Source of the DNA: Cliona cf. orientalis | Lineage: Eukaryota; Porifera; Demospongiae; Clionaida; Clionaidae | Direction of reading: 5' to 3' | DNA: 64,000 nucleotides | Assembly (NCBI GenBank): GCA_963930775.1 | Contig: OZ005689.1 | Coordinates: forward strand, 6,115,569 to 6,179,568 | Part shown: positions 1 to 64,000 of the stretch, piece by piece | Layout of the letters: every line of letters starts with the position of its first letter | Position numbering within the stretch: the first letter of the stretch is position 1 | The notes under the pieces: model-generated | What the model was told of the DNA's origin: nothing | What the model saw: only the letters and a program-made list of their open reading frames with translations | Databases searched by the model: none | Position numbers and translations under genes: made by a program

Positions 1-490
1 TTAATTATCGGATTTCGAATCACACGCAGCGACAACTGTTACTTAAGATAAGTAACAAATTTACCATTCTTCATCATCACACTAAATTCATTCACTATAG
101 GAACATATGCACAATCATATGAATTCAGCAACTTTGTATAGAACAACAGACAGCTGTGAAATATTATCTGAACATGGAACTAGCATATTGAAAATTCCAC
201 TTTTATTATACCATAACACTTGTGTGGGGTTCGCGGAGGCTCGCCCCATTGATATTGAAACATCTTCTCTAGTAATAATATTTTATTATCAAAGTGGAAT
301 TACAGGTGTACCACCACCACCACTGGGTTTGTGGCTTCGGGCCTGCCAACCTGTAAGCATGATTAACACTTGGCGGCATGCGCATGGCACGAGGGTTATG
401 GTAGTCAGTTTGTCTATCGGTCTGTCTGTTTGTGTGTCTGTCAGTCTGTTACCAACCTGGCCAGCATTGCTGTTTAATAATTATAAATAA
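1..490. other. intergenic or 3' intronic DNA with repeat fragments
   Basis: No coding exon is recognisable on either strand. Bases 216-260 match, in inverse orientation, the TIR at 57837-57870 of another repeat (core GGCTCGCCCC). Bases 363-450 resemble 58683-58765, a region of GTCT-rich simple sequence. The remaining exons of the PPIP5K gene must lie further left, so this may be intron of that gene. Confidence 0.5.
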
Positions 491-1078
491 CTAGTGTCAT
501 GCAGGGCCTGTTTGGGGCGAGCCTGAGCTGAGCCTCTGTCGGACTGGAGTAGCTAGTCGAAGACTTTAGCCATAGCACGATAGGTCCTGAAGACCATGCA
601 CTGACATAAATGTAGATCCAAGCAGACAATGACAGTCATAGTGCCGTGTAGCTGCATGACAGTTCCTTCCACATAGTATCAGTATCCTATCAGGCCTCAA
701 TAAAATAATAGCGTAGCTGCCTCTATTGTCACAGGCTCAATGAGCAGCATGTCTATCTTTATCAAGTTCTTAGCTGCTCTTCGTGCTGTTGAGCTGACGA
801 TGAGTTTGTCTCTCTTTCTCCTGCTTTGGAGCCTTACTATACTTCTCGATATGATCTGCGCGATGTAAGAAACACGAGGGTAAATTTGCAATTCGCTAAA
901 TTAGAATGGCATATATATACGGCCTGTAGTGTCAGGCATGAGAATGCGCAATAGACTATTTCGTGTTTACGTCCATAGCTAGCTATTATAGCCTGGGTGA
1001 CCGACGTACCATATATATATATATACAATTCGCGCATGGATGTACCGTTTATGTGGGGCTCGCTCAGGCTTGCCCCAA
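491..1078. mobile_element. non-autonomous element, GGGGCGAGCC family (short copy)
   Basis: The left end (CATGCAGGGCCTGTTTGGGG at 500-519) is almost identical to 57260-57279, and the right end (GGGGCTCGCTCAGGCTTGCC near 1054) matches 58585-58604. It is therefore a shorter relative of the 1.36-kb element at 57254-58610. Ends carry inverted GGGGCGAGCCTGAGC-type sequence. No ORF in it resembles a transposase. Exact ends and target duplication were not resolved. Confidence 0.6.
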
Positions 1079-1197
1079 TTACAAGCAGGGGCATTGGTGT
1101 ACTGGCAACCTGGCCATGCAGGCTCTCCCTTATTGCAGGGCACACTCTTTTTTTTGTCTATCATCATACACACTATGTGCCCTAGCTAGCTTCAGTT

Positions 1198-1593
1198 ACC
1201 TTAGGGTGACTTTTTTTTGCGGGTACTAATGTTTGATATTTTTGCGGATTGGTCCAAAAACGCAAAATTTTGTACCCACTAACATTAGCTACTATTATGC
1301 ACTATACAGCAATAGAATTTGTCGACCCTGTACCATATTCTCGCACAAATTGCAAAATTTAGTACTCGCAAATTGTGTTTTAAGTCAAAATCGCAGAAAA
1401 AATGTACCTTAAGGACACTTTTGTTCGCTGATACTAAATTTAGCTAAGTTAGCGATTTGCCCGATTTTCGTTAATATTTGTAACCGCGAATATTAAAACT
1501 TCAACATTTTCAAATAAATAGAATGTTAATTTTGTACCCGCAAATAATCGTAGCCCTAAGGTACCTGCAAATAATTGTCACCCTAAGGTATAT
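1198..1593. mobile_element. MITE with ACCTTAGGGTGAC termini
   Basis: A roughly 390-bp AT-rich element begins TACCTTAGGGTGAC and ends GTCACCCTAAGGTA, so it has at least a 13-bp perfect inverted repeat bounded by TA on both sides. TA flanks suggest a Tc1/mariner-type MITE. The interior has no coding potential. It lies downstream of the last visible PPIP5K exon. Confidence 0.65.
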
Positions 1594-1859
1594 CTCGAAG
1601 GTTCTCAACCTGCCATCATACATACTGGAAATACATGTAAGAAGTTGGGTGGAACTGTGTGATAGATAATATGTACGAAAGTTTGTGTGAAAGCTGCATA
1701 TTATTATTATTTGCGACTGTACGTGTAAATCGCTGATCTTTTCCACCTGGGGGTGTAAAATGTAATTAAAACATGTCCTGTGGTACAAAATGGATCCTAC
1801 AACACATTAACCATAGCCAACTACATTGTATAGCCACTGTGCTCAATAGACTCACTCAC

Positions 1860-4800
1860 CGGTGATTTCCTTGCCTCTGCGTGGGCGTAGTCTGGTCCAA
1901 CGGTGTAGACCTTGACATCAGTGCCGTCTGTTGGCATAAACTCCTCGTAGATGAAGGAGCCCTTTGTCCGAATGGAACTCACTTTGGAGTAGGTACTGCT
2001 GCGGTCTTTCACCTTTGGATAATGAAAGGGGTAAGGGGAAACACATTAGTACTACCAAAGAGGGTACACTACAGCAGCTCATGTTTTAAGAGTATATTAT
2101 GCAAGTATTAATTTTGATACTGAATATAAACTTAAGGTGCAACCTGTATGCAACTGGAGGTATTACAAAATTCTCTAAAAAGTACACAAAATAATATACA
2201 TGTACTATGCATGTAGTTCTATGCATACATATACATGGGGTTTTCTGTACATGTATTGAGTGATGAGCAAATACACAAAATGGCATCTCGAAGGCTATTC
2301 CTCTACACTTGCATGTACTTTGCATCATTAAATATCCATTATACCGTATATATAGCCGGAAATATTGGCGGATTTAAATTTGGCGGTTCGGTACGGGATC
2401 ACCATACTAAGTAGGAAATTTTGGCACATTTTTAATTTGGCGGTTGTAATATAGACCGCCAAACTGCCAAATTTAATTCCCCGCCAAACTTTCCAGCTAT
2501 ACAGTATATACACAGAGATCTTACTAACGAGTATATGAGATTGAGTTTGTGACGTTAATTCCTCACCTTCCTGAAGAGTCTCTGCGATCCTCCGCCATAG
2601 TCCGAGGGAAAGTAGATATAAATGTTGTGATTCTCTGCGTTGATGGGTTTCTCCACAAAGGGTTTATGGAAGGATATCCCGTTGATCTCGAGCAGATCGT
2701 CAGTCTCCACAACCTGGGGCTCATCCGAACAGCCTGAGAATGAATGAACGGAATAGAAGTGTAAGTTGAAATGCATTGATAATGAATTCCGTAAGCTTTT
2801 ATCCTTTCTAAGGTTACCATAGTGGAGACACTACCTGACAATGAAAGGATCAGAGTGACAGTTGAGATGCACTAAATAATAATGAATTCCGTAAGCTTTT
2901 TATCTTTTCTAAGGTAGTAGAGGCACTACCTGACAATGAAAGGATCAGAGTCAGAGTTGAGATGCACTAAATAATAATGAATTCCCTAGGCTTCATATAC
3001 TTTCTATAGCAGTGGAGCCATTGATTCAAAAGTGTCTGAGAACCCTTTACATAAAATTCTTAAAGCTAATTATACTGCATGAACAATGGGCATGATCGAC
3101 CATGCATCTCATGCACCCCAATTAAGGTCTTGCAACTATAACCTACATGTAGCAAACTTGCAATAGCATAACAATACACTACTCTGCATGCATTGTGTCC
3201 AATGCCTGGCATTGTATCGCTAATGGTTCGGCCACCATATAACCTCAACACAAACTGGTTTACTTATGCAATCAGGTTCCCCTAAACCGAGATTACTCAC
3301 CAATCTGGTTCGTGAAACCTGTTTTGGTGACCACAAAGATTAAGTGGTGGGCAGATGTGCACAAGCAGATTACATACATGCAGGGCTTCTAGGTATGTAT
3401 CATGGGTTACTATACACATATTATTATGCACACACAGTAGGCAGGGTTAGCTAACCTCTACAGCATAATTATTATTTATACATAGTATACATGCAGCCAT
3501 AAATAATACACATAATATGCACACCCACATACATACATATATGTACATACATACATTACATGCATATGTACATGGTACATCAAAGTAAAGGTCTAACTGT
3601 AGGCAGGGTTGCAGAGGCATTGACAAAGCTACAAGGAAGCTAGCCTACAGCATAATACATGTACAGTAGCCACAAAATTTGGCTCAATCAATAAAAGAAG
3701 GTATACACGTTGCATGTACATTGTACTCGCATGTATAAGTGAAACCATGAAACTGTATGAGGCAAGTAATAGCTAAGGCTGGACATGCTGAAAGCTTATA
3801 GAAAGAATGAGAAGGCATTGGCATTGCAGAGTGATCACAATGTATTGTAATGAGGCAGTACTGCTGCAGTGTGCAACACATTGATGACACTTCGACTAAG
3901 TTAGTCACGTGACGTTGGGTTGTCCTCGAGCCTCTCAGCATGCAGTGGAATCCCTCTATAAGGGCATTCCTAAAAATTATGAGGACATCTCCCTTAATCA
4001 TGCAGGATACTACCCGTGGTATAAAACTAGTCCTGAAACGAGGACACCTCCTTCAACCAGGACGCTTTAACCTGTTTCAAGGGTGTCCGGAATAGAGGGG
4101 TTCCACCGTGTTATATACATGTGCATTAGAACACCGAGACGGGCTGGGATTCCCGAAAATATTGAAACCATGAACACTTATATGTGCTACTGCAGAGGAG
4201 AGTAATAAATCCACCCCCACAGCCCTTCCTTTCATCATATGCTCCCACCCCTCCCCTCCCCTCCAAAGGTCGTTCAATCTGATAAAAAGTAGCCATTGTA
4301 TATTCATTCATTCATTGTTCTAAGAAACTACAAGCAAATTCATGAAGTGTCCATTACATACGTACACATATGCCCATTACCTAGTAATGATTCTTCAAAG
4401 CACTATTCAAAGTTCACTACCTGTCGTAAATAAAATTCAAGGCATTGTATTTGAGCTAGTGCACTGTAATTGCACCCAACAATGATATGTTTATTGTTCA
4501 GCTAGGCAAACAGTGTGAATGCTTTTGGATTGGACTCATTTTTGACGCTACCCAATGTACATGTATCTATAGAAGCATACTAGATCACAAATGGATAGAA
4601 TTGGCAGGTTTGAATAATTGAGAGCATTCCTTGAAAGCTTAGCTAATTCTCATTTCTTTTGATCATATAGTTGGACGGTCATTTGAGTAGTATTGTTTTG
4701 AGGTGACGATGATTGCACACCTAGTGCCTACATGCATTGTATAAACACACACACAGGAATCGATCACATCCGTTCTCCTTTATGGATAGCATTCTAGGAA

Positions 4801-5795
4801 GCTACGTAGCATTCACTACATTCAGTGGCTAGCACCAAGTGGGAGTTGATAGCATGAATATTATACTTCCTACACTAAGCAACCTGATTAGAGGAGCACT
4901 TTATTCATGCCACGTAGTACTGTAACCATGGACATAATATTATTATAATTGCCAAGCAATTATCGGGTAACATTGCAATAGTGTGCTAGTGCTAGAGATA
5001 GCACATGTATGTATCCCTGACAGTCAATTGACAAGCAGTATGGCATCAGGATGTAGTACACATGTATATGGTATGCATAATTACAGTATAATCATTGGGA
5101 AATCTTCAGTTGCAAAAACTTCTCCGTAATTAATATTGACTATAATAATTATTATTATTATTAGTAAATGTTTTGCGACTGATCCAAAATCACACAAACA
5201 GACATTGTATCACTATCCCTCTCTCTCTCTCTCTCAAGTCTCTCGTCTCTCCTCTCTCCCTCTACTTCTCTCTTTCACACACACTCCGCCTCCCTCCCCC
5301 CACCCCCCACCTTCCTTCACTCTCTCCCTCTCCCCTCTCCTCTCTCCCTATTCTTCCTTCCTTTCCTAGAAGCAGTACTACTGTGGATTCAGCTCACTAC
5401 TGTGTTTTGCAAGTCAGCTATCCAGTGGAAAGGATAAAATAGGCAGTGGCTATGAAGTGCTTAATTCAGTTATACTACAAGTCACAAAGGCTTTCAGTTT
5501 ATATAGTGACAGAGACAGGTGCCATTCCCTAGACAACTGATCTGCAAAGCATATGTAGGAACATTCAGTTTTGCAAAAAAAAGGGTCTCAAATTGTACTT
5601 GGGTAAACTCTATAACAAGGCTAATAGGTGTTACAATAGTGGTACCTTTTTTGCAAATGTTCCAAGTGAGCTGCAAAACACAGTACATTATGATACTCAC
5701 CATCTGTGTAGTCGCTGTCCTCCCCTCTATTGACGACCATGTGACGAGGAACCTCCACTCCATTGCTCATCAGGATCTCATACACCTTCCTCCTG

Positions 5796-5847
<52 letters not shown>

Positions 5848-7774
5848 TGCAATGTCATTACTCTTGTATACATACAAATGTACAATTCAAGCTATTGGAG
5901 GATCAGATACTGTATGACTACACACTTCCAGGATGGAAGGTCATTTAATTAAACATACAAAAGGTACTCTAGAGAGGAAAGCATACTTATTCATCACACA
6001 GTGCAAAATATTTGAACTGTTAGCTACAAATATCCAGTCCTAAGGTGCTATATTATCATGCATGTAACATACAATTGAAAGATACTATGCCATAGATGCA
6101 ACTGAAGGAAGTTACATATACTTATTCATCACATAGCGCAAAATACTTAAACTGGTAGCTAAGATACAATTGAAGGACACTTATATAGGCCATAGATGCA
6201 ACTGAAGGAAGTTATATGCATCACATAGCACAATAGTAGCTAGTAGCTACGGTAGCCCTTTGGTACTGTGGCTGCAGTTGGTCTCAAGCCCACGCAGCAC
6301 TTTTTAATAATAATTATTCACCTGCAGCATGCAGCAACATTGAAAATCTGGAAACAGCGCAGCCACTGCATGGGCATGAAGCTACCGGCAACAGTGTCCT
6401 TCAGCATCATAAGGTGTCGTCAAGCTTTACACAAAAAGCAGCTACCATGTGATGCTCTCGAGCATATGTATATATATACCGTATAGCCGGAAAATTTGGC
6501 GGTTTGGCGGTCTACATCACGACCGCCAAATTAAAATCCGCCAAAATTTCCTACTCGCATATATACGTATGGCGATCCCGTACCAAACCGCCAAATTTAA
6601 ATCCGCCAATATTCTTGCAATAGCGATTTTGGGCTCAACCGCCAAATTTAATTCCCACCAATATTTCCGGCTATACGGTAATATTATGTAGGTCCTTATC
6701 CTTGTGTGTTTTAAAAGTGGCAATCTTCAGACGGACTGGACTATTCCAAAACAATAAAGTTGGTTTGTTTGAGTCTATGGTCTTCATAAATCATCACAAG
6801 CAGTGATTCTCTCGATGCATACCATGTACATAATTTATATGCATGCATAGTGTGCTATGCATGTGTAGACTGGATATAGGCTCTTATTATAACCTATTAG
6901 AGCCAAGAGTATACATACAAAGGGAGGAAGAAAAGAAAACGGTGGATATTTCTATAAATAAATACATATACATGCACATATGTATAAGTACATGTAATGA
7001 TGTTTAGTATTTGTGATTTGGGGGGGGGGGGGACAGAAAATGTTTATGAACGGTACGGCACGGCCCACACTGACTTAGTCAGATGTGTAACTGAGGTATT
7101 AAATACATGTACATTGTATTGCAAGCAGAAAATTTCTGCTGAAAATTCTCTGGCTCCTGCCCCTTTGAGCAGCTGCTTTTTGTATTAGATTCATGGTATT
7201 GGGCAAGGAATAATGATTACCATTTTTGTAGGGTGCAGAGTTCCCATTGTTTTTTCAAAAAAGGGGGGAGGGGTCAAAACTCTGCTGATTATGATCACAA
7301 AACTGTCCAATGAGTTACCCATGCATTATGTGTACTTGAGAGTGTGTGATACTATGGTGTACATACGTTTTAACCGAGAACCAAAATTAGGTTCACACTG
7401 CACAGACAGCTTGCTCGCAATAGTAAATTAATGGTCTACACGTACATAGCATCAGATCAGCTGGCTAAGCTACATGCATGTACGTATATGTACATGTATT
7501 TGTAGACCTACATGGGTACATGTACAAGCACATACCTGTCCATGAGTGAATACTGAGACTGTAGATCGTTGAGAACGAGCGGATTCCTGAGCTTAACATA
7601 CTCTATGGCCTTTTCGAGGGGAAACCCATTCGAGTAGAAGGCTATGAGGCTGTGGCATATCGGCCACTCCTCAATTGGCTCATGGAGGATGGTATGGTCG
7701 GTGAACATGACAAGATTGATGACAGGCTCCTGAGCCAAGCGAGTGAGAATGTTCTTCATTGGTTGAGCCATTGT

Positions 7775-7821
<47 letters not shown>

Positions 7822-8205
7822 GGGGGGGGGGGGGGAGAGGGAGAGAGCGAGAGAGAGAGAGTTAATGAAGACAAATAAGAAGCTTTATTAGAAGGAGGGC
7901 TAATGGCTGAAAATTACGTGGGTGAAAAAGAGCCCAGTCTACGCTACTATACTTCCAGTACTAAGTACCTTTTTGTTCATGGCACACACGCCTACAGTGA
8001 TGGAGCCATAGGCTGTGTAGCCTGAAGAGGTAGGTTCGCCGTGGCTCCGACTATCACGCTCCATGCCCATCGATGGCTCCTGTTGTTGCGTCTTTTCAGT
8101 TTCTCCAGTCTGCCGAACGGTAGCCGCTGCTGCTTCTAATTCTCGCGTGACTGTCACTGACGGAAACGACGACTCGCTGTCAACTGCTGCTAATTCTCCT
8201 GACAT
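1860..8205 (-). CDS. PPIP5K: PPIP5K/VIP1 diphosphoinositol-pentakisphosphate kinase, N-terminal part
   Basis: Enzymes of this family phosphorylate InsP6 and 5-InsP7 to make PP-InsP signalling molecules in the cytosol. Five coding exons are visible on the minus strand: 8205-7969, 7774-7536, 5792-5701, 2733-2567 and 2012-1860. All have AG/GT borders and join into 296 codons. Recognisable blocks are the pre-ATP-grasp strand [11 protein letters not shown] (exon 1), [20 protein letters not shown] (exon 2), and [20 protein letters not shown] and [10 protein letters not shown] (exon 4). The last exon has the ATP-grasp signature [20 protein letters not shown] followed by AHAEARKSP. The start at 8205 is the first ATG in frame. 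Exon 1 begins with a roughly 65-residue Ser/Thr/Glu-rich leader not typical of the family. The rest of the ATP-grasp domain and the histidine-phosphatase domain are not found in 1-1859, so the gene runs off the left edge. Two acceptors sit beside long CT microsatellites. The start is head to head with ZNHIT2, 310 bp away. Confidence 0.93.
2342..2507. mobile_element. MITE, TACCGTATAGCCGG family, copy 1
   Basis: Short element in the PPIP5K intron with inverted ends TACCGTATATATAGCCGG and CCAGCTATACAGTA. The interior is rich in GGCGG/CCGCC blocks (TTTGGCGG and CCGCCAAA), giving extensive self-complementarity. Three related full copies lie at 6477, 13359 and 13713. TA at both ends is compatible with a TA target duplication. 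No coding capacity. Confidence 0.75.
2785..3000. repeat. tandem repeat of about 107 bp, two-plus copies
   Basis: A unit beginning AATGAATTCCGTAAGCTTTT recurs at about 2784, 2880 and (truncated) 2976. Each contains CACTACCTGACAATGAAAGG and GAGATGCACTAAATAATAAT. It sits in the PPIP5K intron just upstream of exon 2733-2567. No coding meaning is visible. Confidence 0.8.
3010..5700. other. long PPIP5K intron, no exon seen
   Basis: AT-rich intronic DNA with many ACATGTA/TGCATG motifs. It holds one Tc1-like MITE (3943-4110) and a CT/CCCT-rich tract at 5218-5368. ORFs in the CT tract are low-complexity artefacts. Nothing else is recognised. Confidence 0.6.
3943..4110. mobile_element. Tc1/mariner-like MITE, CAGTGGAAYCCCTCTATA family
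   Basis: The ends are CAGTGGAATCCCTCTATAAG and AATAGAGGGGTTCCACCGTG, an inverted pair. The interior carries GAGGACAYCTCCNTYAA blocks. The same family recurs at 41022-41128 and 46754-46928, with fragments at 15321, 28700 and 49677. It is non-coding. Confidence 0.75.
5799..5842. repeat. (GA)n microsatellite beside a PPIP5K acceptor
   Basis: About 22 GA dinucleotides. On the minus (sense) strand this is a CT tract ending 7 bases from the exon at 5792, so it serves as the polypyrimidine tract of that acceptor. Confidence 0.9.
5975..6235. repeat. degenerate tandem repeat of roughly 115 bp
   Basis: Units share ACTTATTCATCACA, CAAAATAYTTRAACTG, GCCATAGATGCAACTGAAGG and AAGTTA-type blocks, seen at about 5985, 6115 and 6215. 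It lies in the PPIP5K intron and no function is visible. Confidence 0.65.
6477..6680. mobile_element. MITE, TACCGTATAGCCGG family, copy 2
   Basis: The termini TACCGTATAGCCGGAAAAT and ATTTCCGGCTATACGGTA are almost perfect inverted repeats. The interior alternates GGCGG and CCGCC motifs. It lies inside the PPIP5K intron. Apparent ORFs across it are shadows of the self-complementary sequence. Confidence 0.85.
6681..7535. other. PPIP5K intron, no exon seen
   Basis: AT-rich sequence with a 12-base G run at 7021-7032 and TACATGTA-rich stretches near 7480-7530. No coding exon, RNA gene or complete mobile element is recognised. Confidence 0.55.
7777..7861. repeat. (GA)n-G26-(GA)n compound microsatellite at a PPIP5K acceptor
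   Basis: GA repeats flank an uninterrupted run of about 26 G (7810-7835). In the sense orientation it reads as a CT/C tract ending directly in the CAG acceptor of exon 7774-7536. Homopolymer length is likely polymorphic or prone to assembly error. Confidence 0.9.
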
Positions 8206-8515
8206 CCCTTCTTGTGCAACAATTCATTAGGTGCCGGTAATGGCTTTCTTGTGTACTCTTACTGCTACCTGGTATTTGAATTTTCAGAGAGAATGGACGA
8301 AAGCCAAGCCGGCTCACAACATGGCTGCATTTCATTAAAATTCTTGAGGTCAATAGGTTACGTAATGATTACGCAACATTTTGCGCGCACATTATAGCTA
8401 ATTAAATTATAATGATTAAATAGTTAGCTAATTAGAGATCTCACATCCGGTTCCGCCACACGCTGCGATGAATTTGCTGACACAGCTCTGATCAGCTGAA
8501 GACGAAGCTGCCTTG
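8206..8515. promoter_or_regulatory. divergent PPIP5K / ZNHIT2 promoter region
   Basis: Only 310 bp separate the PPIP5K start codon (8205, minus) from the ZNHIT2 start codon (8516, plus), so both 5' UTRs and promoters must be compressed or overlapping here. No TATA box is evident at a convincing position. The assignment follows from gene arrangement only. Confidence 0.55.
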
Positions 8516-10038
8516 ATGGCTGAAGGCAAGGATCTGAGTTCTTCCCTGAAGATCGTAGTCAGCAAGCAGGATAATGAAGAAGGAGCGTCTAACCAGCAGA
8601 TCTGCAACATGTAGGCCAAGATTTATAAAAGAAATGCAGTTTTTGATACATTTTGATTTTTCAGTTGCCTGTTACGCTTTGCTAAATACACCTGTCCACG
8701 GTGCAACATCCGTTACTGCTCACTTAGCTGCTATAAGGATCAGGTATGTCATGAGAAATATTTTACCACCCAAGAGGTTGTCGCTGTATTATACATACAT
8801 CTGATGTACCGACAGCCTTTAATGCGGCTGTAACCATAGATTATATATTCCCTATGCTGTATTGAACCAAGAGTATCACTGATCTCTTTCTCTATATAGA
8901 AACATGGACAGTGTTCTGAAAGCTTTTATCGGGACTGTTTTCTGACTGAATTAAAGCAACAAAAGAGAAGGTATTAAATAATACTAGTGATCATGTCGTC
9001 AGTATCTGGCATGTATGCAAATTTGACGACCATTTCCTACTGATATATGTAGCTACCACTTTGGGGTCTATGAATATTAAATTTAATTTTTTAGCCCTGA
9101 AGACAAGCAGAGGGTGTTGGAGATGCTCAAACGCCTGGAGGAGCAGTCTGATAGTGACACTTCTGCTGGGTGTGGTCTCGATGTGAACTCTGACCCCACC
9201 GAGAGCCTGGAGGAGAGATTGGCTGGGCTGGATCTAGGTAAGTGGCAAAAATGCAACCTCACCTTCAGAGCGCAGGACTTTGGGATTTCCTGGTGGCTGT
9301 GTAGCATTGGCTTGGAAGGACTATGCCGTAGAATGGATTTTAATTTTTGCTTAGTCATTGCATATTTGGCTGGTCAGGTAATAATTGTATTCAATGAAGT
9401 CGACCCTGTACCATATATCACACTATACGAAACACTCAACTTTTTTGTGATTTTTGAGCTCTAAAAAATCTCATAATTTGTAATCATTAGAATCTCGCTA
9501 TCAAAATCCAACCTACATGTATGGTATACAAGTATAAAACAAAATTGAAGGATGAAGTAGGGATGGCAGGGCCAAAAAGTATACTAACAAGATTTGTAGA
9601 GATAATCATATCCACTATACATCCCTATATGCTTGCTTTTCTCGATTATCATGCATCTAACTTGTTTGTTAAGCGCTCTTGACTTGCATGTGGGAGACAT
9701 TACTGGTTGTTTTTGCACCTCTCAAAAAGCAAGCATAGGGATTTATAGTGGATGTGATATATATATCCCTATGAATCCTAACTTATTCGTTAAGCGCTAT
9801 TGACTTGTTTGATTGTGCATGTTATTCTTTCCCGCTTTTTTGCCCATGCTGGAACAGACAAGGAGATAGATAGCGTATGGCAGAAGTTGACTCCGCTGGA
9901 ACAGAAGGAGTTTGAGGAGGCAGTGAAGACTGGAAGGATAGGCCATCTAATTGTGGTGTATACTCCTTGGTGGGAGGTGAGTTGATCTGATAATGGCGTA
10001 CATGTATATGTAGTTATATCACAACTGTAGCTGTGTTT

Positions 10039-10114
<76 letters not shown>

Positions 10115-13100
10115 GAGAGAGAGAGATCGTTACATGTAAATGTATGTTTGTATCTGATTGAATCATTTTGCTGTAGTGTCACAGTTATTTGTATGCTGAC
10201 AGCAGGGGCTGAAACCTCTCGTATCAGAGAAAGACAATGCTACAGTGGATTCACAGCCGTCAGCTAGCACTCCTCCCCGACCCCAACCCCCTGCTCTGCT
10301 CACTGACCTGCCTCCACTTAATACACTGATCAAGGTGAGTGGACCCAAAATTTTTTATCATTATGATCATCCTTTGAAGAGTACCCTAGTTTTCAGAACA
10401 TTAACAATTCGACGACCTTTACCGAATATTTAGGGACAGCAGTATCAATATTTGGAAAAGGTCGTCACACGTATATGCTAGCCAGCTAATCGTCAGAATA
10501 ATTACAGAAAATTTTCTTATTTTCAGAGTGGAAACATTTCTCCTTGCTTGAGGTATAACATCCTCAACGTTCTCTATGCCTATGTCTACACTGTCAGGTT
10601 GTTCAATGGAGACCATCATGAACTGTGTCTTCAAGCAAGCCAGGTGAGTGGGCCCTCGATAATTATTCAAAGCTACTTTACCATTAAGATTTAAATTTTA
10701 CAGTATAGTTACTGACCACAAGAATATTTCTATAACGAACATTTCCAGATCTGTAGCATAATGATAAATAATACAGATCGATAAGTATTTTCCAATGGCA
10801 ATAGCAAAAAGCATAATATTATATGAAGCATTGTAGACTATCACTGCCTCTGATTTAGTCACAGTTACATGCATGCAATGATTATGAAGACTTGAGGAAA
10901 TATCTTTTTCAACCTTTTCACTTAAATTGCTATTGTAAGGAGCAGTAGCTAAACCTTCAGTATACATTATTGATTGCCATTCACTTGTGCTGCAGGCCTT
11001 GCTGGATATATCTGGTTGTCTCTCTTTCAATGCCTCTTTTTCATCGATTGGTGAAGCTCTCCACCACGCCATGACCACAGTGAAACAGGTAAGTGGAGTG
11101 AGCTTTATGTGCTAATTGAGTAGACATGTTCCTATCTACGAATTACTTCTCACAGAGTAGGCTAGTTACATCTTAGGTTTAGGATTGGTAGTGGAAGATA
11201 AACCTACTGAATTTTCATGAACTTCCAACAGCTTACTAATGTTGTAGATGATAATTATGAATGATCTGTGGTGCTCTAGTAGAGTTTGGCTGTTATCAAC
11301 ACAAACATGACAGAATCCATCTATATTAGGCCAGACCAATTTGTGTTGTTGCTCGGATATTTTGAGGTAAAAATTGGACCGAGCGATCGAAAAAAAAAGA
11401 AAAAAAAAAGCAATTAATTGGGGTGTGGTTATAGACCACAATCTAATTAAGACAGATTAATGTGACTATCTACATGCAGGACCAGGAAATCAAGATAGAA
11501 TACAAAAACCACTCTACTGTACATAAGCTCCACCCAACTTAATTAATTTTTTTTTTCTGTTTACCCAAAAATTGGAGCGAGCGAATCCGTGCAACAACTT
11601 ATTTAATTTGTCTGGCCTTATGTAGTAGATTAAGCCTAAACTATCATGTATGTACTCTCGGCTTTTTAACAAGAAAATATATCTGTCTCATGTCGTTTAT
11701 TATTGTTTGTTTCAGAATAAAGATCTGTTTAGCTCAAACGAAACTTGTCTCTCAGCATTCAAGGATGTCAGCTCTATCTTATGTCACCAACAGTCACATG
11801 ACTGTCATGTGATCCAGGCATTATCAGATGTACACAAATTGCTGGGCTCAGCAAAAGCCCAACTAAAATCCACCAGTAAAGGTAAAGAAATAATTTCCAC
11901 AGTTTCCTTTTCTTTTTGGTAGATACTATCTTAAAGTGACTACCATAGTTAACAACATAATAATATTATGACCCAATTTAATGTAAGAAATTAGCATTTT
12001 GCGAATTCTCATAATGTGTATGGAGTGATTGACGACCTTTACCAGAAAACTGCTTGAAATTACGTTCTATTACGATAATAACAAAATAATAATGTACATG
12101 TACATGTATATTATGCAAAGTGAATTTATATTTAAAAATGTATACCAGCATAACCATCACCCTAAAGTACAATGTTACCGTTCTCTGTTATAGTCCAAGG
12201 TGCTGGAGATGTGGCTGCCTCAAAGCGAATCTGGTTGGCAAGAAAGAAAGTCTACTTTTTTGTACTGTTCTCCAATGAGTTCGCTGATGACCTTTCACCC
12301 CTGTCTAAAGTGGTGGACATTGAATACGGTATGGATCGATATATTCTCTAATATTATATTATGTGATGCCTAGCTATTTATTGTGGGTAGTACCGTAGTG
12401 TCCCGGGCAAGCACCCACTTCCAGGTAAGCGCCCATGTACCACATATCAAGTGGCCACTGTAGCAGCTTCTATATTAACATATGGAGGTTATATCCTGGG
12501 TAAGCATCCATACGTGCCAAAATCACGAGTTATGTTTATATAAGCGCCCATGGGCACTTACCCTAGTCTCGTCCCCAGACCCCACCCCCAAAAAGGAGGA
12601 AAGGGTCTGGTACACATCGAGCGCTTTTTGGGGCGCACAGGATGCAGCAGGTCATGTGATCGTCATGACAACGCATCGTATAGGCATGGCAACGCATCAG
12701 CGGCTCTCACGTGCAGCAATAGGCGGCTAGCGCGCGGGGTCACACGATAATCACATGCAAGCCACATGGCATGAATCTGATTGGTGCGACAGAATTCAGA
12801 CATGCCAAGTCAGCAAGACCCAAAAAGCGCTCGATGTGTACCAGACCCTTTCCTCCTTTTTGGGGGTGGGGTCTGGGGACGAGACTACACTTACCCGGGA
12901 GTCCGGGACACTACAGTACTGTAATGTTTGATATTTCTGTGTATTTGGCCCAGAAATGCAAACTATAGTCACAAACCTAATTATTATTGGGTATAATTAG
13001 TACTACATGTACATGTAGTTGCACTTTGTACTAGTATAGCTTTTATGGGCGAACTCAGATCTTCTCTTCTCATCTGTGAACTTTTATTACTGCCATGACA

Positions 13101-13235
13101 CTGTGTATTATTACAGAAACAGAAAGTAAAGTGATTGAAGAAGAGAGGCAGCAAGAGAGGGAGCAGGGAGTGGACAGGAGGAAGCAGCTAAAGGAGGCAA
13201 GTAAGACTAAGAAACTTATTGAAGAACTTAGCTAG
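8516..13235 (+). CDS. ZNHIT2: zinc finger HIT domain-containing protein 2 (ZNHIT2)
   Basis: ZNHIT2 is an HSP90/R2TP-associated factor that assists U5 snRNP assembly. Eleven exons join to 421 codons plus stop: 8516-8610, 8665-8743, 8900-8970, 9095-9237, 9858-9976, 10206-10334, 10527-10643, 10996-11088, 11716-11881, 12194-12328 and 13117-13235. Residues about 30-60 form the zf-HIT finger: ICNIC created across intron 1, then YTCPRCNIRYCSLSCY and HGQCSESFYRDCF. The middle has LEERLAGLDLDKEIDSVWQK and VYTPWWE. A conserved helix-rich C-terminus follows (CLRYNILNVLYAYVYTVRLF; ARKKVYFFVLFSNEF). The end KKLIEELS mirrors the LIEEL terminus of vertebrate ZNHIT2. The ATG at 8516 is the only one in frame before the finger. 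Length is close to the roughly 400 residues of the human protein. All introns have GT-AG borders. Introns hold GA repeats and nested MITEs. Fragments of this gene are duplicated at 19.2 and 27.9-28.7 kb. Confidence 0.95.
9608..9762. mobile_element. hairpin element in ZNHIT2 intron 4
   Basis: ATATCCACTATACATCCCTA at 9609 pairs with GGGATTTATAGTGGATGTGA near 9739, and GCTTGCTTTT pairs with AAAAAGCAAGC, giving imperfect arms of about 33 bp. The motif GTTAAGCGCTCTTGACTTG follows each arm as a direct repeat (about 9669 and 9789). Probably a MITE relic; the family is not recognised. Confidence 0.5.
10043..10126. repeat. (GA)n microsatellite in ZNHIT2 intron 5
   Basis: About 40 GA units with one GGGGG interruption. 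Here the purine strand is the sense strand, so unlike the PPIP5K repeats it cannot act as a polypyrimidine tract. Confidence 0.95.
11089..11715. other. ZNHIT2 intron 8 (627 bp), duplicated elsewhere
   Basis: Non-coding. Its start (TGAGCTTTATGTGCTAATT near 11099) recurs at 19488. A later part (ACTTCTCACAGAGTAGGCTA near 11146) recurs at 27915, marking pieces of a shattered second gene copy. It contains an A-rich run at 11389-11409. Confidence 0.7.
12389..12920. mobile_element. outer MITE with GTAGTGTCCCGG termini, interrupted by another element
   Basis: Left end AGTACCGTAGTGTCCCGGG and right end GTCCGGGACACTACAGTACT are inverted repeats. The element lies in ZNHIT2 intron 10. It was itself invaded by the hairpin MITE at 12564-12887, whose 9-bp target duplication CACTTACCC is taken from this element. 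It is non-coding. Confidence 0.75.
12564..12887. mobile_element. hairpin MITE with TAGTCTCGTCCCCAGACCC ends and 9-bp TSD
   Basis: Terminal arms of about 80 bp are near-perfect inverted repeats, covering TAGTCTCGTCCCCAGACCC, then AAAAAGGAGGAAAGGGTCTG and GTACACATCGAGCGCTTTTT. The 9-bp direct repeat CACTTACCC flanks it exactly (12555-12563 and 12888-12896). Termini and duplication length match the autonomous element at 33317-39589, so it is best read as a non-autonomous relative. The interior is GC-richer than its surroundings and non-coding. Confidence 0.88.
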
Positions 13236-13358
13236 CACTGGCCCCAACCTAACTTTATATTCTTGTCATGCATGTAGCTGTTTAACAATAATATCTGGCA
13301 AGACTTTGTATAATAAACGGTCATCACCTACGTAAAATCTCATATCATATGCACCATG

Positions 13359-13585
13359 TACCATATAGCCGGAAATATTGGCGGGCATTAAATTTGGCGA
13401 TTGAGCCCAAAATCGCTATTGCAAGAATATTGGCGGATTTAAATTTGGCGGTTCGGTACGGGATCGCCATAAGTATATATGCGAGTAGGAAATTTTGGCG
13501 GATTTTAATTTGGCGGTTGCAATATAGACCGCCAAACCGCCAAATAATTATTTAATTCCCCGCCAAATTTTCCGGCTATACGGTA
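13359..13585. mobile_element. MITE, TACCGTATAGCCGG family, copy 3
   Basis: Begins TACCATATAGCCGGAAATAT and ends TTTCCGGCTATACGGTA. The GGCGG/CCGCC interior is inverted relative to copy 2. It lies just 3' of ZNHIT2. Confidence 0.85.
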
Positions 13586-13712
13586 TTTTTGAATCTTAAC
13601 CTAACTCTTTACTAATTATGTGCATAGTGTCATAAATCAAATCAAGTGGAGGGTTGTCACTTAAAATCAACACTTGACATAGCTAGCCATAGTCTTAACC
13701 ACTAACACAGCA

Positions 13713-13934
13713 TACCGTATAGCCGGAAAATCTGGCGGGGAATTAAATTTGGTGGTTTGGTGGTCTATACCTACAACCGCCAAATTAAAATCCACCAAAA
13801 TTTCTTACTCGCGTATATACGTATGGCGATCCCGTACCGAACCGCCAAATTTAAATCCGCCGATATTCTTGTAATAGTAATTTGGGGCTTAACCGCCAAA
13901 TTTAATTCCCACCAATATTTCCGGCTATACGGTA
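13713..13934. mobile_element. MITE, TACCGTATAGCCGG family, copy 4
   Basis: The ends TACCGTATAGCCGGAAAAT and ATTTCCGGCTATACGGTA are inverted. It is oriented opposite to copy 3, 127 bp away, so the two copies could pair with each other. Non-coding. Confidence 0.85.
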
Positions 13935-13959
13935 TATAATACACAATGGTAATGATACT

Positions 13960-14250
13960 GTCATAGCAAAAACAAAATTTGAGTAAGAACCTACACAATT
14001 TTGTAAAGAATGAATTGATTACACAAAACAAGATACACATTATAAGTGACAAAAGAATCTGGACTGTTATTACGCAATTAAAAATTAGCTCGATGAGGTG
14101 TATACTTAAAATCATTCTCGTTATTATGATATTTTTTTGGTCTGACTGCACTGTCCTCTGGTATGGCTCAAACTGCTTCTATGGATGAAGTGCTGTCAGA
14201 AGACCCTGCTCTTACTTGGATTCTCACTCCACTGCTCCTGTGCATGTAAA
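13960..14250. repeat. 3' flank shared by Calx genes A and B
   Basis: This stretch closely matches 39893-40146 (for example GGTCTGACTGCACTGTCCTC and ATGGATGAAGTGCTGTCAGA). Both copies lie at the same distance beyond the 3' ends of Calx genes A and B. It is part of a segmental duplication and encodes no recognised product. Confidence 0.85.
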
Positions 14251-14569
14251 AATAATACTATGCATGCAGCATACTTGGGTGCATATAACTAGTTGCACCG
14301 TGCACTATTGAGAATTATTTTAATTTTACGACTGTATGGTACAGTTCAATCGAAAAATCTGGATGAAAAAGTTCTTGAATCAGTAGAAACTTTCATGAAT
14401 AATTTTAATGCCAAGTTGTATGTAGCTATGTACTCCAGCTGCACTATATGTGTTGGGTTTCAATGCAACGTGTATACTGGTATGTTGTTCAGCTTGAGCT
14501 GAAAGCTTATATAAGGCTTTATGACAGGCTAGCTTGTAGTGGTAGCTAGAGCTATAGGATTATAACTGA

Positions 14570-17116
14570 CTATTCAAACCTCTTTGTGTCCTCTTCATCG
14601 ATCTCCTTACTCTCCCGTCGGTGAAGGGCATAGACGGCCGAGCAGAAGGATAAACAGGCCAGCAGGGAACAGCAGAGCAGGAGAGAGGCCAGTATTCCGA
14701 TCATGATCCACAGTACTGTGGTCGTTGGTAGACCACCTCCATTGCCACTGTTGTTCTCTCCCTCAAGACCTGCAGCCGTGTGGGGATCATTCAAAAGACA
14801 GCTAATCAAAGATTGCTCATCTTCCAATTAGTACTATTTTTTCATACAATATTTTCGTCACTTTGCGCAAAACGAAAATTTAACAACGGAATTTTTGCAA
14901 ATTACGGTGTTTAGATTAATGCTTACATGGTGCACAGTAGTTCCTGCGAAATTGTAGCAGCTGCTCATATAAGTGTACAGTGGTGTAACGGTACGTAGCA
15001 TACTCGTCTGGCAAGCGAGAAATCTGTGGCTCGAGTCCCAATTGTAGCAGGCTGTCCTTTTTTCTAGAGTGGGCCTACCTTCAGTCCAATGGGCATTCTC
15101 AGTGGTCTATGACCCATCATTATGCCTGTGCCTATCTATCTATAAGTTAAGTCTGTGCTTGACTACATGTATATTACAGATGTTGCAATCAAGCTCAAAT
15201 CAGTTTAAGCTACATGGTGGAACAGTCAAGTATAGGATATCTTAAGCGGCTCACTGACTTTTGTCCTTGTCAATGATTGTCACCAATGAGGGAGGTTTCA
15301 AAGTTTTACTGTATACAATGGAACCACTATTATAACGAGGACACCCCTGAAATGAGGACATCTCCCTTAATGGTAAAGTTAGCATTGTTGGTGCCGTAAG
15401 CCATAGCAGTGACAAGGGTAATGCTGGTAAAGTTGGTAAAATTAGTAATGTTGGTGTCGTAAGCCATAGCAGCGACAAGGGTAATGTTGGTAAAGTTGGT
15501 AAAGTTAGTAGCGTTGGTGCCGTAGGCCACAGCAGCCACAAGGGTAATGTTGGTAAATTTAAATACTGGTAAGGTTGGTAAAGTTAGTAATGTTGGTGTC
15601 GTAGGCCACAGCAGCGACAAGGGTAATGCTGGTAAAGTTGGTAAAGTTAGTAGTGTTGGTGCCGTAGGCCACAGCAATGACAGACTGTAACTTAGTGTAA
15701 TCTGCTGTAACCTACTGTAACCAGCTGTAACCTCATAATTATTGCAAAATTAATGTAAGGGGGGACCCTTACATGTAATTGGGCTGATTACAGCAAGTTA
15801 CGGTAGACCATAACTTACTGTAACCAGCTGTATCACTCATTAATTCCTTACGTCCTCTTGTAGTAGCTGTGACAATGACTGGTATGGCAAATCCCGATTC
15901 ATCGCACACACTGGCAAACTCATTCCCAGCACACATGATGACATTGTAGGCCGTTTCCCTCTTAATGGTTTGATCCACCGTGTGTTCGCAGTGATCAACT
16001 ACACGTCCCGACGATAGATCGGTCTTGCAGTTGGCCTTTGTCACCGTGTACTGATGCCTCTTGATCTTCATGTCACCTTGACCATTGGCTGCTTGTCTGT
16101 TAATTCTCACGGAAGAGCCTCTAGCCGTACGACTATCTCGTATCGATGGCGGTGGACTTCTGACTTGAATCGATTCGATTGTGATGTCGTATTCATGGAT
16201 AGGTCCAAGTTCGTGTCTCTCTATGGTCCACGAGATTGTGATGGCTTCTTCGGTGAATGTGATGGCTCCAAGACTCGGCTGGTTTGGGATTCCTGTATTC
16301 AATGAAGTTAGCATTAGTTTTGAGTGTGGAACTTGCATCCCCTCCTCAGTGGGCAAGTGCACAATTTAGCAAACATGCAGCTACAACCATTAGGTTTGTG
16401 CATTACAAACATAGTATGTTTGTAATGCACAAAGCTTTTGTAATTAATAGTTGTAGCTGCATATTTGTGTAAGTAACTCTCTGAAACTCTCAATATTGGG
16501 CCGGGTAAGTTACATATTTGTGAGATTACGCGTAAGATGTCTGGTGATTCAGAAATGTTCCCCTCAATTACTGAAAATGGATCGCTACATCTTCCTCCAC
16601 TTAACTCAGTTCAAATATACAAATTGATCATCGTCGTTTAAACATAAGGTATGTGTGCCTGTTGATTGTGTGTGCACGTATATATATACTCTTAGACTAT
16701 TCATTCTACTTTCCACTGTAAATTGTTCCATGGAATAATACACTACTGCTATATATAACATTTTGGTAGCAACTATGAATGTAGAGTATTTTTAAGTGTA
16801 GTGTAGGCAAAAAATTAATATAGATAACCATGAAAACCATAATAACCGGTGATTATAGTTTTCCCACATATCATGCAACCTTCAATATCTTCCTACGCCT
16901 ATGCAAAATACACTCACGTTCGTCATCCAGGATAGTAATATGAATGCTATCACTTCCAAATATGCTGTCAGCACTGATAGTGACAGGTGTATTGTATTCT
17001 GCTAACTGGTTGTCCACCGTAGTGATGCTGACGACGGCTGATGTCTCGTTTGGCAGGAGAGTGAGAACATTTGGAGTGATCATGAAAAGCCCCGGATCAG
17101 CTGCAAGAGAGAGAGA

Positions 17117-17156
<40 letters not shown>

Positions 17157-18858
17157 TGAGGGCCAACTTTTTATCAACGCTGTAAGTGGTATCTAAATAC
17201 ACACAATTATTAGTAGCAGATAACTATAATAATAATTATTATACCTAAATTTACTATTCTCACACCCCAGCTAAATAGATCCTTCTTTAAACTTGTACTT
17301 CAGCCACACACACACACACACACACACACACATGAATTCACACATACACAATAATATCATACACACACACTCCTACATACAGTATCACATGTGCACACAC
17401 TCAATGAGTTAATTAACATAATAAATATTATAAAGCACACACTCATTCACACCTCCACTGAATGTTACGTTCACTAGTATCTCTGTTTGGCCTTGTTTTT
17501 CAATTCGTAGGAGCTCTACAGTCCCTCCATCTTCTCTCACCACAATGGGATTACCGGTAATCAGTGGAACATACCTGATTGAAAAAGCTATTAAAAAAGG
17601 AAAATTAACAGATTATTATTGTACACTTGTATTGTAGGGTGGTTTTTGATCACATGGCAAATTGCAAATTTACTATTATGGTCTATTTCATATCAAATTG
17701 TTATAGTATTATAGCACATGCACATTAGCTAATAATTATTAATTTTGGCGAGTGCATTTCAATCACAATAATTATAATTATTGAGCTCACAGTCTTGGTC
17801 ATCTATAGAGATTCTTATGCAGTCTCTGTTGCTATCGTACTCAATTGTATCCACAGGGGGCAACTGGCTCGCATTCAGAAACAGTAGAAAATACTCCTCC
17901 AGTTCTCGAATGGTGTCATCTATGAGACTAATGTCGACAGTGAATTTATAACTTTGACCGGGGCCAAGAGCATCGCTTGGAATTTGTGTATCCATTTGTT
18001 GTCCAATAAAATCACTCTCTGCAACAAGGAATTACTACACATAATTCTACCATTAAGTATATAAGAAGCTCATGATAGGGGGCTTAATTGGAGGGGCTAT
18101 GGCTATAATAATTATAACAGTTATGTTATTGTAGCCCTCTATAGTCCAGTTTTTTTATTAATTTTAGTAAGGCAGTAGCTATAGCCCCTATGACTACTTG
18201 GAATGAAGCTGGATATAGCTACAATGGAGATGAGCTTGAGATAGGTTAATTGTTGGCAAACCTGAGTTGAATCCTCTCAATAAAGTAACTGTTAAGGTCA
18301 CAGCATTTACCTTCAGCAGGATCGATGCTGGTAGATCTGGCAATAATGGAGTCACAGCTGTTTCGATATCTACTAGGGTCAGCTTGGTACTGGGCCACAG
18401 TCAGTGGTATGACCGTCACAGTCAGGTTCTCTGTGGTATCACCCTCAACTCTTCCAGATGTTGTAACGTTAGAAGCATTCTCCATCACTCTTAGATCGGA
18501 GTTATCTAGAAGCAATCTTACAGAGCCTGCATACATGCATGTGTGTGCAATAAACAATTTTATAGTCATGATTAAAATTAATAGCTACAGGTTAAATCAT
18601 TTTTAGTGACGTAGTACGGCATAGAGCTGCATTGTTGAATCTGTATCGATCACTTTAAAGCAGCTCTGTCTTAATTATTCTGACTATCATAGATCAACCA
18701 CCCCCTACCTATTTTAGCATGATTAAATTAAATCCAGAAACTTAAGGCTTGTGCTGCAGCTATCTTTTATATACAAACATACCTTGACTGTGTACCAGAC
18801 AAAAACTGGTCAAGAGAAATGTTGCATAGATGATGGCGGGTGGTCCAGTCAACAACAT
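14570..18858 (-). CDS. Calx-beta/FN3 single-pass membrane protein, gene A
   Basis: Seven exons, all joined at phase 1, give 492 codons plus stop: 18858-18783, 18526-18311, 18018-17791, 17587-17453, 17100-16918, 16292-15852 and 14769-14570. Exon 1 encodes a signal peptide (MLLTGPPAIIYATFLLTSFC). Exons 2-5 resemble Calx-beta extracellular repeats, with the acidic strand ends EEYFLLFLNAS and the domain-closing ITILDDE. Exon 6 (147 residues) is an FN3-like domain starting IPNQPSLGAITFTEEAITIS. The last exon has a Gly/Asn linker, one transmembrane helix (VLWIMIGILASLLLCCSLLA) and a short acidic tail ending EEDTKRFE. It probably acts at the cell surface; ligand and role are unknown. Paralogue B (40654-54830) has two more Calx exons. 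Exons 2 and 4 have exactly the same lengths in both genes (216 and 135 bp). A CT microsatellite abuts the exon 5 acceptor. Confidence 0.85.
14985..15052 (+). repeat. tRNA-like promoter motif, possible SINE head
   Basis: TGGTGTAACGG (A-box-like) and GGCTCGAGTCC (B-box-like) lie 38-40 bases apart in the right order, as in a tRNA or tRNA-derived SINE. I could not fold a clean cloverleaf, so this is probably a degenerate SINE within an intron of Calx gene A rather than a functional tRNA. Confidence 0.3.
15385..15680. repeat. 63-bp minisatellite in a Calx gene A intron
   Basis: About four copies of a 63-bp unit (GCCGTAGGCCACAGCAGCGA then CAAGGGTAATGCTGGTAAAG). One copy is lengthened by extra TTTAAATACTGG sequence. 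Open frames here reading Leu-Pro-Thr-Leu repeats are artefacts. Part of a Tc1-like MITE end lies immediately upstream (15321). Confidence 0.9.
16374..16463. mobile_element. 90-bp palindromic hairpin in a Calx gene A intron
   Basis: TTTGTGCATTACAAACATA pairs perfectly with TATGTTTGTAATGCACAAA around 16413. The outer arms ATGCAGCTACAAC and GTTGTAGCTGCAT extend it. Probably a tiny MITE. Confidence 0.7.
17107..17154. repeat. (GA)n microsatellite at the Calx gene A exon 5 acceptor
   Basis: On the sense strand it is a CT tract ending in TTGCAG directly before exon 17100-16918, so it doubles as the polypyrimidine tract. Confidence 0.9.
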
Positions 18859-19196
18859 CTTGAAAATTTATCGTGTGAGCGGCAACTTAGTAGCTAGCAG
18901 ATTCCTTGCAATATTGCTTTCTGACTCTTTCAGCAAAATTTAATGATTGATCGCCGTTTTGACCTCGTGCATGTTACTTATTATTAGTGGCTAATATGGA
19001 CAGCATACTTCAATTAGCCTGGCATTCTTGTAATACCAAAGGTATTTGCTCTCCATAAGCATGTATATGCCACACAATTCTACATTGCCTATAATATTAT
19101 TATCTCAGTTGTGTATCCTCAAAGTGAATTAGAAGATCAATACCCATGGGCCATCCAGACAGTGACAGAGAAAGGGGAGAAGGCGGAAAATTGGCG

Positions 19197-19506
19197 TATT
19201 GTAGACTATCACTGCCTCACAGTTACATGCATGCAATGATTATGAAGACTTGAGGCAACCAGTTAGCTATATATAGATTTTCAACCTTTTCGCTTTTCGC
19301 CATTGCAAATAGTATATTATAGCTAGTAATTTAAAACCTTTGGTATACATTATTGATTGCCATTCATTTGTACTGCAGACCTTGCTGGATATATCTGGTT
19401 GTCTCTCTTCCAATGCCTCTTTTTCATCGATTAGTGAAGCTCGAGATCTCCACCACGCCATGACCACAGTGAAACCGGTGAGTGAAGTGAGCTTTATGTG
19501 CTAATT
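19197..19506 (+). pseudogene. ZNHIT2 exon 8 relic with flanking introns
   Basis: Matches 10830-11118 of ZNHIT2, including intron 7 sequence, the exon 8 stretch (CTTGCTGGATATATCTGGTT) and the start of intron 8. The exon copy has a 6-base insertion (GAGATC) near 19443 and an AAACCG end in place of AAACAG. It is an isolated exon with no adjoining gene, so it is a dead fragment of a segmental duplication. Confidence 0.9.
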
Positions 19507-20671
19507 ACACTATAAATCCTTTGGTAAGGCCCATGCAGAGCATGTGTCTTGCTGGCCATGCCTATCAACTGCTCATGCACACAATCTAGCATAGGTAAAG
19601 GTTGTCAAGAAGCATTAAATTTGATATTGCTGTCAGAGAGAAGAAATCGAGCATAAAACAAACCTTTCATTTATCTGTAATATTTTTTCAGAGGTGAGAA
19701 AATTTCACACCTGTATGAAATCCTGACAATGTAGTCGAGTGGGTGCATGTGCATTAATTAAAACTTGACTCATGGGTGTGGTATAAAATTGCACTCTTTG
19801 TGTAGTTGCTGCAGCGCCAAACTCAAAAATGCTTCACGAAGGATGAAAATGCTGGGCTTTTGCACAATCATTTCTGAAACAATGAATGCACTTGAGTGCA
19901 GAACCCTCACCCTACATGTATGACTCATGCGCATGTATAGCATGGCTCACTGCGTATGCTTATTCAATATCAGGAATATTACTGAACTACATGTACGTAC
20001 CCTGCACCTGAACTGTTCAAGTCTCAGTCAGTGCATGATCTAGGAGTAGGGGAAGGCACCTGGCTATGTCACTATAGTATATACAAACTGAAAGCTTCTG
20101 TGACAACCTAAACTGAATTATGCACTTGAGAGCCACTGCCTGTTTACATGCACTGTCACTGCATTGACAACTGACCAGCAAGGCACAGAATGTAGCTGAG
20201 GTAAGAGCCATGTAAACACACATGGGCAGCAGCTGCACATTACTACACCACTGGGCAGGACTTAGCTACATGATCACTATTCCTTTGTGTCTGTATACCT
20301 CGAATGCGTACTTTCTCTCAGACGATCCTTACCATTTAGCATAGGAGGGTTGCGACGGACGGACGGACAAAAATCGCCAAACGATTGCAGTAAATAGAAA
20401 GGAGAAAATGCAATTTTTGTTCCCTTGGGTTCCGTACGTAAACGACATGCCCTGTCTGTGCATATACTTTCTAGGTGTAAAATTACGTGTAGAACACAAT
20501 GGTCAAGGTTAGAAGTTCTGAAACTGTTCCGTTCTCGATGTATTACATATACTCAGGCCTTCCCCACATAATAATATATTATAGTCTATCGATCGACTCC
20601 TGGACCATGGTATTATGTGTTGACAGCAATATTCGTGACAAGTTAACATGCACAATCTATTTACTATCGGT
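19507..20671. other. intergenic DNA, nothing recognised
   Basis: No coding exon or RNA gene found. Short GGACGGACGGAC simple sequence occurs at about 20355. Small ORFs show no domain features. Confidence 0.5.
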
Positions 20672-21111
20672 ATAATATTATTATGTCAAATACGCTAGTG
20701 TATGAATAACAATTTGGCGTGTTTGCACACACTACCTGATGCATGCATGATAATGGGACCATGCAGGTAATATGTACGTAGTGACTCCTCTACTTTAATT
20801 TACTGTACCCATATTGATGCTATGATTGTAATCATGCATGAGAACTCTCATGGGACAAGCTTAAGTAGTACCCCCAGTTTGTTATTTTCACAATCTGACT
20901 GATCATAATTAAGATCTGTATATAATTATAATATGTATGTCCGTTCGTGAATGACAAACTGGTTTGTATGTACTAGCTACTTGTCCATGGAAAGTTCTCA
21001 TGATCATGATAAGTTAATAACTACTACTTACCAAGATCATGCGTCAAGTAGTTTGTGCAAACACGCCAATCTGTCATGCATTCACAACATTAAGCTGACA
21101 TAATTATTATA
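20672..21111. mobile_element. MITE of about 440 bp with long imperfect TIRs
   Basis: The left arm (TTGGCGTGTTTGCACACACT near 20713) pairs with the right arm (GTTTGTGCAAACACGCCAAT near 21052). The outer parts TTATTATGTCA and TGACATAATTA also pair, giving arms of about 60-75 bp. It is non-coding and lies 650 bp upstream of the large beta-helix gene. Confidence 0.75.
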
Positions 21112-21760
21112 TTCTCAGTGAGGTAGTAGGGGGTAAGACTCCCGTGTTGGTGATCTGGATAAGGCTTCAGTAAACTTTCCACTTGATTAAATTAAATAAC
21201 TGTTGCATTCCCAATAACTGACGTAAATGGAGCACTATAACTATATCTATATATAGAGAAAACAACATAAATTTCCTATACTTGTTAGGAAAAATGTGTT
21301 ACGTAGGATAGGGCAAAATTCACCACACACATTAATTCCGCCCTATCCTATTAATGTAATGTTTTGGTAAACAGGACATGTAGGAAGTCTTATTTTTTTG
21401 TTAAAAGCAAGTATCTCTATAGGCTAATAGTCAGAGCAGCGAGAATCATCCAATCACTGAGCAGTGAGCAATCAATCATTACATTAAACCTTCATTTCTA
21501 ATACGTCAAAATTCTTCACCAGCATTATTATATAGAATTCAAGCAGAATAACAGGCAACCAGAACCTGCCTCAAGTAAGATCTGCCAGAGTCTTACTACA
21601 TTTATATTCATTTAAACATTCTTTGTCCTCATCTTAGTTGTTGTATTTTTCTTCATTAATTAAATAGTACCTCAGTTTTTAAAGGCCATCATGCCTTGCA
21701 TTAGCTTTTGCTGTTCATATTGATCCCTTATATCAGCATCAGTAAAAAAAAAAAGGCATC
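21112..21760. promoter_or_regulatory. 5' region of the intronless 1516-aa gene
   Basis: AT-rich DNA with no coding exon. A small hairpin (AGGATAGGGC and GCCCTATCCT) lies at 21305-21350. An A11 run lies 12 bases before the ATG at 21761. The promoter assignment rests on position alone. Confidence 0.35.
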
Positions 21761-24700
21761 ATGAGTCTCTTGACTCTATCACTTGTCATCCTCTGCTCTC
21801 TAAATCAAGCAGCCAGTGAGGTCTATTATATCACAACCAACTCAGCTGACCTTTACATCATGCAGCCATGTTTAACCCTCTCCCAGTTTGCTGCTATCTC
21901 AAGCCATTCCCTCCACTCCAACACCACACTGGTCTTCCTCCCTGGAACACACCACCTCAGCAATGTCAACCTAACATTGTCAAACGTGGACAACTTTGTA
22001 ATGAAGTCTGAGAACTCAACAGCACAAATCAAATGTATAAGTGACTCAGCTATGCATTTCAGTCGCTCACAGCACATTCACATCACCAACCTCGAATTTA
22101 TCGGATGTGGAGGAAATCAAGTGAGATATGTTGAAGAATTCGTGGTCAAAGATACAAAGTTTGAAGGTCATGATAACAGTTCAACTGCACTAGAGCTAAT
22201 TGAAACAACAGCACAGATTGTCAATGGTACTTTTGTATGCAATAGAAAAGGATCATACAGAGAATGTATTGAAGTATTCGATCGTGAATCTGGTTGTTTG
22301 TTTGAGGGATTCATTGGTGGTGCAATTACTGCTATCAACAGTACAGTTGATATCAGTGGAAGCAGATTTGAAGATAACAAGGCAGACCTTGGTGGAGCTA
22401 TATCTACAGAACAGGAGAGCATTATTAACATGAGTGATAATGTGTTTATTAGTAACAGTGCAAGCAGTGGAGGAGGTGTACTGTATTCCAGCAACAGTAC
22501 TATCACAATAAAAGCAAGTGGATTTCATGACAACAATGCCAGCAATGGATCCGGAGGAGCACTGGCTTCCATCAACAGTGCTATCAGAATAAAAGTAAGT
22601 GAATTCCATGATAATAGTGCCATCAGTGGAGGAGTACTGGCTTCCAGCAGCAGTGCTATCACAATAGAGGCAAGTAAATTTCATAATAACAGTGCCATCT
22701 ACTGGGGAGGAGTACTGGCTTCCATCAGTGCTATCAGAATAAAAGCAAGTGACTTACAAGATTACAATGCCTTCATAGAAAGTTTACTGCATTCCAACAG
22801 CAGTACAATCACAATAGAGACTGTGGCAAGTGAATTTTATAACAGTGTCTACGATGGAGGAGTACTGGATTCCAGCAGCAGTACTGTCATAATAAAAGCA
22901 AGTGAATTTCATGATAATTATGCCATCTCAGGAGGAGTACTGCACTCCATCCACAGTAATATCAAAATAGAAACAAGTGAATTTTGTGATAACAACGCCA
23001 CCAATAGAGGTGGAATACTGTATTTTCAATCCACCATTATCACAATAGCTGGTAGTAACTTCACTAATAACATTTCACCGATTGGAGCAATTATTCATGC
23101 AACATCCAGATCTGTGATTCAGCATACGTATGGCTATTTCCTAATTGATAACAACATAGCTGATAAGTATGCTGTGATATACTTATCAGACTCAGAATTC
23201 ATTGGAAATGGCTCAGGAAATGCTACTGTAACATTCTCAAACAATTTGGGATCATTCGTGGCATTCAACAGCAACATCACCTTCAATGGTTGCACTACAT
23301 TTGTGAATAACCAACCATCACAAACTGTCTCGGGTGACTTCAAAGAAGGAGGTGCAATAACTCTATTTCAGAGCAATGTATTTTTTGATGGAGAATGCAA
23401 TCTTGAATACAACAATGCTGAAAAAGGTGGAGCAATACATTCCACTGAGAGTAAACTCTATGTGAATGGTGATGTAACTATAGCGCACAACACAGCCACT
23501 GGAAATGGAGGAGGTGTCTATCTCTCAAACAGCGAACTAAACTGCCAATGGGAAAGCTACTTTGAACTTAATAATAATACAGCAGTGAGCAAAGGGGGAG
23601 GACTCCACGCCATTGGCTCATCTATCAAGGCAGCTTCATCCTTTGTTGGATGGCCCCAATACGAATACGCTGGTGCAATAATAGACATGAGTAGAAATGC
23701 ATCCAGGTACCGATACCTATACACTGGTGCAAGAATAAACATCACAGGAAATGCAGCAGAGAGGGGAGGTGGATTATCACTGGAAGCCAATGCAAAACTT
23801 TATATCCTGAAATATGATTACACGACGTTTTATAATGACAGTAATACAATAACATTCACGGCCAACAGTGCAGACTACGGTGGAGCAATACATGTGGATG
23901 ATGATACCAACTCTGGTACATGTGCTAGCAACACAGAGACAGAATGCTTCTTTCAAGTACTTGCTCTTTATAGTTATAGTAGTTCATACCTCATGATCAG
24001 TACACAGAGTATTCACTTCTCACAAAACCATGCTAACATTTTTGGCTCCATTCTCTATGGAGGACTACTAGACAGATGTGCTGTGAGTCCATTTGCTGAA
24101 ATTCTCAATAAGTACCCACGTGGCTTTAAAGTCAGAGGTAATGGGATTGCTTACTTTAAAAATGTGTCCACTCCTACATACGTGATTAACACAAACCTCT
24201 CAGTATCATCTGATCCAGTTCGAGTGTGTCTTTGCTTCAATGCTGACAAAAATAATGACTGTGACCACCAATACTACACTGAGATTAAAAAAGGACAAAC
24301 ATTCACACTCTCAGTTGTTGCTATTGATCAGAATGGCCAACCAGTTAGTGCAACGATCCAAACCTCCCTCCACTTCACTAAGAGTGGACTAGCTGAAGGC
24401 CAACTGGCTAGGAGAATACCTGCTAAGTGTACTAATTTGACATTCAATGTTGTTTCACGCCATGTCTTTGAAAATCTGTCCCTATATGCCTCAGGCGGTC
24501 CATGCAAGGATGCTGAATTGTCTAGGGCAACAATACAAATCCGCTTTCTTCCTTGCAGCTGTCCAATTGGATTACAAGAATCAGGAATGAACAACACAAA
24601 CTGTACATGTGACTGTCACAGCAATATCAGTCAATATGTGCATCAGTGTAACAGCCACACTGGATTATTGTTCAAACAGCCTCAAACCAGAGCCTGGATT

Positions 24701-26311
24701 TCCTACATCAATGATACAGACCAAATTTGTTATTTACTCTACCCTAACTGTCCTTTTGACTACTGCTTATCAATCAGTCCACCATTTGACCTCAACCAGC
24801 CAAATGGAGCTGACACTCAATGTGCTTTCAACCGGTCATCTCTGTTGTGTGGATCTTGCCAACCTGGCTTCAGCCTCTCTCTCGGTAGTTCACGCTGTCT
24901 CTCATGTCCTAGCTACTGGCCTGCACTACTCATAGCCATCACCATAGTGGCAATTCTAGCTGGTATAGCATTGGTGGCTTTATTGTTACTATTCAATGTA
25001 ACTGTTGGAGTTGGAACTCTAAATGGTCTGATCTTTTATGCCAATATTGTACATGCAAACGAGAGTATTCTACTTCCATTTCAAACAAGAAACTTCATTA
25101 CTATGTTCATATCATGGTTGAATTTAGAAATAGGAATTGACACCTGCTACTTTCCAGGAATGGACACTTACATAAAAACATGGCTACAGTTAGCTTTTCC
25201 TGCCTATGTCATTCTTCTTGTGGTTTTAGTCATTATCATCAGCTCCTATTCTACTAAATTTTCTAACCTCATTGGAAAGAAGAATCCAGTGGCAACTCTG
25301 GCTACACTAATTCTGCTTTCCTATGCTAAGCTACTTCAAATCTCCTTTAAATCTCTATCAGTTGGCATTCTTGAGTATCCCAGTGATAGCCGTAGTGAAA
25401 TGCTGTGGCTCCCTGATGCAACTGTCAAATATCTCTCCGGAAAGCACATTCCTCTATTCATTGCAGCTGTTCTCCTTCTCCTGGTTGGTCTGGTCTACAC
25501 TGCTCTTCTCTTCTCCTGGCAGTGGCTCCTCTACCTTCCAAGGTGGAAAATTTTCAGGTTGTCAAGGAATCCAAAAATACAAACGTTCATTGAAACCTAC
25601 CACAAGCCTTACACTCCCAAGTATCGCTACTGGACTGGACTGCTGCTGATTGTTCGTGTCATCTTGTACATTGTAGCTGCCACAAATGTTTCCAATGACC
25701 CCACTATTGCTCTTATAGCTATCAGCTTTACAGTGTGTTGTATTTTTGCTCTTAGTAGACTCTTTGGCAGCAGATTGTACAAGAAATGGCCAGTGGATGT
25801 ACTTGAGACATCTTTCTACTTGAATATCCTATCCTTTGTAATTATCACCTGGTATTCTCTTGACAGCCCAGCTAGCATCCGCAAAGCAGCTACCACTTCA
25901 GTCATCATCACATTCACTGTACTGCTGCTCATCATCCTCTACCATGTGTACACATACACCTCAGTCTTCTCAAAGATTTATAAGACAAAGCTCGGTATAA
26001 TAATTGACAGACTGTTCACTGACACTGATCCAAAACCGAAACCTGAGCATCACTGGAGCTCACCACCTGACGATGACATTAACCGATTCAACGAACTATT
26101 GGATGTGATTGACTGCCCTGTTAATACTCATGACTATAAAGAGCCAATGAAGCAGCAAGAGCCAGTGAAGCCCACCCAGTCTGTGGTGGAGGTGTACCAA
26201 CCTCTTGATCTTGCAGCACAAGATCCTGAAGAAGTCGCCAACACACTATACGTACCTGGTGCTGCAGAGGCAGCCCAAGTCAAAGAGAAGGAAGCAGTTA
26301 GCCAAGTCTAG
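21761..26311 (+). CDS. secreted/membrane beta-helix protein with 7-8 TM C-terminal region, intronless
   Basis: A single uninterrupted 1516-codon ORF begins with a signal peptide (MSLLTLSLVILCSLNQAASE). Residues about 60-700 hold many degenerate right-handed beta-helix coils, with recurring GGA(I/L), GGVL and N-N/D-N motifs (for example SSSSAITIEASKFHNNSA). These resemble the repeats of chlamydial-type polymorphic outer membrane proteins. A cysteine-rich segment (about 920-1050, with CTCDCHSN and LLCGSCQPGFSLSLG) precedes seven or eight hydrophobic helices at roughly 1051-1082, 1140-1163, 1180-1196, 1231-1260, 1290-1310, 1316-1335, 1351-1367 and 1381-1400. A cytoplasmic tail of about 115 residues is Pro/Glu-rich. 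The architecture suggests a large adhesion or sensing receptor at the cell surface. Lack of introns among intron-rich neighbours suggests a retrocopy origin or a mobile family. It sits between relic pieces of a duplicated ZNHIT2 gene. Function is unknown. Confidence 0.85.
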   Translation: MSLLTLSLVILCSLNQAASEVYYITTNSADLYIMQPCLTLSQFAAISSHSLHSNTTLVFLPGTHHLSNVNLTLSNVDNFVMKSENSTAQIKCISDSAMHFSRSQHIHITNLEFIGCGGNQVRYVEEFVVKDTKFEGHDNSSTALELIETTAQIVNGTFVCNRKGSYRECIEVFDRESGCLFEGFIGGAITAINSTVDISGSRFEDNKADLGGAISTEQESIINMSDNVFISNSASSGGGVLYSSNSTITIKASGFHDNNASNGSGGALASINSAIRIKVSEFHDNSAISGGVLASSSSAITIEASKFHNNSAIYWGGVLASISAIRIKASDLQDYNAFIESLLHSNSSTITIETVASEFYNSVYDGGVLDSSSSTVIIKASEFHDNYAISGGVLHSIHSNIKIETSEFCDNNATNRGGILYFQSTIITIAGSNFTNNISPIGAIIHATSRSVIQHTYGYFLIDNNIADKYAVIYLSDSEFIGNGSGNATVTFSNNLGSFVAFNSNITFNGCTTFVNNQPSQTVSGDFKEGGAITLFQSNVFFDGECNLEYNNAEKGGAIHSTESKLYVNGDVTIAHNTATGNGGGVYLSNSELNCQWESYFELNNNTAVSKGGGLHAIGSSIKAASSFVGWPQYEYAGAIIDMSRNASRYRYLYTGARINITGNAAERGGGLSLEANAKLYILKYDYTTFYNDSNTITFTANSADYGGAIHVDDDTNSGTCASNTETECFFQVLALYSYSSSYLMISTQSIHFSQNHANIFGSILYGGLLDRCAVSPFAEILNKYPRGFKVRGNGIAYFKNVSTPTYVINTNLSVSSDPVRVCLCFNADKNNDCDHQYYTEIKKGQTFTLSVVAIDQNGQPVSATIQTSLHFTKSGLAEGQLARRIPAKCTNLTFNVVSRHVFENLSLYASGGPCKDAELSRATIQIRFLPCSCPIGLQESGMNNTNCTCDCHSNISQYVHQCNSHTGLLFKQPQTRAWISYINDTDQICYLLYPNCPFDYCLSISPPFDLNQPNGADTQCAFNRSSLLCGSCQPGFSLSLGSSRCLSCPSYWPALLIAITIVAILAGIALVALLLLFNVTVGVGTLNGLIFYANIVHANESILLPFQTRNFITMFISWLNLEIGIDTCYFPGMDTYIKTWLQLAFPAYVILLVVLVIIISSYSTKFSNLIGKKNPVATLATLILLSYAKLLQISFKSLSVGILEYPSDSRSEMLWLPDATVKYLSGKHIPLFIAAVLLLLVGLVYTALLFSWQWLLYLPRWKIFRLSRNPKIQTFIETYHKPYTPKYRYWTGLLLIVRVILYIVAATNVSNDPTIALIAISFTVCCIFALSRLFGSRLYKKWPVDVLETSFYLNILSFVIITWYSLDSPASIRKAATTSVIITFTVLLLIILYHVYTYTSVFSKIYKTKLGIIIDRLFTDTDPKPKPEHHWSSPPDDDINRFNELLDVIDCPVNTHDYKEPMKQQEPVKPTQSVVEVYQPLDLAAQDPEEVANTLYVPGAAEAAQVKEKEAVSQV

Positions 26312-27455
26312 CACAAACCTCAAGTAAAATTATAGAAGACTAAACTAGAAACTGAATAGCTGCTGGTACTGGATCGCTTTTTAGAAACTTGTGCTACACT
26401 AGTGTAGCAGCGTGCTAATTTTCTGCATAATAATAATATTATATTATTTAATATCAATGCTATAAGGAATCAAACATTTTTTAAATTAATAGGTCTTCTT
26501 GAGTTGTGTATAAGCAGGAGAAAATCATGTAGTTAGTAGTGTTTCGTGTGATATTATGCGTTAGAAGACTTGTTTTGACTTTATTAATTTTTGTTTTAAT
26601 GCTTTGTGTCAGGCAGGAGCAGGGCCTCTAGAGGTGGACGCTCAGTGCCAGTACTTAACATTGTTGCTACGGAGTGTGTGTTTCGTTAATTTTTACACTC
26701 CGCATTTGTGTAAGGGGTATAGAAAATAATTGGTTGTGTTGTCCAGTGTTCATTGATTATGGATCTTGTTATGTACAGAGATCCTACGAGAATTTAGAAA
26801 AAATTTTGAGAAGTGAAGAAAAATTAAAAGTATAAAGCAAGATTTGAACCTGCTACATTCTGTTCGGCACATAAGTGCCCCAACCACTACACCACCACTG
26901 TTGTCGCTGCTTCCAATCATTATTTTACCCCTTTCATAGACAAACTCTAGAGACTAACCCTGCTACCATTGGCAACCCATCCCCAACCCCCCCCCCAGCC
27001 CCTCCCATGGCATCCATACCACTTATATTAGTTATGTACTCCTGTTATTATACATTATACGCGTGTCTTGTCAACATAATCATCAATAATAGGATATCTA
27101 ATTTGTATAATGCAATAAGTTTAACACTGATTTGATGCATAAAAAATAATATAGCAATTTGGAATAGCTATCAATTGAAATGCATTATACTGTAAAACTA
27201 TGTTTGGCAGGGGGTATAGTAGCTAGCATTTAATCAAAACTATACGTTTGGCAGGGAGTCAAGGCACAAAAACTACATTTGGCAGGAGGTAGTGGCAGGG
27301 AGTGGCATTAAAAAAAACCCTATGTTTGGCATGCTTAGACAAACTACGGGTCGAGGCTTTCAAACAAAACTTGGCCTCCCCTGAAATAGATAATTCGGGC
27401 GGGGGGTTGCTCTCCTAAATAAACCTTGACTCTAGACTTCCATCATTGTTGTTAC
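26312..27455. other. 3' region of the beta-helix gene, nothing coding
   Basis: AT-rich sequence with one tRNA-like segment (26838-26905) and a run of TTTGGCAGG-containing short direct repeats (about 27205-27325). No polyadenylation signal could be assigned with confidence. Confidence 0.45.
26838..26905 (-). repeat. tRNA-like segment, probable SINE or tRNA relic
   Basis: On the minus strand TGGTGTAGTGG (A box) is followed by GGTTCAAATCT (B box). A plausible T arm is present (GCAGG, 7-base loop, CTTGC). The anticodon arm is not convincing, so a decayed tRNA or a tRNA-derived SINE head is more likely than an active tRNA. Confidence 0.4.
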
Positions 27456-27714
27456 CTTTTACAGTGGGCACCTTTGCTGTTACAGTAGTATCAGCTGCTG
27501 CCTTGCTGGCACTACTGCTGCCGCTGCTGTTTCCATAGATCTTTGCCTCTTCTGTCATAGCGATCTTTTTCAGACGAACCAGTGTCTCCATTACCAGAAG
27601 ATAAGCGATACCTACATTATATTAGTATATAAAAAGTGGCTAAATTTATCTACCTACTCAGACTGCCAATCCTAAACCCACGGAGCAACCATTCCATTGC
27701 CTGCTCAGGTGAGC
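27456..27714 (-). pseudogene. two orphan exons of an unidentified gene
   Basis: Exon 27714-27658 (57 bp) and exon 27611-27456 (156 bp) have AG/GT borders, are both phase 1, and join across a 46-bp intron. The joined peptide is continuous: it begins SPEQAMEWLLRGFRIGSL, runs through AYLLVMETLVRLKKIAMTEE, then becomes Ser/Ala-rich. I find no further exons on either side. It may be a fragment carried by a duplication, or part of a gene with exons I missed. No family is recognised. Confidence 0.4.
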
Positions 27715-27904
27715 CTAAAGGGAGAGCCACTTAAGTGCATAGTCTCAAGTGTCACATACAGGAATATGGAAAAGTTAAAAAAAAAGCTTATCTCCAATAA
27801 ATCTTAGAGGAAGGGCACTCCAATCAGGGATTCATACAAGATTATTGGTTACGGTTCTCCTTTGGAGGAAGTAGACATATTCCTATCATTCTAGGAATTG
27901 ATTG

Positions 27905-28680
27905 TTATTATAATACTTCTCACAGAGTAGGCTATAGGCACCTTAAGTGGCTCTAGATCTGCCTTTTGCAGGGATTAGAGCCGGCAATGCAAATCGATGG
28001 TTGCCCCTTATAGGTTTAGGATTGTTAGTGGAAGATAAACTCACTGAAGTTTCATGAACTTCCAATGGGGTTACTAATTTTGTAGAATAATAAAGATTCT
28101 GTGGTGCTGTAGTACAATATTATGGCTGCTATCAACTCAGATAATAATATTATTATGAATGAATGTGAAGTCCTCCATCTATAACTATCATGTAGCTATG
28201 TACTCTCAGCTTTTAGTAACAAAAAATTTGGCTCAGTCAGGTCATCAATGGTTGCTTGGATGTTTCAGAATAAGTATCTAGATCTGTTCAGCTCAAATGA
28301 AGCTTGTCTCTCAGCGTTCAAGGATGTCAGCTCTATCTTATATCACCAACAATCACATGACTATCATGTGATCCAGATGTACATGAATTGCTGGACTCGG
28401 CAAAAGCCCAACTAAAATCCACCAGTAAAGGTAAAGAAATAATTTCCACAGTTTCCTATTCTTGGTATGTGCTACCTTAATTACATGTACAATGTCATGT
28501 AGTTGCACTTTGTTTTATGGGCATACTCAGATGTTCTCTCTTCTCTTTCTCATCCACTTTTGTTAGAAACAGAAAGTAAAGCGATTGAAGAAGAGAGGAA
28601 GCAAGAGAGGGAGCAGGGAGCGGACAGGAGGAAGCTAAAGGAGGCAAGTGAGACTAAGAAATTTATTGAAGAACAGATGT
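27905..28680 (+). pseudogene. ZNHIT2 relic: intron 8, exon 9 and exon 11
   Basis: Bases 27905-28190 match ZNHIT2 intron 8. Bases 28268-28431 match exon 9 (AAGGATGTCAGCTCTATCTT) but carry a 14-base deletion near 28378. Bases 28566-28680 match exon 11 (AAGAAGAGAGGAAGCAAGAG). Exon 10 and its flanks are deleted, so no product is possible. Together with 19197-19506 this is the remains of one duplicated ZNHIT2 gene, now split by about 8.4 kb of inserted DNA. Confidence 0.88.
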
Positions 28681-28684
28681 GATT

Positions 28685-28930
28685 ATTGTCCCACGGGTGT
28701 CCTGAATACAAGGGTTCCACTGTATCCTAAGCATATTCTACTCACACTCTGTCGGGTGTTACAGCGCTGCTCCACTTTTATATGTATCAACTACCTATTG
28801 GACATTCCCTACCCCTTGATCCCTCCTTTAAAAATCTATCATCACTCACTCTTTTCTTATGTCCTCTTGTAGCTAGTAGCTGTGATAATATCTGGTATGG
28901 AAAATCCCATGGTGTTCAATATTTTACTGT
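28685..28930 (-). pseudogene. relic of the Calx-gene FN3 exon and its 3' flank
   Basis: GTCCTCTTGTAGCTAGTAGC at 28861 and ATATCTGGTATGGAAAATCCC follow the end of the FN3 exon in Calx genes A (15852) and B (41201). The preceding Tc1-like MITE end and CTCACTCTTTTCTTA tract also match 41100-41200. Only the last 50 or so bases of the exon remain. Confidence 0.65.
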
Positions 28931-29069
28931 AACACTGTAGAGTTCATTTTGCTACGCACCTATGATGTCGTTCTACCAGATACTACATAGTTCAACACTC
29001 TTATCTAAATCTATACTCTTGGCTATTTAGCTTGCAAATGTGTGTGGAGTATATGCAATAATAATGTAC

Positions 29070-29410
29070 TGTTACATATCAAAACAGACCAATTTGTGTG
29101 TATTACTCACTGCAAGCTTACTCAATTGGAACTATGTGCGTTACATGAAGCATTGTCTATCTGTTCAAACATACCTTTTTTTACTCAATTGAAACTATAG
29201 CTATATTAGCTATTTCAACAGACTAACAATTCAATACCGTAATGATCCCCGCTTGAAATTTTAGACCTCTCTAGCAACATTTCATTAATTTTAAGATCCA
29301 TTCTTAAGAATCTTTTAGTGATCTGGTGCTCTGTGGTATATTGGACATGTATGAAAAATTGGGAGTAAATTAACTGGGGTTCTATGCATGCACCTGACAC
29401 ACTGTAGGAT
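29070..29410. repeat. Calx intron segment duplicated at 44895-45230
   Basis: AACAGACCAATTTGTGTGTA, CTTACTCAATTGGAACTA and CTAGCAACATTTCATTAATT recur in the same order within an intron of Calx gene B. It is non-coding and further evidence that a block-2 Calx gene once lay here. Confidence 0.8.
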
Positions 29411-29463
29411 AGGTGTGTACTGCATGCTTAGACGATTATGTAAGTAACTACATAATATTATTA

Positions 29464-29600
29464 GTTAGACACTGTTTAGGAGGTTTCTACGTGATTTAGA
29501 AGACCGAAGGGCTCTATGTAGAATCCCGAGTGCAGCGAGGGTTCTACAGAGTCCTGAGGTCTTCTAAATCACATGGAAACCTCCTAAACAGTGCATGTCC
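29464..29600. mobile_element. hairpin element of about 130 bp
   Basis: CACTGTTTAGGAGGTTTC pairs with GAAACCTCCTAAACAGTG, and GATTTAGAAGACC pairs with GGTCTTCTAAATC. The inner GTAGAATCCCGAG and GAGGGTTCTAC also pair. The whole unit is nearly one stem-loop, probably a MITE. It is non-coding. Confidence 0.75.
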
Positions 29601-30736
29601 AACAAGTTTAGATGGTAATAGTAAAACCGTACTATAATAGCCCAAGGATACAAAGTTGTAGGGGTTCTATCAGACTTGTAGGGGTACTATCACATATAGA
29701 TACCTGCTAACGACCAATCAGATTGCAGTATTTGTTACAACTATGATCTAATGTTCAGTAACATGCCCCCAGACCCACAAAGATTTGTGGTGGGTATGCA
29801 CATAGTCTGCCACTAGGGGTAGGTAAATCTTGCTAATTTTTTGGCCTATAATGCTATTCTCAAATGCTCAAAAAATCCCTAGTAATGCTCCAGAAGTGCA
29901 CCTATAATTCCTAATACATTGCCCATTCAATTTTATTCTTGAGTTGTACCGACTATAATGTTAATAAAACCGATATAAAACATAAGGAGACTATCGTTGA
30001 GTGTAGCCATTTTAGTGCTCAGATTTGAAAGTGGGCACCAGCTGATTGATCAATCCTTTACCAGTCCATAACATGTAGTCCAGGTGTTGTGATAAAGCCT
30101 CAATTTACTTGTGTTGAACAGCTAGCTACCTGCCTAAAATTCTCAAAATTATGCCAGTAGATGCCTATAGCTAATGCTAGCATAATTCTCTTACACACAC
30201 TTGTTATGCTCAAAATGATGCCGGCATAATTTACCTACCCCTATCTGCCACACGATTACCATTCCCAGCCACCCTACTCCAAAATATCTTCTTACGCCAC
30301 TGTTACAGTATCTGATAGTGTTAAAATCAGATGGGTACGTATACAATTCTATGTTGACAGTCAAGCACTGGCATACTTGTTACTGTCTGTGGCATTGTAG
30401 TAATTAAGAAGTGTATACTGTGGGTAAGTACCTTGATAGGCCAGGTAAACAATGTAACTACACAATCATGCAAGTGTGGATCCACTAGCTGGCATATGGT
30501 TTGGGTACATATTATATACAACTCTTCCTGATCACTTTAAAAAGTTGTTACACACTTGAAAGGATTAACTTGGAATAATATTAACTTAAAGATTCTATGT
30601 TAGCTATAATATCTATTATAGGAAAGTAGAAAATATATAAGTAGCTACACAAATTTTGTACATAGCCTTGTAAACAGAAACGTGTATTATACACATTGGA
30701 TGCAGAAATAAGAAAATTTCAAATTAATTTAGTAGG
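29601..30736. other. intergenic DNA 3' of the SRCR gene
   Basis: AT-rich, with no exon, RNA gene or complete mobile element recognised. Around 29820-30240 a diffuse repeat with CTCAAAA and TGCCRGYATAATT occurs. Confidence 0.5.
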
Positions 30737-31199
30737 CTATAATAATATTATAATGAGAAATATCCAAATGGTAATAAGAAAGTTCAAAATTGATAATTGT
30801 GGTAATGGATATGACTCTAAGTTCTGGGTGACCGTATTACCTGAACCCTCGTGATCAATCGTACTGAAAAGGAATGTCAAACCATGATTATCATGGATAT
30901 TGTTGAAAAGTAAGTGATTATTACCCTTGACTAGTTGTGGACAGATGACTCCAGCTCCAAGGTTTAAACATATATGGCTGCCATCTTGAGGACACTGAGA
31001 GATAGTCTTCTCAGTACCAACACAGTTAGCTTCGTTGATAACTGTTGGTGGTGGATCTGACCCTGCTTTTGTGTCAATTGCCACCACACTCCCCACTGCA
31101 TGTTGCAAAGTACGTACTTTGAATTAAATACAATGTCATACAGTTAATGGCTGAAAGAAATCCATAAGGAAAATTAACTCGCCTTTTACAGTGTATCCC

Positions 31200-31300
31200 A
31201 GTTGGCGATATATCAACTCGCCTTCTACAGTGTATCCCAGTTGGCGACATATCAACTCGCCTTCTACATAATATCCCAGTTGGCGACATATCACCTTAGC
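31200..31300. repeat. 39-bp tandem repeat across the SRCR3 exon 6 end
   Basis: About three copies of a unit encoding [13 protein letters not shown] occur in the open frame. Each unit contains AAGGCGAGTT, which resembles a GC-type splice donor at phase 1, the phase the next exon needs. The gene may therefore have up to three alternative donors 39 bp apart. Confidence 0.75.
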
Positions 31301-31637
31301 ATCATTGGTATCCCAGGAGTCATAGCACACCAGACCCCATCGACCTCCACTGCAATATTCAACTCGTCCTTCATTCTCCATGTCTCCAGGAAGGTGAATC
31401 AACCTCACATCAGTATCATTGCATTCTATATATACATGAAGATACAATGCATTATTAATTCCTAGTTGATTGATTCTTTTACCTCTAGTACGAACACAAA
31501 GTGCTCCAGCATCCTCTGAATGGCTACAATACTCCACAACAGGTAGACGATCACACTGACCAAGGCTAGGATCAGTAACTCGACATCTCAAACCATCCAG
31601 AACAATTGGAGTCTGGATATTCTTGACTTGTGGTACT

Positions 31638-31994
31638 CAGTGGCGGATCCAGGGGGGGTGCATGGGGTGCTATTGCACCCCCCTTGGGCTAGACACTGAG
31701 TCAGCAATTAGCCTGTTGCACTGGCATGATGCTGCTGCCTAGTGAATCTCACTCACTATTAATTATACAAACCATTTTCTGTTGATATCATATCATAACT
31801 AGACGAACACAAACGATGATCGACAGTCTTCTCCGTCCATGAACTGTGGCTAAAATTTCTATTTAAAGAGCACCGCCACGCCCAATTGTGGGCGTGGCTC
31901 ATTAAAAAGGGGCGTGGTCCAAAATTTTTCGCGCGCTTCGCGCGCATTCTTTCATCTGAGCACCCCCATTCCAGAGATCCTGGATCCGCCCCTG
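31638..31994. mobile_element. MITE with CAGTGGCGGATCCAGG termini, in an SRCR exon
   Basis: Starts CAGTGGCGGATCCAGGGGGG and ends CCTGGATCCGCCCCTG, an inverted pair. The 5-bp repeat GTACT lies directly on both sides (31633-31637 and 31995-31999). The interior is GC-rich at its ends (GCGCGCTTCGCGCGC hairpin near 31930). No transposase is encoded. CAGNGGCGGATCCAG ends are common in animal MITEs, but I do not assign a superfamily. Confidence 0.88.
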
Positions 31995-33033
31995 GTACTT
32001 CATCAAGAACCTGTGGATCTTTGAAGAGAAGCATTATTATTAAACTTACGTTAGTCTAAGAATTCACTAATTACCATATAATGGATCCACATTCAATCCA
32101 AGTTGTTGGCACACAACAGCAACATCAGCAATACTCCACCTGAAGTTACACACTGTTCCCCAGAGTCCACCAAGACAGTACTCCACCCGGCCTGCAGTGG
32201 CAGCATAGTTATCTCCATCCACCAGCCTCACAGAACCGTCTCCGCAGTCTAGTATTAATAGGTGGTGAATAGTACTAATAGTTATCTAATTGTTTGTACT
32301 TAATATAAAAATACCTTGGGACCGCTGACAAATTATTCCAATATCTTGATGGTGATCACAGTCATGTACTCCAATGCCACCGTGAGTGCAGTTTAATAGA
32401 CTTGATTCATTACCAACGCATCGGACATCGTCAAGGTGAATGGATTTGAATGAACCTCCGCCACCAAAGAACACACCAGTTATTATCTCGGGTAGCACTA
32501 TAGTGTATTATACACAAGATAATCACCATTATTAGTTATGACGTCAAAACATATTGGCTCTTCTATTAGCTATAGTCTTACTGGTCAGACTCTTTTCCCC
32601 ATCTTGTAAATGACTATAAGATTATACAAATCTAGCTAGTGAAACTACCTAATTTGTTTCATAATTCTATTCAAAGTACTCTCTACTTTCTGAGAATCCT
32701 AGTTGCTTGCACACCACTTCTGTAGCATGTCTGTCGAATACATCATTGACCCCGTCATTACATACAGTGCCCCAATAATCATTGACACAAATTTCCAGTC
32801 GGCCCTCAGTCATATTATTGACACTGCCAACCAGTCTCACATCTCCTGTGTTTCCACACATTTCTGTATAGATTTTATAGTAATGAACAAGCCAAGTACT
32901 TAATATCATGCATGTATGGTACAGGTAACTCTTATTAAATTTTATAGATGGTCCCCTCACCTTGAGACAATACACTTGTGGTGATGATTTGAGCCAGCAA
33001 TGCAAAGAAATATAAACCAGTGGTAGATACCAT

Positions 33034-33316
33034 GATACAGTAGTTAGCTAGCTACATGAGACCTCTCAACATAAGTTAGGTAGAGTAGCTTGCTTGTATG
33101 CACAAGATAGATCTAGTCACTTGCAGAATGAAGGCTGTAGTTTGTGATGGGCTTATTTTAACCAGGAAACGGAAAACGGAAACGGAAGAGCTGAAATTGG
33201 GAAATGGTCGTCAACATTAGTTGCGCTAATGGCTTCTTTTGCGCATGCGCGATCTGTGTGGCGCTAGAGATATTATAGCACATTAAATTTTATCAGAATC
33301 GAGCTAGGCTACATGC
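33034..33316. promoter_or_regulatory. SRCR gene 5' region up to the transposon
   Basis: Holds the presumed SRCR promoter. A purine-rich GGAAACGGAAAACGGAAACGG stretch (about 33168-33190) and a TGCGCATGCGC palindrome (33241) are the only notable motifs. The 9-bp transposon target duplication GCTACATGC occupies 33308-33316. Confidence 0.4.
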
Positions 33317-33411
33317 TAGCCTCGTCCCCAGGCCCCCTCTCGATCTCCCAGCTTTTAATGTTGCACGCAAAAAGCGGGAGGAGAGGAGGGCCTGGTACGC
33401 GACGTCACGCA
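33317..33411 (+). repeat. left TIR of the helicase transposon
   Basis: Base-for-base inverted copy of 39495-39589 over 95 bp. It contains an internal sub-palindrome in which CCCAGGCCC near the tip pairs with GAGGGCCTGG near the base, so a single TIR can fold on itself. Confidence 0.95.
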
Positions 33412-33819
33412 TGAAACGTCATCAATAAATGAACGTGGGCGGGGCGGCGCAGCGCTAACCACAAAAATGCATTCCAAATGACGCCACCCACGTACTTTTG
33501 GATGTTGCCGCGTGTGGATTTACCGGGAAGATCGCGGCATTTGGCGGTACTGGATGATCGACTCAAAGGCCTGTGTCCTTCGCTCAAAAGAAGATACTAA
33601 TCGAGGTAAGTAGTACTACTAATGTAAATAACGGGTCCAGTGATGATGAGACTTGGTAAAATGAGCGCTACTACTGTGTAGCGCTCGCGCTATGTTGGTC
33701 CATTTGGCTTGGCATGCTTGGGGGCCCGGCTAAATCACGTGTGTACCTGATCAGCTGGTATGATCGAAGGTTTTTGGCGGTGAAATTGAATTTTCGAATT
33801 TGCTCCTGTCAGCTGCAAG

Positions 33820-35833
33820 ATGTCCAGTTACAAAGTATTGTGCAGTGATCAGTGCCAAGCATTTGCGAAGGGGCTGGTACCCCAGCTCAGGACAAGTGGT
33901 GGTTTGTCCAATGCATGTATTGCTCAAAATAAATTGACAGATGCCCTACGCTCTTACTATGGTTTTGCAAGTTTTCGTCCCGGTCAGCTTGAAGCTCTCC
34001 TTCCTGTGGCCCATGGTCGGGATACGTTCGTGCGTATGCCCACTGGAGGAGGAAAGACCCTCTGCATGTTCCTTGTGCCATTATCTATTAGCTGTGATGC
34101 CATGGGCATTATTATCAGCCCTTTGGTCGGTTTGATACAGCAGCAGGTATGTACATTTTTGTTGGTTTTATTTCCATTTTAGTATTTCTAGTTGTATAGA
34201 TTGGTCAGTTGAAAGCTATCGGCGTTTCAGCTACTCACGCAGTCACTGTAGGTCAGATTGCCGACATTGTTTCTGGAAAATTCCGATTTGGTTAGATTCC
34301 TTATGACTATTATATCATCACCGCTTTATTGGTGAAATTTGTTTTAAGTTTTCATGTCGCCAGAAACAGCAGTAGCTGCTGAGTGGAGGAAAGTGTTTAC
34401 AAATGCCTATGTGAAGCTCAAGCTCACGCTCATTGCCGTAGACGAAGCTCACTGTATTACAGAGTGGTCAGCATCATGCATGTGTACTTATGGCTTATAT
34501 TTGTGTATGTTATGTTGTATACATGTGTATAGGGGTAAGGAATTCAGAAAAGATTTTAAGCGTATTGGCGAGATTCGAGCATTAGTGGATGTTCCCTTCA
34601 TGGCTCTGACTGCTTCAGCTCCTCCTCAAGTTCAGGCCGACATTACCAATACACTTCACCTTTGCTCTCCCATAACTGTTTCCTGTTGCCTTGATAGACC
34701 TAACGTATTTATATCAGCTTGCCCTATAGCCTCTTTGAGTGTAAGTAATATTTGTTTATCATTGCACCATAGCTATTATTCAATTTGCATAATTATAGAG
34801 AGATTTGCATGGGTTTTCGGCCAGTTTAAAGAGTCCTCCTCCTAGTATTCCCAAGACTATCTTATATGTTCCCAGCAAAAACACAGCTTGCAAAGTGTAT
34901 CATTTCTTAAAAGCGGTATCTGCCAACAAGCAATGTGTTGGAGTGTATCATGCTGACCTCACCTCATCAACAAGACATTCAACGTACCTGGAGTTTTCAA
35001 GTAGCACGTCCAAGTTGCGATGTCTTGTGGCTACCATTGCATTTGGGATGGTATGCACACACATAATATATATGTAGTATTGAATCGATTTTGTTTATTT
35101 CTCATAATTGCGTACTTCATAGGGGATGGACATTCCAGACGTTGACCTTGTAGTAGTTTATGGAACACCTAGTACAGTTGCTCAGCTTTATCAGGTATAT
35201 GGTACACCTTAATCTTTGGTTTGGTACAGCTGAATAAGCCTCTCTCTTTCATGGTAGCTTTTTGGTCGCGCTGGACGAAATGGCTCTGTTGCTCGGGCTC
35301 ATTTGTTTCACACCGTCAGGAAGCATCCCGAGAGAGATGCAGGCCTTCAAAAGTTTATTCAAGGTGGTGAAAATTGCAGGAGGAGATGTTTGCTTGAGTG
35401 TCTTGGAGATCCATCCACACTCAGCAGCTCTGGATTCGAGTGTTGTGATTGTTGTTGCAAATCAGCACTCACACTCCCTTTGTATGCTAAACTAGCTATA
35501 TTAGATCCAGGAGTGGCAACCAGAAGGAAGCGCAAGGTGGAAGTAAGAACCGTAGATAAAGTTGGTTTGAGAGCAAAATTGATTCAAGCCCGACAGGATT
35601 TTATTGACCAAAGGGATGATTTTTATATGGTTGGTGTGAATTTTGTCTGTTCAGATAGTGTAATAGATAAGTTATGTGCAGAAGCAAAGTATATTAAAGT
35701 TATTGATGATATACCGGCAGAACTTTTTGGTATCTGGCCTGATCTCAAGATCACCTTTTTTCAAATTATTTGTGATAATTGTTTATTAGTTTCGTGTACA
35801 AACAATTCAAGGAAAAAGAGACGATTATGTTAG
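33820..35833 (+). CDS. RecQ-like DNA helicase of the transposon
   Basis: RecQ enzymes unwind DNA 3'-5' using ATP. Seven exons give 547 codons plus stop: 33820-34146, 34200-34290, 34349-34466, 34533-34740, 34799-35050, 35123-35194 and 35258-35833. RecQ motifs appear in order: motif 0 FRPGQLEAL (52-60), Walker A MPTGGGKT (73-80), motif Ia SPLVGLIQQQ (100-109), SPE (143-145), Walker B DEAHCITEW (171-179), ALTASAPP, LDRPNVF, motif V VATIAFGMGMDIPDVDLVV and motif VI QLFGRAGRNG. A Cys-rich segment (RRRCLLECLG then GFECCDCC) matches the RecQ zinc-binding subdomain. No winged-helix RQC or HRDC domain follows. Instead there is a roughly 110-residue basic tail ending RKKRRLC, a possible nuclear signal. 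The intron 3 donor is the weak GTCAGC. It is convergent with the DUF6589-like gene. Residence between TIRs argues for a role in transposition, not host repair. Confidence 0.9.
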
Positions 35834-35932
35834 TTGCTTTTGTATACTGTCTATATGTAGTGTTTGTGAATACATATGAATTGAGTGTATATATGTGGAT
35901 GGACCATTGTCTCTATCATCACTGGACTCAAG

Positions 35933-38778
35933 TCAAATGACGTCTGATAGTTCGTAATTAAGGTCGGCTAATTCTGTATCGTTTTCTTCCAACTGCAGAT
36001 CATCAATACTGCTTGTTGACAGGAGTGTGTCTGCTACCCAAGACGTGGTGGCAATCTTCTTGTGACCAGCATTGGTTGGATCGGTGAATGGCGGAGAGTC
36101 TCTTTCGGTATTTTCAGAAGTCACCATGCTCTCTAGAAGGGAGGTTGTCAGCTTACAGATGTCCCTTTCAGCATCTCGAATGGTGTGAGCTGTCGACTGT
36201 CGTGTTTTGAACTCGCGGTCCACCTTTTTAGAGGCATCCATGAGGAAGAGTGCACACAGAGATACATCTTCGGCGTGAGTTTGTGTAACATTACCTCCTC
36301 CTCCTCTCATAGTCTCCTTCAAAACACTAGAATGTACAAGTATAATTGTTGTAATAATTTGGTATGGAAATTTTGTGCATAATTTATGTGGTGCATGTAT
36401 GTGTATTGACTTACAGGTTGTAGTGTTCAACCATTTGGTCGATTGGCTTTCCCCTACCAGGTTTTCCTTCCATGTTGACCGTGCGATTATGAGTAGCGAT
36501 GTATGCCAAGTGACGTGGCAGGTCAGCACACAGATTTGCTATCATGTGGACACACTCGGCTGCGTAGTTTTTACGTCCAGTTCCAATCAACCTGGGTAAC
36601 CACAATTTCCACGATCTCACGATGTGTGCACCATATTCGTATCTGATGGCATTCCTGAGATCAATATACAGGAAGGAAGTGTGGAGAAAGGATCGATGCA
36701 TTGCGTACACTGGATCACTGGAGGTGGCCGGCATTATCGTCTCGGGGAGCAGCCTCTCTGCTGTCGCCTGCAACCACTGTAGAGATTTGTCGTGTGGGAT
36801 GACATCAGATGTTGATTGCAGGTTCAGACAGGTGCAGATCCTTGCCGCAAGGTGAGCTTTGAAGGTATGAACTAAGAATTCATCTCCTGTGCTAAACACC
36901 TTCACCCCTTTGTCAACTTGCTTGCGGTTAATTTTATCCCTCATGCTGCTAAGTGATCCATGATTACCATGTGGCTCCCAAAACATAAGAAAAATCACCC
37001 TCAAGCACTCCCACAAAAAATGAAAATCACCTACAAGCCAAAATAGGAATTAGAAAATTAAAATACGTACATGTATTGATCAATGTATACATGTACATGT
37101 AGCTTACCAGGAACTTCATTAGCCCACACAAGTTTATCCTTGGGGTCTGGCTCTGGGGACCTCCATGATTTACTTCCTCTGATCACCTTGCATGTTAGTT
37201 GATCCCCGACCACTATCTGCAGAGGATAATTGATTCATTGCACGATTCCATGTATGTGTACACATGTGCTTGTACAACAGTAACACGTGTGCATCTTAGA
37301 GTGAGCATAGTATCAATTAAAATTGGATTATGAGGGTGCATGGGTACTTGTGTAGTAAGCACCTGATGGTCACCAGAAAGAGCTGCATCACTGTATAACT
37401 GTGCAAGGATGTCAATCGTTTCTGTTTTGTATTTTTCATCCTTCAGCAACAGTTTCATTGGTACTACCTCAGACTTCTGCACTGGGTGGATAGGCTCTAC
37501 AGGAGGAATAAACTCTTCCAGATCTTGAAGGTTGGAGAATGTCTTGACCAGGAATTCCATGATGAACTGGATTGCACGTTGCTTCAGCACTCGAGCATCA
37601 CTCTGACTTGGTGAAACATCCTCAATGGTAATTGACTGACGTGATCGTTGAGGAGTTTTGTCAGACCAGTCAAATTCAAAATCTGGGATGTACCTGATCC
37701 TAATGGCCAACCGTGAGGTCACGTTCATCATGGACGAGTGATAATCTGTTGTCAAGTAATAAGGTACATGTAATAAATTTTTAATGGTGTATGATGTTCA
37801 ATAACATGTACATGTAAAAGACTTGCCTTCACGTTCATGGCGAATGTGTTGTTTGAGATTGAGATTATCGTAAGCCCAAATCCAGTGACCACTTCTTATA
37901 GTTTCTAAGTATCTTGCTTCGTTTGTGAGAGCTTTCAAATACTTCCAAGCAGTAGTATATGATGCACACACCCCCATGTGATTTAAGACTGCAATTGCCT
38001 GAGTTAAGTACATATACACGCACAGTATTATGCATAATACTAGTGAATAAATCATGTTGTGAATATATACCTGTCTGTTTGTAGATCGTGCAATCAACAT
38101 AAAAGCAAGGAGAAGCTGAACACCAAGTACCTGAACTGATCTGCACTTCAGTAGAGCTGTCGCTGATGTCATCACTCGAAGTTTACTGAGTTGTGCAAGA
38201 TCGTCTTCCTCATCGTGCCGGCTAGTCTGGCCCAGAACATTCAACAATTCATACACGTCGGGAGCATGGGTAACTAACTCCGTGACTATCGCATCAACTG
38301 ACAGTTCGTCAAAGTGACTGATTGTGTTAGGACCATGGAAAATGCTGTGATGTGGGTGCAGTAGTTGACTCATTTGAGTATCTAGCTTTTGAGTGGAGAT
38401 GAGTGACACCTGCTGCTGTTCTAACTCATGGACTCGCTTTTGTAGAAGATGAATCTGACGTTGAAGAAGAGTGATTTGTTCCGAGGAACTGTCTGCAGTG
38501 CCAGCAACGCTGGTAGATGTGGTACCCTCATCATAAATCCTATCCATTCCAAACACGTACACATGTCGTGCCTTCCCCAAATGCTTGCTTTCGGTGTTCG
38601 GAAATTGTACACCAATTGCACGGGATAATGACTGTGTAGAGATGGATGATGATGGACAGTGGCGTTGAACGTCATCCTTCACATGAGAAAATTTAATTTT
38701 TTTTGCATCAGGTCCACTCGCTGGAGCTTCCCTGTACAATCGCTTGAGAAGTCTTCTTAAATCTGCTTCAGTTTCCAT
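35933..38778 (-). CDS. DUF6589-like protein, putative transposase
   Basis: Six exons give 793 codons plus stop: 38778-38071, 37998-37827, 37745-37363, 37216-37108, 37030-36415 and 36326-35933. Intron 2 uses a GC donor (GAAG then GCAAGT), the rest GT. The N-terminal region has basic stretches and a coiled coil (about 100-123, QITLLQRQIHLLQKRVHELE). Later blocks IWAYDNLNLKQHIRHEREG, YHSSMMNVTSRLAIRI, VVGDQLTCKVIRG (D426), WANEVPGDFHFLWECLRVI (D459, E465) and GDEFLVHTFKAHLAARIC resemble DUF6589 proteins as I remember them. Acidic residues in GDQLT and GDFHF are candidates for an RNase-H-fold DDE active site; this is inference. The true start is ATG 38778; an upstream TTG in frame is not used. 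Sharing a TIR-bounded element with a helicase supports a transposase role. Confidence 0.82.
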
Positions 38779-39286
38779 CCTTAGTGCTTGCAAATGCTTG
38801 TCTCTTTTTATACTTTCTTGTGTGTTTATTTTTAGATTACTTGCAATTGTACTATTCTACTAAAAATAGAGCTTCACCATGATGTCATAAAAAATTTTGG
38901 TGCTGTGAGAGTTCATGTTGTGCATGCTAACTGTGCAGACTAATTTGTGGTTGCAGGTAGGAACCCTATCCCACGATGATCAACGACATCATGGCTGTTT
39001 CTAAATTTAACTCGTGACCTGGAAGTATATTCTGTGCAAGTGGTATGCGTGACTCATTAGGTTTAGTGTACTGGCCGTGCTTTATATAGAAAACAATTGC
39101 AAAAAGCTACAAGAAAGTACCATGGAAGCTTAGAGGTAAGCAAGGGCTACTTGTTTACTATCCAGTAATCTTTAGCTGATGGTTGTACTTTCGGTAGGTA
39201 GCGGTATAACGCTACCGCGGATAGCTGCTTATCTCGCAGTGTGCGGTTAGGCAAACTCGTGGGCAGGACAGTCCCTCGTATCTTAC

Positions 39287-39589
39287 ACTGCCCACGCTCA
39301 ATTAAATGGATTCTACCTTGAATCTACCCTTGGGATCACGTGCGTGACGTCGCGTACCAGGCCCTCCTCTAGCTCTCCTCCCGCTTTTTGCGTGCAACAT
39401 TAAAAGCTGGGAGATCGAGAGGGGGCCTGGGGACGAGGCTACTGCCCACGCTCAATTAAATGGATTCTACCTTGAATCTACCCTTGGGATCACGTGCGTG
39501 ACGTCGCGTACCAGGCCCTCCTCTCCTCCCGCTTTTTGCGTGCAACATTAAAAGCTGGGAGATCGAGAGGGGGCCTGGGGACGAGGCTA
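39287..39589. repeat. tandemly duplicated right end of the transposon
   Basis: A 154-bp unit starting ACTGCCCACGCTCAATTAAA is present at 39287-39440 and again from 39441. Each copy ends with the TIR. The inner TIR has a 4-bp CTAG insertion relative to the outer one. The outer copy is the one matched by the left TIR over 95 bp and bordered by the target duplication. Confidence 0.9.
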
Positions 39590-39892
39590 GCTACATGCAT
39601 TCTAATAACGTCGTAACACAGAATCAAGTGTGCACACAAGTAAAATATACATGCATCCCAAGGAACTTGGCATTCTAGATACGTCCACTCATTTATTGCG
39701 CACCCTAAATTTTTGTCGCTAGATGAAACCCTGAATAGGTATACTATCAAGGGCTTATAGACTCGGATCTAAAAGCCCTTACTTAAATCTATACGTCACA
39801 TATATAGCCATAGTCTTAATCAGGGATAAACACAGATTGAGTCAACACTCCAAGCGGCTTGTATTATTATAATAATGTTATTGTCAAAGCAA

Positions 39893-40146
39893 AACAAAAT
39901 TTGAGTAAGAATTTTGTAAAGAATGAATTCAAAAAACGAGATACATATTGTAAGTGACAAAAGAATGTTATTGCAAATAAAAATTAGCTTGATGAGGAGT
40001 ATATATAATTAAAATCATGCTTGTTATTACGTATACTTGGTCTGACTGCACTGTCCTCTAGTATGGCTCAAACTGCTTCTATGGATGAAGTGCTGTCAGA
40101 AGACGCTGCTCTTACTTGGATTCTTACTCCACTGCTCCTGTGCATG
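39893..40146. repeat. 3' flank duplication of Calx gene B
   Basis: Paralogous to 13975-14249 beyond the 3' end of gene A, including TATGGCTCAAACTGCTTCTA. Non-coding. Confidence 0.85.
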
Positions 40147-40162
40147 TTAAAAAATAATGTGA

Positions 40163-40385
40163 TACCGTATTTCTTCTAAAAATTCGGCATGAAAATAATA
40201 ATATTGCTTTAGCTTCGCCGAATTTTTAGAGGTTAATATTCATCATTCTGTCTGCGTGCGCCTTCCATTCCCGTTTATAGCATATACGCGTGACGACCTT
40301 TGCCGAAAAATTAGAGACTATATTCAATCATTCGGTAAAGGGTGCCGAATAATTAGAAGGGCCGAATTTTTAGAAGAAATACGGT
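40163..40385. mobile_element. MITE with TACCGTATTTCTTCTAAAAA ends
   Basis: Termini TACCGTATTTCTTCTAAAAA and TTTTTAGAAGAAATACGGTA are perfect 20-bp inverted repeats, extended inward by TTCGGC and GCCGAA. It contains ACGACCTTTGCCGAAAAATT and similar internal inverted copies. It shares only the TACCGTAT tip with the GCCGG MITEs, so it is probably a separate family. Confidence 0.85.
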
Positions 40386-40653
40386 ATGTATGCAGCATAC
40401 TTGGGTGCATATATATATAGCTAGCATTGTACCGTGCACTGTTAATAGTAAATTAATTTTATGTGTGGTTGAGTTGAATAAAAAAGTCTGGATGAAAAAG
40501 TTTTGATAGAAACTTTCATTTATAATGCTGAGTTGTATATAATATGCATGTAGATACTCCAGCTGTAGCATGTATGATGTGCAATGTGTATTGTTCAGCT
40601 TGAGCTGAAAGCTAATGACGGCCGGGTTTATAATGGCAGTTAGGATTAATTGA

Positions 40654-43600
40654 CTATTCAAACCTCTTTGTGTCTTCTTCATCGATCTCCTTATTCTCCC
40701 GTCGGTGAAGGGCATAGACGGCCGAGCAGAAAGATAGACAGGCCAGCACAGAACAGCAGATCAGGAGTGCTGCCAGTATTCCGATCACGATCCACAGTAC
40801 TGTGGTCGTTGGCAGACCACCTCCATTGCCACTGTTGTTCTCTCCCTCAAGACCTGCAGCTGTGGGGATCATTCAAAAGATGTACAGCTAGGATCAAAGA
40901 TAGTCAATCTTCAATAATTATTAGCTAGATAGTTGTAAGCCTTTCATCTGGATCACATGTAGATATTTGTAATTGCAAATTTTGTGCTCATGCACATGTG
41001 GCCATCAGCTAATCCCCTAGCTACAGTGGAATCCCTCTATTCCGGACACCCTTGGGACAGCTTAAAGTATCCTGATTAAAGGAGGTGTTCTCATTTCAGG
41101 GGTGTCCTTATAGAGGGGTTCCACTGTATACCTACTCATCCTACTGGACAATCCCTCCCTCCTTAAACCTTGAAAGTATCATTGCTCATTCTTTTCTTAC
41201 GTCCTCTTGTAGTAGCTGTGACAATGACTGGTATGGCAAATCCCGATTCATCGCACACACTGGCAAACTCATTCCCCGCACACATGATGACATTGTAGGC
41301 CGTTCCCCTCTCAACGGTCTGATCCACCGTGTGTTCGCAGTGATCAACTGCATGTCCCGACGATAGATCGGTCTTGCAGTTGGCCTTTGTCACCGTGTAC
41401 TGATGCCTTTCGATTCTCCTGTCACCTTGGCCATTGGCTGCTTGTCTGTTAATTCTCACGGGAAAGCTACGACGATCTCGTATCGATGGCGGTGGACTTC
41501 TGACTTGAATTGATTCGATCGTGATGTCGTATTCATGGACAGGTCGAAGTTCGTGTCTCTCTATGGTCCATGAGAGTGTGATGGCTTCTTCAGTGAACGT
41601 GGCTGCTCCAAGACTCGGCTGGTTTGGGATTCCTGTAAAATTGAAGTAGTTGAAGTGAAGAACATACATCCTCAACGACCCTGTATCATTCCCTCCTGTA
41701 TCCTCAACGACCCTTTACCATCTCCTCCTGTATGCCTAATGATGTCTACATGGCATAATAATTATTGCCTATAGCAGTACAACTCATCAGATAGACCCCC
41801 ATTAGTGTACATCATTATGTGGCAAGGGACCGGTCTTCATCAATGGAAGCTCTGATCAAATTTTCCACAAATATTTCATTAAAAGAGCGTACATGCATGT
41901 GGAGAAAATGTTCTAATGCTGTGCTGGCTAACCTCCCACTATGTCTATGCAATACCTTGCCCCCTCCTACGGAAGCCGAGAAGGGCACTCCGAAGCTTCG
42001 CCGAACTCGCTCCGAAGTCTCGCCGAACACGGTACTTCCACGCTTCGCCGAAGTCATCTCCGAAGCTTCGCCGAACTCACTCCGATGCTTCGCCGAAGTC
42101 ATCTCCGAAGCTTCGCCGAACTCACTCCGACGCTTCGCCGAAGTCACCTCCGAAGCTTCGCCGAACCCAGCTCCGATACTTCGCCGAAGTCACCTCCGAA
42201 GCTTCGCCGAACCCAGATCCGATACTTCGCCGAAGTCACCTCCGAAGCTTCGCTGAACTCACTCCAAGGCTTTGCCGAAGTCACCTCTATGCACCTCCGA
42301 AGCTTCGCCGATGCTTCGCCGAACTCAGCTCCGATACTTCGCCGAAGTCACCTCCGAAGCTTCGCCGAATTATCTCACAAGCTTCGCCAAAGCATACACT
42401 ACAAAGACACATTTCAAGTTGTACTAGCGCTATTGCGCACTACCGTATATCGACGTACGTAACTATGCGGCTAGCTAAGCTAAGTGTCAGCCATCTCCCT
42501 GTTGAAATACTTTCAGCAGAGCTCCACGCTACCTAAGCTACGCTGATAGTCGTCTATATATTTAGTCTCGCTAGTGGCGCGCGAGACTATCATCTACCGT
42601 TATACCAGGGCCTGGTTACGAGGCTACCAGTATTGCTACCGCTAAGGCCACTCCAATATGATTCACTGTTTCCCCTTTCATCAGAAAGCCTGGGGCATGC
42701 GGGCGGGCGGTTCATTATTCATTATTCATTATCATTGTACATATTAGAGCGCCAGTAACATTGACGACCCGTGCCAAAGCTACTGTTAGACAACGAAATA
42801 AGAGCGGGTAATAATGAATAAATCTGGAAATTGTGGAAAGGATGTGGGCGGGAAATGGGAAACAACTAATCATATTGGAGTGGCCTAACAAAGAGCTAAC
42901 AAACCCGAAAAGAATTCGAAGCGTGGAGCGTATGAATACTCCAGTTGACGCCACGCACGATGGTCTCTACAGTGTAGGTGCTCATCAGAAAGACGATTGT
43001 TTATAGTACTTGCTTGCTTCGAAACTTCCAGTGGGTGTGGCCATATAGGTGGGCTGCCTGTGCGCATGCTCAGTCTATAGTAGGATCATGGCTCCGCGAA
43101 AGTTTTCTCCCTCGAAAGTTTCCCCGCTATACGGTAATAATTTTATGCGTGCAGCAGCGCTAGTACAATAAAATACCTACTTGAAAACTTCGGCGAAGCT
43201 TCGGAGGTGACTTCGGCGAAGTATCGGAGCTGGGTTCGGCGAAGCTTCGGAGGTGACTTCGGCGAAGTATCGGAGCTGAGTCCGGCGAAGCATCGGCGAA
43301 GTATCGGAGCTGAGTCCGGCGAAGCATCGGCGAAGCTTCGGAGTGAGTTCGGCGAAGCTTCGGAGATGACTTCGGCGAAGCTTCGGAGATGACTTCGGTG
43401 AAGCGTGGAAGTACCGTGTTCGGCGAGACTTCGGAGCGAGTTCGGCGAAGCTTCGGAGTGCCCTTCTCGGCTTCCATACCCTCCTACTCAGTATTATACC
43501 TTAAAGAAATAGTTGTGTACCCTTATATGTTTTGTACAGTGTATATACGTGTGTGTAGCCTAGCAACCGTTAGGTGTGTCACATGGTATGCTATAATTAT

Positions 43601-46600
43601 TACGTATGGTATCATGGTGAAGTATGTATGTTCCCTATTAGGCTGTGGTTTGTAGTGAAATGAGGAGTACACTAAGAGCACTACATGACAGAGAATCGAT
43701 AAAGGAAATGGGCTTTCCCAGAACAAAGATGCAGTGCTATGGTGACTCCCTCTATCATGCTAGCTAGCTTATAGTAAACAAGAGCAACTATAGTGAGATA
43801 TATAATTTAAAATCTCCATCAAAATTTGAATTTCAGATGATCCCGTATATTTATACATTATGGTACGTATACCCTAGCTAATCACAGCATAATCCATTAG
43901 CGAATTAATGTAACTGATGCTAATTATTGCACCGATCTGGTTGAATTCTTTGAATGACTTAAAATCAGTGATTGTTAGCTACCATAAGACCTGGTAGGCT
44001 TGTACATGTACATGATGTATTAAAAAAAAGGCTGGCTATGCCCTTACATACCTCCAGCTTTCTACTTGATTTCAAGCAAAAATGGTACCCATCACTCACA
44101 AAAATCACTAAATCCATCATTTTTTGTGAAAACCTGGCCCATATATGCTAATACATTTTGGAGAAGCTGGTAGTATTTTCAAGCAAAAATGCCCCAAATC
44201 AAGCACATTTTATACAAATTTCAAGCACAAGACTATCCGCAGGTTGGCAGGTATGCCCTTATCCCCATTCTCTCTGAGACTCCCAACCATGCACCAGACT
44301 AGTCGTAATTTAAAAGCTATCGCTACCCACCTCGTAAATTTTCTGGATCAGTTCAGGCCTGTACTCCTGCATGCAGACAATGGCATTATGTTGGCATACC
44401 ACCTACCAATTAAATCAAACTTATTTGTAAATACTTGAACTCATTACTGTATTCATGATTTGGCAAAATAATATGTTTAGTGTCAGTGAGTATGATGAAA
44501 TTCCATGAAACTCAAAATAGCTAGGAGAGCACTTGTGTCTGGCTTATGGACACACCTAGAGGATACTGGAACAGATATTCCATTGAAGTGCAAACCTTAG
44601 CGCATTATAATTGTCAAGCAGCTGATTTCATAGTTTAGAGGCCATAGATAGGTACGTTTGTATGTACACGTACATGCACTTTAAAAATGCATTTTACTGT
44701 GCGTCACTGTGCTCTATAGCCAAAATATAGAGCTCTAATAGGTAGTTAGTATGTGTGTGCGTTTGTAGCCTTGTCCCCATGAGGCCCTGCTTTTAATGTT
44801 GCATGTATGGCTGATCGAAAGGCACAGAATTGCCTGAGGTATCTAAGGTCCATGCATGCTGGAATGCCTATAATAACTTATATAGCTATTGTCTGAGCAA
44901 AACAGACCAATTTGTGTACATTACTCACTGCAAACTTACTCAATTGGAACTAGGTTGGTTACATGAAGTAACTGTCTAGCATCTGTTCAAACATACCTTT
45001 TTACTCAGTCAGAACTAAATAGCCATAGCTGTTTCAACAGACTAACGATTCAATACCGTAATGACCCCCTTGAAATTTTAAACCTTTCTAGCAACATTTC
45101 ATTAATTTTATAGTGGGCTGGTGCTCTGTGGTATGTATATCGGACATGTGTGAAAAATTAGGAGTTGCCTGGGGGGATCGATGAGCTAGGTTTTAAGCAC
45201 CTAACACACTGCTTAGATGATTATGTAAGCAACTACTGTTACAGTAATAAGCAACACTCTGAAATACTTCATAGCGATTAGGGATTACCTACACATGATA
45301 TGATGTTAGAGAATATGTAGCTACAGTTAAGAAGTCTCTGAAATACTTGATATTGATTGCACATGCGATGTTAGATGAGTATTATTATGAAGCTAACTTT
45401 CTGAAACACTCAATATTGGGCCAGGTAAGTTATATGTTTGTGAGATTACACGTAAGATGTCTGATGATTCAGAAATGTTCCCCTCAATTACTGAACATGG
45501 ATCATTACATCTTCCTCCGCATAAGTCAGTTCAAATTTACAAATTGATCACCATCGTTTAAACGCAAGGTATGCGTGTTTGTAGATTGCGTGTGTGCACG
45601 TACAATGTCATACTTTCTTCGTTCTATATACTTACCCACAGAGTCTCAAACACCAATTTCAGAACATATGGAAAAAAAATTGAAAAATGTGTATATTTTA
45701 TTATGAGAATTGGTATTAAAACTGGATCATGCGTTCCATTAGATATGGTATTACGTATATCAAAATAGTTAAGATAGTGCAGATGATGTAGTTAAGATAT
45801 GCAGTAAGTGCAACAGTATTTCCTGAATCTTGTGTTGATCACATGTTAGGCTTGTTCCAAGAAATGTAAATTTCATGTACAAGGAATTTGCTGACATCAG
45901 CAGTAAACAATTGCACCCATGGAGCTAACTTTTACGATCAAATTTAAAGTCAGTTGACTATCCCACCTATCTTTAGTAAGGTCAGAACTTTCCTCCTTAG
46001 AGTTGCAGTGTACCATAATTATTGTACCATGCCTATAATTATAATTATGTAGCTTACATCCCTTGAAGATATGGAATGCAAAGTACTGTTATAGAATACC
46101 ATATTTGCTAGTAGATACTGTATAGCAGGAAACTTTCAAGGAAGAAAACCTTTACTAATTGCTCGAGTTTACAGCCGCCCGCGAAAGTTTTGGCATGCTA
46201 TTATTATGTGATCAATTTAGCTTTCCGTGAAAATTTTCTCCACAAAATGCTCCCTTCCTTCTGCAAAAATTTTCTCCTTCGAAAATTTCCCGCTATATAT
46301 GGTGTGGAGTTTCGACAACAATAATTAGCGGTCTATTGTGTTACTGTAGCATACGTTCTCCCTTTAATTAGTTATTACACGAACAATTACTGTAGCCCCC
46401 ACCTAATTAATTAGTTTTTACCAAACATTTACTGTGCTATTAGTTACATGCATTGTGTACTACGAAAACATTTACTGTCACGGTAGCACAGTAAATGTTT
46501 TGGTAGCAACTAATTAAGGGGAGGACACATGCTATAATTACTAGTAATACATGTACAATGGACCACTAATAGTTGTGTCGAAGCTCCTTTGGAATTTCTA

Positions 46601-49600
46601 ATAGCAACTATGGTGGCAATAATGTGGAATGACGCAATGCTTACCACTTTATTACTAATTTGGTTGTAATTAAGACGAGAGCACAATAATCCATCGGATT
46701 TTTAAATAACAACAACTATGGCAGCAATTACTATAATATACCATCACGTACTATACAGGGGAACTCCTCTATAAGGACACACCCGAAATGAGGACATATT
46801 TCCCTTAATCAGGACACCAAGTGAAGTCCCAGTTACATAGAGAAGTGTACAAAAACTACCCCTAAAATACCACCTTTAATCAGGACACTTAAAACTGGTG
46901 TCCGGAATTATAGAGGGGTTCCACTGTAAACATTTTGGTAATAACTAATTAAGGGAAGGACACTATACAATGGACTGCTATTTGTCGTTGAAGCTCCTGG
47001 CTGTAAAGGCTGTATGCAACAACTTCTGCAATAACACATTACATTTTGGTTGCAACTAATTATTAAGGGGAAGACGCTACACAATGGACTGCTAATTGTT
47101 GTCAAGCTCTTAGACTATCGGAATTTCTGTATGCTTGCAACAAAAACTTCTGAAACCACTACTACCATAATGTTTTGGTTGTAACTAATTAAGGAAAGGA
47201 TGAATGCTACAGTTAACACAATGGACTGCTAATTGCTGTTGAGGCTCCTGGCTGTAAGGACTGCATGTATACAACAACTTCTGGAATAGCACTCTATAGC
47301 TATAATAACGTTTTTGTTGTAACTAAATTAGGGGAGGATGAATGCAGCTACAGTAACACAATAGGGACTGCTAATTGTTATTGCTGTTTGAAGCTCCTGG
47401 CCATTGGAATTTCCAAAAGTGGTACACCTGCAAGTTAAATCTCCGGAGTAACACACGGTACCGCACTATAATAACATTTGGTTGTAACTAATTTAGGGGA
47501 GGACGAATGCTATAGCGACTCAATGGCTCACTAATTGTTTTTGGAGCTCCACATGAGAACCACTATTGTGAAGGTAATTGGCCTATAGTATGGTTATGTC
47601 TGTCTGCCCACATTCAACGCCCCCTAAAATGGCTTTGCTATGGATATCTGATTCAATGTACGATAACCTCCCTCTTAATTATCAGTGTGCATATATTATA
47701 TATATGCATGCGGCATTGAAATGCTATAATGAGATTATAACTTCACATAACTATAGACCCTAGGCCTCAAAATGTCAATCATTGCTTTGATCTCCAAAAA
47801 TCTATTCAGCGTTTAATTTAATATCATCTGCTTACGACGAACGAGCTAGCCGTGGATTTGCAGCCTGACCTTAGTCCTGATACTTTCAGCATTCCTTAAT
47901 TCCCACATTTAAAAATGTGAAATACATAGAAGTGATTTCATGGGTGTAATATGTTGAGTAAGGCTTACTACTACCTTAATTAAATTAATTACATTTTTGT
48001 GTGCAGTAGGAGGGAAAGTGTCATTAATTAGCACCAAATTAATGGATGCCATGGTGACACTTGAGATTGCTTAAAAGAGAGAGAGGGAGGGAGGGAGAAA
48101 GAGGCAGAGAGAGAGAGAGAGAGAGAGGGAGGGAGGGAGAAAGGGAGGGAGGGAGAGAGAGAGGGAGAGGGAGAGAGTGAAAGCTGATGCCAAACATACC
48201 ATCATTGTCCCTTATCGTGACTACCACTCTTCTTGGGTTGAGAATGTTCAGTGGGTCAAGGGAAGGATCTTCTATGATCACCTCGAACTGCCGAGATCTT
48301 TCCAGTTTTGTGTCGTCCACAGTTTCAATTTCAATTGGGTCTCCAGGAACATAGCTGGACTCAGTCAATATGGTGTCATGCTTTAGCTTGTAATGTTCCA
48401 TTTCTGTGAACATTGTAAGGAATAAAATCATTGCAATATTAACATAGCAATTATTAATGAAGAATGAAGTAGCTTCGAAAAAGAAGATAGAAACTACCAT
48501 ATAGCGGGGAAACTATGGCGAGGTTTTTAATTAATTTTGGTGATTTGTTGAATTCAGTCTGGATCGCCAAAATTAAAGATTTACCAAATGAACTTAATGC
48601 TTGGATATGCGTGTCTATGGCGGTAAGCATTCACATCGCTAAATTTAAAACTTGGCCCGAATACCAATGGAGAGGCATTTTGCTAAATTTAATGCTTGCC
48701 AAAGTTATTCACTATAATTAATTATGGTAATTAGGGAATGTAGGAGTGAGTGTAAGTGTGTGTGTGGGGAGGAGGAGGGGGGAGGGAGAAAGGCCAAAGA
48801 CTGATCGAGACGGATTGAGTCGTGCAGTAGATGCAAATCTGCTTAGTTCCCATGGCAACGTAATGCACTAGCCTACACCTCTAGTTTGCATTATTAATGG
48901 AAATTGACTGTGCAATGGACCATGGTCACTGTTACAGATGGTACTTGTCTATCAAAATATTATAATTTATCCATTTTTAATGAAGTGGTTCACTAGTGTT
49001 TCAAACATGGATGCATGAGCACATTATTTCCACTAGATTAACCATGTGGAATGTATCACCGTTCTTCCGATGTCTAGATAAACAATCATTTCAAGTCTCT
49101 ATCCCTCTCTCTCTCTCCCCCTCCCTCTCTCCGTCCCCCCTCTCTCTTCTCCCCTCCCTTCCTCCCTCCCTCCCTCCATGTGGAATGTATCACCGTTCTT
49201 TCAATGTGTAGTCAATAAGTCCATTTAAACAATCATTTCAAGTCTCTCCCTCCGTTTCCCCCCTCTCTCTTCCCCTCGCGCTCCCTCCCTCCCTTAGTTG
49301 CTCCCTCCCATAATTGTATACTGTAGCTGCAATATAATATTATGATGGGAATTAGGCTCAAATTAGTAGTAGGTGGCGTGGAATGTTTAATGACCCTCGA
49401 CAAATTAATTTAATTGTTCGATGTGTTCTTGATGTTAGTGTTTGTACCGGTAATCGCTCGATCATCAAGCGAGGATTCCACACATCAATAATCAAATTTA
49501 GACTTATTAATTGTCTCCAGTCCCATTATTGTAACATGGGATGGACTAGCTATGGATAGAGAGTACGCAATTATTAAAGTCAGGTTAATTCCATTGTATT

Positions 49601-52132
49601 GCAGAATCTTGAACATTTTTATTATGGTTCAGCCTTGTCCCCAGACCACTAGCTCCCAGATATTCTACACAAATAAACAGTGGAACCCCTCTATAAGTTG
49701 GGTAGCCACCCCATCAGCCACACTGGTTACCTTCTGTGCAAACTTTCTGGATCAATCAGTGCCCGTTAATAATTAATCAATACATACCTGTTGCGTTGCC
49801 TCCTAGTATTTTGATTGTGAAGTACTCGAATCTGTGGTAGTCACTGGTCGTGAGGTTGTTGTTCTTCAAGACTGTAGTCAGTACTACTGGCTCTCCCTCT
49901 ATCACTGTCACTTCCGTTGCAACAAAACCAATCACAGCATCTGTGGAGCAGTTAAGTAATAGTTATTCACTGGAGGTAAGGAATTGTGGCAGTAAATGAA
50001 CCGATCCTGAGATACAGCCTTAGGGGTGAGGTTTCAAATTGTTTACATTGCTTAATATACAAACGATCTAAGGCCTCTCTCTCTCCCCCCCTCTCCCTCC
50101 CTCTCTCTCCCTCTCTCTCCCTCTCTCCTCTCTCCTCTTTCCCCCAGCTTTCTCTCCCTCTCTTCATCTCTCTTCAGCTCTCGTCCACTTCCCTATCCCT
50201 CCCTCCCTCCCTCCCTCCCTCCAGTTGTATGGTACATAACCAGCACAGTACGTTAGCCATCAGCGTGGAATTATTCTATCCTTCTATAGCTTGCCTTGCT
50301 AATACTATACATGTAATATACATGGAGGAGGTCATATGATCCCATTCCTCAAATGTACACGTAACTCTAGCTGAGAAGATCTAATCGGAAAACACGGTAA
50401 TATTGAGGAAGCGATTATATTTGATAGCAAAAGGACCTAGCTCCAAGCAGTCTCTCAGTAGCTAGGGTCATTCCTCAAATGTGCACGCAACTCTAGCTGA
50501 GAAAATTCAATCGGAAAACATGGTAAATATTGAGGAAGCAATTTGAAAACAACTATCCAGGAATAAGGAGCTAAAGTATCTACAATTCTATATCTTCACT
50601 TTGGTTGTACGTTACTGTACCAAACTGTATGGAATGCTATGCTGGTAAACTGAGGGAGAACAATGCTAGTTCTCCCCAGCTCCTTCAAGCCAATGTGGCA
50701 ATGGTTAAATACCAAACTAAAGTGTGGTTTAGTAATAAACCACATCAAAGATTATGTGCATTCAGCATCACTTTAATAGAAATTTCTCGGGGGGGGGGGG
50801 GGGGCCTATAATTACACAAAATAGGTAGGGGTTATTTATTTTACCATTATTTTATCGATGTGATGTACATTTGTGTAGTTTCAACAGAACTTACGGTCAT
50901 TGTCGAGAATAGTGATGCTAAGAGGTGGGTTTCCGTACTGGCCAGCGATCGTGAAGGTCTGGTTGTCCTCTGGGTATAGGTCGTCTAGAATGATGATGTT
51001 CACCGTAGCCGATGTCTCGTTTGGTTGGAGTGTGATCATGGCAGGGACTGTGAAGTCATCACTACAATCTACAGGTATAGCAAACAAATATTAATGTACT
51101 ATAAGCATGTCATGAATATTTTGCGTTGTTAGACAGCCTGGCTTGTGCAAAAATTTACGTGCGCAATATTTAATGATAATGCAGTACAGAATCGTTTGTC
51201 CACAAACTATTTAATGCAAAAAAAGTTTCGCACGAAATATTTTAGACACGAAATATTCGTGAATTATGGTATAATTATAATATTTCTCACCTATTTCCAG
51301 GCATGATAGCATGACGTTGACCACCTGCTCAGTCTCCCCCTGCTTGACAATCTTAAACATCTCCACCTTCCCGGCATCCTCCCACACCTCCGTCACAGTC
51401 GGCTCAAACACCACTCCGAAAGTATCTAACAAAAATTTAATAGGAGGCATATATAATATTTAATTAAGGATACTAAATTTTTATAATTGCCCCTTGGGTT
51501 TAGTAATTACCAACATATTTGTAGCTAATTTAATTATATGGATATTTTTAGTTGCCCTTTGGGTTTTATTAGTAATTACCATCCTGATATAGCCCTTTTC
51601 AGATTTACCATCATAATAACATAATGTCATAACTTGAGGTTGAAAAGGGCCTGGAGGAGCTAGTTAGTTAGTTTGAACTTCTTCAACCCTTCACATACCC
51701 ATGGCCACTTATTGATATGCATGCATGGATTAAATCTTTACATGCATAAAATTAATAATATACCACACTTCAAAACACTGCTGGCACAGACTGACAAAAC
51801 TGGCAGTGGGTCTATACCCGAAGGTGGTAGGTACGTAATACCAACCGTGTCTAATATTAGAAACATTTAATTTTGGAAGAAGAATGCAAAGAGCGCCCAC
51901 CTTAGCCAATACAAGGTTACATGTTATGGGTATTTCACTGTATATTATTACAGTAATTAGATTAATTAATTAAACACGGTATGGTGTTCCCGCTGTTTGC
52001 ACTACACAATGTCATATGTGCACACGTGTACATGGAATCATTAATACAATGTATGCAATGCCTTAACAAGTATTACAATAACAGGGAATATTCTGTGATT
52101 CTCCCCCCCCCCCCTCCCTCCCTCTCCCTCCT

Positions 52133-52187
<55 letters not shown>

Positions 52188-54830
52188 CTCAGATTGTACT
52201 TAGATAAACTCTAAAACAAATCATAATGGCTAACAGGCGTTATGTACAGTAGTATATATGGTCTGTTCTTTTGCACATTAGTGAGCTGCAAACATATTAT
52301 TCCTAACCGCAAGTTAAACCTAGCTCACACAGAGCTTTGGTGTATTGCGGCAAATAAACAAGGTTCTTGTGATTCCTCTAATAAAAATATCTATCTCTCT
52401 GGCCCTCCCTCTCCCTCTCTCTCCCTCTCTCTCTTCCTCCCTTTCCCTCTCTCTCTCTCTCCTTCCCTCTCCCTCATTTGTGTACATGTGTGTGTTTACA
52501 GCACATAGCTACTAATTAAAATCACTTACCTCTGTTATCCACTTTGATCCTAATCCTGGCACACTGTTTACTTTGATCAATCTCGAGCTTATTCTGCGGG
52601 TTGAAATCTCCGATCTCTAGATCTAGTACCACCAGAAAGTACTCTTCTGGCTCCTGAGTAACATCATCGTTGATTGCAATGTCCACCAGAAATTCATAGA
52701 ATATGGAGTTTCTGTTGTTTTGTACGTCATCGTCCAGCACCTCCACTTCGATAGGGTGCACGCTGAAGTCTACCTCTGTAGAGAAAATAAAACAACGTAC
52801 TTTGGTGAGCATTAAATTTTAATTATTAATGTTTCTCTATCAAGGTATTGGTGAAGTTCAAGTTTGGCAATCTGAATCTGTACCGATCACATACCCCTTG
52901 CGCACACAAGCACGGGATAATATAATATGTTCAGGGAAATTTGGTTCAATTATTAAAGACTCCCGGACCATCCTAGGATTAGCTATAGTAAGAATATCTC
53001 AATTCTGATCTCCAGGTCAAGGGCATAACAACCAGGCACAGTGGTAAAAACTACACTGGTGGCCAGACGGCTGATGTTACTATATAAAATTAGTTACAAA
53101 TCACTGTCTGGTTTTTCCATGGGTTTTTCTAGGTGTAGCACTACAGTTGTATGCCCTCAGTCTACCAGTGCTCCACCATACAGGCACTGTACACTGATTA
53201 AACTATTGTGGGCTAGGGTAGCTCTGTTTTGTTAGTTTTTGAACATGACTTGACTATACTGGAGAATGATTTTAGTGACACTAGATGTTGTTACCATAGT
53301 AACATTGATTTTAGTGACACTAGATGTTGTTACCATAGTAACATATACCAAACGTTCTTGGTAGCAGTTACCATATATAGCAATGACGTTATAATCTCTA
53401 GCTCCCTAATTATGGGATAGTTAGAGGTGACAAAGGAGGGTCATTAGTACGTTAACGGGTCTGCTACCAATAGTTAGATGTTGCATGGTTATTCATACTC
53501 TGCAAGCCCTATAGCTACCAACATCTGAGCACCAAAAAATATTCGGTAAGGTAATAATATTATACAATTAAGGTGTTTCATATTTGATGAGCTCTAGCTA
53601 CCAATATTAATTTTTACCATTAGTACATTAACAGGTCGGCTACCCACAGTTAGACGTTGGTTATTTATATTCTACTAGCTCTAGTTACCAACATCTGAGC
53701 ACCAAAAAATATTTGGTAACGTGGGTAATGTACAATAACTAATTAAATTTTTTCATATTATTTGATGAGTTCTAGATACCAACATTTCACCAAAAAATTA
53801 TTTTGGTAAGCTATATATATACTGTTGAGGCCAGAGAGCAATATCATAGTAATATAATATTATTATCAAAGTTTTAGTAACAAAAGCATAATAAATTACC
53901 TTCAGCAGTGTCGAGATTTGCATCAAGTACCGAGTCACAGATACTTCCGTACTGGTCACTCTGTGCTTGGTACTGTGCTACGGTCAAGGGGGTCACTATC
54001 AAGGTGAAGTTTCCGCCATCTTTTCCGTCCACCTGTACTGGGATCTTTGCCTGTGAAATATCCTCAGATACTCTCTCATCCTTGTCGGGAAAGGAAACTA
54101 TAGCTCCACTGCCACCTGTATGGGTATCAGAGGGTGGAGTTATTAACTTAAGGAAGAGCCAGCGCGTGCAGCTTTGTAGGGATTGATGACTGCTAATCGT
54201 ACACCATAGATAATAGACAGCTAAATAAATAATTATCAGTATGCTTGCACCAACATTCAGACATACACCAGAATCAAATTCTAGATTTAATAACTATATA
54301 ATTTTATGATTCTATGACCCTATGGTACCCTATAGCTAAGCCTGCATTATGGCAATCTGCACGAGTTTGCATGCTCTAGTCGGCTGGATTGATATTTAGA
54401 CAGATATGCAATTCCCCAGTCTCACAAGCCAGACACTAGGCCTCTTATATACGACTTCAGAGTCAATCAATTTCGTACGATCAGTGAATCAATGGCACTG
54501 ATTGCCTGGCTGATCAGGTAATGACAGTGCCAGAGTTGGGGGCACACCACATAATAGTATGATCACGACTATCTGAGCAGGTTCAAACGCACACATGCGT
54601 GTATTAAAGGTAGCTACTACTTGACAAAATTAATCATAATAAGATCGAGTTCCCCCCACAGCACAACATAGCTATAGACAGGTGCATCAATGATCATTGA
54701 CTCAAAGTTATCAGTGCTAAAAATTTAATAGCTCAGAACACATACAGATTGACGTCGACTCACCTTCAATACGCATGCACAGCATGAGCAGAACGAGGGA
54801 TAATGACACACGAACGGTTCTTGTTCCCAT
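40654..54830 (-). CDS. Calx-beta/FN3 single-pass membrane protein, gene B
   Basis: Nine exons, all phase 1, give 608 codons plus stop: 54830-54764 (signal peptide MGTRTVRVSLSLVLLMLCMR), 54115-53900, 52775-52530, 51425-51291, 51068-50895, 49940-49788, 48403-48200, 41632-41201 and 40853-40654. Exons 2-7 encode Calx-beta-like modules, with repeated acidic closings (EEYFLVVLDLE; ITILDNDR; VTIRDND) that in this family bind Ca2+. Exon 8 is the FN3-like domain (NQPSLGAATFTEEAITLSW). Exon 9 has the TM helix and the tail EIDEEDTKRFE, nearly identical to gene A. Compared with A it has two extra Calx exons (49940 and 48403). The 6.6-kb intron between exons 7 and 8 has collected a foldback element, satellite repeats and MITEs. 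The start is head to head with the fibrinogen-like gene at 55495. Probably a Ca2+-sensitive surface or adhesion protein; the role is inference. Confidence 0.87.
41022..41128. mobile_element. Tc1/mariner-like MITE, short copy
   Basis: Starts TACAGTGGAATCCCTCTATT and ends ATAGAGGGGTTCCACTGTA, with TA at both ends. It is the same family as 3943-4110. Confidence 0.8.
41968..43478. mobile_element. foldback element with minisatellite arms
   Basis: Two arms built from short tandem units of the type CTTCGCCGAAGTCACCTCCG face each other as inverted repeats (about 41968-42395 and 43180-43478). The outermost about 75 bp (GGAAGCCGAGAAGGGCACTC onward) is inverted and nearly identical. CCCTCC flanks both sides (41962-41967, 43479-43484). 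The roughly 780-bp centre holds a separate 240-bp MITE. The structure resembles Drosophila FB foldback transposons. Ser-Phe-Ala-Glu repeat ORFs across the arms are artefacts of the minisatellite. It lies in a Calx gene B intron. Confidence 0.85.
42646..42885. mobile_element. PIF/Harbinger-like MITE nested in the foldback
   Basis: The ends GGCCACTCCAATATGATT and AATCATATTGGAGTGGCC are perfect 18-bp inverted repeats with a 3-bp TAA duplication (42643-42645 and 42886-42888). A 3-bp TWA duplication is typical of PIF/Harbinger. It contains CGGGCGGGCGG near 42699 and no ORF. Confidence 0.82.
43485..44890. other. Calx gene B intron, nothing coding
   Basis: AT-rich DNA. A fragment resembling the transposon TIR (GTAGCCTTGTCCCC and TTTTAATGTTGCATG) lies at 44768-44810. 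A direct-repeat-like TTTCAAGCAAAAATG motif occurs at 44069 and 44176. No exon was found. Confidence 0.55.
44895..45600. repeat. intron segments duplicated among Calx copies
   Basis: 44895-45230 matches 29070-29410 (relic block). 45395-45600 matches 16480-16680 in the corresponding intron of gene A (ACTCTCAATATTGGGCC; GATGTCTGATGATTCAGAAA). Conserved intron content shows these genes arose by block duplication. Confidence 0.85.
46122..46303. mobile_element. MITE with CTATAGCRGGAAA-type termini
   Basis: ACTGTATAGCAGGAAACTTTC pairs imperfectly with GAAAATTTCCCGCTATATATG, and a further AGTTTTGGC and GAAAATTTTCTCC interior matches 43090-43130, a truncated relative. Non-coding. Confidence 0.6.
46440..47560. 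repeat. satellite-like array of about 120-170 bp units
   Basis: Seven or so diverged units share TTTTGGTTGTAACTAATTAA, GGGGAGGACGAATGCTA, ACAATGGACTGCTAATTGTT and GAAGCTCCTGGC. Starts are near 46492, 46925, 47042, 47171, 47308 and 47468. A Tc1-like MITE (46754-46928) interrupts it. It lies in the long Calx gene B intron. Confidence 0.8.
46754..46928. mobile_element. Tc1/mariner-like MITE inside the satellite array
   Basis: Ends TACAGGGGAACTCCTCTATA and TATAGAGGGGTTCCACTGTA with TA borders; interior GAGGACATATTTCCCTTAAT. Same family as 3943 and 41022. Confidence 0.8.
48070..48180. repeat. GA/GGGA-rich tract after the Calx gene B exon 7 donor
   Basis: Purine-rich on plus, pyrimidine-rich on the sense strand, starting about 20 bases beyond the donor of exon 48403-48200. 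Similar CT-rich tracts lie in other introns of this gene at 49101-49180, 50074-50222, 52111-52183 and 52401-52475. Confidence 0.85.
52137..52183. repeat. (CT)n microsatellite
   Basis: About 23 CT units in the intron between Calx gene B exons 3 and 4, preceded by a C-rich CCCTCCCT tract. Confidence 0.95.
53264..53345. repeat. 37-bp direct duplication
   Basis: GATTTTAGTGACACTAGATG followed by TTGTTACCATAGTAACA is present twice head to tail. TTACCATAGTAA is itself a small palindrome. Intronic. Confidence 0.9.
53430..53815. repeat. tandem repeat of about 190 bp, two copies plus a partial
   Basis: CATTAGTACGTTAACGGGTC at 53441 recurs as CATTAGTACATTAACAGGTC at 53619. ACCAACATCTGAGCACCAAA occurs in both copies, and a third partial copy starts near 53765. 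Intron between exons 2 and 3 of Calx gene B. Confidence 0.85.
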
Positions 54831-55494
54831 CTAGGAATCTTCACTACTCAGAGAGAAATGGTAGACTGAACTGTCCAGCTAGACGCCAATAATTAACTGC
54901 CAGGTATAGTCGAGGCGCGCGCGCATGCAGGGGAGGATTTCCGCACTGCATGCACTAATAATTATTAACGACCTTTACCTACAAAGCAAATATCGCAGGA
55001 CCTAACTATCTGAACTTTTAAGTCTCTGTTTCTAAATCACTATAACACAGTGTATAATCACACTACAGATTATATTCATTGCAAGCTGTCCACTATATTA
55101 TAATATTAAATAAGCAAAATCCAAGAAATGCAGCACAAGTTTACATAATAGATCTGTGTTTAGATAGTAGCCAAACTGCATATGGAATTAGTAGCTGTTG
55201 TTGGATCACTGGGACGATTAATCTATTCCGACAGATACATTAATAATATTATTATTATAAACTGATGCTGCATTTCTTGGATTTTGCAGGTAGCAGAAAC
55301 AGTTTCAGTTCCCATTCAGTAATAATAATATTATCGTTGTCACAAGATTATTCTTTAAAAAAGCCAAAGTTGGATCATAGCTATAGCTACATTTAAAGAA
55401 GCATTGCAAGCTAAAAATATAGCTAGTGCCCACTGGTACACAGCCATCAATCATTAGTTGTTTTTGGCGAGACTTTGAACATTTCATTAATGGT
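54831..55494. promoter_or_regulatory. divergent promoter of Calx gene B and the fibrinogen-like gene
   Basis: 664 bp separate two opposing start codons. The stretch 54840-55330 is present again, diverged, at 56800-57253 plus 58611-58680, where it lacks attached intact genes. It contains GGAGGATTTCCGCACTGCAT and ACGACCTTTACCTACAAAGC, both conserved in the second copy. Confidence 0.6.
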
Positions 55495-56554
55495 ATGTAT
55501 CGATCCCTGTTCACTGCTGCAATCTTTCTGATGCTTATCCACCTTCATGGTGCCAGTTCTCAGGACGAGGAAACATGCACTACCAAAGAAATAAGAAGAG
55601 GTTCTATAGAGGGACGACTGGAAACTCTAGGCTGTGAGAATTATACCTGTGGTAAGTGATATGGAAAGTTTATTGCATATTATAATATTATGACAGAGTA
55701 CATATTGATATTGTTGATTTTATGCTGTTCCTTTAGTATGGCAATAACAGAAAATTGGACTAAGTGCAGATCTTCCAGCAATTTCTTGCGCAGAAATTCT
55801 CCGCTATAAAGCCAATTCTCCATCTGGCTACTATTGGCTTCAGTCTACTAGTGGTTCTGCTATTTATGCATACTGTGACATGACCCTGACCTGTAAGGGA
55901 GTCAGTGGAGGGTGGATGCAGGTGGTCAACCTGGACATGACCAACACCAGTCACCAATGTCCACCTGGTACCACACTAAGAACTGATCTACCCAAGCGTC
56001 TGTGTGGAATCGGTATCAGTGGTTTGGGGTGTTCATCTACCATTTTTAACTTGTATGGAATTGCATACAGCCAAGTCTGTGGGAAGATTACTGGATATCA
56101 GGACCGCTCTCCAGACGGATTTGCTAATGGACGATCGAATTCAATTGATGGAGCCTATGTTGATGGTATTAGTCTCACTCATGGCAGCAATCCACGCCAG
56201 CACATTTGGATTTTTGCAGCAGCCCTTGATGAAGTGGGTATGTACCGAGGCTTAATTTGTCCTTGCATCGATAGAAGCATAGCTACAACACCATCACCAA
56301 CTTTTGTTGGGAATGACTACTTCTGTGATACCGGAAGCGCAGACCATTTTCAATTTATTTTCTACGGTGATGACCCACTATGGGATGGAGCAGGTTGTGG
56401 ACCAAATAACGACTGCTGTGATTTAAACAATCCTCCGTGGTTTCGCAAGCAACTACCATCTATCATGAGCGATAATATCGAGATGCGTTTATGTTGTGAA
56501 ACAGCTCCTGATGAAGATACCCCTGTAGAAATCATTGAAATTTATATTCAGTGA
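55495..56554 (+). CDS. secreted fibrinogen-like Cys-rich protein
   Basis: Two exons (55495-55651 and 55770-56554) join at phase 1 to 313 codons plus stop. The first encodes a signal peptide (MYRSLFTAAIFLMLIHLHGA) and a short linker (GRLETLGCENYTC). The second is a single Cys-rich domain beginning ISCAEILRY, with SGYYWLQS, AYCDMTLTC, GGWMQVVNLDMTNTS, PKRLCGIG, YSQVCGKITGYQ, YVDGISLTHGS, HIWIFAAALDEVG, GNDYFCDTGS and FYGDDPLWDGAGCGP, and ending VEIIEIYIQ. The CDM and GGWMQV blocks recall the start of fibrinogen-related domains. The rest resembles a fibrinogen-like module seen in sponge and cnidarian secreted proteins; this is from memory. No transmembrane helix follows, so it is probably secreted. 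The acceptor at 55770 is the only one in frame. Exon 1 is duplicated as a relic at 60427. Confidence 0.8.
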
Positions 56555-56799
56555 ATGGAAATACCTTTATTCATGCATGCATGCTATAGATAGTTACTAT
56601 AGGACAGATATTATTGAATTCAACATAGCTGATCATTTATTATTTGAGTCTAGTGACACTATACGTACATTAATTAGTTGCTGTAGCTTGTAGATCTATA
56701 GACTATGCTACATGTATGTCATGCAAGTTCGTGCCGTGGATTCAGTTGCTGTGTTTTTGCGCTCAGCATGAATTTATCATAATAATATGATACACACTA

Positions 56800-57253
56800 C
56801 TCAGAGAAAATGGTACTGTCCATAACTGCGCAAGAGTCTGCATGGTAGTCGGGGCGCATGCAGGGAGGATTTCCGCACTGCATGCATGCACTAATATTAT
56901 TATTAATAACGACTTTTACCTACAAAGCAAATATCCGCGTTTCTCCTTCACATATTAATTCTAGACTTTTACATTGTGATAAACCGCTGTTTCTAAATCA
57001 CTACGTATAACACAGTATTATTATTAATCACACTACAGACTAACTGACTATAATCAGTCATTGCAAGCTGTCCACTATAATAATAAGCAAAATCCAAGAA
57101 ATGTAGAATCACTTTACATAATAATAATAATAATAATATATGTAGAATCTGATCTGTGTTCAGATAGTAACCATGGAATTAGTATAGCTGTTGTTAGATC
57201 ACCAGGATGATTAATATTAATTTTATTCTGACAGGTATACATTAATAATATTA
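56800..57253. repeat. second copy of the 54.84-55.26 kb promoter region
   Basis: Shared blocks include TACTCAGAGA, GGAGGATTTCCGCACTGCATG, TACCTACAAAGCAAATAT, GCAAGCTGTCCACTATA and GCAAAATCCAAGAAATG in the same order. The copy continues at 58611 after an inserted element. Confidence 0.85.
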
Positions 57254-58610
57254 CTAGTGTCATGCAGGGCCTGTTTGGGGCGAGCCTGAGCTGAGCCTCT
57301 GAAAGTCTCTCAGTTTAATAGTACGTAGCTGAGACTCAAAAACTTTCACTGACACATATCCAAGCAGACAATGACAGACAGTCTCATATAGTGCCGTGTA
57401 GGCCTATAAAGCTGCATGACAGTTCGCTCCTGGCACATAGTAGCGTCTGCCAACAGTCAAGAGAAATTTGAATTTTGCTGGCTGCCGCTCTACTGTCAGA
57501 GTCAGTTAGCAATACGTCTATCTTTTTCGCGTTCTTAGCTGGTCCTTGCGTTGTCGAGCTGACGACGAGCTCTATCTCGCTCCGAGTCTCCTCCTTTGGA
57601 GCCCGGCGCGGTACGGTAGCAGCTAGCTCACTTGATCGCAGGCACGAGTGTAAATTTGCAATTCGCTAAATTAGAACGGTGTGTATACGGCTCGTAGCCC
57701 AGGTATGAGAATGCGCAATAGAATACTTCGCGCTTATGTCCATAGAGCCAAGCTGGGCATATATTATTTCGCGTGACGGACGTACCATACATAGCTAATA
57801 TATAATATATACTAGAGATGATGTTTTAACATCAATGGGGCGAGCCTCCGCGAACCCCACACAAGTGGTGTACAAATTATTTTATCAAGTTTGGAAATTT
57901 ATGATCGACTCGAGAGAGTGGAAACTACGGTTAGAACGTGTCTGTAGCTAGCTACTTGGATAGTGCATGGTCTCATAGTTCAGTGTAGCCTCATATCGAT
58001 GATCATTTTGCTAGCAACAGTCACTTGTTTTTAGGGCCTTGAATTTGGAGTCTCAAATGGACCATCCGGCTGTATCTACTGGAAAGTTTCGCTCTGCCTG
58101 CCTAGAACGACATACTTATTCTTAGCCTCGTACCCAGGCCCTTTGATCGAGGGGGAGGAGAAAGGGCCTGGTACCTATTGCACGCGCATGCGCCAACTGT
58201 ACCAGGCCCTCTTTTCTCCTCCTACCGGGCCTGGGTACGAGGCTAACTTATTCTTTGTAGCCTTGCCCCTCTCAGTCTGAGTCTCGGCAGCTCTCCTTTT
58301 GAACCTTCTGTTTCTGCGTTTTCTCAGTCTTTCTTTTTTAGTCCCTCGATGTCAGTGTTCGGTGCTCCCGTACCGTGTCCCTACGTCGTATGCGCATGCG
58401 CGTAACGGAAGAAATATTGTATATCGTTGAAATAGAAGACAGGTATATACGGAATGACGTACGGACGGCAGATATATATTATTATATAAACGGAAAATCT
58501 CGATTGACATCACTTGTGTGGGGCTCGCTTCGGCTCGCCCCAAATATATAATATAAAATTCGCGCACAGTTGTACCGTTTATGTGGGGCTCGCTCAGGCT
58601 CGCCCCAATA
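57254..58610. mobile_element. GGGGCGAGCC-family element interrupting a duplicated segment
   Basis: The uninterrupted paralogue at 55245-55275 shows where the 1.36-kb insertion lies. The left end resembles 491-520 and the right end resembles 1054-1078. Inside is a nested inverted pair (57837-57870 GGGGCGAGCCTCCGCGAACC; 58512-58543 GGGGCTCGCTTCGGCTCGCC). Inside that is the 123-bp MITE at 58123-58245. No transposase ORF. Confidence 0.75.
58123..58245. mobile_element. 123-bp hairpin MITE with TAGCCTCGTACCCAGGCCC ends and 9-bp TSD
   Basis: Near-perfect palindrome with arms TAGCCTCGTACCCAGGCCC and GGGCCTGGGTACGAGGCTA. It is flanked by the exact 9-bp repeat ACTTATTCT (58114-58122 and 58246-58254). 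Termini differ from the autonomous element's at one of 19 bases. Sub-repeats AGGGCCTGGTAC and GTACCAGGCCCT lie inside. Confidence 0.9.
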
Positions 58611-58732
58611 AAGTGATGCTGCATTCCTTAGATTTTGCTAGTAGCTAGTAGAAACAGTTTCAGTTCCCCGGATTATTCTAGTGATTAACCCTCGGCGCAT
58701 GCGCGAGGGTTACGGTAGTTGGTCTGTGTGTG

Positions 58733-58763
<31 letters not shown>

Positions 58764-58917
58764 TATCACGCTAGCTGCTACATACCTCGTTTGCGAGTCC
58801 AATTTGCAGTGTTGTAAGGTTCCTTATGGCGTTCCAAACCCATGATTCGTGTGTGGATTTCTCCGAAAACGCTTTGTTCGCCAGTTTTGGCATCATTTGC
58901 CGATTCTAAGCTTCTTG

Positions 58918-59709
58918 CAGTGTTGCCAGATCAATTTTCTAATTGTTCATGCAAGGAAATTATTTTGTTCATAGATTTGCCAAAAAATTCATAAAATTAG
59001 AAGAACAGGAAATATCAACAATAGACATGCACAACAAAGCAGAATATTAGCTAAATGTTAGAAAGATGCATGATGTCAGGCTCCATGAAACAACTACAGC
59101 CTTGTCGGACAGCTAGGTATCAGAGTCTGAATCGGAAACTGCATATAAAATATCGGCTGTCATTCGTGCTTTAGCACCTGGAGGTGGAGTGAAGTTCACA
59201 CAGCTTCCTTCCTTTGCAATGCCGCGCTTAACCTTCAACAATGCTCCCACTGTTTTGGTGTGTAGCCTGTTTCTTATTTTTGTTTTTATTAGGTTTACAG
59301 ATGAAAATACATGTTCCACATCAACGTTAGCATGGGGCAAACACAACAGTGACCCCATGAATGTAGAAAGAGTAGATGGCTTGGTGGTTAGCTATAGACT
59401 ACAGTTGACAAATGACCAGAGTTGTGATTGTTACTACACAGCTAATTGAATTTCCAGACTACATGTATAGTGAACTCACTCATGTCAACCAGATTGCAGA
59501 GTGTATTGGTGCATGAATACCTCTATTACATGTTGGGTATGGGGTGTGGGTACTGTATGCACTGCTTTCAGAATGGTTCATAAAATAGTTCACAAAAATT
59601 GATGAATGTTCATGGAAAGTTCATAAATACTTTGTAGTTCATAAACAAGTTCAGCAAAAGGTGGAATGTTCATAAATTTATGAACTTTATTCACAATCTG
59701 GCAACACTG
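58918..59709. mobile_element. non-autonomous hAT element, 792 bp
   Basis: The ends CAGTGTTGCCAGAT and ATCTGGCAACACTG are perfect 14-bp inverted repeats. The 8-bp duplication GCTTCTTG flanks the element (58910-58917, 59710-59717), which is diagnostic of hAT. It carries the 3' remnant of a hAT transposase (59113-59358, minus). The exact target duplication suggests a fairly recent insertion. Confidence 0.92.
59113..59358 (-). pseudogene. hAT transposase C-terminal dimerisation fragment
   Basis: About 81 residues containing LCLPHANVDVEHVFSSVNLI and IRNRLHTKTVGALLKVKRGI, the typical end of the hAT_C dimerisation region (P-x-S/A-N-x-x-x-E-x-x-F-S, then RNRL). It ends in an acidic tail SDSDSDT. The catalytic core is missing, consistent with internal deletion of the surrounding 792-bp element. 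Confidence 0.85.
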
Positions 59710-60269
59710 GCTTCTTGACTTTGCCCGAGCTAGCGATAGCATGGCTTAACGTATAAATAGGTTGTGCGCTATATACGGTATGTATGTCTATCAACTCTTA
59801 GCGCATGCGCGGTTGCATCAATCCCGCCCATCAGTCCACTGGCGAGCTTTTGACGATCGTGGGATGACAGTGGCTTCTTTTCAACTCTAAGGCTTAGCTG
59901 CCAATCGCCATGTGTATTTTTGTGGTACTCTTTGACTCTCTGGCTTGTATGCATGCATGGCATTACAGTGCTTGAATCCAAGTGAGTTGCAATACAATAG
60001 CTATTGCTCAGTGTGCTTCAGTCTTGTGCCAAGTGTCAGTGTGGAGTTCGATAACACATACACTGCTGTGAGCCGTTGAACCTTGAATAACACTGCTGTG
60101 CATTAGCCTCGTCCCCAATCCTAGTACTCTCGCCGCGGCAGCCCGCAGCCCTTTATATTAGTAGCTACCCCCTTTTCTATATGCAATTGTCAGTGAAGCA
60201 TGTAGCTAATGCCATGCAACGCGCCGAGGGTTTTGTGCTCGAGAGAGCTCTAGTTGTACTAGTAGGTTG

Positions 60270-60525
60270 TATACATGACAATTGTTCTTTAAAAAGCCAG
60301 AGTTGCATCGATATCGTAACTATATATAGCTACAGTCAAAGAAGCAACTAAAAATAGTGCCCACTGCCATGGAACACGTCTGATTCATTACTTTTGGCAA
60401 TTAGGCTTTACACACTTCATTTTGAAAATAATGTGCCCATCTCTGTTCACTGCTGCAATCTTTCTGATACTAATCCACTGGCCTTCATGGTACCAATTCT
60501 CAGGATGAGGGAACATTGACTTATT
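60270..60525 (+). pseudogene. relic of the fibrinogen-like gene's first exon and 5' flank
   Basis: CTGTTCACTGCTGCAATCTTTC at 60444-60465 equals exon 1 at 55508, and the upstream CTTTAAAAAGCCAGAGTTG matches 55360. Small changes alter the reading frame and the ATG context. No second exon follows within the window. Confidence 0.8.
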
Positions 60526-60800
60526 AATATTTTACAGTAACTGTGCACATGCACTGCAATCAGGACCAATAATAATTTATTATTATGATCAAGTTCAGAT
60601 GGGATATAGTAACAATCATAGCAAAGCTTAGTGTATATATTGCCTGGTACCCTACCTTCTACATTAATTGTACCACAGTGTAATAAGTTCAAGTATATAG
60701 TGACCTGGCCATCTGTATATATAACTAGTGGTGATGAAAATCATCTGTGCGGGGCGAGCCTTCGCAAAAGTCACAAGATTTCTTTGAAAGCACACAGGCA

Positions 60801-61722
60801 CACATGGGGTTGGTACCCCAATAGCTAGGCCTGAGAAGCTAGCTACCACGACAGTGAAAGTATCACAGATTCAACATGCTGAGATTGCTAGTATAGAGTC
60901 CAATAATGTTGATCACCTATATTTAGTAGTCTACATGCCATGACCATGAGTCCAAGTACCTGTACTGAGCCAGGCCCTGAGAGCATAGCAGTCATCTTCA
61001 TGCTCAGGAAAATGGAGTCTACCAGTGATGTTAAACGTGAACCTGAGCCTTGCCAGAGTGATGCAGCACTCACCTTTCCAGTTTTATGCCTTGCCTACAC
61101 TCGAGTGTACATGTATCTCCCAGATCGATGGTGCAGTGCGGGCGTATGCGCATGCGCGTGACGACCATTACCTACGCGTTCAAAATTTAACTCTCTCCTC
61201 ACTGAAATGATCACCCCACAAACATAATTCGGGGCGAGCCTGAGCGAGCCCCGAATACACGAGGTACAGGAAGCGGTTTTATATGTATATATATGTTTGT
61301 GGGGTGATCATTTCAGTGAGGAGAGAGTTAAATTTTGAACGCGTAAGGTAATGGTCGTCATGCGCATGCGCATACGCCCGCACTCCACCATCGATCTGAG
61401 AGACAACTCGAGTGTAGGCAAGGCATAAAACTGGAAAGGTGAGTACTGTACCACTCTGGTAAGGCTCAGGTCCACGATTAACATCACTGGTAGACTCCAC
61501 TTTCTTGAACATAAAGATGACTGCATGGAGGCTTATCCTCTCAGAGCCTGGCTACAGGTACTTGGACTCATGGTCATGGCATGTAGATTTGTACTAAATT
61601 AGTATAGGTGATCAACGTTATTGGACTATAGCTAGCTAGCTACCATACTAGCAATCTGATACCTTCCGCACTGTCGTGGTAGCTTCTCAGGCCTAGCTAT
61701 TGGGGTACGAACCCAATGTGTG
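60801..61722. mobile_element. large foldback with 430-bp inverted arms
   Basis: Arms 60801-61226 and 61292-61722 are inverted copies over nearly their full length (for example ATAGCTAGGCCTGAGAAGCT and AGCTTCTCAGGCCTAGCTAT), separated by a 65-bp spacer. The spacer contains the GGGGCGAGCC family core (TTCGGGGCGAGCC and GAGCCCCGAA). No protein is encoded. A transcript through it would fold into a dsRNA of about 430 bp. Confidence 0.88.
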
Positions 61723-62332
61723 CTTAGTCTGGGGTACCAGCCCCTTCGCAAGAGAGAGGAAGGGTCTGGTAACATCCCTATACTACTCTTGTGCAAGTGG
61801 AATGTTGTGAATGCAATTTTTACTACGTTGTGGACCACAACTCATGTGGCTTCTAACCAAAATCATCGCACACGCGCCAATGATCATAGTACTATGTAGA
61901 GTAAGGTATGGATTTTCGGACGTAGGAATTATCGGACGTCCTCTCGTTGCGAGTATTATGCCAGAAACATTAATGTAGTCATGAAGTGGTAGGGTGGCCT
62001 GATAGTAGTAGCCATCTGGAACGAGTGATGATGGCGTCTAAGAACGTGGGCGCTGTAGAGCACCGAAGTTGACGAACGAAATATCGATATATGGACGGGA
62101 GTATGAATTTTCGTCCACGTAGTGTAACTTGCTATATTCTAGAGGACTATCGTTCATAATCATAATATCCTTAGCCTACCCCTTCACCTTCCTTGTGTAG
62201 TGATTGCAGCTCCCCTAGCCCCGCCCATCTTGTGCGCGCGGCGCCAATATGAACATTATTTCCGGTATGAAATATCGCACAACCTTTAAATCAATTTACA
62301 AGGAGTTTCTCCACAAAATTCAACACATAAAG
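61723..62332. other. intergenic DNA 3' of the DDE-derived gene
   Basis: Contains the short inverted pair GGTACCAGCCCCTTC and GAAGGGTCTGGTAAC at 61735-61775, possibly another hairpin relic. No exon is recognised. Confidence 0.45.
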
Positions 62333-64000
62333 TTACTCTTTGCAATCATAGCAGATGTAGACGTCATCATTGGTAATTTCTATGTTACTGAGCCCAACAC
62401 AGACTTGGTGATGCCATGCTTTGCAGTCTTGACAGCATACCCACTGCAGCTTTGAATCATTGCAGAACTCTGCTATGCAGAATGTAGCATCGCATGGATG
62501 GTCTGCAAAAAAAAAAAGAAAATAAAAGGATAGTGACAGTGTGTATTTATGCAGAAATAGTGTTAGATACTACCAGCATCCACTATAATAGTTTTACCAG
62601 TATAATACAACTCATTGGAAACTCACCCTCTTCGTAGTCGGAGCCAATAGCCGAACTCTCTGACATGTCTGATTCAGGGACTGGGCTGGGAGATTGTTTG
62701 CATCCTTTCTTAGACCGTGTCACTATTGTACACGCTTTAGCTGCTGTACTAGCTACAGATTTTTTCCTGGAAGTGCTACTGTCACACAATTTAGCATTCC
62801 TACTGTTTTGAGTCTGTGAACGTGTAACTCTTAAGCTTCCAGATTTAGTAGATGCTTTCATGAGCCTAGATTCTCCAGCTGGTTCTCCGCTTTTCTGAGT
62901 ACTCCGCTGCTTTGATGTGGCACTTTTTGTGGTGCACAAAGAGGCACTTCCAGATTTAGAACCACCTCCTTTCTTGAGCCTTGATCCACTAGCTTGCTCT
63001 CCTTTTTTCTGAGTACTTCGCTGCTTTGATGTGGCACCTTTTGTGGTGCACAAAGAAGTATTTCTACCCTTCTTGGCTGTATTACATGTGGAGGCACGTG
63101 CACTCACAGGATCTTTTGGATTTTTACTTTTAGTCAAAAGTGTATCATGCTGATCATCATCAGAGAGCTCTTCACAACTGGTGGATCCATCTTTCGTTCC
63201 TCCAACTTCATTACTTGTCACTGTTCTCTCCATTGTCTTCTTTGAACGAAGCCTCTTAGCTTCATCTGGGTATGTAGAATTCAGCCAAAGCATGTACCTT
63301 GAATCAATAGTCAAATTATAGCCATTCTCGTGTCGTCTTGCGAAGAGTTTTACTTCTTGAGGTGTAAACTTTATGGAGGTGTCAGCGTTTTGCTTCTTTT
63401 TTTCCTTTTCTTGTATCTTCTCCTCCCTTTTAGCCTCACGCTCTCGCCGCTTCGCTTCTTTCAATTCTATCTTTTCTCTTTTTTCTCTCTCTTTCTGTTC
63501 AATTCGCTTCAGATTCTCCGTGCTTGTAAGCACTTTGGCACAGGATTTCTTGGCTGGTGGGACACACTTAGCAGGGAGTTTTGGAAGCTGTAGAAGTTTA
63601 GATAGACCACTTTTACGGATGACACCCTCAACATCTGATGCCGTTTGCTGACTCTGAGATTCTTCAGTAGGATCAATAATCAGTTCACAAAGACGCTTAG
63701 CTTCATCAGGATGATGAATGTGGAGCCATGAAATATATTTGGGATCATTGGAAAGATCATATCCCTCTTCAAACCTTTGTTGAAAATGTTTTTCCTCCTC
63801 CTGAGTGAGCGACTGAGTACGTCTACTTTTGGGAGCAATTGGGCTATACATCGGCACAAACTTTAGTGAAGAGGAATGTGCCGGACTGTCGGTAACATCA
63901 CTGGAAGCTGTACGAGCAATAAATGCTGCTGAATCAAGAGGGTACACCCCTGCAGCCTTGAAGCCTGCACAAATGTTTCGTGGAATCATTGCTTCAGCCC
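62333..64000 (-). CDS. pogo/Tigger-like DDE transposase-derived protein, C-terminal part
   Basis: Two exons are visible: 64000-62627 (open to the window edge) and 62502-62333, joined at phase 1. The first begins AEAMIPRNICAGFKAAGVYP, the block that closes the DDE domain of pogo/Tigger/jerky-type proteins, so the catalytic core lies beyond the right edge. Next come two copies of a motif of about 40 residues (FEEGYDLSNDPKYISWLHIH and HENGYNLTIDSRYMLWLNST, each followed by PDEAKRL). A highly charged coiled coil (KEREKREKIELKEAKRRERE) lies between them. A Ser/Lys-rich tail with repeats of LCTTKSATSKQRSTQK follows. The last exon is a PHD-like zinc finger (CCQDCKAWHHQVCVGL and YICYDCKE at the stop). 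Whether this is an active transposon or a domesticated host gene cannot be decided here. Confidence 0.82.

Follow-up and report, generated by a model that had tools for sequence, protein, structure and literature searches.

The window, a stretch of 64,000 nucleotides from the sponge Cliona cf. orientalis (contig OZ005689.1), contains a full-length, probably autonomous DNA transposon that in all likelihood belongs to the AcademH lineage of the Academ superfamily, as judged against the published description of AcademH. The transposon encodes a RecQ-core helicase and a DUF6589 protein between terminal inverted repeats (TIRs), is flanked by a 9-bp target site duplication (TSD), and is very probably a good example of this published lineage rather than a new kind of element.

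Structure of the transposon

In the window sequence, the transposon spans positions 33317..39589 (6,273 bp). Its TIRs, at 33317-33411 and 39495-39589, are perfect complements over 95 bp (97 bp with two flank bases added), and the 9-bp TSD GCTACATGC is exact on both flanks (33308-33316 and 39590-39598). Two intact spliced genes encoding proteins of 547 and 793 aa lie tail-to-tail between the TIRs. Both gene models were obtained by splicing according to GT-AG rules on DNA alone, and neither frame had an internal stop. The original prediction had described perfect 95-bp TIRs, an exact 9-bp TSD and spliced frames of 547 and 793 codons; the repeats and the duplication were recovered at the same positions, and splicing yielded the same frames. 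The features are as follows.

33308..33316, no strand: left copy of the TSD, GCTACATGC, from the sequence compared with the right flank
33317..33411, plus strand: left TIR, 95 bp, beginning TAGCCTCG; at least 58 matches in the host genome
33820..35833, plus strand: gene for a RecQ-core superfamily 2 helicase, 7 exons, 547 aa, from splicing, Pfam and solved relatives
35933..38778, minus strand: DUF6589 gene, probable DDE transposase, 6 exons, 793 aa; PF20231 at E 9e-59; conserved D280, D426 and E659
39287..39441, no strand: inner of two tandem copies of the right end, stopping exactly at a transposon terminus; 6 bp absent from the outer copy
39495..39589, minus strand: right TIR, 95 bp, complementary to the left TIR without mismatch
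39590..39598, no strand: right copy of the TSD, identical to the 9 bp of the left flank

The right end was doubled in tandem (39287-39441 and 39441-39589), each copy ending exactly at a transposon terminus; the original prediction had not mentioned this doubling. The 6 extra bp of the inner copy were also present, according to alignment lengths, in the right end of the copy designated C8, and the outer copy was 100% identical over 149 bp to the right end of the copy designated C18. Two variants of the element thus appear to have been joined, via template switching in repair or aberrant transposition.

Helicase and DUF6589 genes

The helicase gene consists of exons 33820-34146, 34200-34290, 34349-34466, 34533-34740, 34799-35050, 35123-35194 and 35258-35833 (with the stop). 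Its product matched the Pfam models DEAD (E 1.3e-18), Helicase_C (E 5e-17) and ResIII above the cut-off, and its best solved relatives were the RecQ core of WRN, bacterial RecQ and BLM. The original prediction called it a RecQ motor without RQC or HRDC domains; at E values up to 1, Pfam listed no model for RQC, HRDC or the RecQ zinc region, but a RecQ-like cysteine cluster (CRRRC...CCDCC) was visible in the protein by eye.

The DUF6589 gene consists of exons 38778-38071, 37998-37827 (followed by a GC donor), 37745-37363, 37216-37108, 37030-36415 and 36326-35933 (with the stop). It contains one GC-AG intron, and all other introns of both genes are GT-AG. Its product matched DUF6589 (PF20231), an uncharacterised family in Pfam, at E 9e-59 across 383 residues. 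Among 8,000 candidates scored from a large public collection of proteins, no relative of the 793-aa protein was detected at E 0.001, and the gene had no match in plasmids. A profile of four DUF6589 proteins gave 70 pattern matches in viral contigs and 62 in prokaryote genome contigs, none of which was confirmed. When this profile was compared with Pfam, only DUF6589 itself stood above chance, and 17 other families (best E 0.01) were each matched by one of the four members; six solved structures appeared up to E 10, the best of them an aldolase at E 0.011, taken as chance, and no family was found in NCBIfam. Neither Pfam nor NCBIfam nor the solved structures gave a match between DUF6589 and a known DDE family.

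Six residues (D280, D426, D459, H461, E659 and H660) were invariant in a four-sequence alignment with identities down to 24%. E659 and H660 were kept in 16 of 17 aligned carboxy-terminal sequences (F26 and F28 being nearly identical, L053 omitted, and L032, which is without that part, omitted as well); the exception was F33, whose TIR pair is the least alike among the F elements (93%). Among divergent paralogues, D280 was kept in 11 of 12, D426 in 9 of 12, D459 in 9 of 11 and E659 in 10 of 11, and some of the missing residues probably reflect the projection running into introns. E465 and E616 were kept in all 11 divergent paralogues, more often than E659, but were absent from L049, the most divergent sequence. 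D280 lies in the context WIWAYDN, E659 in DQMVEHYN, and D459 in a separate DxH motif. D280 and D426 each appear to come just after a short hydrophobic segment resembling a strand, and E659 appears to lie in a segment resembling a helix, an arrangement known from DDE enzymes. DUF6589 has the three conserved acidic residues (D, D, E) of DDE-type enzymes, and D280, D426 and E659 are its predicted catalytic triad, the choice of glutamate being a prediction in itself. The earlier suggestion of D426 and D459 as catalytic residues holds in part: D426 fits the second aspartate, and D280 and E659 fit better than D459 with its DxH motif. DUF6589 is probably the AcademH transposase.

We compared both genes with those of two other, close copies. 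For the helicase, dN/dS was 0.17 over 547 codons against the C18 copy, in which both frames are also open, and 0.14 over 543 codons, with 10 indel columns, against the C8 copy. For DUF6589, compared over 793 codons each time, it was 0.12 against the C18 copy and 0.13 against the C8 copy, the latter with a large insertion skipped. The C18 comparison showed neither stops nor indels in either gene. Therefore, with values of 0.12-0.17, both genes have been under selection against protein change. The element has probably been active recently.

Copies in the host genome

For the TIR, the host genome (217 Mb, 149 contigs) gave at least 58 matches when 40 of 201 candidates were scored. The 352-aa open frame with which the DUF6589 gene starts had 71 matches in this genome, at identities from 100% down to 21%. 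Twenty regions were fetched, picked by matches to the TIR or to the DUF6589 gene. Fifteen contained both genes, in a tail-to-tail arrangement in every case, three the helicase only, one DUF6589 only and one neither. The host copies support well that the TIRs and the genes travel together.

Both ends were located in 16 elements, namely those of 13 of the 20 regions (2-kb flanks being added for 11), the window copy, and the far more divergent L048 and L049, the two with wide flanks among six further regions, whose TSDs were read by eye. The other seven regions were not counted: one end of L019 lay outside the stretch, L020-L022 were chimeric, L023 had a TIR and neither gene, and no TIR pair was found in L026 and L034. 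An exact 9-bp TSD was present in 14 of the 16 elements, the others having an 8-bp TSD (F29) or none (F28), and such 9-bp duplications were present even where protein identity had dropped to about 25%. The element termini read TAGCCTCG, or TAGTCTCG in L048, and no motif shared among the TSDs was seen. As a chance control, the left end was slid by 1-40 bp in 14 elements; because none of the 1120 positions gave a nine-of-nine flank match, the 9-bp TSDs are not due to chance. No empty site was found across the join when the joined flanks were searched in the host genome (40 matches listed, 40 of 188 candidates scored); the matches listed corresponded to each flank on its own and to a repeat within the left one.

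Association of the helicase with DUF6589

A genome-wide search with the DUF6589 Pfam model gave at least 122 matches (102 of 338 candidates scored), merged into 101 loci, and a search for the helicase gave at least 142 matches (79 of 457 candidates scored), merged into 68 loci. Among the matches listed, 39 of the 101 DUF6589 loci lay within 6 kb of a helicase, always tail-to-tail and never in another arrangement, against 0.38 expected by chance; the figures were the same when only 73 of the 142 helicase matches were used. The remaining 62 loci had no helicase within 6 kb among the matches listed. These loci cannot be read as helicase-less, because one of them, C5:606215, proved to contain a helicase once its DNA was read. 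Conversely, 39 of the 68 helicase loci had PF20231 within 6 kb and 29 did not, again among the matches listed. Six of these 29 had a match to the 352-aa frame within 9 kb and 23 had neither; the 23 include L020-L022, which are chimeric, and RecQ genes with one long frame that seem to be of another kind.

DUF6589 was very abundant in the host, with at least 101 merged loci in strongly divergent lineages. Additionally, RecQ-type matches at 27-31% identity were noted at C4:3100147, C6:5103793, C10:1853736, C1:12449854 and C7:7150185, with no DUF6589 match within 6 kb. Each sits within one long open frame of 1310-1358 aa, and three of these frames, on different contigs, are 1329 aa long. These five loci perhaps represent another repeated, helicase-bearing element.

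Classification and alternative explanations

According to PMC10045372, the Academ superfamily includes a helicase-encoding lineage, AcademH, with TSDs of 9 or 10 bp, and a nuclease-encoding lineage, AcademX, with TSDs of 3 or 4 bp. In PMC10799480, the domains given for the helicases of AcademH, KolobokH or Helitron include DEAD and Helicase_C, both of which were matched here. The element described here shares with AcademH the helicase beside a transposase, the TSD length and the TIRs, and no difference was found among the features that could be compared through the citing papers by which AcademH is known here. AcademH is by far the best fit because the helicase, the TIRs and the TSD length match and KolobokH, the other RecQ-bearing lineage encountered, does not fit. 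The original prediction was very probably wrong in stating that no superfamily with this make-up had been described, although its two-gene, helicase-bearing, TIR-flanked transposon is well supported by the copies in the host genome.

Two other known groups were rejected. The nuclease of AcademX is of the XPG type. AcademX would share its superfamily with the present element, if the Academ assignment is right, and differs in having that nuclease in place of a helicase and in its shorter TSDs; the XPG_I model gave four matches in the host genome, none near a listed DUF6589 position, and the TSD length was wrong. Helitrons also carry a helicase, of the Pif1 type, but have neither TIR nor TSD, both of which are present here, and are described with an HUH nuclease.

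AcademH is reportedly found in animals and fungi, going by the title of a 2020 paper by Kojima in Mob DNA (11:15). This breadth, and the published AcademH make-up in which helicase, TIRs and 9-bp TSDs occur together, argue against a separate unnamed superfamily, in which DUF6589 would be a DDE transposase unrelated to Academ, the RecQ helicase would have been acquired independently, and the 9-bp TSDs would be coincidental. DUF6589 does lack a match to any named transposase family in Pfam, NCBIfam and solved structures, and a search on the name DUF6589 found no paper among those covered, which would suit such a superfamily; we nevertheless consider it improbable. It is just as doubtful that DUF6589 defines a cut-and-paste superfamily apart from Academ, with the RecQ helicase as an obligate partner of its DDE transposase.

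The target duplication of Kolobok is TTAA, whereas the TSDs found here are 9 bp long and without a shared motif, and an element of the KolobokH type, with a Kolobok transposase and a RecQ helicase, was rejected on this ground as very improbable. KolobokH, as described in PMC9587614, resembles the present element in being a DDE transposase element that encodes a RecQ helicase, located on the complementary strand in one red-algal Kolobok, but it has a Kolobok transposase and is reported only from fungi. Even less credible is the chance trapping of two genes between unrelated TIRs with no mobile unit involved. TIR-only and chimeric derivatives do exist and would speak for such trapping; the gene pair, however, recurs in one and the same orientation within TSD-flanked TIRs at many unlinked sites, and constraint acts on each of the two genes. 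Chance assembly was therefore rejected as contradicted by the copies.

Proposed mechanism and significance

Under the AcademH assignment, the DUF6589 protein, as the probable DDE transposase, would bind the TIRs of about 95 bp that begin TAGCCTCG, excise the element and insert it into target DNA at positions staggered by 9 bp, and host repair of the resulting gaps would generate the 9-bp TSD. The RecQ-core helicase would serve the element as an accessory enzyme whose most likely task is to unwind DNA at the ends, at the target or in a repair intermediate, which would make transposition helicase-assisted, as suggested earlier. The analysis shows the element's anatomy, its TSD length, the joint movement of TIRs and genes and the constraint on both genes, and from these we infer catalysis, the step at which the helicase acts, and cut-and-paste rather than copy-out. 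The AcademH-type copy in the window appears intact and is constrained, and it has many divergent relatives in a highly contiguous genome, which makes it a suitable subject for studies of the helicase's part in transposition. Additionally, Pfam DUF6589 is suggested as the AcademH transposase, with D280, D426 and E659 as named candidate residues.

Derivative elements

Three chimeric derivatives with one TIR (L020, L021 and L022 at C1:28.5, 22.5 and 32.1 Mb, respectively) share the first ~1.14 kb of the element at 92-94% identity. The shared part comprises the left TIR and the 5' part of the helicase gene, and the remainder is other sequence common to the three. A further group (L054-L063) consists of TIR-only fold-back miniature elements of ~90-180 bp. 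Four of the ten miniature elements fetched had an exact 9-bp TSD, one had a TSD with two mismatches in 9, and in L058 a TSD was recognised by eye around a shortened left end.
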